64,000 nt of DNA, from the NCBI GenBank assembly GCA_903813345.2, contig CAIIXF020000007.1, forward strand, positions 18,525,564 to 18,589,563, in the 5' to 3' direction. A program made the translations under genes and the position numbers. This document shows, in pieces, positions 1 through 64,000 of this stretch; the first letter of the stretch is position 1; the number at the start of each line of letters is the position of its first letter. The DNA comes from Owenia fusiformis (Eukaryota > Annelida > Polychaeta > Sabellida > Oweniidae). Under the pieces are notes generated by a model. That model did not search any database. It was not told the DNA's origin and saw nothing but the letters and a program-made list of their open reading frames with translations.

Positions 1-884
1 AATGTATTACTTGATGTGTTTTTTAAAATTATGTTAATTAAATATTATTTTATTAAACTGAGAGGGCAGAAACATTGAACATAATCTTTGAATGGACAAA
101 TAGTCTTGTCACAATGTACTTCAGTTGTGACATTTATTCCATCAATAATATATCATATCTGTAAGTACCTGTAGGACAAATTGATGGTATCACTATGAAT
201 TGCAAAACTGTTAATGGCATTGTGATTATTGATAAAACTAATAATGGCATTTTTTAAACTTTTTTATTCATAAAATTCATTTTACAAATACATATACATT
301 GTACACTTATAGTGGCTGTTCTAAATGTTTACAAAAGGCATTATCGGTAGAACTCTCCTTACTTTTTGTACCATTGAGATGCATGTTAAATTGACAAAGT
401 TCGAATTAGAATTTCTCAAATCGCAGGCCATTAATTTTCAAAGAATTTCAGAGAAATACAGCAAAACATCTCCCCTTCATGTCAAAAAAAATTTCAACAA
501 AAATATCTCACAAAAATCAAAAGTTCTACTCTCTTACATAATTGGAGTACCAAAACGTCATCATATTTATGTACATTGACCAATTCACCACTACCAAGGT
601 CATCCATCCGCAGAAAATAATCCCAAAGATTTTACCGTTCACTGTTATGATCACATGTTTCCCAGATATTTTGGGCATTATGCCTGCAAATTAGAGTATT
701 CTATCCAAAGACGGTGCTGTAGTATACCATTGAAGTCCCCAAACAGGTTTTTAATAGAACTACTTTCCTCATACCTTGAAATAAAAAACCGAGTAAGGAT
801 AGTACACTCATCAGCCACTTGAAGCTGCAGAATTCACTAATATAACGTGCAGAAATTAACATGTACTATTCTTCAAGAATACAC
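1..884. other. Intergenic, no gene recognised
   Basis: The stretch is AT-rich and non-repetitive at the scale I can see. An 84-codon open frame at 325-579 has no recognisable domain, is rich in Lys/Asn/Ile as random AT-rich DNA would be, and has no splice or promoter context. I see nothing else here. Confidence 0.5.
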
Positions 885-1490
885 TTGCTGGAATTACACC
901 ATGCGTTTTAGAAAGGCACCTAAGGTTTTAACCCGGTTTGAAAAATGGGTGTAATCACGATTGCGGTTTTACAAAAGCGCTTTTCCAAAACTCCTAGAAC
1001 CCTAGTCACTAAAAACGCCTTAAATCATTAGGCGCTTTTGGAGTGTAGTGTAATACCGATTGGTTTTTGTAAAATGCCTTACCCTGATTTTTACCATTTG
1101 CCCTAAACGAAGTAAGACGTTTTTCGAATGGTAAACATTTAGGATGGGCCACCGCAAAAATACAGAAAATGATGGATGGGAGCCAAAAAATGCAATAGGT
1201 CATCAAATCTTATCGCAAAATTTGAAAGTAAGTTTACATCACTGGCAAAAGTCTCAGTTACGTTTTCTCTTAGAATGCATATTATTGTAGATGAACATTG
1301 AACACATCTGCTGGATATTCTCCATATCTATGTTAAAAGTGCACGAAAGGCGTTTTAGAAACGACAGGTGTAATTCCAAAATAAAATTCTCAAGGCGCTT
1401 TAGAATTGTTGATGTAATTAAGATGGCGATTTTGTAAAGCGCTTTCCGCTAAAAGCGCTTTTAGCGTTTTTTCTGGTGTAATTCCAACAA
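885..1490. mobile_element. MITE with 17-bp terminal inverted repeats
   Basis: The left end reads TTGCTGGAATTACACCA (885-901) and the right end is its reverse complement with one mismatch (1474-1490). The interior holds many fragments of the same theme (GCGCTTTTAGCG, GTGTAATTCC, AAAGCGCTTTT) in both orientations at about 905-1050 and 1340-1480, so most of the element can fold on itself. It has no coding capacity. The superfamily is not assigned and no clean target duplication was seen. Confidence 0.7.
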
Positions 1491-1669
1491 CTGTGTTAAT
1501 ATGAATTTCATTAATTTAAGCCCCTTTAAAATCAAAATCTTGTTCAAACAAATAAGAACATGTATTGTCTATAATTGTAGTCTTTGATAAATGTGTCATT
1601 ATTAGTATCCATTATTTGTGTTTGGCACTGTTCTACTGTGTGCATAAGAAATGTCCGCAGATGCTCAAA

Positions 1670-2560
1670 GTAGAGCATAATAGTGTGCGCCAAAACTCCA
1701 GAAAATCCCATAAACTGATGTTGAGGTAGGTTACTATCAAGTGACCCATAGTCATTATAGATTGGTTCATTGACTATTCATTTTTACTTGTCTGCAGTAA
1801 AAAGGTGACACGAAAGGGCTAAACGGCTTGCCCCAAGGATCGCCCATCAAAAAGATGAGTTTGAAGAAATCATTTTTTTCAAATAATAGCAGCGAGTATA
1901 CGAAATAGGAGGAAACTTTAATATTGATATGGTTGATACTCTATTTGTGTGTGGTCATTTTTATTAAAAACAATAATGGTGAAGAATTATATATTTCTTA
2001 CCTTAAAACGCCATTTTAATGCAAAAGTCACCATTGTTAACAATAATATTCATATTTTACCTGTTCAATGTTTTTTAAGTATTACAATTACCATTATATT
2101 AGTTTTTGGCAAAGTAAATAATTATAGGGCTCACACAAGGATCAACTTTATTTACAACTTTTTCATCTCTAGTGATGTTTTGAAAAAATACTACGTTTAA
2201 CACTATTCTATGTGTTAAATACTAAACAAAATAATGATAATGTGTTTGTTTTGTTGTTTCAACTGAAAAATCACAATTCATTGCTCTTGCTCTTAGAGCG
2301 GCAGGGCATATATCAGTATGAAAAATCGTCAATACAGTTGATCCTTGTGTGACCCCTACAATAATTTACTTTGCCAAAAACTAATATAATGGTTATTCGG
2401 ATATATGAAAATCATTTGATAGGTAAAATAAGAATAATATCATTGACTTTTGAATAAAAAAGCATTTTACAGTCAGATGTACCATTTGACCATTATTGGT
2501 TTTAACCATACCCTAATGGACTATCTCTACATATTGATAACTAAATTCTGCGAAATTTGC
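1670..2560 (+). mobile_element. Foldback element, left copy
   Basis: Left arm of the large inverted repeat. The internal palindrome at 1921-2550 has roughly 250-bp arms separated by about 70 bp. No transposase is encoded. Confidence 0.65.
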
Positions 2561-2884
2561 TTTAAATTATACCGATTCAATTCAGAACTACAATAGAAGG
2601 TAACTCTTTCATGGAAAACTTCGTCAACTTGACTGAAGATTACTGAGTGCAGTCATCAATATGACCTCATATTTGGATAACCTCTCGATCTCCTCTGTTA
2701 AAATTGTATTTCAAATCAGCAAATTTTATTCAAACCATCATAAAAACAGAAATGATCGACTGTTATTTTTAAAATGTCAATTGATAAAGTGTATTGCACT
2801 ACGTGAATTTCAATGGAAAATTGATTTGACATATTAATCTAAACAAAACAATATCGGTCCATGATTTCTTTTAAGGAATTGTAT

Positions 2885-2956
2885 CTTTTAAGCTTGGTTG
2901 TTTAGTTCAGGTGGTAGAGCATCAGAATTTAGACTAGAAGGTCCCAGGTTTGGTTA
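2885..2956 (+). repeat. tRNA-derived SINE head (decayed)
   Basis: TAGTTCAGGTGGTAGAGC (about 2903-2920) is an almost perfect tRNA D-arm / RNA polymerase III A box. It is followed 30 bases later by CCCAGGTTTGGTT, a degraded TpsiC arm / B box. The anticodon stem does not pair well and no clean acceptor stem closes the cloverleaf, so I call it a tRNA-derived SINE head or tRNA pseudogene, not a functional tRNA. Confidence 0.55.
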
Positions 2957-3054
2957 GACAATTTTCCCATCCTCCCGCTATATTCTTGTTTATCTTTAAT
3001 AATACTAGCAATCTATTGTTCGAGTGGGTCACAGCAGCCCAACATGGCCGTAAA

Positions 3055-4320
3055 AATAAATCCAAATACCTAGATATTGACTTTTGACCTTGAATTGACA
3101 TTAACCCATCAGTAATAACTTTGACCTCAAGTCGCCTAATAATGGGTCACCAAGGGCTACTTCGTCCCCTGAGTGCCTTTAAAGGCCAAATACCTAGATA
3201 TACCTTATAATGTTTTTGAACCATAGGTATTGACTTTAACTCCATGTCACCTTAACATGAGTTGCAAAGGGCCACAGCAGCCCCCAGGGGCTCAAAACTC
3301 CAAATACTGAGATATTGACCTTGTAGGAATGACCTTGACCTCAGGACACATATTCATGGGTCCTCACGTGAAGCAGCATCCCCAAAACACCAAATATTTA
3401 GATAGATTTAGATCTATGACCTTGAGATGACCTTGACCCCAAACAATGACATTGACCGTAGGTCACTTTATCATTGGTGATCAAATGCTATTGTTAGTAC
3501 CTTAGTGTATATACTCGCATCTGATTGGTCAATTAGCGGTCAACATTTTTGCCTGTACCCCACCTGTGCATCATGGGATATCATATTATTGACCGCGTAT
3601 GTTACTGTACTACACTTGTGAATTATGGGGAATATTACGTCATAATGTTAACAGAAAAACATGGTAGGCGGACATTTTAATTGTAAACGTTGATGACGTG
3701 ATATTTTGACTTTACTAGACGACAAGTATAGCAAAAATACAAATAGAAACGTAAAATTAACATTAATTTACTAATGAGTACGCATTGCTGGTGTGGTTCG
3801 AAGAAAAAATTGTGAAATGAAGCCATGTCGATTGATGATTGTCGTCCATATGTGTATTATAAGTTTCTTCGGACTAACAAAACAATTGTAGACCTCTCCA
3901 TTCGGTCAACCGTAAAAATCATATACCTCGACTGTAAACCTTGAAACTACTGTTGACCTCGACCTTCGGTCTCTGTCAACAGTAGTTTCTCGGTTTACAG
4001 TCTCTGTATACAATTTTGCCGGTTGACCTCTGGAGAGGTCAACAATTGTATACTGTAGACCCACAGTAGCCAACTACCGAGAAATTACCTTGAAATCAGG
4101 TCTCCTCATCATTGGTCGCCAAATGTCACAATTGTTCTCAATTGCCTCAAAACGTCAAATTGCTAGATATTGACCTTTGACCTTTAAATTACCTTGATCC
4201 ATTCAGATCTTGACCTCAGGTCACCTTATCATTGGTTATGAAGGGTCAACTCATCGGGCAAGTGTTTTAAAAAGCCAACTAACTAAATATTGATATTTTT
4301 CCTAGAAATGACCTTGACAT
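3055..4320. repeat. Degenerate TGACCTTGACC-rich repeat array
   Basis: A loosely repeated unit of about 100-130 bp contains CCAAATACCTAGATATTGAC, TGACCTTGA and ATTGGTCACCAAGGG-like pieces. It occurs several times at 3055-3500 and again at 4085-4320. The two blocks are separated by an unrelated 0.58 kb insertion that ends in a hairpin. TGACCTTGA also matches the extended nuclear-receptor half-site, but the repetition is explained by the repeat family. Confidence 0.6.
3883..4048. repeat. Hairpin, about 75-bp arms
   Basis: Both ends are CAATTG. The left arm (GACCTCTCC, GGTCAACCG, ACTGTAAACC, AAACTACTGTTGAC in order) is mirrored on the right with few mismatches. It lies at the distal part of the insertion that splits the TGACCT repeat array, so it is probably one end of, or a small foldback element within, that insertion. 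Confidence 0.75.
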
Positions 4321-4734
4321 TTCTAGAATTCACATTTTATGAACAAAAATGAAACATACAAAGTTGAAAACTGACCTTTTGGAAATAAAATTGCTGCATA
4401 TGTTTCAAAATGTAGGTATGAGTGCAGGAGCTGCTACAGGTATCACTCTGACATACATCCGTGAACAAATCAAACTTGATGTGATGCAAATCGGCATCTT
4501 TTAATTTGACGTCCAAGCAGAATGTTGGACAAAATGGCTAATTGTTAGATAAACCATCAACACTGGAATTGTCATTTGTCATTGCATTTATAAAGTAATT
4601 CCTGCCTCATCACTGTTACACCTATTACAACAAGACGTTGCCTCGTCTAGATCACTGTCTGCTAGCTAAAAATATCAAATTCACTGCTTGCTTTATCACA
4701 ATAAACTTTTGTTACAAATAAGTACAGTAAAACA

Positions 4735-5615
4735 TGCAAATAGAAGGCCCATTTGATATTAATATGTAAAGATAGTCCACTTTGGTGTGGTAATTTTACT
4801 GCAACAACTATAATGCCTTTTTATTCAAAAGTCAATCATTTTATTACTATCTTACCTATGAAATGATTTTTATATATCCGAATAATCGTTATATTAGTTT
4901 TAGGCAAAGTAAATTATTGTAGGGGTCACACAAGAATCAACTGTATTGATGATTTTTCATACTGGTATATGCCCTGCCGCTCTAAGAGCAAGAGCAATGA
5001 ATTGTGATTTTTCAGTTGAAAGAACAAAACAAATACATTATCATTATTTTGTTTAATATTTAACACATAGAATTGTGTTAAACGTAGTATTTTTACAAAA
5101 CATCACTAGATATGAAAAGTTGTAAATAAAGTTGATCCTTGTGTGAGCCCTATAATTATTTACTTTGCCAAAAACTAATATAATAGTAAATGTAATACTT
5201 ATAAAACATTGAATAGGTAAAATAGGAATATTATTATTAACAAAGGTGACTTTTGCATTAAAATGGCGTTTTAAGGTCAGAAATATATAATTCTTCACCG
5301 TTATTGTTTTTAATAAAAAAGACCACACCTAAATGGACTATCATACATATCAATATCAAATTTGCCTCCTATTTTATATCCTCGCTGCTATTATTTGAAA
5401 AAAATGATTTTTTTCAAACTCATCTTTTTGACGGTTGCACCTTGGGGCAAGCCGTTTAGCCCTTTCGTGTCACCTTTTTGACTGCAGACAAGTGAAAACG
5501 AATAGTCGATGAACCAAACTATAATGCCTTTGGGCCGCTTCTTAGTAATCTACCTCAACATCGGTTTAGACTAACTAAGCCACTTTGGAAGCGATTTGGC
5601 GCATACTATAATATG
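4735..5615 (-). mobile_element. Foldback element, right copy (inverted)
   Basis: Right arm of the same inverted repeat. It carries the same nested hairpin, with point differences and small indels relative to the left arm. That argues for an old duplication or two insertions rather than an assembly echo. Confidence 0.65.
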
Positions 5616-5857
5616 AGATAAAGATAACAAGTACAATTTGTTGTTTGTTTAATTCCAAAGGGTGATTAATTGTTTAGAAAGACATCTTTGGTATTAAGGT
5701 TAAACATGTTGTAAAACAAGCAATCTTTCTAAAGCAGCTTTGCACATCCTTTTGAATTCCTCTGTTGTAGTTTCTTCCTCATCAGACAAGTCATCCTCGG
5801 TGAAGGAAATGATCACCCAAAATTGGTGGAAATTCTGAAATATCTCCAGTTTATGTC

Positions 5858-6738
5858 TTATTATCCCAACGAACGAAGTTCGGTAGGGATATAGTGAAGC
5901 CCTCCGTCAGTCAGTCCGTCCGTCAGTCCGTCCGTCCGTCCGTCCGTCCGTCTGTCCGTCCGGAAGATAACTCAAATACTAGTAGACGGATTTTCTTCAT
6001 ATTTAGTGGAAAGATGTGTATTGGTGAATAGTTTTACGCAAAAAAATCTTTTTCAAGATGGCCGCCACTTTAAAAATGACGGGACTTTTTCGCAAAAATC
6101 ATAAATTTTTCATTCTAAACCAAAGTAATTAATATTATTGTTTGAAATTTTGGTAGTATATTCACAACATTTATCTATTTCACATATTTTCCGTGTTTTT
6201 CATCCTGACCCCCAGGGGCCCTGTATTGGGGGTCAGGAAAACAGAGATTTTCGCTAACTTTTAGATCTTTCTGAAGTATAGCTTTATTATACTCAAATGA
6301 AAGGCAATTAAGAGTAGATTGCAAATATTGTATCTTTTTTCTGATTCGAGCCTCGTAAAATTCAAAATGGCCGTCTAATGTATGATTATGCAATAATTTT
6401 TCGATCCCTTCAAAGTATGGCTATATTATACTCATATTGAAGGAATTTTGGAGTAGATCACAATTATGGTATTATTTTTCAGATTTGTACCTCAGAAAAT
6501 TCAAAATGGCTGCTTTGCAGGAATTCGCAATTCTAAAATCTAATTTTTTCAATTTTAACCAAAGTAATGAGTATAATTGATTGGAATTCAGTAATTGATA
6601 TTTTGTTCGTTGGGATTTGCTACTCCGCGGAATTTGCCGTTATCTAGTTGTCTGCAAATCAATGGTAGAGTAGATGGTATATACAGATTCATAACGTTCG
6701 TTGGGATTTACTACTCCTTAGAGTTGCCAATTTCTAGT
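5858..6738 (+). mobile_element. Dispersed repeat, 'ATCCCAACGAACGAAG' family, with TCCG microsatellite
   Basis: It begins TTATCCCAACGAACGAAGTT, followed by GTAGGGATATAGTGAAGCCC and a (TCCG/TCAG)n stretch at about 5901-5965. It ends in TTCGTTGGGATTTGCTACTC at about 6606, and a second copy of that terminus follows at 6697-6738. Start and end motifs are partly inverted (ATCCCAACGAAC / GTTCGTTGGGAT). The middle contains imperfect internal repeats of 'TTCAAAATGGC(C/T)G'. Other copies lie at 16211-16779 and 22205-23315, with fragments at about 15770, 17541, 20811 and 63448 (reversed). No coding region. Confidence 0.75.
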
Positions 6739-6832
6739 AATAAATGGCATAGGTGTTCATGATAAACTATTTGTGGTGTAACTATTAATGATACTACTAA
6801 TTTATGGATAGTATGACTCGGCTTTCTCATAT

Positions 6833-7909
6833 TCAGCTCACATTTAACTTTTTCAAAGTTGCATGAAACTTTTGCTTCACATAGTAGTATATTTCATAAT
6901 TTTCTTTTAACCTCATCTTCACATATTCAATTATCATCTTTGATGATGGCCTTTTCTTTTTTGACTCGGCTATTTGGTTCACTCTTGTTGAAGCATTGAA
7001 ATGTCCAATTCCTTCAAAGAAGGATGGTAGTATTCGCTCCATTGCCTTCAGTGTAAATGCATATTCCTCAGTAAGTCCAACTAGCATGTGATACTTATCA
7101 ATGTTGTGTTTGGCCTTTTGAAGTCCATATGTCATATTGGTAGAACAGATTGCTTCATGGCCACAGAACCATACAACATATCGTTTGGCGATTGGACCAA
7201 TAAAACACCAATCATCTACATCTTGAATAATGTTTATGTTTATTCTAATGCATTCTTCAAAGGTTGGATTGTTATGGCTTTTGTAATATTCAGCTCGTTT
7301 AATCATTGGCTTTCTTTTTCCATATGCAAAGTAATATGCTGATAACACATTCTCAAAAGGTTCTCTGATAATGTTGAAGTAAATTGGCTGTTTCAATCCA
7401 AAGTTCTCGAAATTTACGAAATGAATATGGCGGTCCGTCACACATTTTCTTGACTCACAATCCCTAAAAGATTCCACAAAATTAAGGATGTCATTGGTGT
7501 CATTAAGTTGTTTCTGATCATATATATATGAATGCATCATTTTAAACTTGCCATAACTGAGTTTCTTCAGGAAGGTCATCATTGTTGAAGAACCACATTT
7601 AGGCATTCTGTTGTATATCACTATATTCTGATTTGCTTTCTCATATATGGTAAATGGCAATATATCGATAGGATCTTGCTTTGTTTTGAGTTTCATTTTA
7701 TCTGTAGAATCTTTCACAGATTCTTCTGTCTTGTTAGCATTTTCTGATTCATCAATTTGTTTATGCTGTATGGTAAATCTTTTTAAGTTAGCCATCCAGG
7801 AATTGCTGTTCATTTGTATTGATGACCTTGCATTCAAAACAAAATATGTACACATACATCCAATTAACAGTCCAAGCAGAAGTCCACATTTTGTTTTAGT
7901 TATATGCAT
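6833..7909 (-). CDS. Heparan-sulfate/uronyl 2-O-sulfotransferase-like, intronless
   Basis: One uninterrupted 358-codon frame. Residues 8-25 form a hydrophobic signal anchor, giving a type II Golgi membrane protein. A Lys/Glu-rich stem (about 41-80) precedes the catalytic domain (about 85-358). The PAPS 5'-phosphosulfate loop is YNRMPKCGSS (99-108) and the 3'-phosphate motif is IIREPFENVLSAYYF (180-194). Family hallmarks follow: HIHFVNF (161-167, with the likely catalytic His), FEEC (217-220), WFCGHEAIC (247-255) and LVGLTEEY (276-283). Length matches HS2ST/uronyl 2-sulfotransferases (about 350-400 aa). These enzymes transfer sulfate from PAPS to the 2-O position of uronic acid in glycosaminoglycans. 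The substrate (heparan versus dermatan/chondroitin) cannot be told from sequence. The Met at 7909 is chosen because it directly precedes the membrane anchor. The single-exon form suggests a retrocopy or an intron-poor subfamily. It lies opposite to DNAJC13 and may be inside one of its introns. Confidence 0.88.
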   Translation of the reverse strand: MHITKTKCGLLLGLLIGCMCTYFVLNARSSIQMNSNSWMANLKRFTIQHKQIDESENANKTEESVKDSTDKMKLKTKQDPIDILPFTIYEKANQNIVIYNRMPKCGSSTMMTFLKKLSYGKFKMMHSYIYDQKQLNDTNDILNFVESFRDCESRKCVTDRHIHFVNFENFGLKQPIYFNIIREPFENVLSAYYFAYGKRKPMIKRAEYYKSHNNPTFEECIRININIIQDVDDWCFIGPIAKRYVVWFCGHEAICSTNMTYGLQKAKHNIDKYHMLVGLTEEYAFTLKAMERILPSFFEGIGHFNASTRVNQIAESKKKRPSSKMIIEYVKMRLKENYEIYYYVKQKFHATLKKLNVS

Positions 7910-8009
7910 TTTATTGGTTCACTGTGAAAACCTATCCCGTAAGTTCCACTATAATAAGTGTCATTGATTTGAATTTTCTGCATAGAACATTGAGCTATTT
8001 AATGTTTTG

Positions 8010-8396
8010 TTATACACACACACACACAGAAATTGGCATAAATAAACTTATTGAACTTTTGAATGAACCAAATAAGTCCTTACACTGCTTTTCTTTACCC
8101 TATTCAAAACTACTAGTACACAACGCTTTTCAGAACTATGTCCATTTTGCTATGTATTTTCAATAGACACAAAATTCTCTTTTTATTATTTTTTTTACAA
8201 AAATGAATTCAAATCTCATAATATAATCAATCCTAGTCACATGATGTAATTCAAACAATTTGATTGTTTAAGATGGTCAATAGGACAAAGTTAAATTGTA
8301 TTTTTAAAATTTTTATGGAGTAATGACAATTTGACAATTACTGTAGTCTGTAAGGTAGACTATTGACATGATTGAGAGGAGATAAAGTTAAGGGAT
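8010..8396. other. Upstream flank of the sulfotransferase; CA microsatellite
   Basis: A short (CA)n run sits at about 8013-8027. It is followed by AT-rich DNA in which I see no exon, no convincing TATA element and no repeat family. Confidence 0.4.
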
Positions 8397-8707
8397 ATCA
8401 CAGGAAGAAAGAGGTTGATTTAAATTCAGGGGAAATCTGCGAAAATCTCAATGTTTTTGCAATAAATTAAGCAACGATGGTCTATGCAACCTGTAATAAA
8501 TCCCATTATCACAGGAAAAAAGAGGATGATTTATTTAAATTCAGGGGAAATCTGCGAAAATCTCAATGTTTTTGCAATAAATTAAGCAACGATGGTCTAT
8601 GCAACCTGTAATAAATCCCATTATCACAGGAAGAAAGAGGATGATTTATTTAAATTCAGGGGAAATATGCAAAAATGATGGTCTACGCAACCTGTAATAA
8701 ATCCCAT
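8397..8707. repeat. Three-copy tandem repeat, about 111-115 bp unit
   Basis: Units start with ATCACAGGAA at 8397, 8508 and 8623. Copies 1 and 2 are nearly identical (TTCAGGGGAAATCTGCGAAA, then AAGCAACGATGGTCTA and CCTGTAATAAATCCCATT). The third has lost about 40 bases in the middle. No coding potential. Confidence 0.85.
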
Positions 8708-9872
8708 TTTACCGATCACCGGCATGATTTAGAATCTACATCATCTATGATTTTTTGCAGTAATAGTCTAGAAGAAAGCCAGGGGGGGTTGTTTTGGAGT
8801 ATATACAATGTTTTATTGCAAAATATGTTGGTCTGATGTGTTCTGATGAAGATTAGACAAATATGCAGTAATGTTACCTTGAGCAATTTTTTCTGACGGC
8901 AATATTCCATAAGGAGGGATTTTAAGAATCTAGTTTTAAGAACTTGTACTTATATATACTTGCTTTTACATGGTTCTAGTGATTTCATGTCATATTTACA
9001 TGATTAGCTTTGAACTGAACCGAGAAACTGATAAAAATTAATGCCGTGATTAAGTGCTGAGTCAGCGGTAATAGTTATTTTTCTCATTTCAATTGATTTT
9101 ACATATCTAATCAATTTACAACCATATATTTGGACTTGGATGGTCAAAACTTAATGTTTCAAAGAACAAGGTTACTCTTTTAACTAAGATGTCAACTTTA
9201 TTCGAAATATAATATGCTGATGTCAGCAAAATACTTCATCAAATTAGTAAAGCAGTCAGTTTCACACCAGGTGGCTGATTCGGGGGAAATAACATGGCAG
9301 GGTATTACAAAATTCCTTTAAACTTGAATATTCATCAGTTTTAGTGGTTCGCTCTTCACATTACCCTTATGTATGTGATAGTCATACAAATTAAAATATG
9401 TCCAGTAAGAGAAAATATTATCTGCCCAACACAAGAAAAGATATTTCACTTTTTGTGGTTTTACAATATGGGGTCTATTGGGAATCTCCCCGACCTAGAA
9501 GTCACATTTTCTCAGAAAAATAAATTTTCATAATTGATAAACTCTTTGCAAAACCACATTTCTAGATGTAATTTTACATGTAGATTCCAAATATGACATC
9601 AGTTTGACTGAATTGACTTTTATTGACGTAAATCAAGATTATTTCTACTCGCATATAGGATATTGGCCCTAGAAGCTCTAAGGGGGGGGGGGGGTTGTAC
9701 AAAAGGCCCTCACAGTTAAGGTTTTCTCTAAAACCTTCTAAAGGCATCAGTTAGAATCTTCAATTCCTCAGTAGCTTGAGCTAGAGATACAACAAATGTA
9801 TTACGAAAAAATCAGCAGAATTGTATGTAGGGTAATTAATTTATTATGACAAAATCTTATTATATAAACTGA
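8708..9872. other. Intergenic; G13 run
   Basis: No gene recognised. A run of 13 G at 9682-9694 is the only notable feature. Confidence 0.5.
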
Positions 9873-10061
9873 GAATCACTAATTCACGTTCAAACCAGAC
9901 AAATATACAATCTTAGATCTAGTACGTTCAGAACAAACATGGGAAAATACCCTATAAAGAAGACAGGGTCAAACCTGTGGAACACTTTACCTCATAAAAT
10001 TACTAATTCTAATACTCTTTCCACCTTCAAAAAATTAAGATTACACTTGCTCAACAATTAA
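9873..10061 (+). pseudogene. 3' remnant of a non-LTR retrotransposon ORF2
   Basis: Reading frame 9873-10061 ends in a stop and gives a peptide with TRQIYNLR, FRTNMGKY, GSNLWNTLPHKI and LSTFKKLRLHLL in order. That is the typical extreme C-terminus of CR1/Jockey-like reverse-transcriptase ORF2 proteins (R..Y.LR, G..LWN.LP..I, STFKK.L...LL). A TGA immediately upstream ends the frame, and no RT core is found in the preceding sequence. It is therefore a 5'-truncated dead copy, the usual fate of such elements. About 63 codons remain. Confidence 0.75.
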
Positions 10062-10769
10062 CATCATTACTTTAAGAAAGAATCAATGAAGCGAGCAGCC
10101 TTACAAAAAATTGTTTCAATTTTCGAATATTTCTGGCTTATGTCATTCCTTTTCATGTCTATGAGGGTTGTCCCAGAAGTAATGCACTATATGCTCTAAC
10201 TTTCTTTAATATTCTTCAATTCAGCTGAAATTTTGTGTATATTACAATTGAAGTTTTATCTATTATATCCTGAATTTTCAGCATCATTATTAAGTCTTAA
10301 TATGGTTGCTATAGCAACATGTGGGTAGGGGTGGGTGGGGCAGGTACCAATTTCTCTTATGAAAATTTCCAAAGTGTTATTTTATAAATATTTCTTTCTT
10401 TTAAATGATCAAAATGTTTGGAAAATTGTTAAATTTATTCAGCATGATGTTTACTAAGTACAAATTATGACATTCAGCACTGTGATGTCATAATATTACA
10501 GTTCAATAGTCACAAATTAAAATACAGTCACAGTCAAGAAATTGCAAAAATGGCAGCAATTCTCACCTGATAACAGAAGGCCTTGCGTTTGGTGGCCTAA
10601 TTTCATACTTCACTTGGACTCACAGCCACACAAAACTTATGCTACCATGAAGAAAGTATACAAAAATTCTCAAAAGTTCATGAATTAAATTAGGTAAGAT
10701 TTAGCCCATCATGAGAAATCATGGCCTTCATATTTCTTGTTGAAGGCAGAAATATGTGATGAGTATCAG
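10062..10769. other. Intergenic with a transposon-terminus-like motif
   Basis: GAGGGTTGTCCCAGAAGTAATG at about 10163 resembles the terminal sequence at 42473 (CAGGGTGTCCCAGAAGTAATG). It is probably an orphan end of the same DNA transposon family. No gene seen. Confidence 0.45.
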
Positions 10770-12410
10770 AATGGATTTAACCATTTACTGTGTCCATGTA
10801 GACCTATGTAGCATAGTAGTCCCATTCAAATCTAAAACAAGGGCGGGATGTCAAGGAGCAAAATCCTTTCATCAGAATATTAAAACATAGTATTTGCCCA
10901 TTTAATTTGATTCTTGATAATAGTTTTTCTTCTGAAAAGTTACTTATTGGAAATGAAGCAACGATGTATCTTTTGAATCAATATTTTATAACGAAGTGTA
11001 TTTTTAGAATTTAAATCTTAAATAAAATAGGATTAGTATCAGAATGAAATAGATTTTAATAAATGAGAAAGGTAGAAACGGTATGACATGTCGCAAAAAG
11101 CTCGCGCACGCATTGTTACACATTTTGTGGCGTAATTCAGAGGATCCTCGCTTTTAACATGATAGAATGTGACGTTTTTGAGAAAAATGTACACACATGA
11201 AAATCCTTTCGTCCGCCACATTTACCTCTATATCTCAAAACATTTTAGACGAATAACTCTGATATCATATATATATTGTTAATGGGCTAGGAGCATCATA
11301 AAACACGAATCAATTGATATTTTAGGTGAAATAAATATACGTGTTGCTGTGCTTGAAAATAGGCGAATGGCGTAAATTAGCCCTTATTTAATGAATTTTG
11401 AAAACCTTTCGTCCTCCACTTTTCCACATACAACAGAAAACACATACTTTTGTGAACAAAATCAACTATTTATTAATAAACTAGAGTTTAGGAGCAAAAT
11501 AATCATGTATGATTTATTAAAAATTGATCTCGTATTTTTTGTTTAATGTACACCTGAAAAGTTGAAGGTACCAAAAAATGAGCAAAAAAGGTCGCTGTCA
11601 ACAGATTCTATTTTTCAGACTCTATGACGTCACAATATGGGACGCTTACTAAAATTCATCCTTTGAAATAAAACTTCCATCTACCTTTATTAAGACGAAA
11701 AATAAGTATAATAGTCATATATTGTTTGAGTTATGAGCGTTTAAAGACGAATAATAATTCAAAATGTAACGTGTCAACATGGGATATTTGCCAGATGTTT
11801 TGGTAAAAAATCTTTTTTAAAAACGAACGCGCAAAAAATGTGAACGGAGTGTAGTTGATCTAAAATCTTCATCGAAACAGCTTTAAAAAGATATATAACT
11901 TTAATTAGAATATTATCTTATAATCCGGGGAATCAAAGTTACATTCACGCGATACCCTTAAAAAACAAATGCGCCACCTTTTTGCGACACGTCTATACTC
12001 TTTTATGATCAATTAGTGTTGGCTCATATGGACAAACTAGTGACAAAAATTAATGTCAACTTTACATTAAAAGATAATCTTCCAACATTAACAAGACAAA
12101 ATGCCACACAGGTTATCGCAATTAAATGAATAGATAGAATTCAATCATTTACGGTGTTCATATGTAGCGTATGTATTAGTCCTGTTCGTATCTATAACAA
12201 GAGCAGGGTGTCTAGAACATGTTTAGAACATTACTACAGTAATACTAATTGGCCATTTAATTCAAGTCTGAATGATAGTTTTTTTCTGAAAAGATACGAA
12301 TTCACAATGACGAAACGGGTATCTTTTGGAATCAATATTCTATAATGAAGTGTATTTTTAAAATTTAAATCTTAAATAAAATAAGATTAGTGTCAGAATG
12401 AACTGGATAA
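10770..12410. repeat. Diverged direct repeat interrupted by a transposon
   Basis: Bases 10770-11060 and 12140-12410 are diverged direct copies. They share TTTCTGAAAAG, GAATCAATATT.TATAA, AGTGTATTTTTA and the closing ATTTAAATCTTAAATAAAAT. Each ends in (A/G)TCAGAATGAA. Between them lies an inverted-repeat element (11079-12000). They could be long terminal direct repeats of one unit or two insertions of one family. The tag GAGTATCA(G/A)AATG recurs at 10757, 41566 and 43869. Confidence 0.6.
11079..12000. mobile_element. 0.92 kb DNA transposon remnant with about 28-bp TIRs
   Basis: The left terminus (11081-11106) contains TGTCGCAAAAAG followed by GCGCA. The right terminus (11971-12000) is its reverse complement with a few mismatches. 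A sub-repeat AA(T)CCTTTCGTCC(G/T)CCAC appears at about 11201 and 11405. No transposase frame is present, so it is non-autonomous. Confidence 0.65.
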
Positions 12411-12663
12411 CATATTACAATTTAAAAAAAGAAATGAAGGAACATTAAATAATTTTAGTTGAATAAAGTAAAATATAAGATTTCATAAGCAAAGTTGTTT
12501 TAATACTAAATGTGTAATTTCAAGTCTATCTGCTATTACATGTTAAAGGTTATTGTTTTGGAAATTGTTTTGAGGTTATGAAATACTTGTATATGTTTAG
12601 GTTCAATTATAGCAGGTGACAATAGATTAATAATACTACCTTTTGAAGTAAGAGTAAAACATA

Positions 12664-12848
12664 AGCTTACATTTGCAAATGCAACTAACAGCTAGCGACT
12701 ACCGGATTAACCTACTATTTTATGACCAATTCATTTAAATATGAATGCGGAATAGTGGCAGGTACTATTCATATCTAAATGAGTTGCCCATAAAATACTA
12801 GGTTAATCGGGTAGCCAACCGCGTTAGTTGCATTCGCGAATACAAGCT
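12664..12848. mobile_element. Foldback MITE, 185 bp
   Basis: The arms, about 85 bp each, meet at ATATGAATG..ATAGT. Both begin AGCTT and carry AATGCAACTAAC, GGATTAACCTA and TATTTTATG in mirrored order with scattered mismatches. Confidence 0.8.
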
Positions 12849-13431
12849 AAGACTGATATCATAGTGTATTATATTGCACAAATAATCAAATTGAGTTAAT
12901 GTTAAAAAATATGCATAAAAACACAGTTGTGGTACACTTCTTTTACCCCGATACTCATAATTGAAATACTAGATCGTATTTATTCTACTCTAATCTAGGG
13001 TTATGTTATTCAAGTGAAATTAACTCCACTTGTAACACATTTATATTTTTAGCTTTACAATGATACCAAATCTCTGTTCTACCAAAGGTGAACCCGTTAT
13101 AAAAATCAGACAATCGTTACTGCACTTAGTTTACATTGTTCTGGTAGTGATGATTTAATGACTTAATTTGCATAATTACTGTATTTTTCAGAGAGAGAAT
13201 GTTCACAGGTAGATATGTATATTGCAAGTCATAAATTAAACAAAAATAACTGATAAGGGATTTTTAACTCCATTTAAATACATGAATACTACCAAATGTG
13301 CCACGCCCCCTTTCAGAAATATTACATAATTTTAAAAAGACAATAGAAAAAAACGCTCAACCTTCCACAACTGCATATTTGTGGCTTTTTGACCAGGACA
13401 TGTCTTACTATCAAAAAATGCAATAAAACAT

Positions 13432-13687
13432 TTTATAACATACCTATGATGATGTAGACTGGTCAGAAAGTACCGTTTTCTTATAGAATTGACAAACAAA
13501 TGGTTTGAAAATGATTGAAATGAGTAAAGAAAAATTGCTCGCGCAGTTTTATCTTCGATTGATTGGTTATGACATCATCGCCTTGACCAATCAGAAAGTT
13601 AGCGGGCGCGGGCTTTTCAAAACTTATATTGGCCCGCTGTCTTGTGTACACTTTGCACTATACATCATCATAGGTATGTTATAAAAT
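13432..13687. mobile_element. MITE, about 256 bp, 27-bp TIRs
   Basis: TTTTATAACATACCTATGAT at 13431-13450 is mirrored at 13661-13687. The interior has a second weaker palindrome (GGTCAGAAAGT at 13462 against CCAATCAGAAAGTTAGCG at 13590). No coding content. Confidence 0.75.
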
Positions 13688-14937
13688 ACAACAGTTCTCA
13701 GAGATACCTCGGTTCTCAGAGATCAATGTCCCTCCCAAGGTCGGGCCAGATATCACTGAGACCTCGGGCATATATGCCACGATAGTGACATAACCTCTAA
13801 GTATATACTCCAAAACAAGGTTCAGTAATAAATCCTTTGTTTTCATCTAGACTATAAAGAATATAAGGGAATTAAAAGATATTGATAATTTTTTAAATTA
13901 TTCATCTATTGACATTTCAAAATATTGGTTGTCAAAGGGTTAAAAAGAGAGGTTGATGTCAAATCAGCTCAAATACTTTTTTGATTGTAACATAATTTTT
14001 AATTATCAGAATCTTCATCAATTGGCCTTATATCTAGAAATTTTTTAACTTTGATTTTTATGACATCACTAAAAGTCGTGACATATTGTTATGGTTTTTT
14101 GTGGCGGTGGTTGGCGACCAGCATCTGTAACAAATTCTAAAAACTTCCAATAACTTTACAAATACTGTTTACACTGATTTCAATTCTTTTCAAAATCATC
14201 TTCAAGTTCTCAGAAGTTCAAATCTGACTTTAGATTTGAGATTTGACCTTCAGTGACCTTCTCGAGGTGGAAAAGGTCTTTTTCAACTTGCTTCAAATTG
14301 ACCACTTTTTGGCTCAATCAGTGAGCCTTTGGGATCGACCAGGCGTCCGTCCCTCCGTTGGTCCGTCCGTCCATCAACATTTGCCGCACAAATTAAAACT
14401 CCTATTTGGATTGAGTCATATCCACATTAATTTTATGCATATCCATAATGCCTGTTTGACGGTTTCTGAGAAATTGCCGATTTTGACGTCAAAAAGTCAA
14501 ATTAATTGACTAACTGAACAATTGACTAACTGAAACTGATTAGACAAATCTGACTTGAGAGACTGAGTACTGAGTAACTAAATAATCAATTTGAAAAATC
14601 AACTTTTTTTGGATGTAAATTTTGGTCACCTTAATCACAAAAGACCTACTGAGCTCTGAATAAGTAAAATGTTCAAGGTCAAAGGTCCTCAAACTAGGTC
14701 ACAAACTGTGCTATCTAAGTCCTAGACTACAAATCAAAATCAATAATGTTGTTTGAAAATCAGGATATACATTCCTCTGAAGGTTCTACACTGTGTGAGC
14801 ACAGGACCGTGGGTCCTTTATTATTTGAAAAGATGAGATGTGAGTGTTAAAGTGGTAAATATGTTTCATAAAGAACCCTATCACATGTGTTAACACATAT
14901 ATATGTAAACCATTACTATGACTGCTTTATTTTAAAG
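13688..14937. other. Upstream intron / repeat-rich, no exon seen
   Basis: If the DNAJC13 transcript starts upstream of the window, this is intron. It contains TTCTCAGAGAT repeats (about 13694-13722) and a copy of the dispersed CGTGACATATTGTTAT repeat (14061-14135). It also holds TGACCTTCAGTGACCTT (about 14246) and a (TCCG)-rich fragment at 14342-14375. No conserved coding exon recognised. Confidence 0.5.
14061..14135 (+). repeat. Dispersed repeat copy, 'CGTGACATATTGTTAT' family
   Basis: The order of motifs (TCAC/T.AAAAG, GTGACATATTGTTAT, TTTTTGTGG, GGCG, GCATC..TGACAAAT) matches the copy at 21555-21670. Shorter pieces recur near 35290-35330 and 57620-57705. Confidence 0.6.
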
Positions 14938-17900
14938 AACTCTAAAGGGTTTACCATAGACCTGTTGGATTACCTTGGGTCTCAGGCTCAATACCTGCAC
15001 TCCCTTATGGCACTCTCCAAGCAGAACAACGCAGCTCCTCAGCAGGGACAAGGGGAGAGACTCCTCAGGGTGGAGATGGCATTAGAGGCCCTCAGAAATG
15101 TCATTAAAAATAACCCAGGTAATGTTTAAAATGATATTATCTAAAGTAAAGCAGAATAATTTCTGCCAAAGTTTCTCTGTGGATCCTCAGGGGAGCATGG
15201 TTCTTGTACCTGTATAGTAATAGAGCTATCAGCTACCTACTACTTACTACTGGATCCATGTTTTTGTAGCAAGAAAGTTTGTCATGTTCATGCTTTATCA
15301 CACTTCTAACTAACTGTGAACTGTGATTGGTCAGATCATGTCAGGTGACCAGACGAAAGTCCCGGGTGTTCCTATTATGAAATAATGCTGAAGTTCCCAA
15401 ATGAATCATTTCACATTTTGGCTCAGTATCACATTGTGCCAAGTTTGATATTTTTGGATAAGGGTATCTTTATAGCACCCTTCTTGGGCTATATTGTGAT
15501 CAGTTTTTTCTCTAATATTGAGCTAAAGTTAAAATATTTTTGTCAATATGAGATGTTTGAACATTGGCATGATTATCCTACTTCAAAGATATTTTAGTGT
15601 AGATCACATATATTGTTAACCTTTTCTTGTTTGTGCCTCGGAAAATACAAAAAGGCTGTTTAAATCTGAAATCTAAAGGTAATTTTTGATGCATTCTAAA
15701 ATCAAAATGACTTCTCAAATCAGGAATTCTCATTAATTTTTGAGATATAATGTTTGATGTTAAATAGAATTTGCTTCGCCTTGGTGTTGCTATTTTCTAG
15801 TTAATACTCATTCTGCAAAAATATTTCTGTTTTATTTATATACTCAATTCGCTATATTGCTCTTAGTTGATATTTGATTCTATTTCATTACACTTCCATA
15901 TAACATTAGTAGCTTAAGACACCAATAAGGCATGTGCTATGGATTTATTCTAATCTAGAAACTGTATTTAGTTCAGGCATTATTTTCTGCTTATTTCAGG
16001 TGCTCCTCAATCTTGTGGTATGTTATAATATAACACTTCAATTTTCGTTACGTTTTCTTTATATGTTGTTATATAGAACTAACATTGCTTCTTGCATGGC
16101 ATTACTAACATTAATTGCATGTAAAAGTTGAAAGTGTCTTTTTCATTTATTGTTATGTCTATAAAAAGTAAAACTTTGGACTTTTACACTATCATGCTTG
16201 TTTATTTATTATTATCCCACAAACAAATTTGAATAGGGATATAGAGAAGCTGTCCATCCATTCTCTCATTTACTTGTTCATCCGTCTGTCTGTGTGATAA
16301 CTCAAACTTTCAATATGTTCACCCTTTTCCAAATTTTTCACCATTTTTTGTAAAATCTTTGATATCTCAAAGTTTATGGATTCGATTCAGATTTTATGTG
16401 CTGATATGCCTTATGACCATGTGACCTCCACTCAATATAGAAGTTCAATGATGGCTATTGATTTAGAAATGGTGGCCATATTTCAGCGGAAAAAATTGGT
16501 AACTCTAAAATCAGTTATCAGATTTGCTCAAAATCTTATTATATAGGCTAATGCCTTATGGGCATATATGAGCAATAGAATCACTCCTACTTGATTTACT
16601 TGAAGATAACATTCTTTTTTAGTGTAATATGTCACATCATCGATATAAATTTTGCTAAAGGAGGTAATACTACAGACCTGACTGGTTATTTCTATCATGA
16701 ATTTTAAATGACGATTGATTTGTTGAAATGTGTTTTGTTTGATGGGATTTGCTACTCAATGGAGTTGCTATTTTTCTAGTTTACATTTTCATATATATTA
16801 TTCCATAAATTAAGAGAAGGGATGGTGCAGTATACCATACTTTTTGTCTTGTTTCATAATTCTTATTGAATATATTGTGCATCAATCATTTGTAGTTTTC
16901 TTGATAGACATAGGTGAAGTATGTCCAAAATTCACATATGTCTCTTAATTAAAACTGAAATCTTTTTCACCATGTATTATGTAGACTACCATTCTATTTC
17001 TAGTTTTGATTTTGGTAATCACCTTAAAATTATTGTTCAGTTATGTTTGCTATGATAAAAGTACAATTGTACCCTGGAGCTCAAGATCAAAATCTATACT
17101 TATATGAATCTTCGCATGATTCTTCATCGCTATTTTTATCATTTTTACGGATTATATGATCAGTAAGATCATTAGTGTCAGCCTGTGTATGCAGAGAATT
17201 GGCCTAGTTGAGCCTAGGGCCTAGATGAAAATATCAGTATCCATTTTTATATAAGCATATGTAGAACTTCTTCAGGATATCATTACCTGTGTTACCATAG
17301 CAACCATAACATAACTATAATAATGAAGTGGTGGTCATCCAAAGTTGAAAGAAATTGAATAATACATATTGAATTTAAATATGAAGATTTCAAATAGATT
17401 TTATGAGAAATTATGGACATACCCCTGTAAAACGGTGAATGGTTAGATACCATGGTAAATAGTGAATAGTGCTGGATGAAAATTAGCTAGAAATGTAAAT
17501 ACATGTAGTTTATAAAGATCTAATCCATTCATAGGTGTTTTTTATTATCCCTTCGAATAAAGTTCAGTTGGATATGATGCCTCTGTCTGGCCATATGTAT
17601 GTATGTTCCTCCAGAGGAATATACTGTTGCATTTGTATTATTCATGTTTTAAACAAAAAATATCTATACTTTCAAGATAGAATAAAAAATGTGACCAGCA
17701 GTGAAGACACCATTTTGCATGTCATTTACTTAAATACTTCAAGATGTGTCAAATAAATGGTTTGATGCAGACCCTTTGCCATACCATAATTATATCAACT
17801 ATAAAAATTTCATTATAATGTTCAGCCTAGTCTGTTGCATTCTAGGAAAATGTCCCTCGGTTTCATAGTTTGTCGTTTCTGTAGCAACCATAATATCAGC

Positions 17901-20900
17901 CATTCAGTATAATATTTATGATGAGCACACTATAACTTGTAATAACATTGAACTGTATGTCTAGTATTGTTATTGTTGTTTGTAGGGGTTGAAATACAAT
18001 GTATTGGACACTTCAAGCTACTCTTTGCTCTGCTCCGGCTAAATGGATGTCAAAAGGTAACATATATGCACTGTAGAGACACACTCATCTTGTAGACATA
18101 CTCATCTTGTAGAGACACACTCATCTTGTAGACATACTCATCTTGTAGAGACACACTCCTTGTAGAGACATACTCATCTTGTAGAGACATACTCATCTTG
18201 TAGACATACTCATCTTGTAGAGACACACTCCTTGTAGAGACATACTCATCTTGTAGAGACATACTCGTCTTGTAGAGACACACTCCTTGTAGAGACATAC
18301 TCATCTTGTAGAGACATACTCCTGTAGAGACATACTCATCTTGTAGAGACATACTCATCTTGTAGAGACATACTCCTTGTAGAGACATACTCATCTTGTA
18401 GAGACATACTCATCTTGTAGACATACTCATCTTGTAGAGACACACTCCTTGTAGAGACATACTCATCTTGTAGAGACATACTCGTCTTGTAGAGACACAC
18501 TCCTTGTAGAGACATACTCATCTTGTAGAGACACACTCATCTTGTAGACATACTCATCTTGTAGAGACACACTCCTTGTAGAGACATACTCATCTTGTAG
18601 AGACATACTCGTCTTGTAGAGACACACTCCTTGTAGAGACATACTCATCTTGTAGAGACATACTCATCTTGTAGAGACATACTCATCTTGTAGAGACATA
18701 CTCATCTTGTAGAGACACACTCATCTTGTAGACATACTCATCTTGTAGAGACACACTCCTTGTAGAGACATACTCATCTTGTAGAGACATACTCGTCTTG
18801 TAGAGACACACTCCTTGTAGAGACATACTCATCTTGTAGAGACATACTCATCTTGTAGAGACATACTCCTTGTAGAGACATACTCATCTTGTAGAGACAC
18901 ACTCATCTTGTAGAGACACACTCATCTTTTAGAGACATACTCATCTTGTAGAGACATACTCATATTGTAGAGACACATTCCTTGTAGAGACATACTCCTT
19001 GTAGAGACATACTCATCTTGTAGAGACATACTCGTCTTGTAGAGACACACTCCTTGTAGAGACATACTCATCTTGTAGAGACATACTCATCTTGTAGAGA
19101 CATACTCCTTGTAGAGACATACTCATCTTGTAGAGACACATTCATCTTGTAGACATACTCATCTTGTAGAGACATACTCATCTTGTAGAGACACACTCAT
19201 CTTGTAGAGACACACTCATCTTGTAGAGACACACTCATCTTTTAGAGACATACTCATCTTGTAGAGACATACTCATCTTGTAGAGACACACTCCTTGTAG
19301 AGACATACTCATCTTGTAGAGACATACTCGTCTTGTAGAGACATACTCCTTGTAGAGACATACTCATCTTGTAGAGACATACTCATCTTGTAGAGACATA
19401 CTCATCTTGTAGAGACATACTCATCTTGTAGAGACACACTCATCTTGTAGAGACATACTCATCTTGTAGAGACATACTCATCTTGTAGAGACTCACTCCT
19501 TGTAGAGACATACTCATCTTGTAGAGACATACTTCTGTAGAGACATACTCATCTTGTAGAGACATACTCCTTGTAGAGACATACTCATCTTGTAGAGACA
19601 TACTCATCTTGTAGAGACACACTCATCTTGTAGAGACATACTCATCTTGTAGAGACATACTCATCTTGTAGAGACACACTCCTTGTAGAGACATACTCAT
19701 CTTGTAGACACATACTCATCTTGTAGAGACACACTCAACTTGTAGAGACATACTCATCTTGTAGAGACACACTCCTTGTAGAGACATACTCATCTTGTAG
19801 AGACATACTCATCTTGTAGAGACACACTCATCTTGTAGAGACATACTCATCTTGTAGAGACATACTCATCTTGTAGAGACACACTCATCTTGTAGAGACA
19901 TACTCATCTTGTAGAGACATACTCATCTTGTAGAGACACACTCCTTGTAGAGACATACTCATCTTGTAGACACATACTCATCTTGTAATACTCAAGCTGC
20001 ATGAATACTCAAGCTGCATGAATTCATAGCATTTTAACATAAACATACAGTACTATAAAATCACCGCAATATAGCATTTCAACAATTCTCTTGCTAGGTC
20101 CAGCAATACTCCCTTGAGGTGATCAACTTGGTAACAGGCAACCAGGAATGTGTCAATGATATAGCAGCATCAGAGGTGATAGCTCAACTACTGCTGGTCA
20201 TTCAGAGTTTGCAGCAATGTGAGTACATATTGTTTGTTATATATAATTCATATTGAACCACAGTACATTTTACAATTAGAAGATAGCCCCATAGGATTTG
20301 ATTCTTCTGGTGTCTTCTGATTGCTATCCTGTTGAGTTGCTGTTTTCAAGTTAGTTTCCATCTTTTGTCAAATAAAGCATGGCTACAATGTGTCCTTATT
20401 GGCCAGACATTAGTAGCTCTATTAAAGTTTGAATATTAAAAGATGTGTTATACTTTGCCCACTGTCTATTTCAGGCCGTGTTCTAACATTAGAGACATTA
20501 TATGCCCTAGCATCGAACACAAAAATCCTAAAGGAAGCTATGAACAAAGGAGCATTAATATATCTCTTGGACTTATTCTGTAATGCTACAAACCCAACTG
20601 TCAGGGAAAAAACCGCTGAACTTTTTGCCAAGGTATTATCGGATAAACTTGTTGGGCCCAAAGTGAGACTCATACTTGCAAAGTTTTTACCGCCAATATT
20701 CATGGATGCAATGCGGGATTCCCCTGAAGCTAGTGTACATATGTTTGAAGGTAAGCCTTATGTTAATGTATGTCTTAATATTTTAACCTTACTACTACCT
20801 GGTTATTTAGCAATATCATTTCAATAGGATTTGTTAATTTGTGGAGTTACTGTTTTGCTAGTTAATTGTAATATATCAACTTTGTGTTATTGTGTTTTAC

Positions 20901-23900
20901 ACATACATATAGAATAAGAGTTGACCAAACAGAGAGAGAGAGTATATATACAATACATTCTTTTGATCTTCTTCAGTCATAAGAATCTTTTAATTTACTG
21001 TACAGTGCATGAGCCACCTTGTAAGTAATAGTATTTGATATTTTCTCATATTTTTCCATATAGGAAGTCATGAGAACCCAGAGTTGATTTGGAATGATGA
21101 AGCCAGGGAGAAGGTTTCAGCTATCATTAAACGTATGAAAGATACGTAAGTAAATTATTTTAATTATAAACTCTACGTGTGTATTTTTTCAGTATTTTAT
21201 TTATCTATAGAGGCGTAATTCTCCTGTTAAATTTTAATGCGCTGTTTCAGTCATTACAAGTCACAAATGGACAACCCTGATGTCAAATGGAACGTCACAG
21301 ATGATTTCAATGTTGTTTACACTGAAGCTGCTGGGGAGATTGCAATTTCAGGCGTATTTCTCCGTCTCTTTATTGCCAATCCTGGTTGGGTGCTTAGAAA
21401 ACCAAAAGAATTCATGACTGAGCTACTGGAGAAGTTTGTAGAGATGACCTCATCTCGTTCTCCAAATGTAAGTCAGTTTTGTTGTATTATGATCTTTATG
21501 ATTAAGAAGCATTAGATTCAGTGCAATTTTGTTTTTTGAATTATTGGATTTACTGTGTCATCACCAAAAGCGGTGACATATTGTTATAGTCTCCAACTTT
21601 TTTGTGGACAGTGTTTGGCTTTTGGCGGTCGGCATCCATGACAAATGGCAGGTGGTGACATTTTGCATGTTTTTTATATTTATTTATTTATCAAAATCAT
21701 ATAAAAATATACATAATATTGATAAAGACATCCCAAGGGGTATATGACTCATCACAATCTAAAAATATTAAAATATTAATGCCTTGTTTTAAGTTTAATG
21801 TTACTATAGTAATTTTTGTCTTTCAGGGTGATATGTTAGAAACAATTACTACAGCGATAGTTGCATTTTTCTCTGCGCAACCAGCTTGGCTGGACCAAGT
21901 GCCATCTCTTGGTCACATTCCACGCATCTTCCAAGTGATGAACTCAAAGAATGATGCCATTCCAAAGTCTGCTATCCAAGTGACACATCAATTAGTACAG
22001 AGTGATGTAAGTAGTGACACATCAATTTTAATGTAGTCTACCCGTAATAAGAGACATTTCAAGTAGTCTTGAAATATATAGCAATCTCTGTGGAATCTCT
22101 AAATAGGAATCTCGACTTTTTTCATATAGTTTCATAATTTTTTTCTCATAAAATTCTATTTCCACTTCTAAGTTTTCCCATAATCATATATTCATAAAAG
22201 GAATTATTATCCCATCGAACGAAGTTTGGAGGAACTCAAATACCGCTTGCCCGATTTTGTTCATATTTTGTACACATATACCAAATGGGAGTAGAAAATC
22301 TGCTCGAAAACCGATTTTCAAAATGGCCGCTCAAAAGAAAATTGCGGCCATTTTAGTGCTGATTTTACAGTAATTTAGGTACTGCATATAAAACTGTAAT
22401 GGCAATATGTTTTAAATGTAAAAAGGTTACATAAAACATTGATTAAGCTAGAAATGTAATTATAGAAGAGATACATGGCAGCCATCTTGAAAAATGGCTG
22501 CCTTTGCACGTCATTTTACGATTTTTGCTGTAACTTGAAAAGTAGTGGAGCGATTTTGTTCATATTTGGTATGTGAATACTTTAAGCATGGCACAATGTC
22601 TAATGACATTTTGGGTAGTAGGTGGCCATTTTGAAAAATGGCTGCCATTTTTACGTGTGTTATTTTTACAATTTTTACTACAACTCAAAAAGGAGTAGAG
22701 CGATTTTGTTCATATTTAATATGTGAATACTATAAGCATGGCACACTGTCTAATGACACTTCGGGTAGTAGGTGGCCATTTTTCAAAATGGCCACCATTT
22801 TTACGTTTTTTACTATAACTTTTTACTATATTTGATATGTGAATACCCATGAGCCTTGCACACTGTCTCATGACACTTCGCGTAGTAGGTGGCCATTTTA
22901 AAAAATGGCTGTCATTTTTACATTTTTTAACTTGAAAAGTATTGGAGCGATTTTGTTCATATTTGATATGTGAATACTTTAAGCATGGCACATTGTCTAA
23001 TAAAACTTTGGGGAGTAGTCAGCCATTTTGAAAAATGGCCACCATTTTTATGTATGTTATTTTACATTTTTTATTACAACTCAAAAAGTAATAGAGCGAT
23101 TTTGTTCATATTTGATATGTGAATACTTGTAAGGATTGCATACTGTCTTATGACATTTTGGGTAGTAAGCGGCCATTGTGATCAACCATTTTGAAAATGG
23201 TGGCCTTTCTTATGGGTGTTATTTTATGATATTTGCTATATATTTCAAATGTAAAAATGCCAGCCATTTCTGTTCGATGGGATTCGCTACTCTTTGGCGT
23301 TGCCGTTGTTCTGGTTTTTACTTGACATGTTGTATAAAAATGGCTATATTTAACACCTAAATGAACCATGATGGTAATTAATGTATTTTTTAATTTAGGT
23401 GTGTATACGCAGTATGGCTGGTGTTGAGTGTATAGGCCAGATCAAGATTGCTATGAAGATTAGGAAAGATATGATAGGCCTTGCTTGTGAAAGTCTCAAC
23501 AAAATGTTCTCAACAGGCGAAGATGAGCTCATTCAACAGGTAGATCTTCAAATTCAATGCATGATGAGAATTTGTGAACACTTTGAGAAAACATTAGTAG
23601 CTTGGACTCCCAATTAATTGCTTTTTAATGTAGCCTATTATCAACAGTTTACAAATGTATCAACAGAATACAAGTACTGTAAGGCTGTGTATCAGATTAT
23701 CAACAATTGTGAAAAAAATGATTTAGAAAGACTGGAGGTGACAATTTTGTTAATGGGAAAACAAAGATAATTTTTTGTTTTCTAACTGTATATTCAAATT
23801 AAAGATTTTACTCTTCAGGGTCTTACTGAAGTGCATATAATCATGACATGTTTTATTGTGACACTTTTATATGAGTTCAACAGTTTTTGAACTTATTGTA

Positions 23901-24904
23901 TAAGTTCTATGTTTGCTCTTTCCCTTAAGGCTATCAAGACAGAGATGATCCAGTTTCTCTTGAGATTACTTGAAGGTGGATTAGAAGCTGTGGATAATCC
24001 AGCAGGAGTCAAGGCCCAAATAGTCAAGGCCCTCAAGGCCATGCAGACAAGTTTGCAGTATGGAGAACAGGTACATTATTCTGAATTGATCATAATGTCA
24101 AACTGGGACTATATAGGTAAAGGCATATATAGCCTAATAAGTGAAGGAACATATAGCCAGAAGGCACATACAGCCGGAAAGGCAGTTGGAAGTAATCACC
24201 TTCCCAAAATAATCATGCCTCAAATGATCAATATCCCTCCTAAATAAACCGGATGTGACCTAAAACAGAGGCTTTTATTCTCTTGAATGCCCATGCCAAA
24301 TATCACCCCACAGGAAGTATTCCAATTTTACAATATTCCCATCCCTAACTGTAAGAGTAGGAGATGGTAATTAAAAATCATTCCAATTAAACCCATTGAA
24401 CAAATCATAATGTAACATTATTGCAGGTCTCTGGTATACTAGAGAAGTCCCCTGTATGGAAGGAATACAAGGACCAGAGGCATGATCTCTTCATTAGTGA
24501 TACAAACATAGCTGGATACCTCACAGGTGAGAATAACAATGAAAACATACAATTTACACCCAGTTTTTGGAAAGGTCAATATTTGTACAAAATGTACATT
24601 AATCAGAACTCTATTTTGATTGGCTAAGGAGTGGTCAATAAATTAGGCTATCACTACATTGTAGGGTAATAGTGTTTGTGGATTCACTAAAACATGCCAT
24701 TGTTATAATGGCATTGACAGCAAAGGTGTGTACGTGTTTTGTGATACAGAGTCAGTTTACAGTGTCCGGATATATCACTGTTATGATTGTACACATATTT
24801 GTTTTTCAGGTCCTGGTGTTGCTGGCTATCTGACTGCAGGTTCAAGTAAATCTGGAGCTATGCCAGACAGACCCCCACCAGTGGTGGACAACTCTGAGGG
24901 CTAA
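14938..24904 (+). CDS. DNAJC13: DnaJ homolog subfamily C member 13 (RME-8), C-terminal part
   Basis: Eleven exons: 14938-15118, 17986-18056, 20098-20218, 20475-20750, 21064-21145, 21251-21467, 21827-22006, 23399-23539, 23930-24070, 24427-24526, 24810-24904. All have AG/GT borders and continuous phase, totalling 1605 nt = 534 aa plus stop. The product follows animal DNAJC13 end to end: [177 protein letters not shown]. This is the armadillo-like region after the J domain. RME-8 recruits Hsc70 to early endosomes and controls clathrin and WASH/retromer sorting. The J domain and N-terminal two thirds are not in the window, so the gene is 5'-incomplete here. Introns are loaded with repeats, including a minisatellite in the second one. 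Confidence 0.93.
16211..16779 (+). mobile_element. Dispersed repeat, 'ATCCCA..GAACGAAG' family copy (diverged)
   Basis: It starts ATTATCCCACAAACAAATTTG, then GGGATATAGAGAAGC and a CCATCCATTC/TCCGTCTGTC stretch. It ends GATGGGATTTGCTACTCAAT..GTTGCTATTTTTCTAG. Located in the first visible DNAJC13 intron. Confidence 0.65.
18062..19986. repeat. Minisatellite, about 100 copies of a 16-19 bp unit
   Basis: The basic unit is CATCTTGTAGAGACATACT (19 bp), with variants ACACACT, a shorter CCTTGTAGAGACATACT form and CGTCTTGTAGAGACACACT. It fills almost the whole 2 kb intron between DNAJC13 exons 2 and 3 (of those visible). Variant units are interspersed in no strict higher-order period that I can see. 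The unit has no in-frame stop on the minus strand, which creates spurious open frames there (repeats of SLQDEYVS) that I do not annotate as genes. Every unit also contains CTTGTAG, a 3'-splice-site-like string. Confidence 0.95.
21555..21670 (+). repeat. Dispersed repeat copy, 'CGTGACATATTGTTAT' family
   Basis: Same motif order as 14061-14135, ending in GGCAGGTGGTGACATTTTGCATG. It lies in a DNAJC13 intron. Confidence 0.6.
22205..23315 (+). mobile_element. 1.1 kb copy of the 'ATCCCATCGAACGAAG' family with internal 150-bp array
   Basis: It begins TTATTATCCCATCGAACGAAG and ends TGTTCGATGGGATTCGCTACTC. Both termini share the inverted core ATCCCATCGAAC. Inside, a unit of about 150 bp (GCGATTTTGTTCATATTTG, ATATGTGAATACT, GCATGGCACA.TGTCTAATGACA, GTAGTAGGTGGCCATTTT) recurs about six times, at roughly 22250, 22550, 22700, 22825, 22945 and 23095. 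It is inserted in the DNAJC13 intron between exons 7 and 8 of those visible. The short open frames inside are repeat-derived. Confidence 0.8.
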
Positions 24905-25044
24905 ACATAGTCATGGATATTGTTTTTCAACATGGAGTTAGTAAGGATAGTGATCTAATGGTAGAAATTTAAATAAGTTTTTTTGCCAGGACATCAGATT
25001 TTAACATTACCTTTGGAGATGTATATAGCGTGCTATTATGTGAG

Positions 25045-25050
25045 AATAAA
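25045..25050 (+). promoter_or_regulatory. Candidate polyadenylation signal of DNAJC13
   Basis: AATAAA lies 141 bases after the stop codon. Later candidates are at about 25494 and 26159, so longer 3' ends are possible. Confidence 0.4.
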
Positions 25051-25359
25051 GAACAAAGTGTTTATCCTCAATCATTTTTATTGAGCAACCAAGCAGCCAT
25101 GCAAGTTGATTCTGTCTTACTTGGAACGACTAGTTAGATTATAGTGGTGAATATGTACAGAGATGACAGACGCTGTGACATTTAAAGCTTGTAAGAAAGA
25201 AAGATGAATGAGACTGTTTATAAAATATTTATTCTAAGGATGTTTATTGATGATCTACAATGGAGTTATTTTTATAGACCAATTGTTGATGTGTATGAAT
25301 TATGAGGTAATCATCTTCATTCAGAGGTAATTCCTAATTGACATATTGTAAGCATTTTA

Positions 25360-25442
25360 CAGGGTGACTCAAAAAAGCAGAACCCATTACTTTTATTCAA
25401 AGATTTGTCAGTTGTGTTTTTGGGTCACCCTGTATATCTCTC
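25360..25442. mobile_element. 83-bp mariner-like MITE with TA target duplication
   Basis: CAGGGTGACTCAAAAA (left) faces TTTTTGGGTCACCCTG (right), flanked by TA on both sides. The CAGGGTG..CACCCTG termini and TA duplication are the mark of Tc1/mariner-type non-autonomous elements. A close relative is at 53302-53382. Confidence 0.85.
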
Positions 25443-28195
25443 TGGTTAATCAGAACTCAGTATAGCCATATTTTATATTTTACAGATGCATGGTTAATAA
25501 AGGAAAACTGTAATAAGGGAAGGCATCTACCTTAAATGTGAAAACTATAATATAAGTAAAGGTGATATCTTTATGCAATTCAAAATGTTAATGCCTCAAT
25601 GCCCTTATTACAATGCCCTTCTGGTTGAATTTCAATTTTTAATTATACTGTTCAAAACCTTTAGCTGTGTTTATAAAAATTTGAACTCAGGACTCGATGA
25701 ATTGTTGGTGATAATGTTTCTCATATACTAGTCTTAAACAGCGGCCTTGGCATAACATAGATTAAATTCATAAACAATTTATTGAATTCTGAGCCTAAAT
25801 CCTATATTAATAAAACCTGCATTTATGAACAACTTTCCGAAGTGAACATTATTTAAAAGGCAAACTCATTTTGAGTCCCATTTCTGATGTCTCATGTATT
25901 CCTATGTTATTACAAGAACCTATTATTGTTAGTAATCTTAAATGTGAACACCGAATGCTGATCCCAGCAGCGTTCACTATACAAGTCTTACACTACTTGT
26001 TTTGAGTACGAAAAAGATAAAAGATTATGGTGATCAATCAACAAATTAAAACTTCTTGATTGTTGTTATTGATTCATTGTATAGTATTGTTAGATGGTAG
26101 TCATCTAGTTGTATCTATTATTGTTAATGATGCCGTGTACATGCAATCTGTACTCCTATAATAAATGCCAAAATATGCCAAATATACTAGAGAGGCTTCA
26201 AATTATTTGGACTATTGTATTCCTAACCATGCATTGGTACAGATATACAGATATACCCTCTGTTTAACAAAATTGTATGTGCCATTATTGAATGTGGAGT
26301 TTTGATTTGTTTCAGAATATGAAATGCTTTATTTAAAATATTCATGTCTGGAATTTGATTGGATGAGATTCAAGTTATTCATTGTTCAACACTTTAGGGT
26401 AGAAAATTAAATTCAGAAAGGTTGAAATCATTGTCAAAAATTGTGAGTATTAGATGATAATGAATTTTGAATTTTCCAAAATCAAAACCACTTCTTATAA
26501 CTTTCCATTATAGTCATTTTTGAGGAAATTGTGAAATTCCCAGATTTTTACCTGACCGTTGCAATCTGTGAAAGCACCATTTGATTCAAATTTTGAAGCA
26601 TCTTGATTCAATGATATTGATCAATATATTATTTACTTACTGTTGGTTTATGTAACACCCTGTGATTAAAACATTGTTCACACATAGCTAGGCAAGGCAT
26701 GTCGATTCCAGCCAATCTGTACACAGTATTTCATATAACTGCACTGCATAATATAACCAACAAACCACTCAAGGTCAACTGTTGAATGGTTGTCAAGGTG
26801 ACAGATTGACTCTACAGATTGAAATTGATACTTTACTAAAAGTTCCATTAAAAATATGTTCTTTTAGTGATTTTGTATCTTTTAAGTGATATCTTAAAAC
26901 ATATTTTGCAATGAGTGAAAATAATTAAAGCCCAAGACTGATTCATTCCACATAGGCATTCTTTCCTAATCTTAGCAGTTATCAAAGTTTGAAACAACAC
27001 CTTGGAGGAATGATTCAGTTCGCAATCCACTGAGTCCAGGGCTTAAATATTCAGTATGAGTGCATACGCAGAACGCTCGTAAAAGGATTGGCAGGAAAAT
27101 GACTTGCCATGTTCTTTTAGAACTACAAGTTCGGAATATTGCTGACTGCCTGCACTTACTAACGTCGTCATATGCAGACATCTGGTCAATACTAAATACA
27201 TATACATGAACTTTATACTTTGGACAAAAACATTTTGATAAATCTCTTTACTATCTAATCAATGTATATGTCTATGTAACACATCCATCATTACTCTTAC
27301 TCAGATACAGTATAACATTTAAAATCTAAAACAAAGCTTTCTGAGTTGATTGCAAACACTGTGCTAGTTCATAAAAATCTACAATAAAGTATACATGGTA
27401 TATAACTCCGGAGATACATGTATTGTCCCTGTAGATGCATTTCTATTCAGTTGATCTTATTTTCAATATGTTGTAACAAAACATTAACAATTTGAAAGCT
27501 AATTATAAATTCATTTTACGTGACTCCTCCTAAATAATATAAAATAGCCACACCAGTGTTATCTAGATATATTAAGAAATAATGATATTGATCATTACCT
27601 TATAAGCAACAAAAGTTGAGATACCACTCCCATAGCCACTTTGCCAATTGCGCATAATCAACTTAACTAGTCGAATTTCTGTGATTTTTTGATGTGGAAA
27701 ACTGACACATTTGACACTTAATATTATTGAAACATTGGAAATACATTTAAAAGGAAGATTTTCAAAAGTCATTATTTTTGAAAGTGAAAATTACATTTTT
27801 AAGCCCAGTAAAAAGATTGGTGCCATCCCCTCCGCAGATCTACAATTGGAATATGTGTAGGTAATCTGATAATGTATACTATATGATAACAACAAGGGCG
27901 CATTATGTTATAAATGATTGATAATTTGATTAAGTTAATCATTGATGTAAAAACTACTCGATGTCTTATCAGAAACTCGATGTAAAATATATCATTTCAA
28001 GGGCTACCTATAAGATTCTTAGTAATTCTTGTCAAGTATATATATATATATCATACATTGGGTGAGGCGGCTCATGATAAAAAACTTGGATAAACGAAGG
28101 CGGTCGATAGTAGTATATTGATATTACAACGTTCGCGTCAAGTTCTGGAAACGTTTTGACGGAATATCACCTTGGAAGTTGTCAAGAGTTGGAAA

Positions 28196-31100
28196 ATGTC
28201 AGTGAAAGGTAAGTAAACAGAAAAGTGACAGTCATTCTACTGCAGTAGTAAAACGATATATGATTTGAAAAAGACATCAAACACTCTGCATGGCGATGAT
28301 CTCCATATTTACGATGACACGATGTTCTCTTTCGATTCAATTTATCTCGCCATTTTATTTCATTTTAGAATGCGAAATTAAAAATTCCACCTTGGTATTA
28401 TGTTACAACGGTGCAGATTGCCCAGAACAGTCCAGTTCAGATGTCACATGCAAATGCTGGCCTGGCTTTTCTGGAAAGGAATGTGAAATAGGTAAATTCA
28501 TAACATTTTGCCGTAACATTGTGACTCATTCTTAAACTCATCGATCACAGATTTATGTTTTCAGATCATTAATCTACAATGAATTGATAGAAAGATGTGA
28601 CCTCTAACGACGAATCTAATTATTGTATAAACTTTCATTAAATTGGGATCTCAAGGTCAATATGATAAATCTTTGATCATTGAGTGACTGGGTTAATCTT
28701 CTGAAGTTTATAAAGATTTATTGTTTAGTTTAGTTTATATAGTGTCACAGGTCTATACATAAAATACAATTAAAGTAGGCCTACATTAAAAGACATCCAG
28801 CTGATCTCGGTTTACAAGCCCCTTATATTATAAAGTAATTAGGACAAATGTTATTTGAGATGTCAATAGTATTGCCTTAATACACATTTATCTGAGTAAA
28901 CAAGAAATTCAAAGTCCGGCGCTTCTTATTGAAAAAAATAAATAAATGACGCAATTCGTCTTAAGGTTCCAAAGCAGACTAGTGTAAGCTTATCAAATAA
29001 TCACATCTTTATTCTTTACATTCTCCCCTTTCTAATGGTATATTCAAACCCTGGAACAAATAGCGTTTATTCAAGTACAAAAAGAACGTTTCGTTTTCAT
29101 AACCAGGACCTTCATTTGTAATGTGTTCATTTCTATTTAATTTTTATAAATTCCGGTCATTGATTGTCATCATTACTCCCTCTCTCATTACTGTTATCCA
29201 CCTAGAAACGTAACACTATGAGTGCACTCAGCAATCTTCGATGTCGGGAGGAACAGCACTTGTCGCTATTAGCCTAAATAAGACGCTACATACGAACAAA
29301 ATTGCACTTAAGATTTTGAAGGTAAAACAGTTTTTATAAAAACATTAAGTTTGACATATCAAATAGCCTACTGAATGTCGATTTTGAAAAAGAATTACAA
29401 AATCGAACAAAAACTTAAGTTTGTAAAAATTGTAAGTTTGAATTTGGTTCTTTTTAATAACATTTATCTGTGTTATTCCTTTGAACCATTCGAATGAGTA
29501 TCGCATTTTCGATTCAGGTGTAAGTTGAAAAAGGAAACAGCAAGCTCTGTTTGTTACGTACTTGAAATATAAAACACTCGATAAAAACTCTTTATACAGG
29601 GTGGTCAAAAAGTTCCATGAATGGGGCATCCATTTTAATGCTATGAAATATAACGCTATTTGTTCCAGGGTTTGCACTTTTAATCAATAAAAATTAAACA
29701 GCATGGTTTGCATTTTCATTGAATTGTAAAATTAATCAGAAAATTTGATTAGTCGAGAAATCAAAGTTGCCTATAACACATTTAAGCAACATTATTGATT
29801 ATTACGTGTGAAAGATGAACATCTCAATCGAATTAAATATTTTGTGAAAGATCAAATATAACGATAGATCAAATGCTATTTATTCTTTATTTCAATAGAT
29901 CTCAGGGCTCTATGGGGAATCACCATAGCAACAGGTATATTGCTTGTGATCCTCTCAATACTCGTTGCTGTTTGGTTTGCCATGCTGTGGAAGCGTGCCA
30001 ATGAATTGATGCCCTCTGAATTGATGCCCTCCAAGCTCTCCAAGAGACAACAACAACAGAGGTGAATATAGTGTACCAGTTATAGTATGACTATAATAGA
30101 GGCGATGATCGGTGGCAATGGATCCTAATGAAATTCCATGGCAATACTTTATAATACGATACATAGCGTACACTCTCGTCTACGTTGTGTTGAAAAGTTA
30201 GAAAATCGAAATTACTCATTAATGCAGAGAAACTGATTCAGACATAAACAATGTAAAGTTTTGTTTCTCGTTAAAATCAATGGTGAGGGAATAATTAAAA
30301 CATGGTTACAGCAATCTTAACTTTGCATTTGTATTCTAGGTATCCGTATCCATTACACGATGATGTAGGCCCGAGTATGATGCCAACGGGAATGGTTCCA
30401 GGGAATCAATATGCTACTTCATTGCCTGGAAACTATTCGATGAACGATTTAGGTGCGCCTCGAGATCGAAGGTATGTACGAATTGAATTTGAGAATTTTG
30501 AAAAAATTGCTGGAAATGTTTTCAATTTTGTATGTGTCGGACCAGTTATTCAAAGCTATTTCTCCACCTTTAATAAAATCATATTTGATTTAGGGAGTAT
30601 GACACAAATTGGGAAGCCGCAGGAGCCAAAGGAGGCCCCCGATTCCAATCAACCGATCAACTTCTCAATGAACTAAAGGATCGTATCCGGGCGTACGAAG
30701 ATACCTTTCAGACGCATAACAAGGCTTTCTCAGTGGACGATGAACGGCTTTATTCTCGTAGGTATCCCCCTGGTTTAGGAAATCAATGTAAGTAGAGGAA
30801 GAGTAAATCTCCGAAATCATTACCTTGGCTTCTGTTTATTTCACTGATGGACTCAGTGTATGAGAGACTATCAAAACTGTGGCCATGCGTATTATATATC
30901 CCTGGCATTAACACGTTCTCTCTTTTTCGAACGACCTATGACCATGAACATTCTGGTAGATATGAGGTCCAAAATAATATACAGAATATAACATAACTCC
31001 ATGAAATTGAAGACAGAACTGCTAAATATGATGATTAGAATATTCTGAATGCATGCCTCGCCATAGCATTTATTTAGCGAATTAAACTCATAATATTTCT

Positions 31101-32515
31101 GCTTTCTCTTTTCTTCAATCGATTCTCTTCAAACTCTCTTAAACCACTGTTTATCTGAAACAGTTCCGCTGTTCACCCTCTTTATTGATCAAGATGGTGG
31201 AGCTGCCGGGAATTCTAAAAAATTCAAATAACGCTCCTATCCTCTACCCCACATTTCTGTCATAAATAACTACAAGCTACAATGTCTGAAAAACTTGCAA
31301 AATCTGAGAGCTGTTTAAATACCTCATCTGTGTATGTTACTGTTGAAATATAAGTTATTTGGATATTTGGCTTTTACCAAACAAAAATATCTACAGTCAC
31401 ATAACCTTTATTTTGTCACAGAGGTTTCAAGATATAGAGGGTGAACAGACTGAAACATATTGCTGCTTTTGTCTTTCATTAGGACCATCAGGGGTACGAG
31501 TTTTGCCGTATATTGGCGAGGACAGCCGGTACGACCCCACACAAAGGGTACGTGTTGGCTTTCCTTAATACGGTTAATCAATTAGCAATTGGGCTAATAG
31601 CAACAAAGCTAAATTGAAGCTCATTTTGATTTCGAACGGATTTATAATATATTTTTCTAATTCTTCAATTTCTTCTTTTAGATTTAGACATAAGTGTTAC
31701 CCTATGGAATCACATTATTTAAATGCCAAACAATGTAATAATATGAAACATAATATATGGATGAAATGATGTCATCACATATACTGTATTGATGGAATGG
31801 GAAATAATGGGTTTTACAACTGTATTTTGTTGTATTTAATGATTTTTAGTATCTAAGATTGTGCTAAATTGGCAGGAAATTCAACAACTATTCAACAACT
31901 CTTCTTTTGAAAATGTCTGAATCTTGATAATTTAATTTAATTTAAAATAATTTTAATTTAAATTATCAAAGTAAAAAAGGTGTATTGATCACTAATCATT
32001 TCTATTGGCATTATTTGCGATTCTCTGCATTTGTACGATTTATATTCCTTCTAGATATTCTTTATACACTTATTGAACAAGCCACGTTTTTGTTTCAGGT
32101 CGCCATTGATAGACCCCAGCTCCATCAAGGAAGAATAAGAAATAGTAAGGTCTTTTCAAATAAGAATTTCAATTTCATACATAGTGGGTTTTTGAAATTT
32201 AATAGTCTATCAATAAAGATATGACCCGTGTAAGTAAAAGTAATTATGGTCCTTTCGCAAATAAGGTTCGTATCATGTGCCATAAACCCTAGAAACCCCG
32301 GTCCTTAAGATAATAATCCATTTGCTTCATTCAATTCAAAACCCATTTGCTCTACCAGAATTCTTGAAGACCATCTAACCGAGGAGGACTGAGGGGGGGG
32401 GGGTTTCACAGTTAGGATTGTGGCTAAGTGGTGAAGACTTCCTATTGTATATATTTTTTACGTGCTTTTTCTTCTCATGGATATTTTCTTTGAATTGACA
32501 GGTTTGAATTGGTGA
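28196..32515 (+). CDS. Single-EGF, single-pass membrane protein, unrecognised family
   Basis: Exons by splice sites: 28196-28208, 28369-28491, 29899-30061, 30340-30471, 30594-30787, a weak micro-exon 31164-31196, 31483-31547, 32099-32144, 32502-32515; 783 nt, 260 aa. Exon 2 is one EGF-like domain (six Cys spaced 8-5-10-1-8, ending CKCWPGFSGKEC). Exon 3 gives a membrane segment (about GITIATGILLVILSILVAVW) followed by WKR, then a Gln-rich stop-transfer end. The rest is a cytoplasmic tail with YPYPLHDD, PGNYSMNDL, LLNELKDRIRAYEDTFQ (helical) and YDPTQRVAID. Without the micro-exon the exon 5/6 join reads T|GA, a stop. The ATG at 28196 yields no signal peptide. An in-frame ATG at 28290, read through the intron 1 acceptor, would add a hydrophobic leader (SIQFISPFYFIL) and may be the real secretory start. 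I do not recognise the family. A membrane signalling or adhesion role is only inferred from layout. Confidence 0.65.
29045..29674. mobile_element. 0.63 kb element bounded by a perfect 23-bp inverted repeat
   Basis: Bases 29045-29067 (CCCTGGAACAAATAGCG core) are exactly mirrored at 29652-29674, in intron 2 of the EGF-membrane gene. Near the right end sits TACAGGGTGGTCAAAAAGTT (29595), a mariner-terminus-like motif. No transposase, and no clear target duplication. Confidence 0.6.
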
Positions 32516-32733
32516 ACCATACTGCAGGAAAGTTACGAACAGAAATAGCAGTCAGACAACATATGCAGTTTAACCCCACCTGAGACGCTTCCATATCGAT
32601 CTTTCGAATTCCCACTGGAAAGTAACAAACGAAAGGCACGATCCTAATGTACACAATGATATTCTATATAATATGGCGTATTCGGCTAAACGGCATTTTA
32701 ACACTTGATTGGACACCCTGTATATAATATATC
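32516..32733. other. 3' flank of the EGF-membrane gene
   Basis: Includes GGACACCCTGTATA at about 32711, an orphan mariner-type end in reverse orientation. If the last exon is read in another frame it stays open to TGA at about 32581, so the exact C-terminus is uncertain. Confidence 0.4.
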
Positions 32734-32736
32734 TTA

Positions 32737-34545
32737 CACAGCGAAAAATGATACAATATCCTGCCTGGATATTTGCGAAATATTATAGTGATATGGAACG
32801 TATCCTTAAGAATCCGTGACAAATACTCTAAGTATCGCGATTTTGGAGATTCACGGATATTAGTGAGAGACGGAACACTGGTATCCTGAAATATCCATAG
32901 TTCTGGATACTACTGATATACATCACGTCTTTTCGCGTATTCTTAGGGGTATGACTAATATATGATTCGAATACTCACAAATATAGCTGAATATTCAACA
33001 ATTTTCCGGGATATTTTTGGGATATTCACGAATACGGTCGGGATTGCAAGGAGATTTTCGTTCATATTACCTAACAAACTAAACACGAAATGACGCATTT
33101 AAATACGTACAGTTTATTATCTCATCAATACAAATGAGATGTACGATAGGTGTAAGCATTAAAACATCTGATCACAAGGATGTATAACAATGACCACATC
33201 GATGTACTTAGGCTGTTCTGCTACTTTTACATCTCCTACTTGACGTCCTTCTTCACTTAGGAACTGATGTGGCTGTCATGCTGATCATTGTGTGTTCAAT
33301 AATTTGAATTTCGACTTGTAGGAAAATGCTCGATGTTTAAATTAGGGGCATTGATAACGTTGTAAGTTGTAACGATATTTCGTCTCAATTTATTGATAGC
33401 GCGCGGACGTCAGAGAGCAAACTTCCGGTTTGATTGCAATGTTTTAATGGCGACTAATATTTGTGTTTGTTACCTTATTTAAAAGCCATTTTCAGTGTCT
33501 ACGAATATCGAAATGTAGTAAACAAAAGTTTCCTAGTAAAGTTCATAAGATTCTCTACAAGATGAATTCACGTTTATATCTTGAAAGTACGACCGAAGCC
33601 AGATATAATGAGAAAACTACGAAATGTACAAGCTAAAATTCGACAGATTCACGGTATTATTGAAACAAATCAGTTGACATGAAGGAAATGTTGTTTCTAC
33701 TTTAGTTGTTATAAACGTTAATATACCCTCCATGCTTAGAAGCAAACTTTTCTTCGAAGCGCAGCTTATTGTCGATGAAATCGTTGATTGAATTTCCCAA
33801 ACAAACACAAGTTGGAGTACCCAAAAATATCCTTTCGAGGATATTTCCGGATGTTCGAAGTATCGGTGTCTATGTCTATGTCGATAATCTGCAAAAGGCT
33901 CATAAGCCCATATGAAGCAGATATATGATTTAACAGTAATAGAATTTGAAAAGAATATAACTTAAAACCTTAACATTTAAGAATAGATATATTTTAGACA
34001 ATATCCCAGGAACTTTATTTAATATTATCTTCCATGCTTAGAAGCAAACTTTTCTTCGAAGATCAGCTTATTGACGATGTAATCTTCGGTCATCATGAAT
34101 TTCCTGTCTTACATATGTCTGAATTTCCCAAACACAAGTTTTTCGATGGCAGCCATTTTGAGCAGTTAGATATCACGAGGAGAATGTTGTTTCACTGCAG
34201 AAATTCATACAAGATATTCCACATTCTATATGGCGAAACAAATGTTTCAATGACACTAAAATTGTTAATTGAACGTTATAATTTATGTACTAGCATAATT
34301 TCCAGGAATCAATATTCCGGATACTTAAAAAAATTTCTGGATACTAGGGTAGTCAACTATCCTGAAATATCCTTAATTCGGATATGTTGAAAGTTGGAAA
34401 CTTGGAGTATCCAAAAATATCCCTTTGAGGATATTTCCGGATGTTCGAAGTATCGGTATATTTTAGGTTATTCAAGGATACCTCAAATATCCGGGATTTG
34501 CGATACGTACGGAAACTATAGGATATTACACCATTTTTCGCTGTG
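32737..34545. mobile_element. 1.8 kb transposon, CACAGCG termini, TTA target duplication
   Basis: The left end CACAGCGAAAAATG.. (32737) is mirrored at the right end ..CATTTTTCGCTGTG (34545). Each is flanked by TTA (32734-32736, 34546-34548). Both subterminal regions are dense in GGATAT/ATATCC and TTCGAAGTATCGG motifs, as expected of clustered transposase sites. A block (CATGCTTAGAAGCAAAC..TTCTTCGAAG..CAGCTTATTG) occurs twice, at about 33732 and 34034, and TATTTCCGGATGTTCGAAGT also occurs twice (33842, 34432). A 3-bp duplication and CAC start fit EnSpm/CACTA-like or Harbinger-like elements. No transposase is recognised in the 118-codon frame at 34034-34390. Confidence 0.75.
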
Positions 34546-34548
34546 TTA

Positions 34549-36330
34549 AGAATCGAAAGAATTTAAAAACTATATGAACTATTTGATCATTAATTTAGTA
34601 CTTTGGCTACCCTGTGCGTAGAGTCTAGTTATAAACTACAAGTAAAGATAAGTCGAACGAATGCAAAGGGTGTGATTTGGGACATGTTTGACCAAAAATT
34701 AATAACATTGTTTGAGTGTAGGGATATCGTCCCCATTTTGGAATTTTTATACTGACGTTCATATATTACTTGTAAATTGCAGTCATTTCTTATGGCACAA
34801 AAATATATCATCGGAATATTTTTCAATCAAATCTGATTATAATTATGTACACGATAGTACTCATGATTCAGATCAACGTGAAGAATAGTGACCTATAAAT
34901 CCTATTTAATAAAAATGAAATTGATATTGCTCGTATTTTTCGTTTTAAAATTGACCCATTGTCACACACTTTCTACGACGCAACGTGAATTCATATTTCC
35001 ACCAATCAAAAAATGAATCGAAGGGGAGAAGATAACTTATCCAAATAAGTCAATAATTCTACACGTTCATAAAAATCTCTGATCACGTAAACCACATGTA
35101 GCTGAACCTCAGATTGGGTACTTATTTTTTAGGTTAATATGGTGTTGATCTACAAAAGGTGATTCGGTCCATTACACCTATCATGTGTTCATTCTTTTGG
35201 ATTCTATTTTTGTTTGTTTCATCTTTCATGACTCAACCCTCACTATCAGTTGATAACTCTTAATTTACAAACGTCCAGCGTCTGAAACCAATGGTAGGTG
35301 GTGACATTTGCATGTCAATGCCTTGTTTTTATATGGTTGGAGTAGTTTGCCAAAACAAATCGATATTGAAATCTTGAAGCTCACTTCAACATTTATTGAA
35401 AGGTATGTTAGTGTCTAGATTTTTCTATCGCCAATTTATTTGTATACACAATTCTCTTACTTTTAGTAAACAAATTCATTGCTATATTTTATTTCTTCTT
35501 ATTTTGTTGTATCAAACATGGTTTGAAAAACCGCAATATATATGTTTGTTTGTAACATTTGTATGTTTTATGGAAATAAATCCTATAAAAATCTTAATAA
35601 TTGCTTGTTGGATTGTTTTACGGGAACGTTAATATACAAGTACATGTTTCGCGTTCGACATGTATCTCAAGGCCTCTAATCTTCAAGCAAAAAACCGTTG
35701 TTTCAATACTGACGACCACTGTCACTTGATTTAGACAAAAAATATCTGAAAATCGTGTTTGAGGTGTTTTAGGCAGTGTCATATGACGGGGCTTTGTGTG
35801 TATAGATTTATTTGAAAAAAGTTTTTCAACATGATCCGTTTTATATTTGCTTTTAAATAATACCAGTCATTGAGCATGTTAAAAGATTAACATATCCAAA
35901 CTGACCAAAGAGGTAAATCTATAAGACTATCGACAAATTCTCTAAGTGATCTATTTCATTCTTTTAACGAAAGAAACCTCGTATTGAATATGATTCTAAT
36001 CTCTTCAGCTATCGAATTCACGTCCTCAAGGATTTGTACATCAATATTTTATAACATTGAAACCTTACCACTAATTAGTTTCTGAGTATCAAAACATATT
36101 GTGAGGTTAGTAAAGCCTAGTGCAGTGCTTATAAGGTTAGTAAAGCCTAGTGAGGCTAGTAAATCCTAGCGCAGTGATTTTGTAGTAAAGCTTATTGCAG
36201 TGAGATCTAAGATGCTTGATGAGAAGTTATAATGAAAAATTCATTATTTATGGACAAGATTCATCCTTCTCCAAAGGACTTCATTTATGCTTAAATTCAT
36301 TATAGACAAGGTGCATTTTCATCTAGAGGA
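34549..36330. other. Intergenic, mostly unremarkable
   Basis: Contains a short segment (CTAGTTATAAACTAC..AGTCGAACGAATGCAAAGGG, 34624-34673) that recurs in diverged form at 42298-42360. It also holds a fragment of the 'GGTGGTGACATTTGCATG' repeat at 35298-35330. No gene recognised. The 78-codon frame at 35396-35632 has no domain. Confidence 0.5.
36101..36204. repeat. Short imperfect tandem repeat, about 27-bp unit
   Basis: GTTAGTAAAGCCTAGTGCAGTG recurs four times with decay (GGCTAGTAAATCCTAGCGCAGTG, TGTAGTAAAGCTTATTGCAGTG). Confidence 0.7.
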
Positions 36331-37245
36331 AATGTGGTAGGCGTTTAGTGTTAAAAGTGTTCTGACAAGTGTTTCTTATGTAACTTTTTATGCTGAATCC
36401 AAAAAACCATGTTGGCAAGCTGAAATATGATTATTTAACCCTTAAAATACCATGTTAGTCCCTCTACCCCCAAAATTCACCCCTATCAGGGAGAAAAAAT
36501 TTGTCAACCTAAAATAACTTTGATTTTATGGTTTTTGTAAGTGAAATACATGGACATTGTTTAAAATAAACGTTTAAAGTATGAATGATACGGATTACAC
36601 TTAAGAAATTTGAATAAAAGCAAAAAGTATGTACCCCAGGGGGCAAATTTATGACCCATTTTTTACTTTTCGTGTCATAACTTTTTTATTAGACAATGAT
36701 GGATGCTAAAAAAATCCATGTAAAAGGCTTAATACCTGGTCTACTAATCCTGCAAGAATCAAAGTAATTCCTCTGATAATTGCCTTGAAAAAAATTAGTG
36801 AATTTAAGAAAAAATGACATTTTAGCTGGGACTGATTTTATGTGTGACTATAACTGACCCCTATTGCTTTAACATTTATCCCTCTGTGTTCATATATTTG
36901 GCATTTTAGAATAAATCTAAAATATAAAACTTATTTTAGCTAAGTTTTAGGAAGATTTAAGCTTTTTAGCATGTTCAAATATTAAAAATTCATGAAATAT
37001 GATGTCTAAAATTGATAAGTTATACGTATACCCTTGGAAGACACCTATAATTTCTTATTTATGAACACATTTGTACCAATATTAGTTTTCTAGCTTAGAC
37101 AAATAATGTATGATATATCCTGGCTTGGCTTTCTGGTGGTTTGAACAATCTTAGGTGTTATAATTGAAAATTCATTCTTAAATCATAGGTCTGCAATCGA
37201 TTAAATTCAAGTATATTATTAGCCTAGTATCATTCTACTGGTACA

Positions 37246-37680
37246 GGGTGTCCAAAAAACAGGACCGAAGAAAAGTTAATTAACTTTGTCAATCCTGCAT
37301 ATTCTGCCTCAAAACTTCAGAATTGTTCAGTTCATTCAATATGAATTTTGTTGTGAAAGTTTCCTGATAATCTGTCTGTGGAGTCAAAAACGACAGCACT
37401 TTACAACATATGTCCATTGTGGCCACTTCTCCTCTACATGCACAATCAAATCTGGCAAAGGAAGTTGTTCAATTGTCCATGGCTTCATCAGAAGCTTTGC
37501 AATCCATGTTGGTATGTGTAGGAGAGTCATCAACAGCTTCGTTGGCTGGAGTGGTGGCCACATGGGGCATGTGTTGTAAAATGCTGTAGTTTTTTACTTT
37601 ATAAGCAGATTGTCATTAAATGTTCACAACAAAATTCACATTAAATGAAGTAAATAATTCTGAAATATTAAAGCAAAATA
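37246..37680. mobile_element. Insertion in the left arm of the giant inverted repeat
   Basis: It begins TACAGGGTGTCCAAAAAACA, a mariner-type terminus. It replaces sequence that the right arm retains (about 40395-40480), so it was inserted after the arms formed, with some loss at its distal edge. The 97-codon plus-strand frame (37286-37579) is not recognisable as a gene. Confidence 0.55.
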
Positions 37681-38075
37681 TGCAAGATTGACCAAAATAA
37701 ACCATCTAAGAGGCTTAATCATTGAAAATCATAACAAATAAAGGTCTAAACAGACAGTATTAAGGTACACTATTAGAATACCCTTATTATTTCCAGGCTT
37801 AGAGTTTATTGGTACCTACTACTGTTTCATAGCTCGGAGGTTTAATATATGATATATCCTGACTAGTTTTTCTGCAGATTTGAACCAATGACAGGTCTAA
37901 TCATTGATTATACTTCATATACTAGGTCTAAAATTGAAGTATTCAATAGAACCCTCTATGAAAATTCAAAAAAAGATTCAAAATGACATTAACCTCAACA
38001 TTAGATCTGAATAAGGATTAAAATCCTTCATAGAGCAGAACAGGGAAGACAAGGCTAACTTCATTCTGGTGTTGA

Positions 38076-39306
38076 TACATGGACCTGGTCCAAATCTTGC
38101 TATACTTCATCCAAGCCCAGAGAGGGAAATTAGGAGCTTCATCTCAATGCATTCAATGCATGATCCCTTATTTCATGACCACCATAATTATGGAAGGTGT
38201 GGCACAGTAAACTTAGAGGAAATGCACTAACTATTAGAATATAGTACCTGCTGCAGTTGAGCGAGGATTTTTGCATTGAACTATGTGGTAAAAGGCTCTA
38301 CAAATTCAATCAACCAAGTTGATTGACCCCTATGCCAGTATGCTATTGGTTAGAAGGGTGGCAGAATTGTAGGCATAACACAAATACAATATCTGCAGAT
38401 GGGCACCGGGGTTTAATCTTAGGTCACACATGGGGAGTCCAAACAAGAATGATGTTTGGATTTGCGTTTTGAGATTCCATAGAGGGGGGGGTGGTAATTT
38501 GCAAATCAAAACAAGAATCTATGGATATATAAGCACAAATGCCAAAGAGAAGGGTGACTAAAAACATTAAAGAAACCCAACAAGAAAAGCAAACCGCAAG
38601 TGCAAATCTGTCATAAGAAAAGTAGACCCTATATATCCCAAAACCATAATCTAACGTGAAAAGAAACAATGTCTAACATTCCCCTCCCCCCTCCAATCGA
38701 GAACCAATATCACAATCCAGGACCAGAACACCAAGGGACATTTCATTCATACTGAAGTCATTACAATACATGTTGAAGAAAAATTGAAAAAATTGATAGC
38801 CAATACTCATAACATCAAAAATAGTTGTAGATACTAGTACTCATAAAAGATAGAGTATTCAGTCTCTGGAAGAAGATAAAATATGTGACATGCTGCTGAA
38901 GTTTGGCATGTTTTCAGAAGATTCATTACTTAATCTCCAAAGTATATGTACAAAAGATGTACTCACAGAAACAATCAACAGGCTCGACAGTTTGGCCAAC
39001 AACAACTGGATGTCTTTGTGTCTTAGAGGTTGATACCAACAGGGTCAAATGAAAGACACAACATTTTTTGATCTACTGAGCAAGCACCAACATTTTTTAA
39101 ACTATATGCCTAATCCCAATATAAACGAGCAGAAAGTTGTTAAGGCAGACAGGAATGTTTTGCAGAATCTTATCACTGCATATGAAGCTAACCACAGACC
39201 TGTGGGCATCAATGAAATCATGAAACATGAGCTGATGTCTTTTCCAATAGCCTTCGCATTGACGAATGAAACATTCAAGCCAACTCAAATGTACTCTACT
39301 CCTTAA
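38076..39306 (+). pseudogene. Decayed repeat-borne protein, two recognisable blocks
   Basis: Block 1 (38076-38210) reads YMDLVQILLYFIQAQRG.. then MIPYFMTT. Block 2 (39049-39306, preceded in another frame by a piece at 38933-39028) reads TTFFDLLSKH, VVKADRNVLQNLI, RPVGINEIMKHELMSFPIAFAL. The same two blocks, in this order, characterise a family of large uncharacterised proteins I associate with multi-copy sequences in marine invertebrates (YMDMVQ.L..F..A...GNW.LHL; KADRNL.A.L; RPV...E...HEL.P.P.ALA). Frameshifts and stops make it a pseudogene. A second, inverted copy of block 1 lies at about 39414-39641 on the minus strand (YMDMVQILIRF). The family assignment rests on memory of motif pattern and should be tested. 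Confidence 0.55.
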
Positions 39307-41390
39307 CTGTTTAACAAATGGTATTGAAATGCCAACCGTAATATTTCCAATATATGATCCTTCTTACAAATTAGCATCAATTGCATCTACATCTGAGGAT
39401 TTGGCTACAGTCTTCAAGGAAGCAAAACTTCAGCAGTGAAGTGTACTGTGCCCCATCTTGCATACTTTTGGTGGTCATGAAAAAGGGGATCATGCATTGA
39501 AATACATTGAGATGAAGCTCCCAATTTCCCTTTCTTTGGGCTATGGTGAAGCGTATCAAGATTTGGACCATGTCCATGTATTACTACCAGAATGAAAAGT
39601 AATCCTTGTCTTCCTTGTTCAGCTCTATGAAGGATTGTCATTCTGATTTACAAGAGTCATCCGAGATCACATCAATCAGTTGCTTTATTTGATTTCCAGA
39701 TCCAATGTTGTGGTTAATGTCATTCTGAATCTTTTTTGAATTTCCCATATATGGTCCTATTGGATTTAAATTTCAAAAATTGCTACTCTGCAAAAACTCT
39801 CATTAACTGAAACATCCCACTAATTCAAAATGTTGTCAAAGTGAGTATAAGCCATTTGTCAAGAATTTCTGCCTTAACTCCAAGAGTAACACAGAAAGGT
39901 TAATGGGAACAGTGGGGGGGATTTTTTAATATGACTTAACATTGTTCGGGGAAGAAAACTCCATAAAATGAAGATTTGTATGAATCATTGGTACTTTTGC
40001 TCTCACGTCATGCAATTGTCAGGCTGCTTAGAATGAAATATGCCTTGTCTTCCTAGTTCAGCTCTATGAAGAATTGTAATTCTGATTCAGATCCAGTGTT
40101 GAGGTTAATGTCATTCTGAATCTTTTTTGAATTTATCATAGAGGGTTCTATTGAATACTTCAATTTTAGACCTAGTATATTAAGTATATTCAATGATTAG
40201 ACCTGTTAGGTGGTTCAAATCTGCAGAAAAACTAGTCAGAATATGTCATATATCAAACCTCCGAGCTATGAGACAGCAGTAGGTACCAATATACTCTAAG
40301 CCTGGAATTAATAAGGGTGTTCTAATAGTCTACCTTAATACTGTCCGTTTAGGCCTTTATTTGTAATGGTTTTCAATGATTAAGCCTCTTAGATGGTTAA
40401 AATCACCAGAAAGTCAGCTTGGAATATGTCATACATCAAAAAACTAATCTATGAAATCATAGCTAGTTCAATTATGCTCATACCAGTAGAATGATACTAA
40501 TGGTATACATAAATTTAATAGATTGCAGACCTATGATTTAAGAATGAATTTTCAATGATAACACTTAAAAGATTGTTCAAACCACCAGAAAGCCAAACCA
40601 GGATATATCATACATCATTTCTCTAAGCTAGAAAATTAATATTGGTACAAATATGTTCATAAATAAGAAATTATAAGGGTCTTCCAAGGGTATACGTATA
40701 ACTTATCAATTTTAGACATCATATTTCATGAATTTTTAATAGTTGAACATGATAAAAAGCTTAAATCTTCCTAAAACTTTGCTAAAATAAGTTTTATATT
40801 TTAGATTTATTCTAAAATGCTAAATATATGAACACAGAGGGATAAATGTTAAAGCAATAGGGGTCAGTTATAGTCACACATAAAATCAGTCCCAGCTAAA
40901 ATGTCATTTTTTCTTAAATTCACTAATTTTTTTCAAGGCAATTATCAAAGGAATTACTTTGATTCTTGCAGGATTAGTAGACCAGGTATTATGCCTTTTA
41001 CATGGATTTTTTTTAGCATCCATCATTGTCTAATAAAAAAGTTATGACACGAAAAGTAAAAAATGGGTCATAAATTTGCCCCTGGAGTACATACTTTTTG
41101 CTTTTATTCAAATTTCTTAAGGGTAATCCGTATCATTCATACTTCAAATGTTTATATTATACAATGTCCATGTATTTCACTTACAAAAACCATAAAATCA
41201 AAGTTATTTCAGGTTGAAGAATTTTTTCCCCCTGATAGGGGTCAATTTTGGGGGTAGGGGGACTAACATGGTATTTTAAGGGTTAAATAATCATATTTCA
41301 GCTTGCCAACATGGTTTTTTGGATTCAGCATAAAAAGTTACATAAGAAACACTTGTCAGAACACTTTTAACACTAAACGCCTACCACATT

Positions 41391-44300
41391 TTACAGAGAG
41401 ACCTTTTGCAGAAAAGCACCCGGTCTATTATATGTAATATGTATATGTATACCCTTGCTGCAAGGATGTACAAGATTCCCCACTCTTAATTATCAGATTT
41501 CATGCATACTGAGATATCACAGCCACCTATCAGTTTCATTCCCTTTGCATGGCAGAGATGGTCTGAGTATCAAAATGGATTTTATGTGGGTGATCAACTT
41601 TTGAATGTTCAGTCGGAAATATTTATTCGGAACCATCATATGTGTGTATAAGAAGAAACGTGTACACAATATGATCGCTAAACAGGAGATTAAACTAAGT
41701 TGAAGGACTGAGTAAACGTTTAAAGACTGGACATGAGTTAACATTGTTTCAGATGTAAACCATACGACTAGGGATAAAATGTTACGTTTATAGTCAAAAA
41801 TTGCTAACAAAAAGAGAGGAATTCAGGAATTGGAGTGTAAACTTAAATACCTTTTAGTAAGTATACTTTGATTTATTGTAACGAATAATTTGGTACTCAT
41901 GGTTCATCCATAGAAATTAGTTTTGTATGCCGTTTTTCACCCAGCACTAATTTTTGTTTCCCGAACCATTATAAGAGAAAGAATTGGGGAGATGTGGATT
42001 ATAAGGACTTGATTCAAGACTTGTCTTTTTCAGACTGAAATATAAACTGATTTTATTCTCTTTTAGAATGCAAAATAAAGTGATAAGGGCCCAATAAGTA
42101 TGTTTAATGGTTTGATTTTGCTTCGTTAAAAGAGAACTTCATCTGCATCTAATCTACTAAACTCTGACACTTAGGGTAGTACCCAATGCCAGCGATAAAT
42201 TACAAAATAGTTAACAGAAAAGTGACGATTCTCATATCTTTCATCTTTCACGCTCTCCTGAGAAAGGGAAAATGTCATGGCACCTTGCGTGGACAGTCTA
42301 GCTATGAACTACTGAAGACGAAGATCTCTTTTAGAAGCGAAGTCGAACGAATGCGAAGGGCAATGTCATGGTTTATCATGAGTGAGCGACTAAAATGATA
42401 TTTTCTTGTTCTTTAATAGGTTCAATATTTTGTGATTTAGTTTTTCTTTAATTTATAATGGATACTAGTACAGGGTGTCCCAGAAGTAATGATATTTTAT
42501 CTGAAATTTGACTGATTGAGATTTAAGAAGCTTGTTTTAGCCAAGGACGTCTATATCCTTGTTTTAGAAAACCTAATTTTAAAATGGTTGTAGAAAATAA
42601 ACAGAAAATACATTGATTTAGTAAGAGTTTTAAAAGATGTTTAAATATTAATGAAAATTTAGATTAACAACAAAAATATGTCTGAAACATATCTAAAGAC
42701 ATGCTATTTCCTCAACTCCATTCTGATTTGACGGGGTCACTCTTTTTTAAAGCTTGAGAGAGAGTATCCCAATCCCTGATATCCTAACGTTTGTGGATCC
42801 TACAATGCCCCTACCCTTTATCTTAAACGCTTTTAAATATTTCTAACTCTGCTATTTAAAATTATGTAGATTTGAATACCGCTTGAAAATGATATCATAT
42901 AAACACGGGGGTAAAGCAGACCCGATGATGCAATGAGGTTGCTCGGCGGTATCATGACTGTGTAACGGGTCTTAATGTATAAGTGTGCTCGGCGGTAGGT
43001 TCAAACAACGCGGATCCTCAAAGCATGTGCTCATGGTATATTCGTGTTTTAACACCCGTGATAAAGGCATTATAAATATTCAATGTTAACTAAGTTACGA
43101 ATATCTCAAAGTACTCCAATACCCCAAGTCTTGACTCTCTTCTTGAATCACCAAATCCAACCCAAATACCATGGGATCTCATGGCTGTGAAGAAATGAGA
43201 TGTCATCATTTATTATTTGACTGTACAAATCAAGGCATTCACAAAATGCATATTATATTGAAAATGGGCCCGTTGGTTTAAAATCAAAAATGAACGTATC
43301 TCAGGAAATATCTTGTCTGGTTATGTTCTTCAAATCTGCATGTAGGAAGTGAAACTGTATTCAATACCATGGAAAGTAGTAGTAAAAGCTCCTCTCTCTT
43401 CAGAATCATTTTCGCAAAACATTTTGAACGAGCTTATATTTTAAAATAATGGAAAGCTATTTAAAACCAAATTAATGACAATTGCCAATTATATAAGTAT
43501 TTGTGTGATAACACACATATTTTTGAAACAGAAGGTACAGAAGCAACACGATACAAATCCATATACTTTCTATTAACTTGTATTCTGTTGGATGTAAGGG
43601 TTGTCAGAAACTGGATGTAATGATGTCCAGTGATCAAAAACTGAATAGAACAGTTGAGACTTTGCCAATAATCGTATTTAACTTATAATGACCCATTATC
43701 AATTTTGGGATTACACATGGGGTCTGAGGACAAGGAATATAGAGATCGTGTCTAAAATGCAGCCTAATGTAGCGAGTTGTTTGTACGTCGTACCATCAAG
43801 ATAAACCATGACATCTCATTTCTTCTCAGCCTTGAGATGTTTCAGGTGAAACAGAAAGATGCTAAGAGTATCAGAATGACGTCGTACTGTTTTTAACTTT
43901 ATTGAACTTTCAATGAGTACATATTCAGCCATTTTTGAATTATAATCAGAATATAATATATCATATTATCATATATCTAGAGGAGACTCAAGATCTTGCT
44001 TTCCACAACTACAAGACATTCATCCAGACAGTAGAATGTTCAAAAGAAATCATATGTCAAATTACTTTTAAAAAATACCTTCATCACTAAATTGATGAAA
44101 AAATTATTATTCTTCGTGCAGGACGGTCACAATCGTTGCTTAGGTCCTTCAAATTAGATGCTTGTTTATAAGAAACCAGTCCGACCATCTAGCTTTTCCT
44201 TGAAACTTTAAAGTGCAATGGGAGATAGAAACCAATATCACCTGTTTTTGTATCCTGCTCCAAAACAGAAATTAATCCTTAGAAGCTTAAATTACATTGG

Positions 44301-45019
44301 TGGGCCATTTGTTATCGAAACAGAATTATATACGTAAATTAACTCACTGTGATACTATACTGTGATTTGGAACAAGCACAAGTTTTTCATTTAAATAAAG
44401 CATTGTGTTCTCGCGGACAATGAAACGAATGAAAGGGAACAACTGGTCAGGCTAAGAACAAACTTGCGATTCTTTAGAAGAATTTTTATGATTTCTATTC
44501 ACGACTGGTTGATTAAGTATTTATTCAACACTCTCTTACGTATTCAGTGTTGGTTCCCATTTGGCCTTCTGACGATTAAAAGGAGTACGCCTTTGAAGAG
44601 TAAGTGCTGTAAGCGCTTACTGTGCCAACTACTGTCTGCAAGAGACCGAAGTGGATACACCAACTAACGCAGGAGATAACGTGTAAGTAAAGTCAGATAA
44701 TTAGATTATGAAAAATATAAAATAAATATGAATAAAACAAATAAGACATGGTATTTGCATGACTTGTATTACATAATAAACATTTAAATTGACACGCTTA
44801 AGTTTTGGAAGTTTAAGACGTTCAATGACTGTAACGCCCGCTACAACGCAAGTTCGAGACTTAGAAATTAAAGTTTTGACTTCATGATCAAAGCCACTTC
44901 GCTTCGCTCACTCACAATTGCTTGATGAGTGTGTAGTCTTTCGACGAGTATACATCATATTTCATCATATCTTAAGAAGTTTAAAAAGATATAATATTCA
45001 TGGATCGGTCTTACCGTAA
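41391..45019. other. Intergenic, no gene recognised
   Basis: Contains GAGTATCAAAATGG (41566) and GAGTATCAGAATG (43869), tags shared with the direct repeats at 10.8 and 12.4 kb. TACAGGGTGTCCCAGAAGTAATG lies at 42472, and an inverted-repeat pair at 43178/43838. Open frames at 42186-42398 and 44464-44667 have no recognisable domain. The latter ends near a good donor (AACGT|GTAAGT, about 44680) and could be an untranslated exon. Confidence 0.45.
43178..43838. mobile_element. 0.66 kb element with about 29-bp inverted ends
   Basis: CTCATGGCTGTGAAGAAATG with AGATGTCAT (43178-43206) is mirrored at 43808-43838 (ATGACATCTCATTTCTTCTC..CTTGAG) with few mismatches. No coding content. Confidence 0.6.
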
Positions 45020-45164
45020 TATATAAAACACAAATTAGATTATACAGAAGGAAACAAGTTGCATACAGTGGCACCCATACAGTACAGTCAGTGCCTACGG
45101 TTGCGTGACAAATAGATTGGGCAACAACACATTCATCACTTGATTACTCCTGGCTGTTATCGTG
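45020..45164 (+). promoter_or_regulatory. Candidate promoter and 5' untranslated exon of the mosaic gene
   Basis: A TATATAAAA box at 45020-45028 is followed about 30 bases later by a stretch ending in a near-perfect donor, CGTG|GTAAGT (exon end 45164). The next acceptor that leads to a start codon is ATATTTAG at 48540, just before CCCGAAGAAGAATAATGG. The pairing is inference. The intron would be 3.4 kb. Confidence 0.3.
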
Positions 45165-46500
45165 GTAAGTTCATATTCCATGCAAGATCACATCATGGAT
45201 GAATAATTTAGGTTACCTTGGAAAATAGGAATATAAACATACATTTGGGTAATAAATATTCTAACATTCATCGATTCTTGCAATGATCATCAATAAAAAA
45301 AATCAATTATTGTGCATCCGCATCTATTTCTAAGTTGTGTGCATAACTTTTCATACAAGAAATGAGGAAGTCTTGCTGCAAACTTAACTATCCATTGTGT
45401 ACGTCCAGTCAGAGGTATACAATTTTACCAGTCTACCGTTTATACCAAAGGTTCAACATGATTTATATATGTATGGAACTTTAACAGACTAGGCTCGTTC
45501 GAGGGAGAGGGGGTTAGTCCAGTCCCACATAAACTGATCCCAACAATAAACTGATGGATTATCGTGATAAACTGGTTATACTAAATGATCAGATATATAC
45601 AAGTATCCAAGGGAAAAAATCTTGCTGGGGATCTGTGTAATCAAATCGGATTAAACTTACCTATAGTATTTCCCTGATGTCGAAATCAATGTTCTATATA
45701 TTGTCGAGAATATTAATAAAACATAACCTTGTATTAAGAATAACAAGAAAGTATTTCTTAATCGCTTCAAGAAAGTACGTTTAAATCAATGAAATTCTTA
45801 CTGTATAACTAGATTTTCTTATTCGAATCCAATAAATTAATTTGAAAACGTCGATAAAATCTGTGAAATCAATTAGAAAAGAAAGTAACACCAAACAAAG
45901 ACGATGTTTGGTGATGTGTGCAATTACACAAATATCAAGAATAATAGAGTAAAAAAAGTTTTAAATAGACCAAATCAATTGTTTAACAATTGATTATTTC
46001 ACTAATGCCGACTAAATGTTGAATAGGGGCAAATATTTCGATTGGTCTTTTGAAAAATTGGATTATTTGCCAAGTAATTTACAAAGAGCAACCATCACAA
46101 ACATCGTGTAATAGTGATTGAATGACTGAATCAAAGTAATATAAGGACAAAATCAAAAGTGTTTCGTGACGAAGTATTCGTGACGATGCTGTTGGAACCT
46201 CGTATGGAATGTTTGGTGATTTTATGGCCATTATTTTATCAGGAGTAGGCTACTTTCTGACCGTGATCCAAAGGATGGGTCGATATGGTGAACTTTTTCA
46301 ACACACGTTTCTCTTAAACCGGTCATCAAACAATTCTGAAAATTTTACACATTGTCAATTTAATGGTCATCTTTTGAATGGCAACAATATCATTTGAAAT
46401 GGATAGATATACCTTTCTCTATATTGTTTTAGAAATCACATCATACACTTCTTTTGTTCTTGGTATCATATATTCGGAATGAATGAAACGTCTATCCAAA

Positions 46501-46824
46501 CCTCGTTGGAACAAAATGACATAAACACAACGTGTTTCAGTCTCTCAATATTGTAATTGTACAAAGGAGAGTTTGGTTGATTTAAAAAAAGTATCTTGTT
46601 AATGAAATAAAAGGTTTATCTTAATTTCTAACTATTTTGGGGGTTGATTTAAAAAAAAGTATCTTGTTAATGAAATAAAATGTTTATCTTAATTTTTATC
46701 TATTTTGGGGGTTTTTGTTTTAAATTTTTGAATACTTTTTCTTAAATCAACCAGAATTTCCTCTGTATAGCTATAATATTGAGAGGTCTAAGTTGTATAT
46801 GCAATTTTGTTCCAACAAGCTTCG
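46501..46824. mobile_element. Foldback MITE with an internal tandem duplication
   Basis: Left GTTGGAACAAAAT..CTCTCAATATT..TACA.AGGA (46505-46570) is mirrored at 46750-46817. Between the arms, a 67-bp unit (GGTTGATTTAAAAAAAGTAT..) is repeated in tandem at 46575 and 46642, and part of it recurs inverted at about 46735-46752. Confidence 0.75.
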
Positions 46825-48540
46825 GAAAGATTTAATTCTGAAGAATTGGTAAAAGGAACAAAAAACAATTGCACTAAAAAAATAAAAAATGTTAACAAAA
46901 ACAGTTATATAAAATCTATATAAATTATTTTCGCATTAAATTGCTGTCAATCAGTCAACATTACATAAAGTACCATGTTTTTCACAGAATGTTTTCAATA
47001 ATTGGTTTAAGAGAAAAATATTGTTGAATTCAGTTTAGTATATCGATACCAATCCTTTACAAATGAAAGTTAAAAACAATGTTTTTCCCCCAAAGGGATA
47101 CCGAAATATCGAACAAACTGCACTTATAAATCATTGATTAGAATCACATATAGAAATTTTTTCAAAAAACGTATTTTTAACCAACGATTCTTTTTTGGTC
47201 CACTTTTAATGTATGAATATATTATAGAACTTAGACATCTTAAACTCTCCAAAATGGGAGGTTAGATGGTCAGGAAAGATCATTTTGAAAGTAGTATAGA
47301 CATGATAGAGGTTTAATTATCATGACGACTTGAATTTGAAAACACACTGTTTTAAAAAAATCAATCAAAAAATGTTGTTATTACGGTCAGAAAATAATCA
47401 TGGTCAAATATATATCTAAAATCATTTGACATACGTGAATTCTTTTATATTGCCTTTTGATGGTACTTTTTATCATCGTAATCGTTTCGACATGGTACTG
47501 ACATATCCGTTGTAAAGTACACCGACAAAGGGGAATGTCGCAGATATACAACTCAGGTTTTTATGGGTTGCTTTACTTATAATTGAATTACCATACTTAA
47601 ATGAATCAAACATGTTGACTGGTAGTTTCAATTTATTTGTTTAAAATGGTTGGTTCATACTTGGAGCATTCCTTCAAAATGTTATTGGCTTTTTTTATTT
47701 AAAAAAAAAGAACGTGGACGATAGGCAATAAAAGTTGTATAAGCCGTACAAGATGTTGAAATAAGTACATACATGTACCTGGTACATGGCATGCATTCTT
47801 TCTCTCTATCAAAAGCTATTAAATTCAGGAACAAAAAACCGACGCCCTTGGTTTTGATTTTTATAAACCTATTATACTCGTTCCATAATTAAGTGTAAGT
47901 CGAATAACTTCATCAATTTTGGCTACAGCAAATATTTGGTAATGTAGTGTTGAAACTGAGACAATATTATATAATACTTGTAGGAAGTAAAGATGAAGAA
48001 CTAATGAATATGTAACTAGTAATTACTGTATGGTCGCAGTTGTTAAACATGAGTATACAAAGGTCACTATAATCAGATAAGCCTGACTAAATTGTAACTT
48101 GTAAATATTAAACTTCTCAGTGAACATGTTTTAAAAATGATGGTCCAAAGGCACGTGGGGGCAAATTTACATGGGGTCACTTAGTCGCCAAAACAACTGA
48201 CAGGCAATATTTGAAAACAACAGATATTGATGAATTTCTGACACGAATTAGACTAAATAAGAACTGAAGAATAACAATTACATGCTCTGATGAGTAGCCA
48301 ACCAATCTAAAATCGGGTGATGGAATTTGGGCTGGAGGGAGTAAGCTATACATTGATACTCATAAATATTTCTTAATTTGTACTTAATGGAGCTTTTTCA
48401 CAGGGTGGTCGGGAAAATTGAATGGCTTTTGTGATTAACAACGTTTTTCATTTTCCAGGTTTTCTGATAAACGAGTTTTATGAATATTTTTTTAAACTGG
48501 ATATACGACACTCAATAATGAATAACATGCTTTATATTTA
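46825..48540. other. AT-rich intron or intergenic DNA
   Basis: No exon or repeat family recognised apart from CACAGGGTGGTCGGGAAAA at about 48400, an orphan mariner-like end. It would be intron 1 of the mosaic gene if the 45.1 kb untranslated exon is real. Confidence 0.45.
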
Positions 48541-48555
48541 GCCCGAAGAAGAATA

Positions 48556-51500
48556 ATGGCAACAGCTCTATTTGCAACATTGGTGGCAGTCATTGGGCTT
48601 GTGGTTGTTACATTGGCGGCTGCAGATCCTATAAGAGAACGCGTTAACTCAGGTACCGTGCGCGTATTTTACATTTAATGTTTATGTCAGTGCAGTCCAA
48701 ATGACCCCTAAAATGAGTCTTATGGAACATGGTTGAGACTTTTGAATGATGAAACTTCATTATATTGATGAACCAAGCTTTATTTCAAATGACAATACAA
48801 GCTTGGGAAAAAAGATCTTCACCTAGACACGAGACAAGACAAGATGTATTTTAAATGTGTTTGAATTACTATGTTCACGATGTTGCTATGATCTGTTATC
48901 GCATGTTGACATTTGAAATGTAAACGTCTTGCAGTTCATAAAATCATCATAAATAAAGTTGGAACAATGTGCATGTCGATTGGAATTGAAAATCTATATA
49001 ACATGGTATAAAAAACCTGCTATCATTTCAGATGAGGAGGCTGGATTCTTCCACGATCTTGTATCTCCATTCTTGCGTAGAGAACGTCTGCGTCGTCAAC
49101 TAGATCCTAACGACCCGTTCCGATACAAGACTGATCGAACAAAGAACAGTATCACATGGCACGAGAGGGAGAACTTTATCAAAAAGCACAATGAATACAG
49201 GTCTTCAGTCGTACCCCAAGCTGCAAATATGGAGTTTATGGTACATACGTTTGCCACTCATTTCAGCATTTTTGTCTTCCTCGCCCACTTTGACATTCTG
49301 TTTATAGCAATATAGTTGAATGCAGACCATATTTTTTTTTCATTGACTGTGATAATTGAATGTCTATGATATCTACTTACTAATTCCTATATCTATGTTG
49401 TATTTTCGATTGTGTATTATAGGACTGGGATGAGGAATTGGAGGTGCTGGCCCAGGAGTGGGCAGATGCGTGTGTATGGAGCCATGGACAACCAGACAGG
49501 GATTCCTACCCCTATAGTTTCATAGGCCAGAACATACAGGCGTGGGAGTGTAAGTTAGGAAGAAAAAGACGCCAAACAGAAATTTCTACACAAACACGTT
49601 TTACTTTAACTGTTGAGTCAACAATAAAGGGTTTATTTAAGGAATAAATAATGATAGGCCATTCAATATGGTGAAATTCAGCACGAGTTGGACAGAATGT
49701 TGTACAAAGCACGAACCGAAGGTGAGTGCATTTGTACTAACATTCTGTCCAACGAGTGCTGAATTTCACCATATTGAATGGCCTATCATTATTTATTCCG
49801 ATTCAAACATAAAAATTAGTAAAAGCCGTGTCTGTGGAACGGGCATGAAGGAAGAATACGCATGTTATCCCCGGACAGAGCCCCAGATGTGCAGCTGAGA
49901 TGTGACGTCACTCAAAACAATGCAAATTGCAGATTGAATAGAGCATGGTCGTGCATCTATGGAGAATTAGAGAACGTTCTATATTGGCTATGCTGCATTC
50001 TGATTGGTTGAGAAATTCGAATAGAGCACGGTCATGTTTGAATATCTTTTTATTAATAGTAATACATGAACATGACGATATCTGATTTTCATATCTTTCT
50101 GTTTTTTAACTATCTGGAACTGACGATGCGCTGACCCCATTTGCGTCTTTCATTATTTTGACATCAAATGCGATTATTTAATTGTTTTACTTGATGCACA
50201 GGGACCTATGATGAAGAACGATCAATGGACTCCTGGTACATAGAAAAGAACGATTATACTTATGAAACAAACAGTTGTGCTCCTGGAAAACAGTGTGGTC
50301 ACTACACAGCGGTAATTATTTTTTCACATTTATTAAAATTGCCGCTATCCACTAACTATTTATCAATGTGTTTTAAAATTACATAACCGCATAACTTATA
50401 TTGTTTGAACTACTGTGTTGCAGGTGGTTTGGGCAACAACAAATAAAATCGGATGTGGTATAGCGTATTGCCCAAAGATAAAGAATTCTATTGATGATGG
50501 CTATTATATTGTATGCAATATGGGACCAGGGTAAGAGATGACTCTATCATATGAATTTAAGTTAATGACAGAAAAAATGGACACCGCTTTTATACAGTTA
50601 ATCAATTTTATGTATTTGAGTCTATGCCTGAAAATGCTACTCTTCCTCAAATATTTGACAGCTCAAACTGCGCATTTGTTTATACCCCTAATAGTGTCAC
50701 TGGGTTGACAAAGGCATGTCGCTTTGATTAATATGGACAAGTTGTTCCAAAAGCAAGCAAACTTATTTTAACTTCATGCAATTTGAATCCGCAAATCTAA
50801 GGATACCAGGGTAGGAATTTCTGTCACATTGTGTTATTTTGTTACTTGGTGGTTAATAGAACCTAGAAATAGCATCTGTCACAATAACGCTTATGTACAG
50901 GGTGGGCCAAAAACGTCCACATTTTGTGATCGCTGCATCTCTTACGAAAATGGGTCGAAATCCGAGTATTAGCAATGACGTCCACCTCGAGATAGACGCC
51001 ATTGCCTTGGTATTAGTAATATTTCAAAAGTTACAAAAATATGGACGTTCTTGCCTCTGTAGGACATCTTGTTGCATGTTAATTCACTTTTATAGAACAA
51101 CTAAGGCTTTTGTAACAATCAGTTAGTATTAGTATTATTAGTATTATTCTATCGATTCAATAATTTGAAAAGATGACACAACATCCTATTTTAGATAAAT
51201 AGAAACGTCTGGAGTTCAAGATAACAAATGAAACACTTACAGTTATGTTTAGTAATTACCAGGCATTGCAATTAATATCAGCAGCGAATAAGGTGTCCGT
51301 TCAAAGCTATTTTTGGTTATAGGGGGAATGCCCAGGGTCAGTGGCCATATATATCAGGCACCCCCTGCTCTCAGTGCCCTGTTGGAAAGACAGATTGTGA
51401 AAATAATCTATGCAGTAAGTCTTTGTGTCTATGTATCTTTGATCTTTAACATGTTTAATGGCATCGCGAATGTGCTTTACAATCGTATTAAAGGACTAAC

Positions 51501-54500
51501 ATCTGAAGATTCAGAATCATAAACTGTAAATGTCATTTAAAGAAGGAAAGAGGAAGTAACACAGAGTGATATATTAACTACCAAATAACCATCAAATAAT
51601 TAACCTTAAGTTCATTATTATTATTATGTAAGGTTATTGATGACTATGGTTTGCGTTTAGGATATTCCAACCGATGTCTTGGAAAAACGTGTAGCAATGG
51701 CGGTACTCTGATGGGAGATACCTGTCTATGCATGTGTCCGTTAGCTTACACAGGGGAAACATGTAAGTAATGCCTCGGTCACATTTGATCTACGGCAACC
51801 GTACGGCGGCCGGAGCTTGCCAAAATCTACTGAAATACGTAGCATGAAAAAATATAGGGATAAATTTTCTAAATATATTTTGTGAAGCTACGGCTGTCGT
51901 ACGACCACCGTAGGGCAAATGTGACTAATCACCTTAGCTTCTTACCTCTATTGCCTAGAGATGGAACATTTGCTCTTGGTTTTCATGCAAAAGTTATTTT
52001 GATCATGTATGTCCAAACACTAGTATTTTATAATCAGTTTTGTAAATATGAATTGGTACAATTTGTTTTATGTTTAGGTGAGACAGAAACCAACGTTGAG
52101 TTCAGGGCAACATTTGACGATAATGTTTGCTTTACTCCTGGTGATAACTTGTGTTTCACTGACACAAATCAAAATTTTCCTTGGGTCAGGCAGAATGAGA
52201 CGACGCCATCAGGGTATACAGGTCCATACACCGATCGTACACGAGGCAGAGAGGAAGGTTAGAAACATTGCCTTTCCAAAGGGAAAATAATTATGAACCA
52301 TATTAAGGAACATGTTGTGGTATTTTGGCTTTTATATACGATTTCTTAAACTAACTATACACTATACTTTTATTTATAATCTGTGACAAAGATGAATAGA
52401 ATGCACATGTTACAATTCTGAATGTTTATTTCATATATTCTCAATCACATATCCCAGTTTTATGTTTTAGAAAATTGGAAATGCAATTAATATAATGTTT
52501 CTAGGTCATTATGTGTTCATCGAGACAACTGGTGACACCCCACCATCAGGGGAGAGGGCTGGTTATCTTACCCCATTATTCAACGTGAAAGATGGCAGCA
52601 CATTAGAGTTCTATTACCACATGTATGGGGACACCATCAGCACATTAAACGTCTACACACAAGAGGGAAACAGCAAGCAGATCATCTGGACCAAGAGTGG
52701 AGATCAGAATTGGCACTGGTACAGGGCACAAGTGAACAATCTGCCTGGGGGATCATATCAGTTTCTCTTTGAGGCAGTGAAAGGATCCAGTTTTACTGGG
52801 GATATAGCCATTGATGATGTGTCTCTCATAAAGCCAGGTATGAATGAAAAATACCTATTAAGTGGCAATTAAGCGGAATAGAAAAATATAGTCATTTTTG
52901 GCCCACCCTGTATTCAGATATCCATAAATTTGGCTCAGTATAAATGAAATAAAAAGCCAAACAACCAAATACTTGTGCATGATTGTATTACTAATTTATT
53001 CAAAGAACCAAAAAATCATTTCCTTCATGAAACGTGTGCATGAATGTAGTGTTAATTTATTAGTTTATTTACATTATGTTGCCACTTTTTCAGGCACTCG
53101 CTTTCATCTATTCTTTGCAAACATTTTAGAATTCATAATGCATGAATCACATCACATTGCTTTGTTGATAATATTATGCATGATGTTTATTTGACAGCTA
53201 CAATACAACCATCAACACCAGCTCCTATTACAGGTATTATTTCTGTTTTGAATCTTTTTATTATTTTATATAATATTTGTTCCTGCAATTTTTCAAATAT
53301 ACAGGGTGACATAAAAAAACACCACCCACTAATTTTATTAATTATTCCAAAATTAGTGGGTGGTGTTTTTTGTGTCACCGTGTATGTTTGTCTAGTGAGA
53401 ACAGACTGAAACAATGATGAACATCAACCAGCTTCAACAGACATTAACAGCACAAAGAACCACCCAACTTTTATATATGCATACCTTTTTATCAGCTTGT
53501 TGCAGTCATAATTATAATAGAGTTATGCGCCCTTGTGATGCTATCGATGACCCATTGATAAAAACCAGTCTAATCATTTAATGGCATATGGATATTAATT
53601 ATGTTATCATTTATATAATATGTTCTTGTATGCTAATTTTGAATATAAAGTTTCATCCCATGATATTTTAAAGAAATATATTTTGAAAGTTGATTTAGCA
53701 AAAAATAAATAATCTATTGCAGAAATTGAATTTGAATGTTCATTCGACACTGATCTTTGTGAGATGACCCAGAGTCAGATTGATGAATTTGATTGGACAA
53801 GGCAGAGTGGAGGTACTCAGTCTGGTGGCACTGGGCCTCAGACTGATCACTCAGGAACAGGTAAGACATACAAATGTATTTCTCTTGACAAGCCACTAAA
53901 CCTGTATGTATGATGTTACTAAATTATTTTGATCAATACTAATCCACAGTAAATACAGTAATCCACACAAGATCAAGGAAAATATCTACAATGTACAGTA
54001 TACATTATATCTTATATATTAAGAAAATTACAAATAATGTTTGAAACTGAAAAGCACAAATATAACATTAAGAATAATGTTTGAAAATGAAAAATAGATG
54101 GGACAACATTTGAAGATGAATAGACAGTATCAAATCACATTTTGTATTGTATAATATAAAAACAAAATACCCTCAATTATGAAAACAGTCTCTAATGATA
54201 TCCAGATACAATAAATACATAATTTCTCTGTATAGCATTGAACAAGACTTTTTCTAAATTCTGTTTTTAAGGATCCTACATATACGCAGAGGCATCTCCC
54301 CCTGTGGAGGCAGGTGATATAGCAGAAATACAAACTCCTCTCCTTACACGTACTGGGATCAGTAGACGTAAGCTGGAGTTCTACTACCACATGCGAGGAT
54401 CTGATATGGGTACCATAAATGTCTACACAGAGACAGAAACAGCAAGAGTCCTCAGATGGACCAGAACAGGTATACTGTTGATTAAAACTCCCCTTAGACC

Positions 54501-57500
54501 TCACAACTTGAGATTTTAAGAAGAAGAAATGAACATTAGTGGTGTGAGGAAATTATGCTAATATAAATACATCTAGCTCATCAAATACGTATTTAGAGAC
54601 ATGACAAGCAAAAAGACGATCATACAGCAGGTATTAAATCTCAGTGACAAACCCTTTACGTTTTGTTCTTTAAGGTGACAATGGCGATAGATGGTCTTTG
54701 GCATCAGTTGATCTTCCAACAGGTACCTATTCACTAGTGTTTGAGTACATCAGGGGCCTTGACTGGCGTGGCGACCTTGCCCTTGATGACATGAAAGTCA
54801 TACTTTACACAGGTAATGATGAATTCATATTTGCTTTTATTGATGAGGTAAAAGGCATGGGAATGTACGGGGATCAGCCAAATTAATATTTTGGGTATAA
54901 TCAAAAGTTTTTGTTGTATATATTTTAGCATTAAAATACATTGTGTATTATAAATATTTAATCATTATTTTTCATTACTGACAACTAAATAATAATATTG
55001 AATACTGACACCCTAATAATAGGAAATCATCTTTACCAGATTTGGACACCTATTACTATATGACTATATCCCTCCCCTGCTGAATGTACAAATGTATTTT
55101 GGGAGTCAGTCTCAATGATTTTATGTTTGGCATGTAACACTAATGATTTCTGACTACCACAGGCATTAACTAATGTGTAATTTCTGTTATATTTATCACT
55201 GACCCTCATGTCATTGGAACAATGACAGTAAGTATAATAATTTTCTCTGTAATGTGTTGAGAAGTGTAAATTGTTGATTTGACCTTGAACTTGACCTAGT
55301 TCAGCTTAGATCTAAAGTTACACCATAAAAATGAACCAAAAGCTGCACTGAATAACTACAAATACTTTTTATAACAAGGTATTCCTCAAACAGCTGGTTG
55401 ATAACATTGACATCATTTTCTATTTCAGATGTCACTGCTCCAACTGATGCTCCAACAACTGCTGCAACAACTGCTGCTCCAACAACTGCTGCTGCAACAA
55501 CTGCTGCTCCAACAACTGTGGCTGCAACAACTGCTGCTCCAACAACTGTGGCTGCAACAACTGCTGCTCCAACAACTGCTGCTGCAACAACTGCTGCTGC
55601 AACAACTGCTGCTCCAACAACTGTGGCTGCAACAACTGCTGCTCCAACAACTGCTGCTGCAACAACTGCTGCTCCAACAACTGTGGCTGCAACAACCGCT
55701 GCTACAACACCTGATGGTCCAACAACTGTTGCTCAAACAGCCACAACAGAACTACCTTCACTTGGTATGTGTAATGCATCAGATGCAAGCATTATGTAAT
55801 GGATAAGACCCCTCTCATAAGGCAGGAGCATGAAGATGATGAGCATGATGTAACTTTCTATATTATTATATTTATAGATATGACCAGATGCATTGAGAGT
55901 AGTTTAAAGATTTCTTTAGATTTGGCAGCCATGTCAACTCTTGATAGTCCTTATTAAACCTTGATCCTAAATTCCAGGGGATATACTTTGGCAGTGTACA
56001 TTTGAAGCTGGATTGTGTGAAAGTACAATGGATAGTTCAATGGACTTTGAGTGGACAAGACTACAGGGGAAAACACAAAGTGGACTAACAGGGCCTTCTT
56101 CTGATCACACAATTGGTGACACTACTGGTAAGAGCTACACTGATTTTAAAAGTACATACGAGTATGTGTACAGTGTAAAGGTAAACATGTGAGAAAAACA
56201 TGATACAACATGATTGATATGTATTTAATAACTTGTTATAATTATGAAGACCACATAAGGCAAAGTTTGAAACAAGAAGGCATATATGGATAAATACAAA
56301 TATTTATATCAAATCATTCTTCCATTTTAAGGATTCTATCTCTATATCGAGGCATCCCCACCAAGGAATGAAGGGGACAAGGCCAGACTGGTGACTCCTA
56401 GCATAACATCTTCCAGTGAGATGGTTCTCACATTCTACAGTCACATGTATGGGGCTACAATGGGTACACTGAATGTCTACAGGAGAACAGGAAGTAATGA
56501 CAACCTCATCATGTCACTCAATGGAGACAGGGGAGACATCTGGAATTTGGAAACGGCTGTTCTTGATCCAGGCTCATTTTCTCTGGTGTTTGAAGCAATG
56601 AGAGGGTCTGACTGGAGTTCAGATCTTGCCATTGATGATATTACGGTTACTGCCAGTCCAAAGGGCAGAGCTGATATTGCTTTTGTGGTAGATGGCTCTG
56701 GAAGTGTCGGAGCTGGTAACTTTGAAAAGATGAAATCATTTGTAAGAGATGTCACTAATGACTTGACAATTGGTAGTGATGCTGTGCAGGTTGCATTTGT
56801 TCTGTTTAGTGACAGCTCTGCTGTGGAGTTTGGTCTCAATGCATTCACTGACAAAGAGAGTCTTGCTAGTGCAATAAATCAGGTTATATACAAAGGTGGC
56901 GCTACAAATATAGCGTCGGGATTACGGAGTCTCAGACAAGATATTTTTGTTGCATCCATGGGGGATCGTGCTACTGCCCCTAATGTTGGGATCCTACTCA
57001 GTGATGGGCCCTCAAACTGGGATGCTGAAAGTACTGTTCCAGAGGCTCAGGAAGCAAGGGCTACTGGCATAGAGCTGTTTGCTGTTGGTGTAGGACCAGA
57101 TGCAGATAAAGATGAAATGCTGCAAATTACAAACTCAGAGGAGAGAGTCATGGCTGTTTCAAACTTTGACACACTTAGTACCATGAAGAATTCTATCATA
57201 GGATCTACAAGAAACGGTGAGTATTGTCTTCTTGGGCCTTCCATAGAGCTAGAGATGCTATGGTAGTCAGAAATATAATAGCAAAATAAATTATATATGA
57301 TGAAAAATACTGAACATATACAGCTGTCACTGTAGAAAAAACTAAAGCTTTTTTCTTATTTCAGATGAGAATGAATGTGTTAGTAGTCCATGCCGTAATG
57401 GAGGAGTTTGTTTGGACCGTCTCAATACATTTGTCTGTGAATGTTCCTCAGGTTTCAGTGGAGACACATGTGAACAAAGTGAGTTTGCTATTCAGCAATT

Positions 57501-60500
57501 CTGATCTAACTTAAATGAAGCCACAATGTCACTTGTATGAAATGTAAAATTAAAAAAGTTATTTGGAACAAAATTCATCAACTAATTAATAGTGCTGTTT
57601 TTATTTCACTTGCATTCTTTCACTTGGTGTCAGCGGTTGCCATATGTAATAACAACTGATACACTTTAACTATTTACAGATGGTGACATTATGTCATGTT
57701 ATTGCCTTGTTATTTTATGTCTTGATATTGAATATAATTCTGGATTAATTTTAGACTGTGTAAGTCAAGCCGATGTGATCTTCGCGATCGATACCTCTGG
57801 CAGTATAGCTGTCCGTGATTTTAGGAAAATCCTGACATTTGTTGGTAAAGTATCAAAGCAGCTCCAAGTTGGCCAGAATGCCAGGATTGGTCTCGTTACT
57901 TTCAGTTCAACAGCGAAAGTGGAGTTCCACCTGAATGAACATATGGATGTCAGATCAGTGTTATCCTCCCTGGATAAGGTTAAATATAGATATGGTGCAA
58001 CTAACACACAGGCTGCTCTAAAAATGATGCAGAATGATATGTTTACCACAGATAATGGTGATAGAGCAGCACCTAATGTTGTCATCTTGGTGACAGATGG
58101 AATCTCTACAGGTACATTTACTTAGTGTCAAAACATACAACATACAATAGATTTTATATTACAATTCAGAATTGAGTTATAAGTACACGTTATTCCAATG
58201 ACACAGGGTCTGTTCAAGAACATTCAATATCAATTCAACAATAATAGTTTTAGCACATACTATAAGTTCAACAACAATTGTTCTTGAACACTCAATACCA
58301 ATTCAACAATAATAGTTTTAGCACATCCTATAAGTTCAACAACAATTGTTCTTGAACATCCAATATCAATTCAACAATAATAGTTTTAGCACATCCTATA
58401 AGCTCAACAATAATTGTTCTAGAACATTCAATATCAATTCAACAATAATAGTTTTAGCACATCCTATAAGTTCAACAACAATTGTTCAAGAATATTCAAT
58501 ATCAATTCAACAATAATAGTTTTAGCACATCCTATAAGCTCAACAATAATTGTTCTTGAACATTCAATATCAATTCAACAATAATAGTTTTAGCACATCC
58601 TATAAGCTCAACAATAATTGTTCTTGAACATTCAATATCAATTCAACAATAATAGTTTTAGCACATCCTATAAGCTCAACAATAATTGTTCTAGAACATT
58701 CAATATCAATTCAACAATAATAGTTTTAGCACATCCTATAAGTTCAACAACAATTGTTCTAGAACATTCGATATCAATTCAACAATAATAGTTTTAGCAC
58801 ATCCTATAAGCTCAACAACAATTGTTCAAGAACATTCGATATCAATCCAACAATAATAGTTTTAGGACATCCTATAAGCTCAACAACCATTGTTCAAGAA
58901 CATTCGATATCAATTCAACAATAATAGTTTTAGCACATCCTATAAGTTCAACAACAATTGTTCTAGAACATTCGATATCAATTCAACAATAATAGTTTTA
59001 GCACATCCTATAAGTTCAACAACAATTGTTCTAGAACATTCGATATCAATTCAACAATAATAGTTTTAGCACATCCTATAAGTTCAACAACAATTGTTCT
59101 AGAACATTCGATATCAATTCAACAATAATAGTTTTAGCACATCCTATAAGTTCAACAACAATTGTTCAAGAACATTCGATATCAATTCAACAATGATAGT
59201 TTTAGCACATCCTATAAGTTCAACAACAATTGTTCTTGAACATTCAATATTAATTCAACATAGTATCCAATTATAGTTCAATAATAGCCTTTCTAGTGTG
59301 TTCGATTAATAACAGATCACTTATAATGTTCTACTACATTCAACTGCATGAAGTTGAATAAGAAAATACTGAATACCAAATCATGAAATGATTACATTAC
59401 AGTTGAACAGGAGAATACTCTACCAAATGCAGAATCACTGAAATTAACTGGTGCTCATATATTTGTGATTGGTGTTGGCAGTTTTGTTGATGTTGATGAA
59501 CTAAGTGGGATAGCATCTTCCCCAAGTGAAAGCAATATGATTTTGGTGACAGATTTTGATGCCCTAGACACAGTTGTAATGACAGTTGCCGAGCCAATAT
59601 GCACAGGTAATTTCATTTCAGTATATGAAACATGCATGAACCTTTATCCAATTCTGACATTCAATGCTTTACTGAAGCTGTCATTAACATGAAAACCATC
59701 TGATAAAATCGAATGAACTATTTCAGGCCAGAATTCTTGCAGCTCGAGCCCATGTCAAAATGGTGGACAATGTTTTAATAAGGTGAATGGCTACACATGT
59801 TCCTGCCCATCTGACAAAGGAGGACTCTCATGTGAAGTGGGTGAGTTAAAAAGTGATCATAGTGTACATGTTCTTGAAAACAACTAGGAAATGACAAAAA
59901 GAGTAAAACATTGATAGTTTTTTGTGAACAACAACCGAGTTACATCATGACATTATGAATATGGTGTATTTCCAGATTGCCCGCGAAATATAGATTTGGC
60001 TTTCCTCATTGATGAATCTGGGAGTATTGGGTTGGATAACTTCAGAAAGGTCATGGACTTTGTCATGGCAATTGCCAAGAATGTGGCCACAGGTACAGTG
60101 CATGAACACCTACAGTATAAGGAATGTAGCATAAGCAATGGTTCAATGAAACAAGAAATATATCCACTTAATGTTAAAACAACATCCACAGAATGGACAT
60201 ATAAAAACCACATTTCCATATTTAGTTCTACAATAAATAATAATCTTTACACTTTTTCACTTTGACGGAATCATGTGCTATCTGAAAATAAAGACAATTT
60301 CTTTGAAGATTAGACTCGACCTTAACCTGACTTCTCCCTCCATCTGGGGGTGGGGTGTGGATCTTAAGTAGAATGTACATATAAGCAAGTTTACATGTAT
60401 TTTAAGGCTCACGAATAGGTGTTGTAACCTTTAGTGACAATGCTGCAGAAGAGTTTAACATGGTAAAACATGGGGACAAGCAGCAAATTCTGGATGGCAT

Positions 60501-61146
60501 TGAGGCTATCAAGTATTCAGGTGGGGCAACCCACACAGCAGCTGGACTGCAAATGCTCAGGGAATCAACTTTCCAAACAAACAATGGGAACCGTAATGGT
60601 AAGATCCTTTGAAGCTGCTCACTATCATGTAGAGTGAGAAAATTTGTGAACTTTTTCATTCATCATGTCATACGAGGGTCGTTCAATATATTCATTAATA
60701 AATTGATCAAGTCTATAAAAATTCAGATAATCTATTGAGAGTAATGAGAAGGTTAGCATACTGGGCATATATGAACTGTATAATGAATTATTTTTGATTC
60801 TTTTGAAGTACAGCTTTATAATACGTTTAGAGATGAGGGTATGGACAGTTCTTTTCTTTTATATGTTTTCATGAAAGCTATTTCAATTTAAGGTGTACCA
60901 GATGTAGCTATAGTCATAACAGATGGCATTTCCACAGTGAACGAAGTGAATACTGGAACACAAGCCAGTCTTCTGAAGTCCATCGGTGTTGAAGTGTGGT
61001 CAATAGGAATCGGACAGATAGATAAAGAGAGGCAGAATGAGCTCTCAGAAGTAGCCACTAGTGATAGTACCATCAAAACAGTTTCAGATTTTGAATCTCT
61101 GCAAGGGCTTGTAAATGAGATTGTCTCAACTTTATGTTCATCTTAG
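48556..61146 (+). CDS. Secreted CAP-EGF-MAM2-mucin-MAM-vWA-EGF-vWA-EGF-vWA mosaic protein
   Basis: Twenty-three coding exons: 48556-48652, 49032-49240, 49423-49549, 50202-50311, 50424-50530, 51323-51414, 51661-51762, 52078-52257, 52505-52837, 53198-53233, 53723-53860, 54272-54469, 54675-54812, 55429-55764, 55978-56127, 56332-57216, 57365-57478, 57755-58111, 59403-59606, 59727-59840, 59976-60092, 60407-60598, 60893-61146. They sum to 4590 nt in one frame, 1529 aa. Intron phases are 1,0,1,0,2 through the CAP region and phase 1 at every later junction. A clear signal peptide (residues 1-24, cleavage near TLAAA) and no membrane segment or GPI-like tail indicate secretion. Modules: CAP, EGF, MAM1, MAM2, Thr/Ala/Pro linker, MAM3-vWA1, EGF2, vWA2, EGF3, vWA3, ending four codons after a final Cys-Ser-Ser. 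An extracellular-matrix, adhesion or egg/sperm-coat role is plausible from the parts but not shown. Confidence 0.9.
49641..49799. mobile_element. 159-bp near-perfect hairpin MITE in intron 3
   Basis: GGAATAAATAATGATAGGCC at 49641 is mirrored by GGCCTATCATTATTTATTCC ending at 49799. The arms of about 70 bp carry GCCATTCAATATGGTGAAAT and GTTGGACAGAATGTT with only a few mismatches, so it is young. Confidence 0.9.
50898..51059. mobile_element. MITE, about 162 bp, TA-flanked, intron 5
   Basis: Left CAGGGTGGGCCAAAAACGTC faces GGACGTTCTTGCCTCTG at the right end, which is a decayed mirror. TA lies on both sides. Mariner-like. A lone end of the same type (GGCCCACCCTG) is at 52900-52910 in intron 9. 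Confidence 0.65.
51661..51762 (+). other. EGF-like module 1 of the mosaic gene
   Basis: One exon, phase 1 on both sides, reading RCLGKTCSNGGTLMGDTCLC then CPLAYTGETC. It has the CxNGG..CxC..Y.G..C pattern with an extra Cys and no calcium-binding consensus at the start. Confidence 0.8.
51778..51925. mobile_element. 148-bp palindromic MITE in intron 7
   Basis: GTCACATTTG..CTACGGC..CCGTACG is mirrored by CGTACGACCACCGTAGGGCAA followed by ATGTGAC, starting 15 bases after the exon 7 donor. Confidence 0.75.
52078..54812 (+). other. MAM modules 1 and 2 of the mosaic gene
   Basis: MAM1 is split over exons 8-9 (FRATFDDNVCF, DTNQNFPWVRQNETTPS, TLEFYYHMYGDTISTLNVYT, DIAIDDVSL). A 12-residue TIQPSTPAPIT linker exon (53198-53233) follows. 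MAM2 spans exons 11-13 (FECSFDTDLCEMTQ, FDWTRQSGGT, KLEFYYHMRGSDMGTINVYT, YSLVFEYIRGLDWRGDLALD). MAM2 has one more intron than MAM1 in its second half. MAM domains mediate extracellular protein-protein contacts. Confidence 0.9.
53302..53382. mobile_element. 81-bp mariner-like MITE in intron 10
   Basis: CAGGGTGACATAAAAAA faces TTTTTTGTGTCACCGTG, with a near-perfect inner stem CACCACCCACTAATTTT / AAAATTAGTGGGTGGTG and TA on both flanks. Same family as 25360-25442. Confidence 0.9.
55429..55764 (+). other. Thr/Ala/Pro mucin-like repeat exon
   Basis: A single 336-nt exon encodes tandem (A)PTTAAATTA / PTTVAATTA repeats, likely heavily O-glycosylated. At DNA level it is a GCTGCTNCAACAACT-type array. 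Because no unit contains a stop, frames in other phases and on the minus strand also stay open (poly-LLQQ and Cys/Ser-rich). I treat those as shadows. Confidence 0.9.
55978..57216 (+). other. MAM3 fused in one exon to vWA1
   Basis: Exon 15 is the N-half of MAM3 (CTFEAGLCESTMDSSMDFEW). Exon 16 (885 nt) runs from the MAM3 second half (YSHMYGATMGTLNVY, SDLAIDDITV) straight into a complete vWA: DIAFVVDGSGSVG, then VQVAFVLFSD, GGATNIASGL, APNVGILLSDG, IELFAVGVGP. All three MIDAS loops are present (DxSxS, Thr of GGATN, Asp of SDG). Unlike vWA2 and vWA3, this vWA has no internal intron. Confidence 0.92.
57365..59606 (+). other. EGF2 and vWA2 of the mosaic gene
   Basis: EGF2 (57365-57478) starts DENEC and has C-R-N-G-G-V-C, then FVCECSSGFSG, a calcium-binding-type EGF. 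vWA2 exons 57755-58111 and 59403-59606 carry DVIFAIDTSGSI, IGLVTFSSTAKVEF, YGATNTQAAL, NVVILVTDG and HIFVIGVG, so the MIDAS is intact. The intron between them holds the 68-bp minisatellite. Confidence 0.9.
58213..59265. repeat. Minisatellite, about 15 copies of a 68-bp unit, intron 18
   Basis: The unit contains AACATTC(A/G)ATATCAATT, CAACAATAATAGTTTTAGC, ACATCCTATAAG(T/C)TCAAC and AACAATTGTTC(T/A)(T/A)GAAC. The last block is nearly self-complementary, so every unit can form a short hairpin. Copies differ by a few substitutions (ATTCAAT versus ATTCGAT; TTCTTG, TTCTAG or TTCAAG). It occupies most of the intron inside vWA2. Confidence 0.93.
59727..61146 (+). other. EGF3 and vWA3 of the mosaic gene
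   Basis: EGF3 (59727-59840) reads SCSSSPCQNGGQC.. then YTCSCPSDKGGLSC. vWA3 is split over three exons (59976-60092, 60407-60598, 60893-61146) with DLAFLIDESGSIG, IGVVTFSDNA, GGATHTAAGL, VAIVITDG, VWSIGIG; MIDAS intact. The protein ends VNEIVSTLCSS. Confidence 0.9.
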
Positions 61147-61901
61147 CAAGACATTATAATATTGAGCACTCAATCATATCACTACCATGACAGTACCATA
61201 TTTATCATATTACATGGCTGTTTTCTCTTTTGGACTTTCAGCCTTGTATTGACCCTATTCATCTCCCACAGGCTTGCCAGGCCATAAACTGAGATACTGA
61301 AAGTAGCCACTTTATATCTCAAAATGTGTTTTATATTATTTGCATCAATTGGTTGTATTATTATGGAAAATATCCTTTTTGCAGAGGTTTGATATTTTCT
61401 CCCAGGAAACAAAAATGGATGGAATTCACAAAGTTGCTCCAAATCTACAGCGATTTTTGAAATAAGGTGCAAAATGATAGAGGATCGAATTCTGAAAACC
61501 AGATAGTCACAAACTCACAAAGTTGTGTCATAATTATTCGACATTACATGCATGTATTACTCCTCTTTTAGGCTAGGCAAATACAATTTTTACATTTTAC
61601 ATATATGTTACAAAAGCTACAAAAATTGCATATTTTTGCTGATTTAATCACGGGGTGGATATTTTTCGATACTCCATGAACATGCTAATAATAACATGAA
61701 TAAAGACAGAAAAATGCTAAAAATTCAGTACTGAAACCCGATCCATTTGTGCATGAATTTGCAAACAAAAAATAATGTTGCACAAACAGCACATAAAATA
61801 AAGGTCAGGTAAATGACTATCAAACCTGATAAATAACATTCCATTCACTGTGATAACTTACATGTATTTATTTTTTTTATGAATCAATATCCATTTACAT
61901 G
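61147..61901. other. 3' untranslated region and flank of the mosaic gene
   Basis: AATAAA signals lie at 61699-61704 and 61797-61802. No further exon is seen. Confidence 0.5.
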
Positions 61902-62394
61902 TACTGGATTTTCTCGCATATACGCCCCCCTAAATTTAGGCCCATGGGCCAAAAATCGAATGTAGTACGCTTATACGCCCATGGGCCTATAAAAAATGAT
62001 TATTTATTGATTTTTTCAATAAATTCAAGAGTATTTTGTCACTGGCAGATAGTTCTGTCGTTACTTTGTTTCAACATTAAGTTCAACGCTGTGCCGTAAG
62101 TGGCAGTGGTGGATCGTTCTGTTGTTACTTTGTTTCAACATTAAGTCCAAGGTTGTAGGTGACATTTCCTTTATAATTCTTACAAAACATGTGGTAGGAC
62201 TACAACAGTAGGCACGGTAGTCTTTGAGGAACCATTGTATTCATCAGCTCTTCTCACCTTTACGCCCACTGGGCCAAAAATCGAAAGTAGTACACTTATA
62301 CGCCCATGGGCGAAAAATAAGAGGTAAAATAACAGACGGAATTACCCCTTCTTTCAGTTATACGCCCAGGGCTTATATGCGAGAAAATCCGGTA
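61902..62394. mobile_element. 0.49 kb element with GGATTTTCTCGCATATA termini
   Basis: TACTGGATTTTCTCGCATAT at 61902 is mirrored at 62371-62394 (ATATGCGAGAAAATCCGGTA). The interior has repeated TACGCCCATGGGC palindromes and CCAAAAATCGAA.GTAGTAC twice (61950, 62273). It also has a two-copy direct repeat (GTTACTTTGTTTCAACATTA, 62060 and 62125). Non-autonomous, superfamily not assigned. Confidence 0.75.
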
Positions 62395-64000
62395 TATTTC
62401 TTCAAAATTCAGAATCTTGCAGATGCAAATATCTTAAAAGCTGAATGACTCCTAATCCAAATGCTTTGAGCTGGTATCAATAACATTCAGATAAGACACG
62501 TTTTACAGTCATACTAAAATAAAGGATGGAAAATTCAGTAAATAAACAAAAAAGTATTATTTGAAAAAATGGTATTTTGACCAACCTTGTATGTCTTTTG
62601 TTTCTCATTATATTTCGATTACTTCAATTTTAATACTGTTTCTTATATATTACATAAAGTACCATGTCTGTCTGGATGATCACTTTCACAACATGTCACA
62701 AAACAAAACTATGCACAAGTTCAATAATAAATGTAAAAGTAATCAATGTAAAGAACGGGAAATATTATTTTGTACATCAATCAATTTACACTTGATATTA
62801 CCTTATACATTAATAGATTAGTTATAACTTTTATGTCACATAATTCAACTCCAAATGATCAATGTTTGGCAACTCAATTTATAAGTATTTATAAGTAGGT
62901 ATATTCATATAAGTTATAGTTGTTGTGTATCTGCAATCAAATTGTTGAACCTTGTATATTTATTAATTAATAAATAATAAAATTAATTTAATAAAATATG
63001 GTTTTTGTTCAATGCTGGAATTTACATACTAAAATGATATGAAGCATTGGCATTCTGTGCATCATTACGCTGCAGGTTAAACCCTCAATATCTGACCTAA
63101 CAGAGCCTAGAATATTTCATATCTTGGATTGTGAATAACAGTCAATAACTCCACACTTAACTCAAAGTACTGTGGAGAACTATTTGAGTATGCCACAATA
63201 TGATAGTATTGCAGATATATTGAACCAAGATAAAGGAAATGCCAAGGCTTAGCAAATTCCATTAAACATCTTGCACCAGCCATAATTCCTCATTCAAATG
63301 CCCACCATAGTTGATGAAGTGTTGAGAGATAAAGGACAATGTTACTGTATTTACATATAACTATCAAAATATATCCTCTATTACTTTACATTTTAATGTA
63401 AAATGATATATCATATTCGTATATAAAAATGGCAACATTATAGGGCATATTACCACAAGAACTTCGTTCGTTGGGATAATTACCAGAAGTGAAAAATTTA
63501 TGGGGAATAGATGGGGATCAGTGATAGGATGAGTTGCAAGACCAGGCCTTGGTTAACACTAGTTCCCCATTATTCCTCATGCAATATTTAATTGGGGGAG
63601 CAAGTTAAATGTCACCGGAACTTGCCTCATTTTGGTGATTGCCACTTATCTCAGAAGTGCATTTGAAATGTCTACTTTGACTTGAATTTTTTGTGCAAGT
63701 TCCACCACTAGTTTGAATTCATTAAGAAAAACTAAATTCCAAAACAACTCCTCTCCCCAGAGTTCCATTTAGGTGCACGGAGTCATAGGAGGGAGAGGGT
63801 CATATGTTTGGCTAACAAAGTACCTTACAACAATAAACAAATGCTGCTATGTCTTTGCCTATGTCTCCCGAAGGACCACTTTGTTTTAAAAGATAAACCA
63901 ATGTCCCCTTGAAGAGAAACATCTGCTACAGGAGCAGCCTTTAGCACTTAGTGAAGTTTGTGTTTCATTGCTACGTAGTCCACAATATGATCATATCCCC
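62395..64000. other. Intergenic, no gene recognised
   Basis: AT-rich. A reversed terminus of the dispersed family (GAACTTCGTTCGTTGGGATAAT) lies at 63459-63480. The 86-codon frame at 62561-62821 has no recognisable domain. Confidence 0.5.

What the first reader, a model, noticed from the sequence alone, without database searches (positions are those of the whole stretch)
48556..61146. Possibly undescribed CAP-EGF-MAM-MAM-mucin-MAM-vWA-EGF-vWA-EGF-vWA secreted protein
The exons join in one 4590-nt frame, so the architecture is well supported. CAP domains, MAM domains and vWA/EGF strings are each common. I do not recall a family that begins with CAP and continues into three MAM and three vWA domains with a mucin linker. 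It joins a putative ligand-cavity domain to adhesive MAM and metal-dependent vWA modules.
Basis: partly seen in the sequence, partly recalled or inferred. Interest (0 to 1): 0.75.

Follow-up and report, generated by a model that had tools for sequence, protein, structure and literature searches.

The report
Mosaic secreted worm matrix-like protein
A worm gene joins a lipid-pocket-type CAP domain to three MAM and three metal-site vWA domains, and looks like an old recombination of two gene families that live in the same genome; the parts are ordinary, the combination is unusual.

Summary
Twenty-three exons at 48556-61146 (+) splice with 22 GT/AG introns into one 4590-nt frame, 1529 aa. Pfam finds one CAP, three MAM, three VWA and two EGF domains. 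The cysteine-rich hinge/EGF after CAP and the T/A-rich mucin-like linker are read from sequence.

The protein is not isolated. An inverted gene pair on contig C2 has the same propeptide-CAP-hinge-EGF-MAM head: 42% identity over 443 aa for one copy, with matching intron phases from CAP to EGF. PAN domains then follow instead of VWA. Two genes on the window's own contig share the tail MAM-VWA-EGF-VWA-EGF-VWA, 37% over 791 and 754 aa, with no CAP match in the DNA searched. The window gene therefore looks like an old mosaic of two resident families. Both shared blocks argue against a false gene merge, but no transcript was seen.

The genome is annelid and consistent with, not proved to be, Owenia fusiformis. 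My paper searches showed no CAP+MAM protein; UniProt/InterPro could not be searched. Function is inferred: a secreted matrix, tube or mucus linker with a CAP ligand pocket. New variant of a known kind.

The parts
48556..48652 (+). exon 1: start codon and hydrophobic signal-peptide-like N-terminus
   Evidence: hydrophobicity
49032..49240 (+). exon 2: propeptide-like stretch and start of CAP (HNEYR, CAP3 motif)
   Evidence: propeptide aligns with the C2 paralogs
49423..49549 (+). exon 3: CAP (GQNI, CAP4 motif)
50202..50311 (+). exon 4: CAP (start of GHYTAVVW, CAP1-like)
50424..50530 (+). exon 5: CAP, C-terminal part
51323..51414 (+). exon 6: CRISP/GLIPR1-like cysteine-rich hinge
   Evidence: the GLIPR1 alignment runs through it
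51661..51762 (+). exon 7: EGF-like module, not a Pfam hit at E 0.001
52078..52837 (+). exons 8 (52078-52257) and 9 (52505-52837): MAM1
53198..53233 (+). exon 10: 36-nt P/T-rich linker mini-exon
53723..54812 (+). exons 11 (53723-53860), 12 (54272-54469), 13 (54675-54812): MAM2
55429..55764 (+). exon 14: T/A/P-rich mucin-like linker, 15-bp tandem repeat
55978..56654 (+). exon 15 (55978-56127) and first part of exon 16: MAM3
56655..57216 (+). rest of exon 16: VWA1 (MIDAS-type DGSGS, T, D), in one exon with the end of MAM3
57365..57478 (+). exon 17: EGF
57755..59606 (+). exons 18 (57755-58111) and 19 (59403-59606): VWA2 (DTSGS, T, D)
58211..59260 (.). 68-bp tandem repeat, about 15 copies, in intron 18
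59727..59840 (+). exon 20: EGF
59976..61146 (+). exons 21 (59976-60092), 22 (60407-60598), 23 (60893-61146): VWA3 (DESGS, T, D) and stop codon

Best explanation
One gene encodes a secreted mosaic protein. Its head (propeptide-CAP-hinge-EGF-MAM) and its tail (MAM-VWA-EGF-VWA-EGF-VWA) are kin to two families of the same annelid genome, joined long ago, most likely through phase-1 introns. Likely action (inferred): the three VWA domains, each with a complete metal-site motif, and the MAM domains hold the protein in an extracellular matrix, tube lining or mucus and to other copies. The T/A-rich linker acts as a glycosylated spacer. The anchored CAP domain presents a pocket for a sterol, lipid or metal. 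Shown here: gene model, domains, motifs, kinship of head and tail. Inferred: secretion, metal and ligand binding, matrix location, route of joining.
For: Gene model and domains. Head: window residues 28-449 match the spliced minus-strand C2 copy at 42% over 443 aa, E 3e-113; the plus-strand copy gives 42% over 426 aa, E 1e-105. Exon-end phases of window exons 2-7 (0,1,0,2,1,1) agree in both C2 copies, 6 of 6, and the EGF-to-MAM junction reads C-E-T in all three. Tail: residues 734-1529 match exon pieces of C7:30233440-30237158 at 37% over 791 aa, E 1.7e-177, in the same order, and of C7:13609138-13601208 at 37% over 754 aa, E 1e-162. C7:30.23 also reaches a stop soon after its third VWA (read by eye). 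The five best non-window matches of the MAM3-VWA1 query, of 123 matches listed, are all on C7. MAM3 end and VWA1 lie in one exon. No hydrophobic stretch of transmembrane kind (19-aa mean 1.6 or more) lies outside the first 28 residues. Nearest solved relatives: GLIPR1 for CAP (5e-37), MDGA1 for MAM (3.4e-28), collagen VI alpha 3 (1.3e-127, summed over 8 stretches) and mussel proximal thread matrix protein 1 (1.6e-43, 2 stretches) for VWA1. D-x-S-x-S, T and D in 3 of 3 VWAs (motif recalled). CAP proteins bind sterols (PMC4118828, passages) and metal through two conserved histidines (PMC6900432, passages); two histidines align with GLIPR1 here (positions recalled).
Against: No transcript, protein or tissue data. 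One of the two recalled glutamates of the CAP tetrad is a glutamine (GQN), though CAP4 allows E or Q. Window MAM1 is 36-37% identical to the C2 MAMs but 45% to the last C7:30.23 MAM, and the C2 MAMs are nearer to window MAM3 (41-42%), so the kinship of the head is firm only up to the EGF. MAM1 has 2 exons, the C2 MAMs 3. The MAM1-to-MAM2 junction (exons 9-11) has no direct support from a paralog. The 11-sequence VWA tree (supports 0.11-0.92) does not show clean pairing of VWA1, 2 and 3 with the paralogs' VWAs. Mucin-type glycosylation rests on composition alone, and only one N-glycosylation sequon was found.
Confidence: 0.5

Rival explanations
1. Two or three neighbouring genes were merged on paper: a CAP-EGF-MAM gene and a MAM-VWA-EGF gene (break between exons 9 and 11, or around the mucin exon).
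For: The head alone and the tail alone each exist in other genes, and the seam MAM1/MAM2 is where they would meet. A scan of all 22 introns for hydrophobic ATG starts found 10; 4 of them, all in intron 5 (CAP to hinge), have a GT of the right phase. No transcript was seen.
Against: Introns at the seam are only 360 and 489 bp, and around the mucin exon 616 and 213 bp. At the seam (introns 9 and 10) two hydrophobic ATG starts exist, neither with a GT of the right phase; introns 13 and 14 have none. The intron-5 starts would cut CAP from a hinge that follows CAP in GLIPR1 and in both C2 copies. All splice sites keep frame and phase.
Confidence: 0.07
2. A single gene whose product is a venom, defence or immune effector: CAP is the active part and MAM/VWA bind prey or microbial surfaces.
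For: CAP proteins are prominent in annelid venom-gland transcriptomes (Glycera, PMC4202326; Eulalia, PMC7911839; passages). CLEC18 is a CAP-EGF-lectin protein tied to innate immunity (PMC11103991, passages).
Against: Eight further Pfam domains after the CAP-hinge-EGF part (3 MAM, 3 VWA, 2 EGF) are unlike the CAP proteins in the passages seen. The VWA relatives with the best E-values are matrix proteins. If this is an oweniid, I recall none described as venomous.
Confidence: 0.17
3. An egg-coat, sperm or seminal protein: CAP and MAM are both found in sperm-egg recognition proteins, and mosaic proteins are common there.
For: Recalled biology of CRISPs and zonadhesin. A paper on mouse sperm-egg proteins that uses both terms was seen in the listing only (PMC3948348).
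Against: No ZP or VWD domain in the protein. Nothing here points to gonads.
Confidence: 0.13
4. Besides the full protein, a short form starts at the in-frame ATG 57691, just upstream of exon 18, giving VWA2-EGF-VWA3 with its own hydrophobic N-terminus.
For: MSCYCLVILCL... runs open into VWA2 in frame; it is the only one of the 10 hydrophobic intronic starts that does so.
Against: T-rich intron ends often translate as hydrophobic residues. A well-formed acceptor ends at 57754.
Confidence: 0.06

Closest known systems
C2 inverted gene pair in the same genome (C2:29019012-29026968 + and C2:29049898-29039739 -, spans seen so far)
   Same: Propeptide-CAP-hinge-EGF-MAM in the same order, 42% identity, same exon-end phases for exons 2-7
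   Different: After one MAM come PAN domains (plus-strand copy: 3 Pfam PAN_1 stretches); no VWA match at E 0.01 in the 39 kb fetched; MAM in 3 exons, not 2
C7 MAM-VWA-EGF genes of the same genome (C7:30215430-30237158 +, C7:13610497-13601208 -)
   Same: MAM then VWA-EGF-VWA-EGF-VWA in the same order, 37% identity
   Different: No CAP match at E 0.01 in the DNA fetched around them (C7:30218001-30228000 not fetched); other MAM copies and, at 30.2 Mb, further VWA/EGF matches upstream
CLEC18 (human CAP-EGF-CTLD protein; PMC11103991, passages)
   Same: CAP followed by EGF modules and then a binding domain
   Different: C-type lectin domain in place of MAM and VWA
GLIPR1 / CRISP
   Same: CAP plus cysteine-rich hinge; best solved relative, 5e-37
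   Different: Solved chains are 205-221 aa, with no room for MAM or VWA
Mussel proximal thread matrix protein 1; collagen VI alpha 3
   Same: Tandem VWA domains of extracellular fibres (2 and 8 matched stretches)
   Different: The solved mussel chain is 454 aa with two VWA stretches; CAP or MAM there was not looked for
Coral TSP-1 and VWA skeletal matrix protein (PMC4890752, passages)
   Same: Lineage-restricted mosaic of common matrix domains with three VWAs
   Different: TSP-1 and F5/F8 C domains; no CAP or MAM named

Membership tests
CAP superfamily | CAP domain above Pfam cut-off | tested here: met
   PF00188 74.2 bits, cut-off 21.1
CAP superfamily | CAP3 HNxxR and CAP4 G(EQ)N(ILV) motifs (as given in PMC4118828) | tested here: met
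   HNEYR and GQNI
CAP superfamily | His/Glu tetrad, two His and two Glu (positions recalled) | tested here: inconclusive
   Both His and one Glu align with GLIPR1; the GEN Glu is Gln here
CLEC18-like CAP-EGF-lectin proteins | C-type lectin domain after CAP-EGF | tested here: not met
   No lectin domain among the 7 Pfam families reported
VWA matrix proteins (collagen VI / matrilin / PTMP1 kind) | Several VWA domains with complete metal-site motif (recalled) | tested here: met
   3 of 3 VWAs have D-x-S-x-S, T and D
VWA matrix proteins (collagen VI / matrilin / PTMP1 kind) | Deposition in extracellular matrix | not testable with these tools
   Needs protein localisation
Resident CAP-hinge-EGF-MAM head family | Colinear head with the same intron phases | tested here: met
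   for CAP to EGF; MAM1 itself not resolved as an orthologue and differs in exon number
Resident MAM-(VWA-EGF)2-VWA tail family | Colinear MAM-VWA-EGF-VWA-EGF-VWA | tested here: met
   two paralogs
Mucin-type O-glycosylated linker | O-glycans on T/S/P-rich repeats | not testable with these tools
   Composition only: 43 T and 12 P of 111

The most novel reading that the evidence does not exclude
In this annelid a CAP-hinge-EGF-MAM head is a reusable cassette set on different matrix-binding tails (VWA-EGF here, PAN in the C2 pair), so that one lipid- or metal-binding CAP head is delivered to different extracellular scaffolds. If so, this is a case of domain mosaicism in which relatives of both halves still exist in one genome, and a new annelid matrix family.
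Probability: 0.35. Interest if true: 0.55.

Novelty: new variant of a known kind. Interest (0 to 1): 0.4.

Why it matters
CAP proteins are widespread, yet what the domain does outside a few sterol- and metal-binding cases is unsettled. Here a CAP domain is tied to modules with clear matrix-binding precedents, and natural variants with a different tail lie in the same genome. The pair is therefore a ready comparison: same head, different anchor. It is also a compact example of exon shuffling, probably through phase-1 introns, whose relatives on both sides can still be named.

Tried and rejected
A mollusc origin was the first guess. It was dropped when the annelid erythrocruorin linker domain (PF16915; its annelid restriction is recalled) gave 3 matches, all over the cut-off. 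The species stays unproved. Size (498.26 Mb here; 505.8 Mb and 12 chromosome-scale scaffolds for Owenia, PMC9977687, passages) is close. The 38 forkhead matches fall on nine contigs, C1, C3-C6 and C8-C11. Owenia has Fox genes on nine of 12 chromosomes (PMC9539403, passages), but the numbers named there (1, 2, 3, 5, 6, 7, 8, 11, 12) do not agree with these contig numbers. COX1 gave no match, so no mitochondrial check was possible.

A false gene merge was tested by intron sizes, paralogs and internal starts (for seven intervals, one nested in another; for all 22 introns), and found unlikely. The start scan is crude: a hydrophobicity threshold and GT phase only. MAM1 as the orthologue of the C2 MAM was tested and not supported. 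Clean pairing of the three VWAs with the paralogs' VWAs was not shown by the tree.

The Pfam CAP search of the genome (16 matches) missed the window's own CAP because it is split over exons. The absence of CAP beside the C7 genes is therefore weak evidence. The C7:13.6 region was probed with the window's CAP only, the C7:30.2 region with three CAP queries.

In print: searches aimed at the combination were 3 papers; 53 papers, 20 listed; 4; 2; 6. No title or abstract start in those lists names a protein joining CAP and MAM. Passages opened: PMC4460706 (CAP and MAM in different proteins), PMC10448888 and PMC4890752; no such protein there. PMC3948348 was seen in the listing only. Searches (Owenia, tube, proteome; 11 papers, listing only; Owenia, extracellular matrix, von Willebrand; 0 papers) added nothing. 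PMC11371463 (passages) was of no further use. UniProt and InterPro were not available. No structure was predicted: the domains have solved relatives by sequence.
Full report
What is there. The window lies at G000:C7:18525564-18589563 of a 498-Mb animal genome. Joining 23 exons between 48556 and 61146 gives one 4590-nt frame and a 1529-aa product. All 22 introns are GT/AG and 19 of 22 are phase 1. Introns are 112 to 1291 bp. Pfam confirms one CAP, three MAM, three VWA and two EGF domains. Between CAP and MAM1 lie a cysteine-rich hinge and an EGF-like module (10 Cys) that Pfam does not report at E 0.001. The hinge is covered by the alignment with GLIPR1, and both align with the C2 paralogs. Exon 14 is a T/A/P-rich linker (111 aa counted) built of a 15-bp tandem repeat. 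The N-terminus is strongly hydrophobic and no other stretch reaches a transmembrane-type score.

Is it one gene? Three lines of evidence say so. First, the head. Two inverted paralogs on C2 carry propeptide, CAP, hinge, EGF and MAM in the same order. BLASTP of the window head against the minus-strand copy gives 42% identity over 443 aa, E 3e-113. Exon-end phases of exons 2-7 are the same in both copies, and the EGF-to-MAM junction codes C-E-T in all three genes. By region the identity with the plus-strand copy is 30% in the propeptide, 53% in CAP, 45% in hinge+EGF and 36% in MAM1. Second, the tail. Exon pieces of C7:30233440-30237158 match residues 734-1529 at 37% over 791 aa, E 1.7e-177, and pieces of C7:13609138-13601208 at 37% over 754 aa, in the same order MAM-VWA-EGF-VWA-EGF-VWA. 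Third, no convincing internal start. A crude scan of all 22 introns for hydrophobic ATG starts found 10. Four have a GT of the right phase, all in intron 5 between CAP and hinge, where both C2 copies and GLIPR1 are continuous. One (57691) runs straight into VWA2 and could at most give a short form. The seam between MAM1 and MAM2 has two hydrophobic ATGs without a fitting donor. It is the one place without support from a paralog.

Where it comes from. The plus-strand C2 paralog goes on into PAN domains (3 PAN_1 stretches, E 1.2e-27), not VWA; PAN matches follow in the other copy too. The C7 genes show no CAP in the DNA fetched. Comparing the listed matches by eye, I saw no other CAP match within about 50 kb of a same-strand MAM or VWA match. 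Those searches are exon by exon, scored only part of their candidates (MAM 150 of 276, VWA 150 of 685) and are lower bounds; even missed the window's own CAP. The window gene is thus best read as a mosaic: head of one family, tail of another, with the tail family on its own contig. In the genome-wide search with MAM3-VWA1, the five best non-window matches of 123 listed are on C7 (117 of 494 candidates scored). Identities of 37-42% say that the joining is old, so a recent assembly error is unlikely. Against a simple picture, MAM1 is not closest to the C2 MAM, and the VWAs do not pair one to one in a small tree. A further CAP-EGF gene, C10:10993323-10996259, is a single open frame of 978 aa with CAP, an EGF-like stretch and then a long T/S/P-rich region. 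CAP-EGF heads on different tails therefore recur in this genome.

How it may work. Solved relatives are GLIPR1 for CAP, MDGA1 and an SR-C-like receptor for MAM, and collagen VI alpha 3 and mussel proximal thread matrix protein 1 for VWA. All three VWAs keep the metal-site motif (motif recalled). CAP proteins bind sterols (PMC4118828, passages) and metals through two conserved histidines (PMC6900432, passages). Two histidines and one glutamate align with GLIPR1; the other glutamate is glutamine (positions recalled). The CAP3 and CAP4 motifs, in the form given in PMC4118828, are met. I infer a secreted linker: VWA and MAM hold it to matrix and to other copies, the T/A-rich stretch spaces the two halves, and CAP offers a ligand pocket. 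Matrix, tube lining or mucus is the likeliest place. Venom or immune roles are the main rival.

Known or new. CLEC18 is the nearest published design that I found: CAP, EGF, EGF-like, then a lectin domain (PMC11103991, passages). Corals show that common matrix domains are reshuffled into lineage-restricted proteins (PMC4890752, passages). Full-text search for CAP domain with MAM domain gave two papers; in the one opened the domains were in different proteins. That is no proof of novelty, since UniProt and InterPro were out of reach and the gene may already be annotated in its genome project. I rate it a new arrangement of known modules.

The organism. The annelid haemoglobin-linker domain is present (its restriction to annelids is recalled).

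Noticed in passing
window 6836-7918 (-): Single-exon 361-aa ORF with a Sulfotransfer_2 domain (E 3.7e-9).
   Followed up: partly
window about 14.8-24.2 kb (+): Exons that look like RME-8/DNAJC13 (RME-8_N at E 0.0045 in one of five ORFs scanned, below the cut-off; name otherwise recalled).
   Followed up: partly
window 58211-59260: 68-bp tandem repeat, about 15 copies, 95% matches, filling most of intron 18.
   Followed up: no
window about 49658-49782, intron 3: Much alike peptides read on both strands, so a short inverted repeat, perhaps a small transposon.
   Followed up: no
G000:C2:29040420-29040720 (-): In one C2 paralog a PAN exon has an in-frame stop and a frame break, so that copy may be damaged.
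   Followed up: partly
G000:C1:37796570-37866953: A very large VWA array, part of it with nearly identical units about 1885 bp apart.
   Followed up: no
L013, G000:C10:10993323-10996259: 978-aa single open frame: CAP, EGF-like module, ShK-like cysteine stretches (by eye) and a long T/S/P-rich region.
   Followed up: partly
G000:C6:23633739-23676322 (-): Dense MAM cluster, including the best MAM matches of the genome.
   Followed up: no
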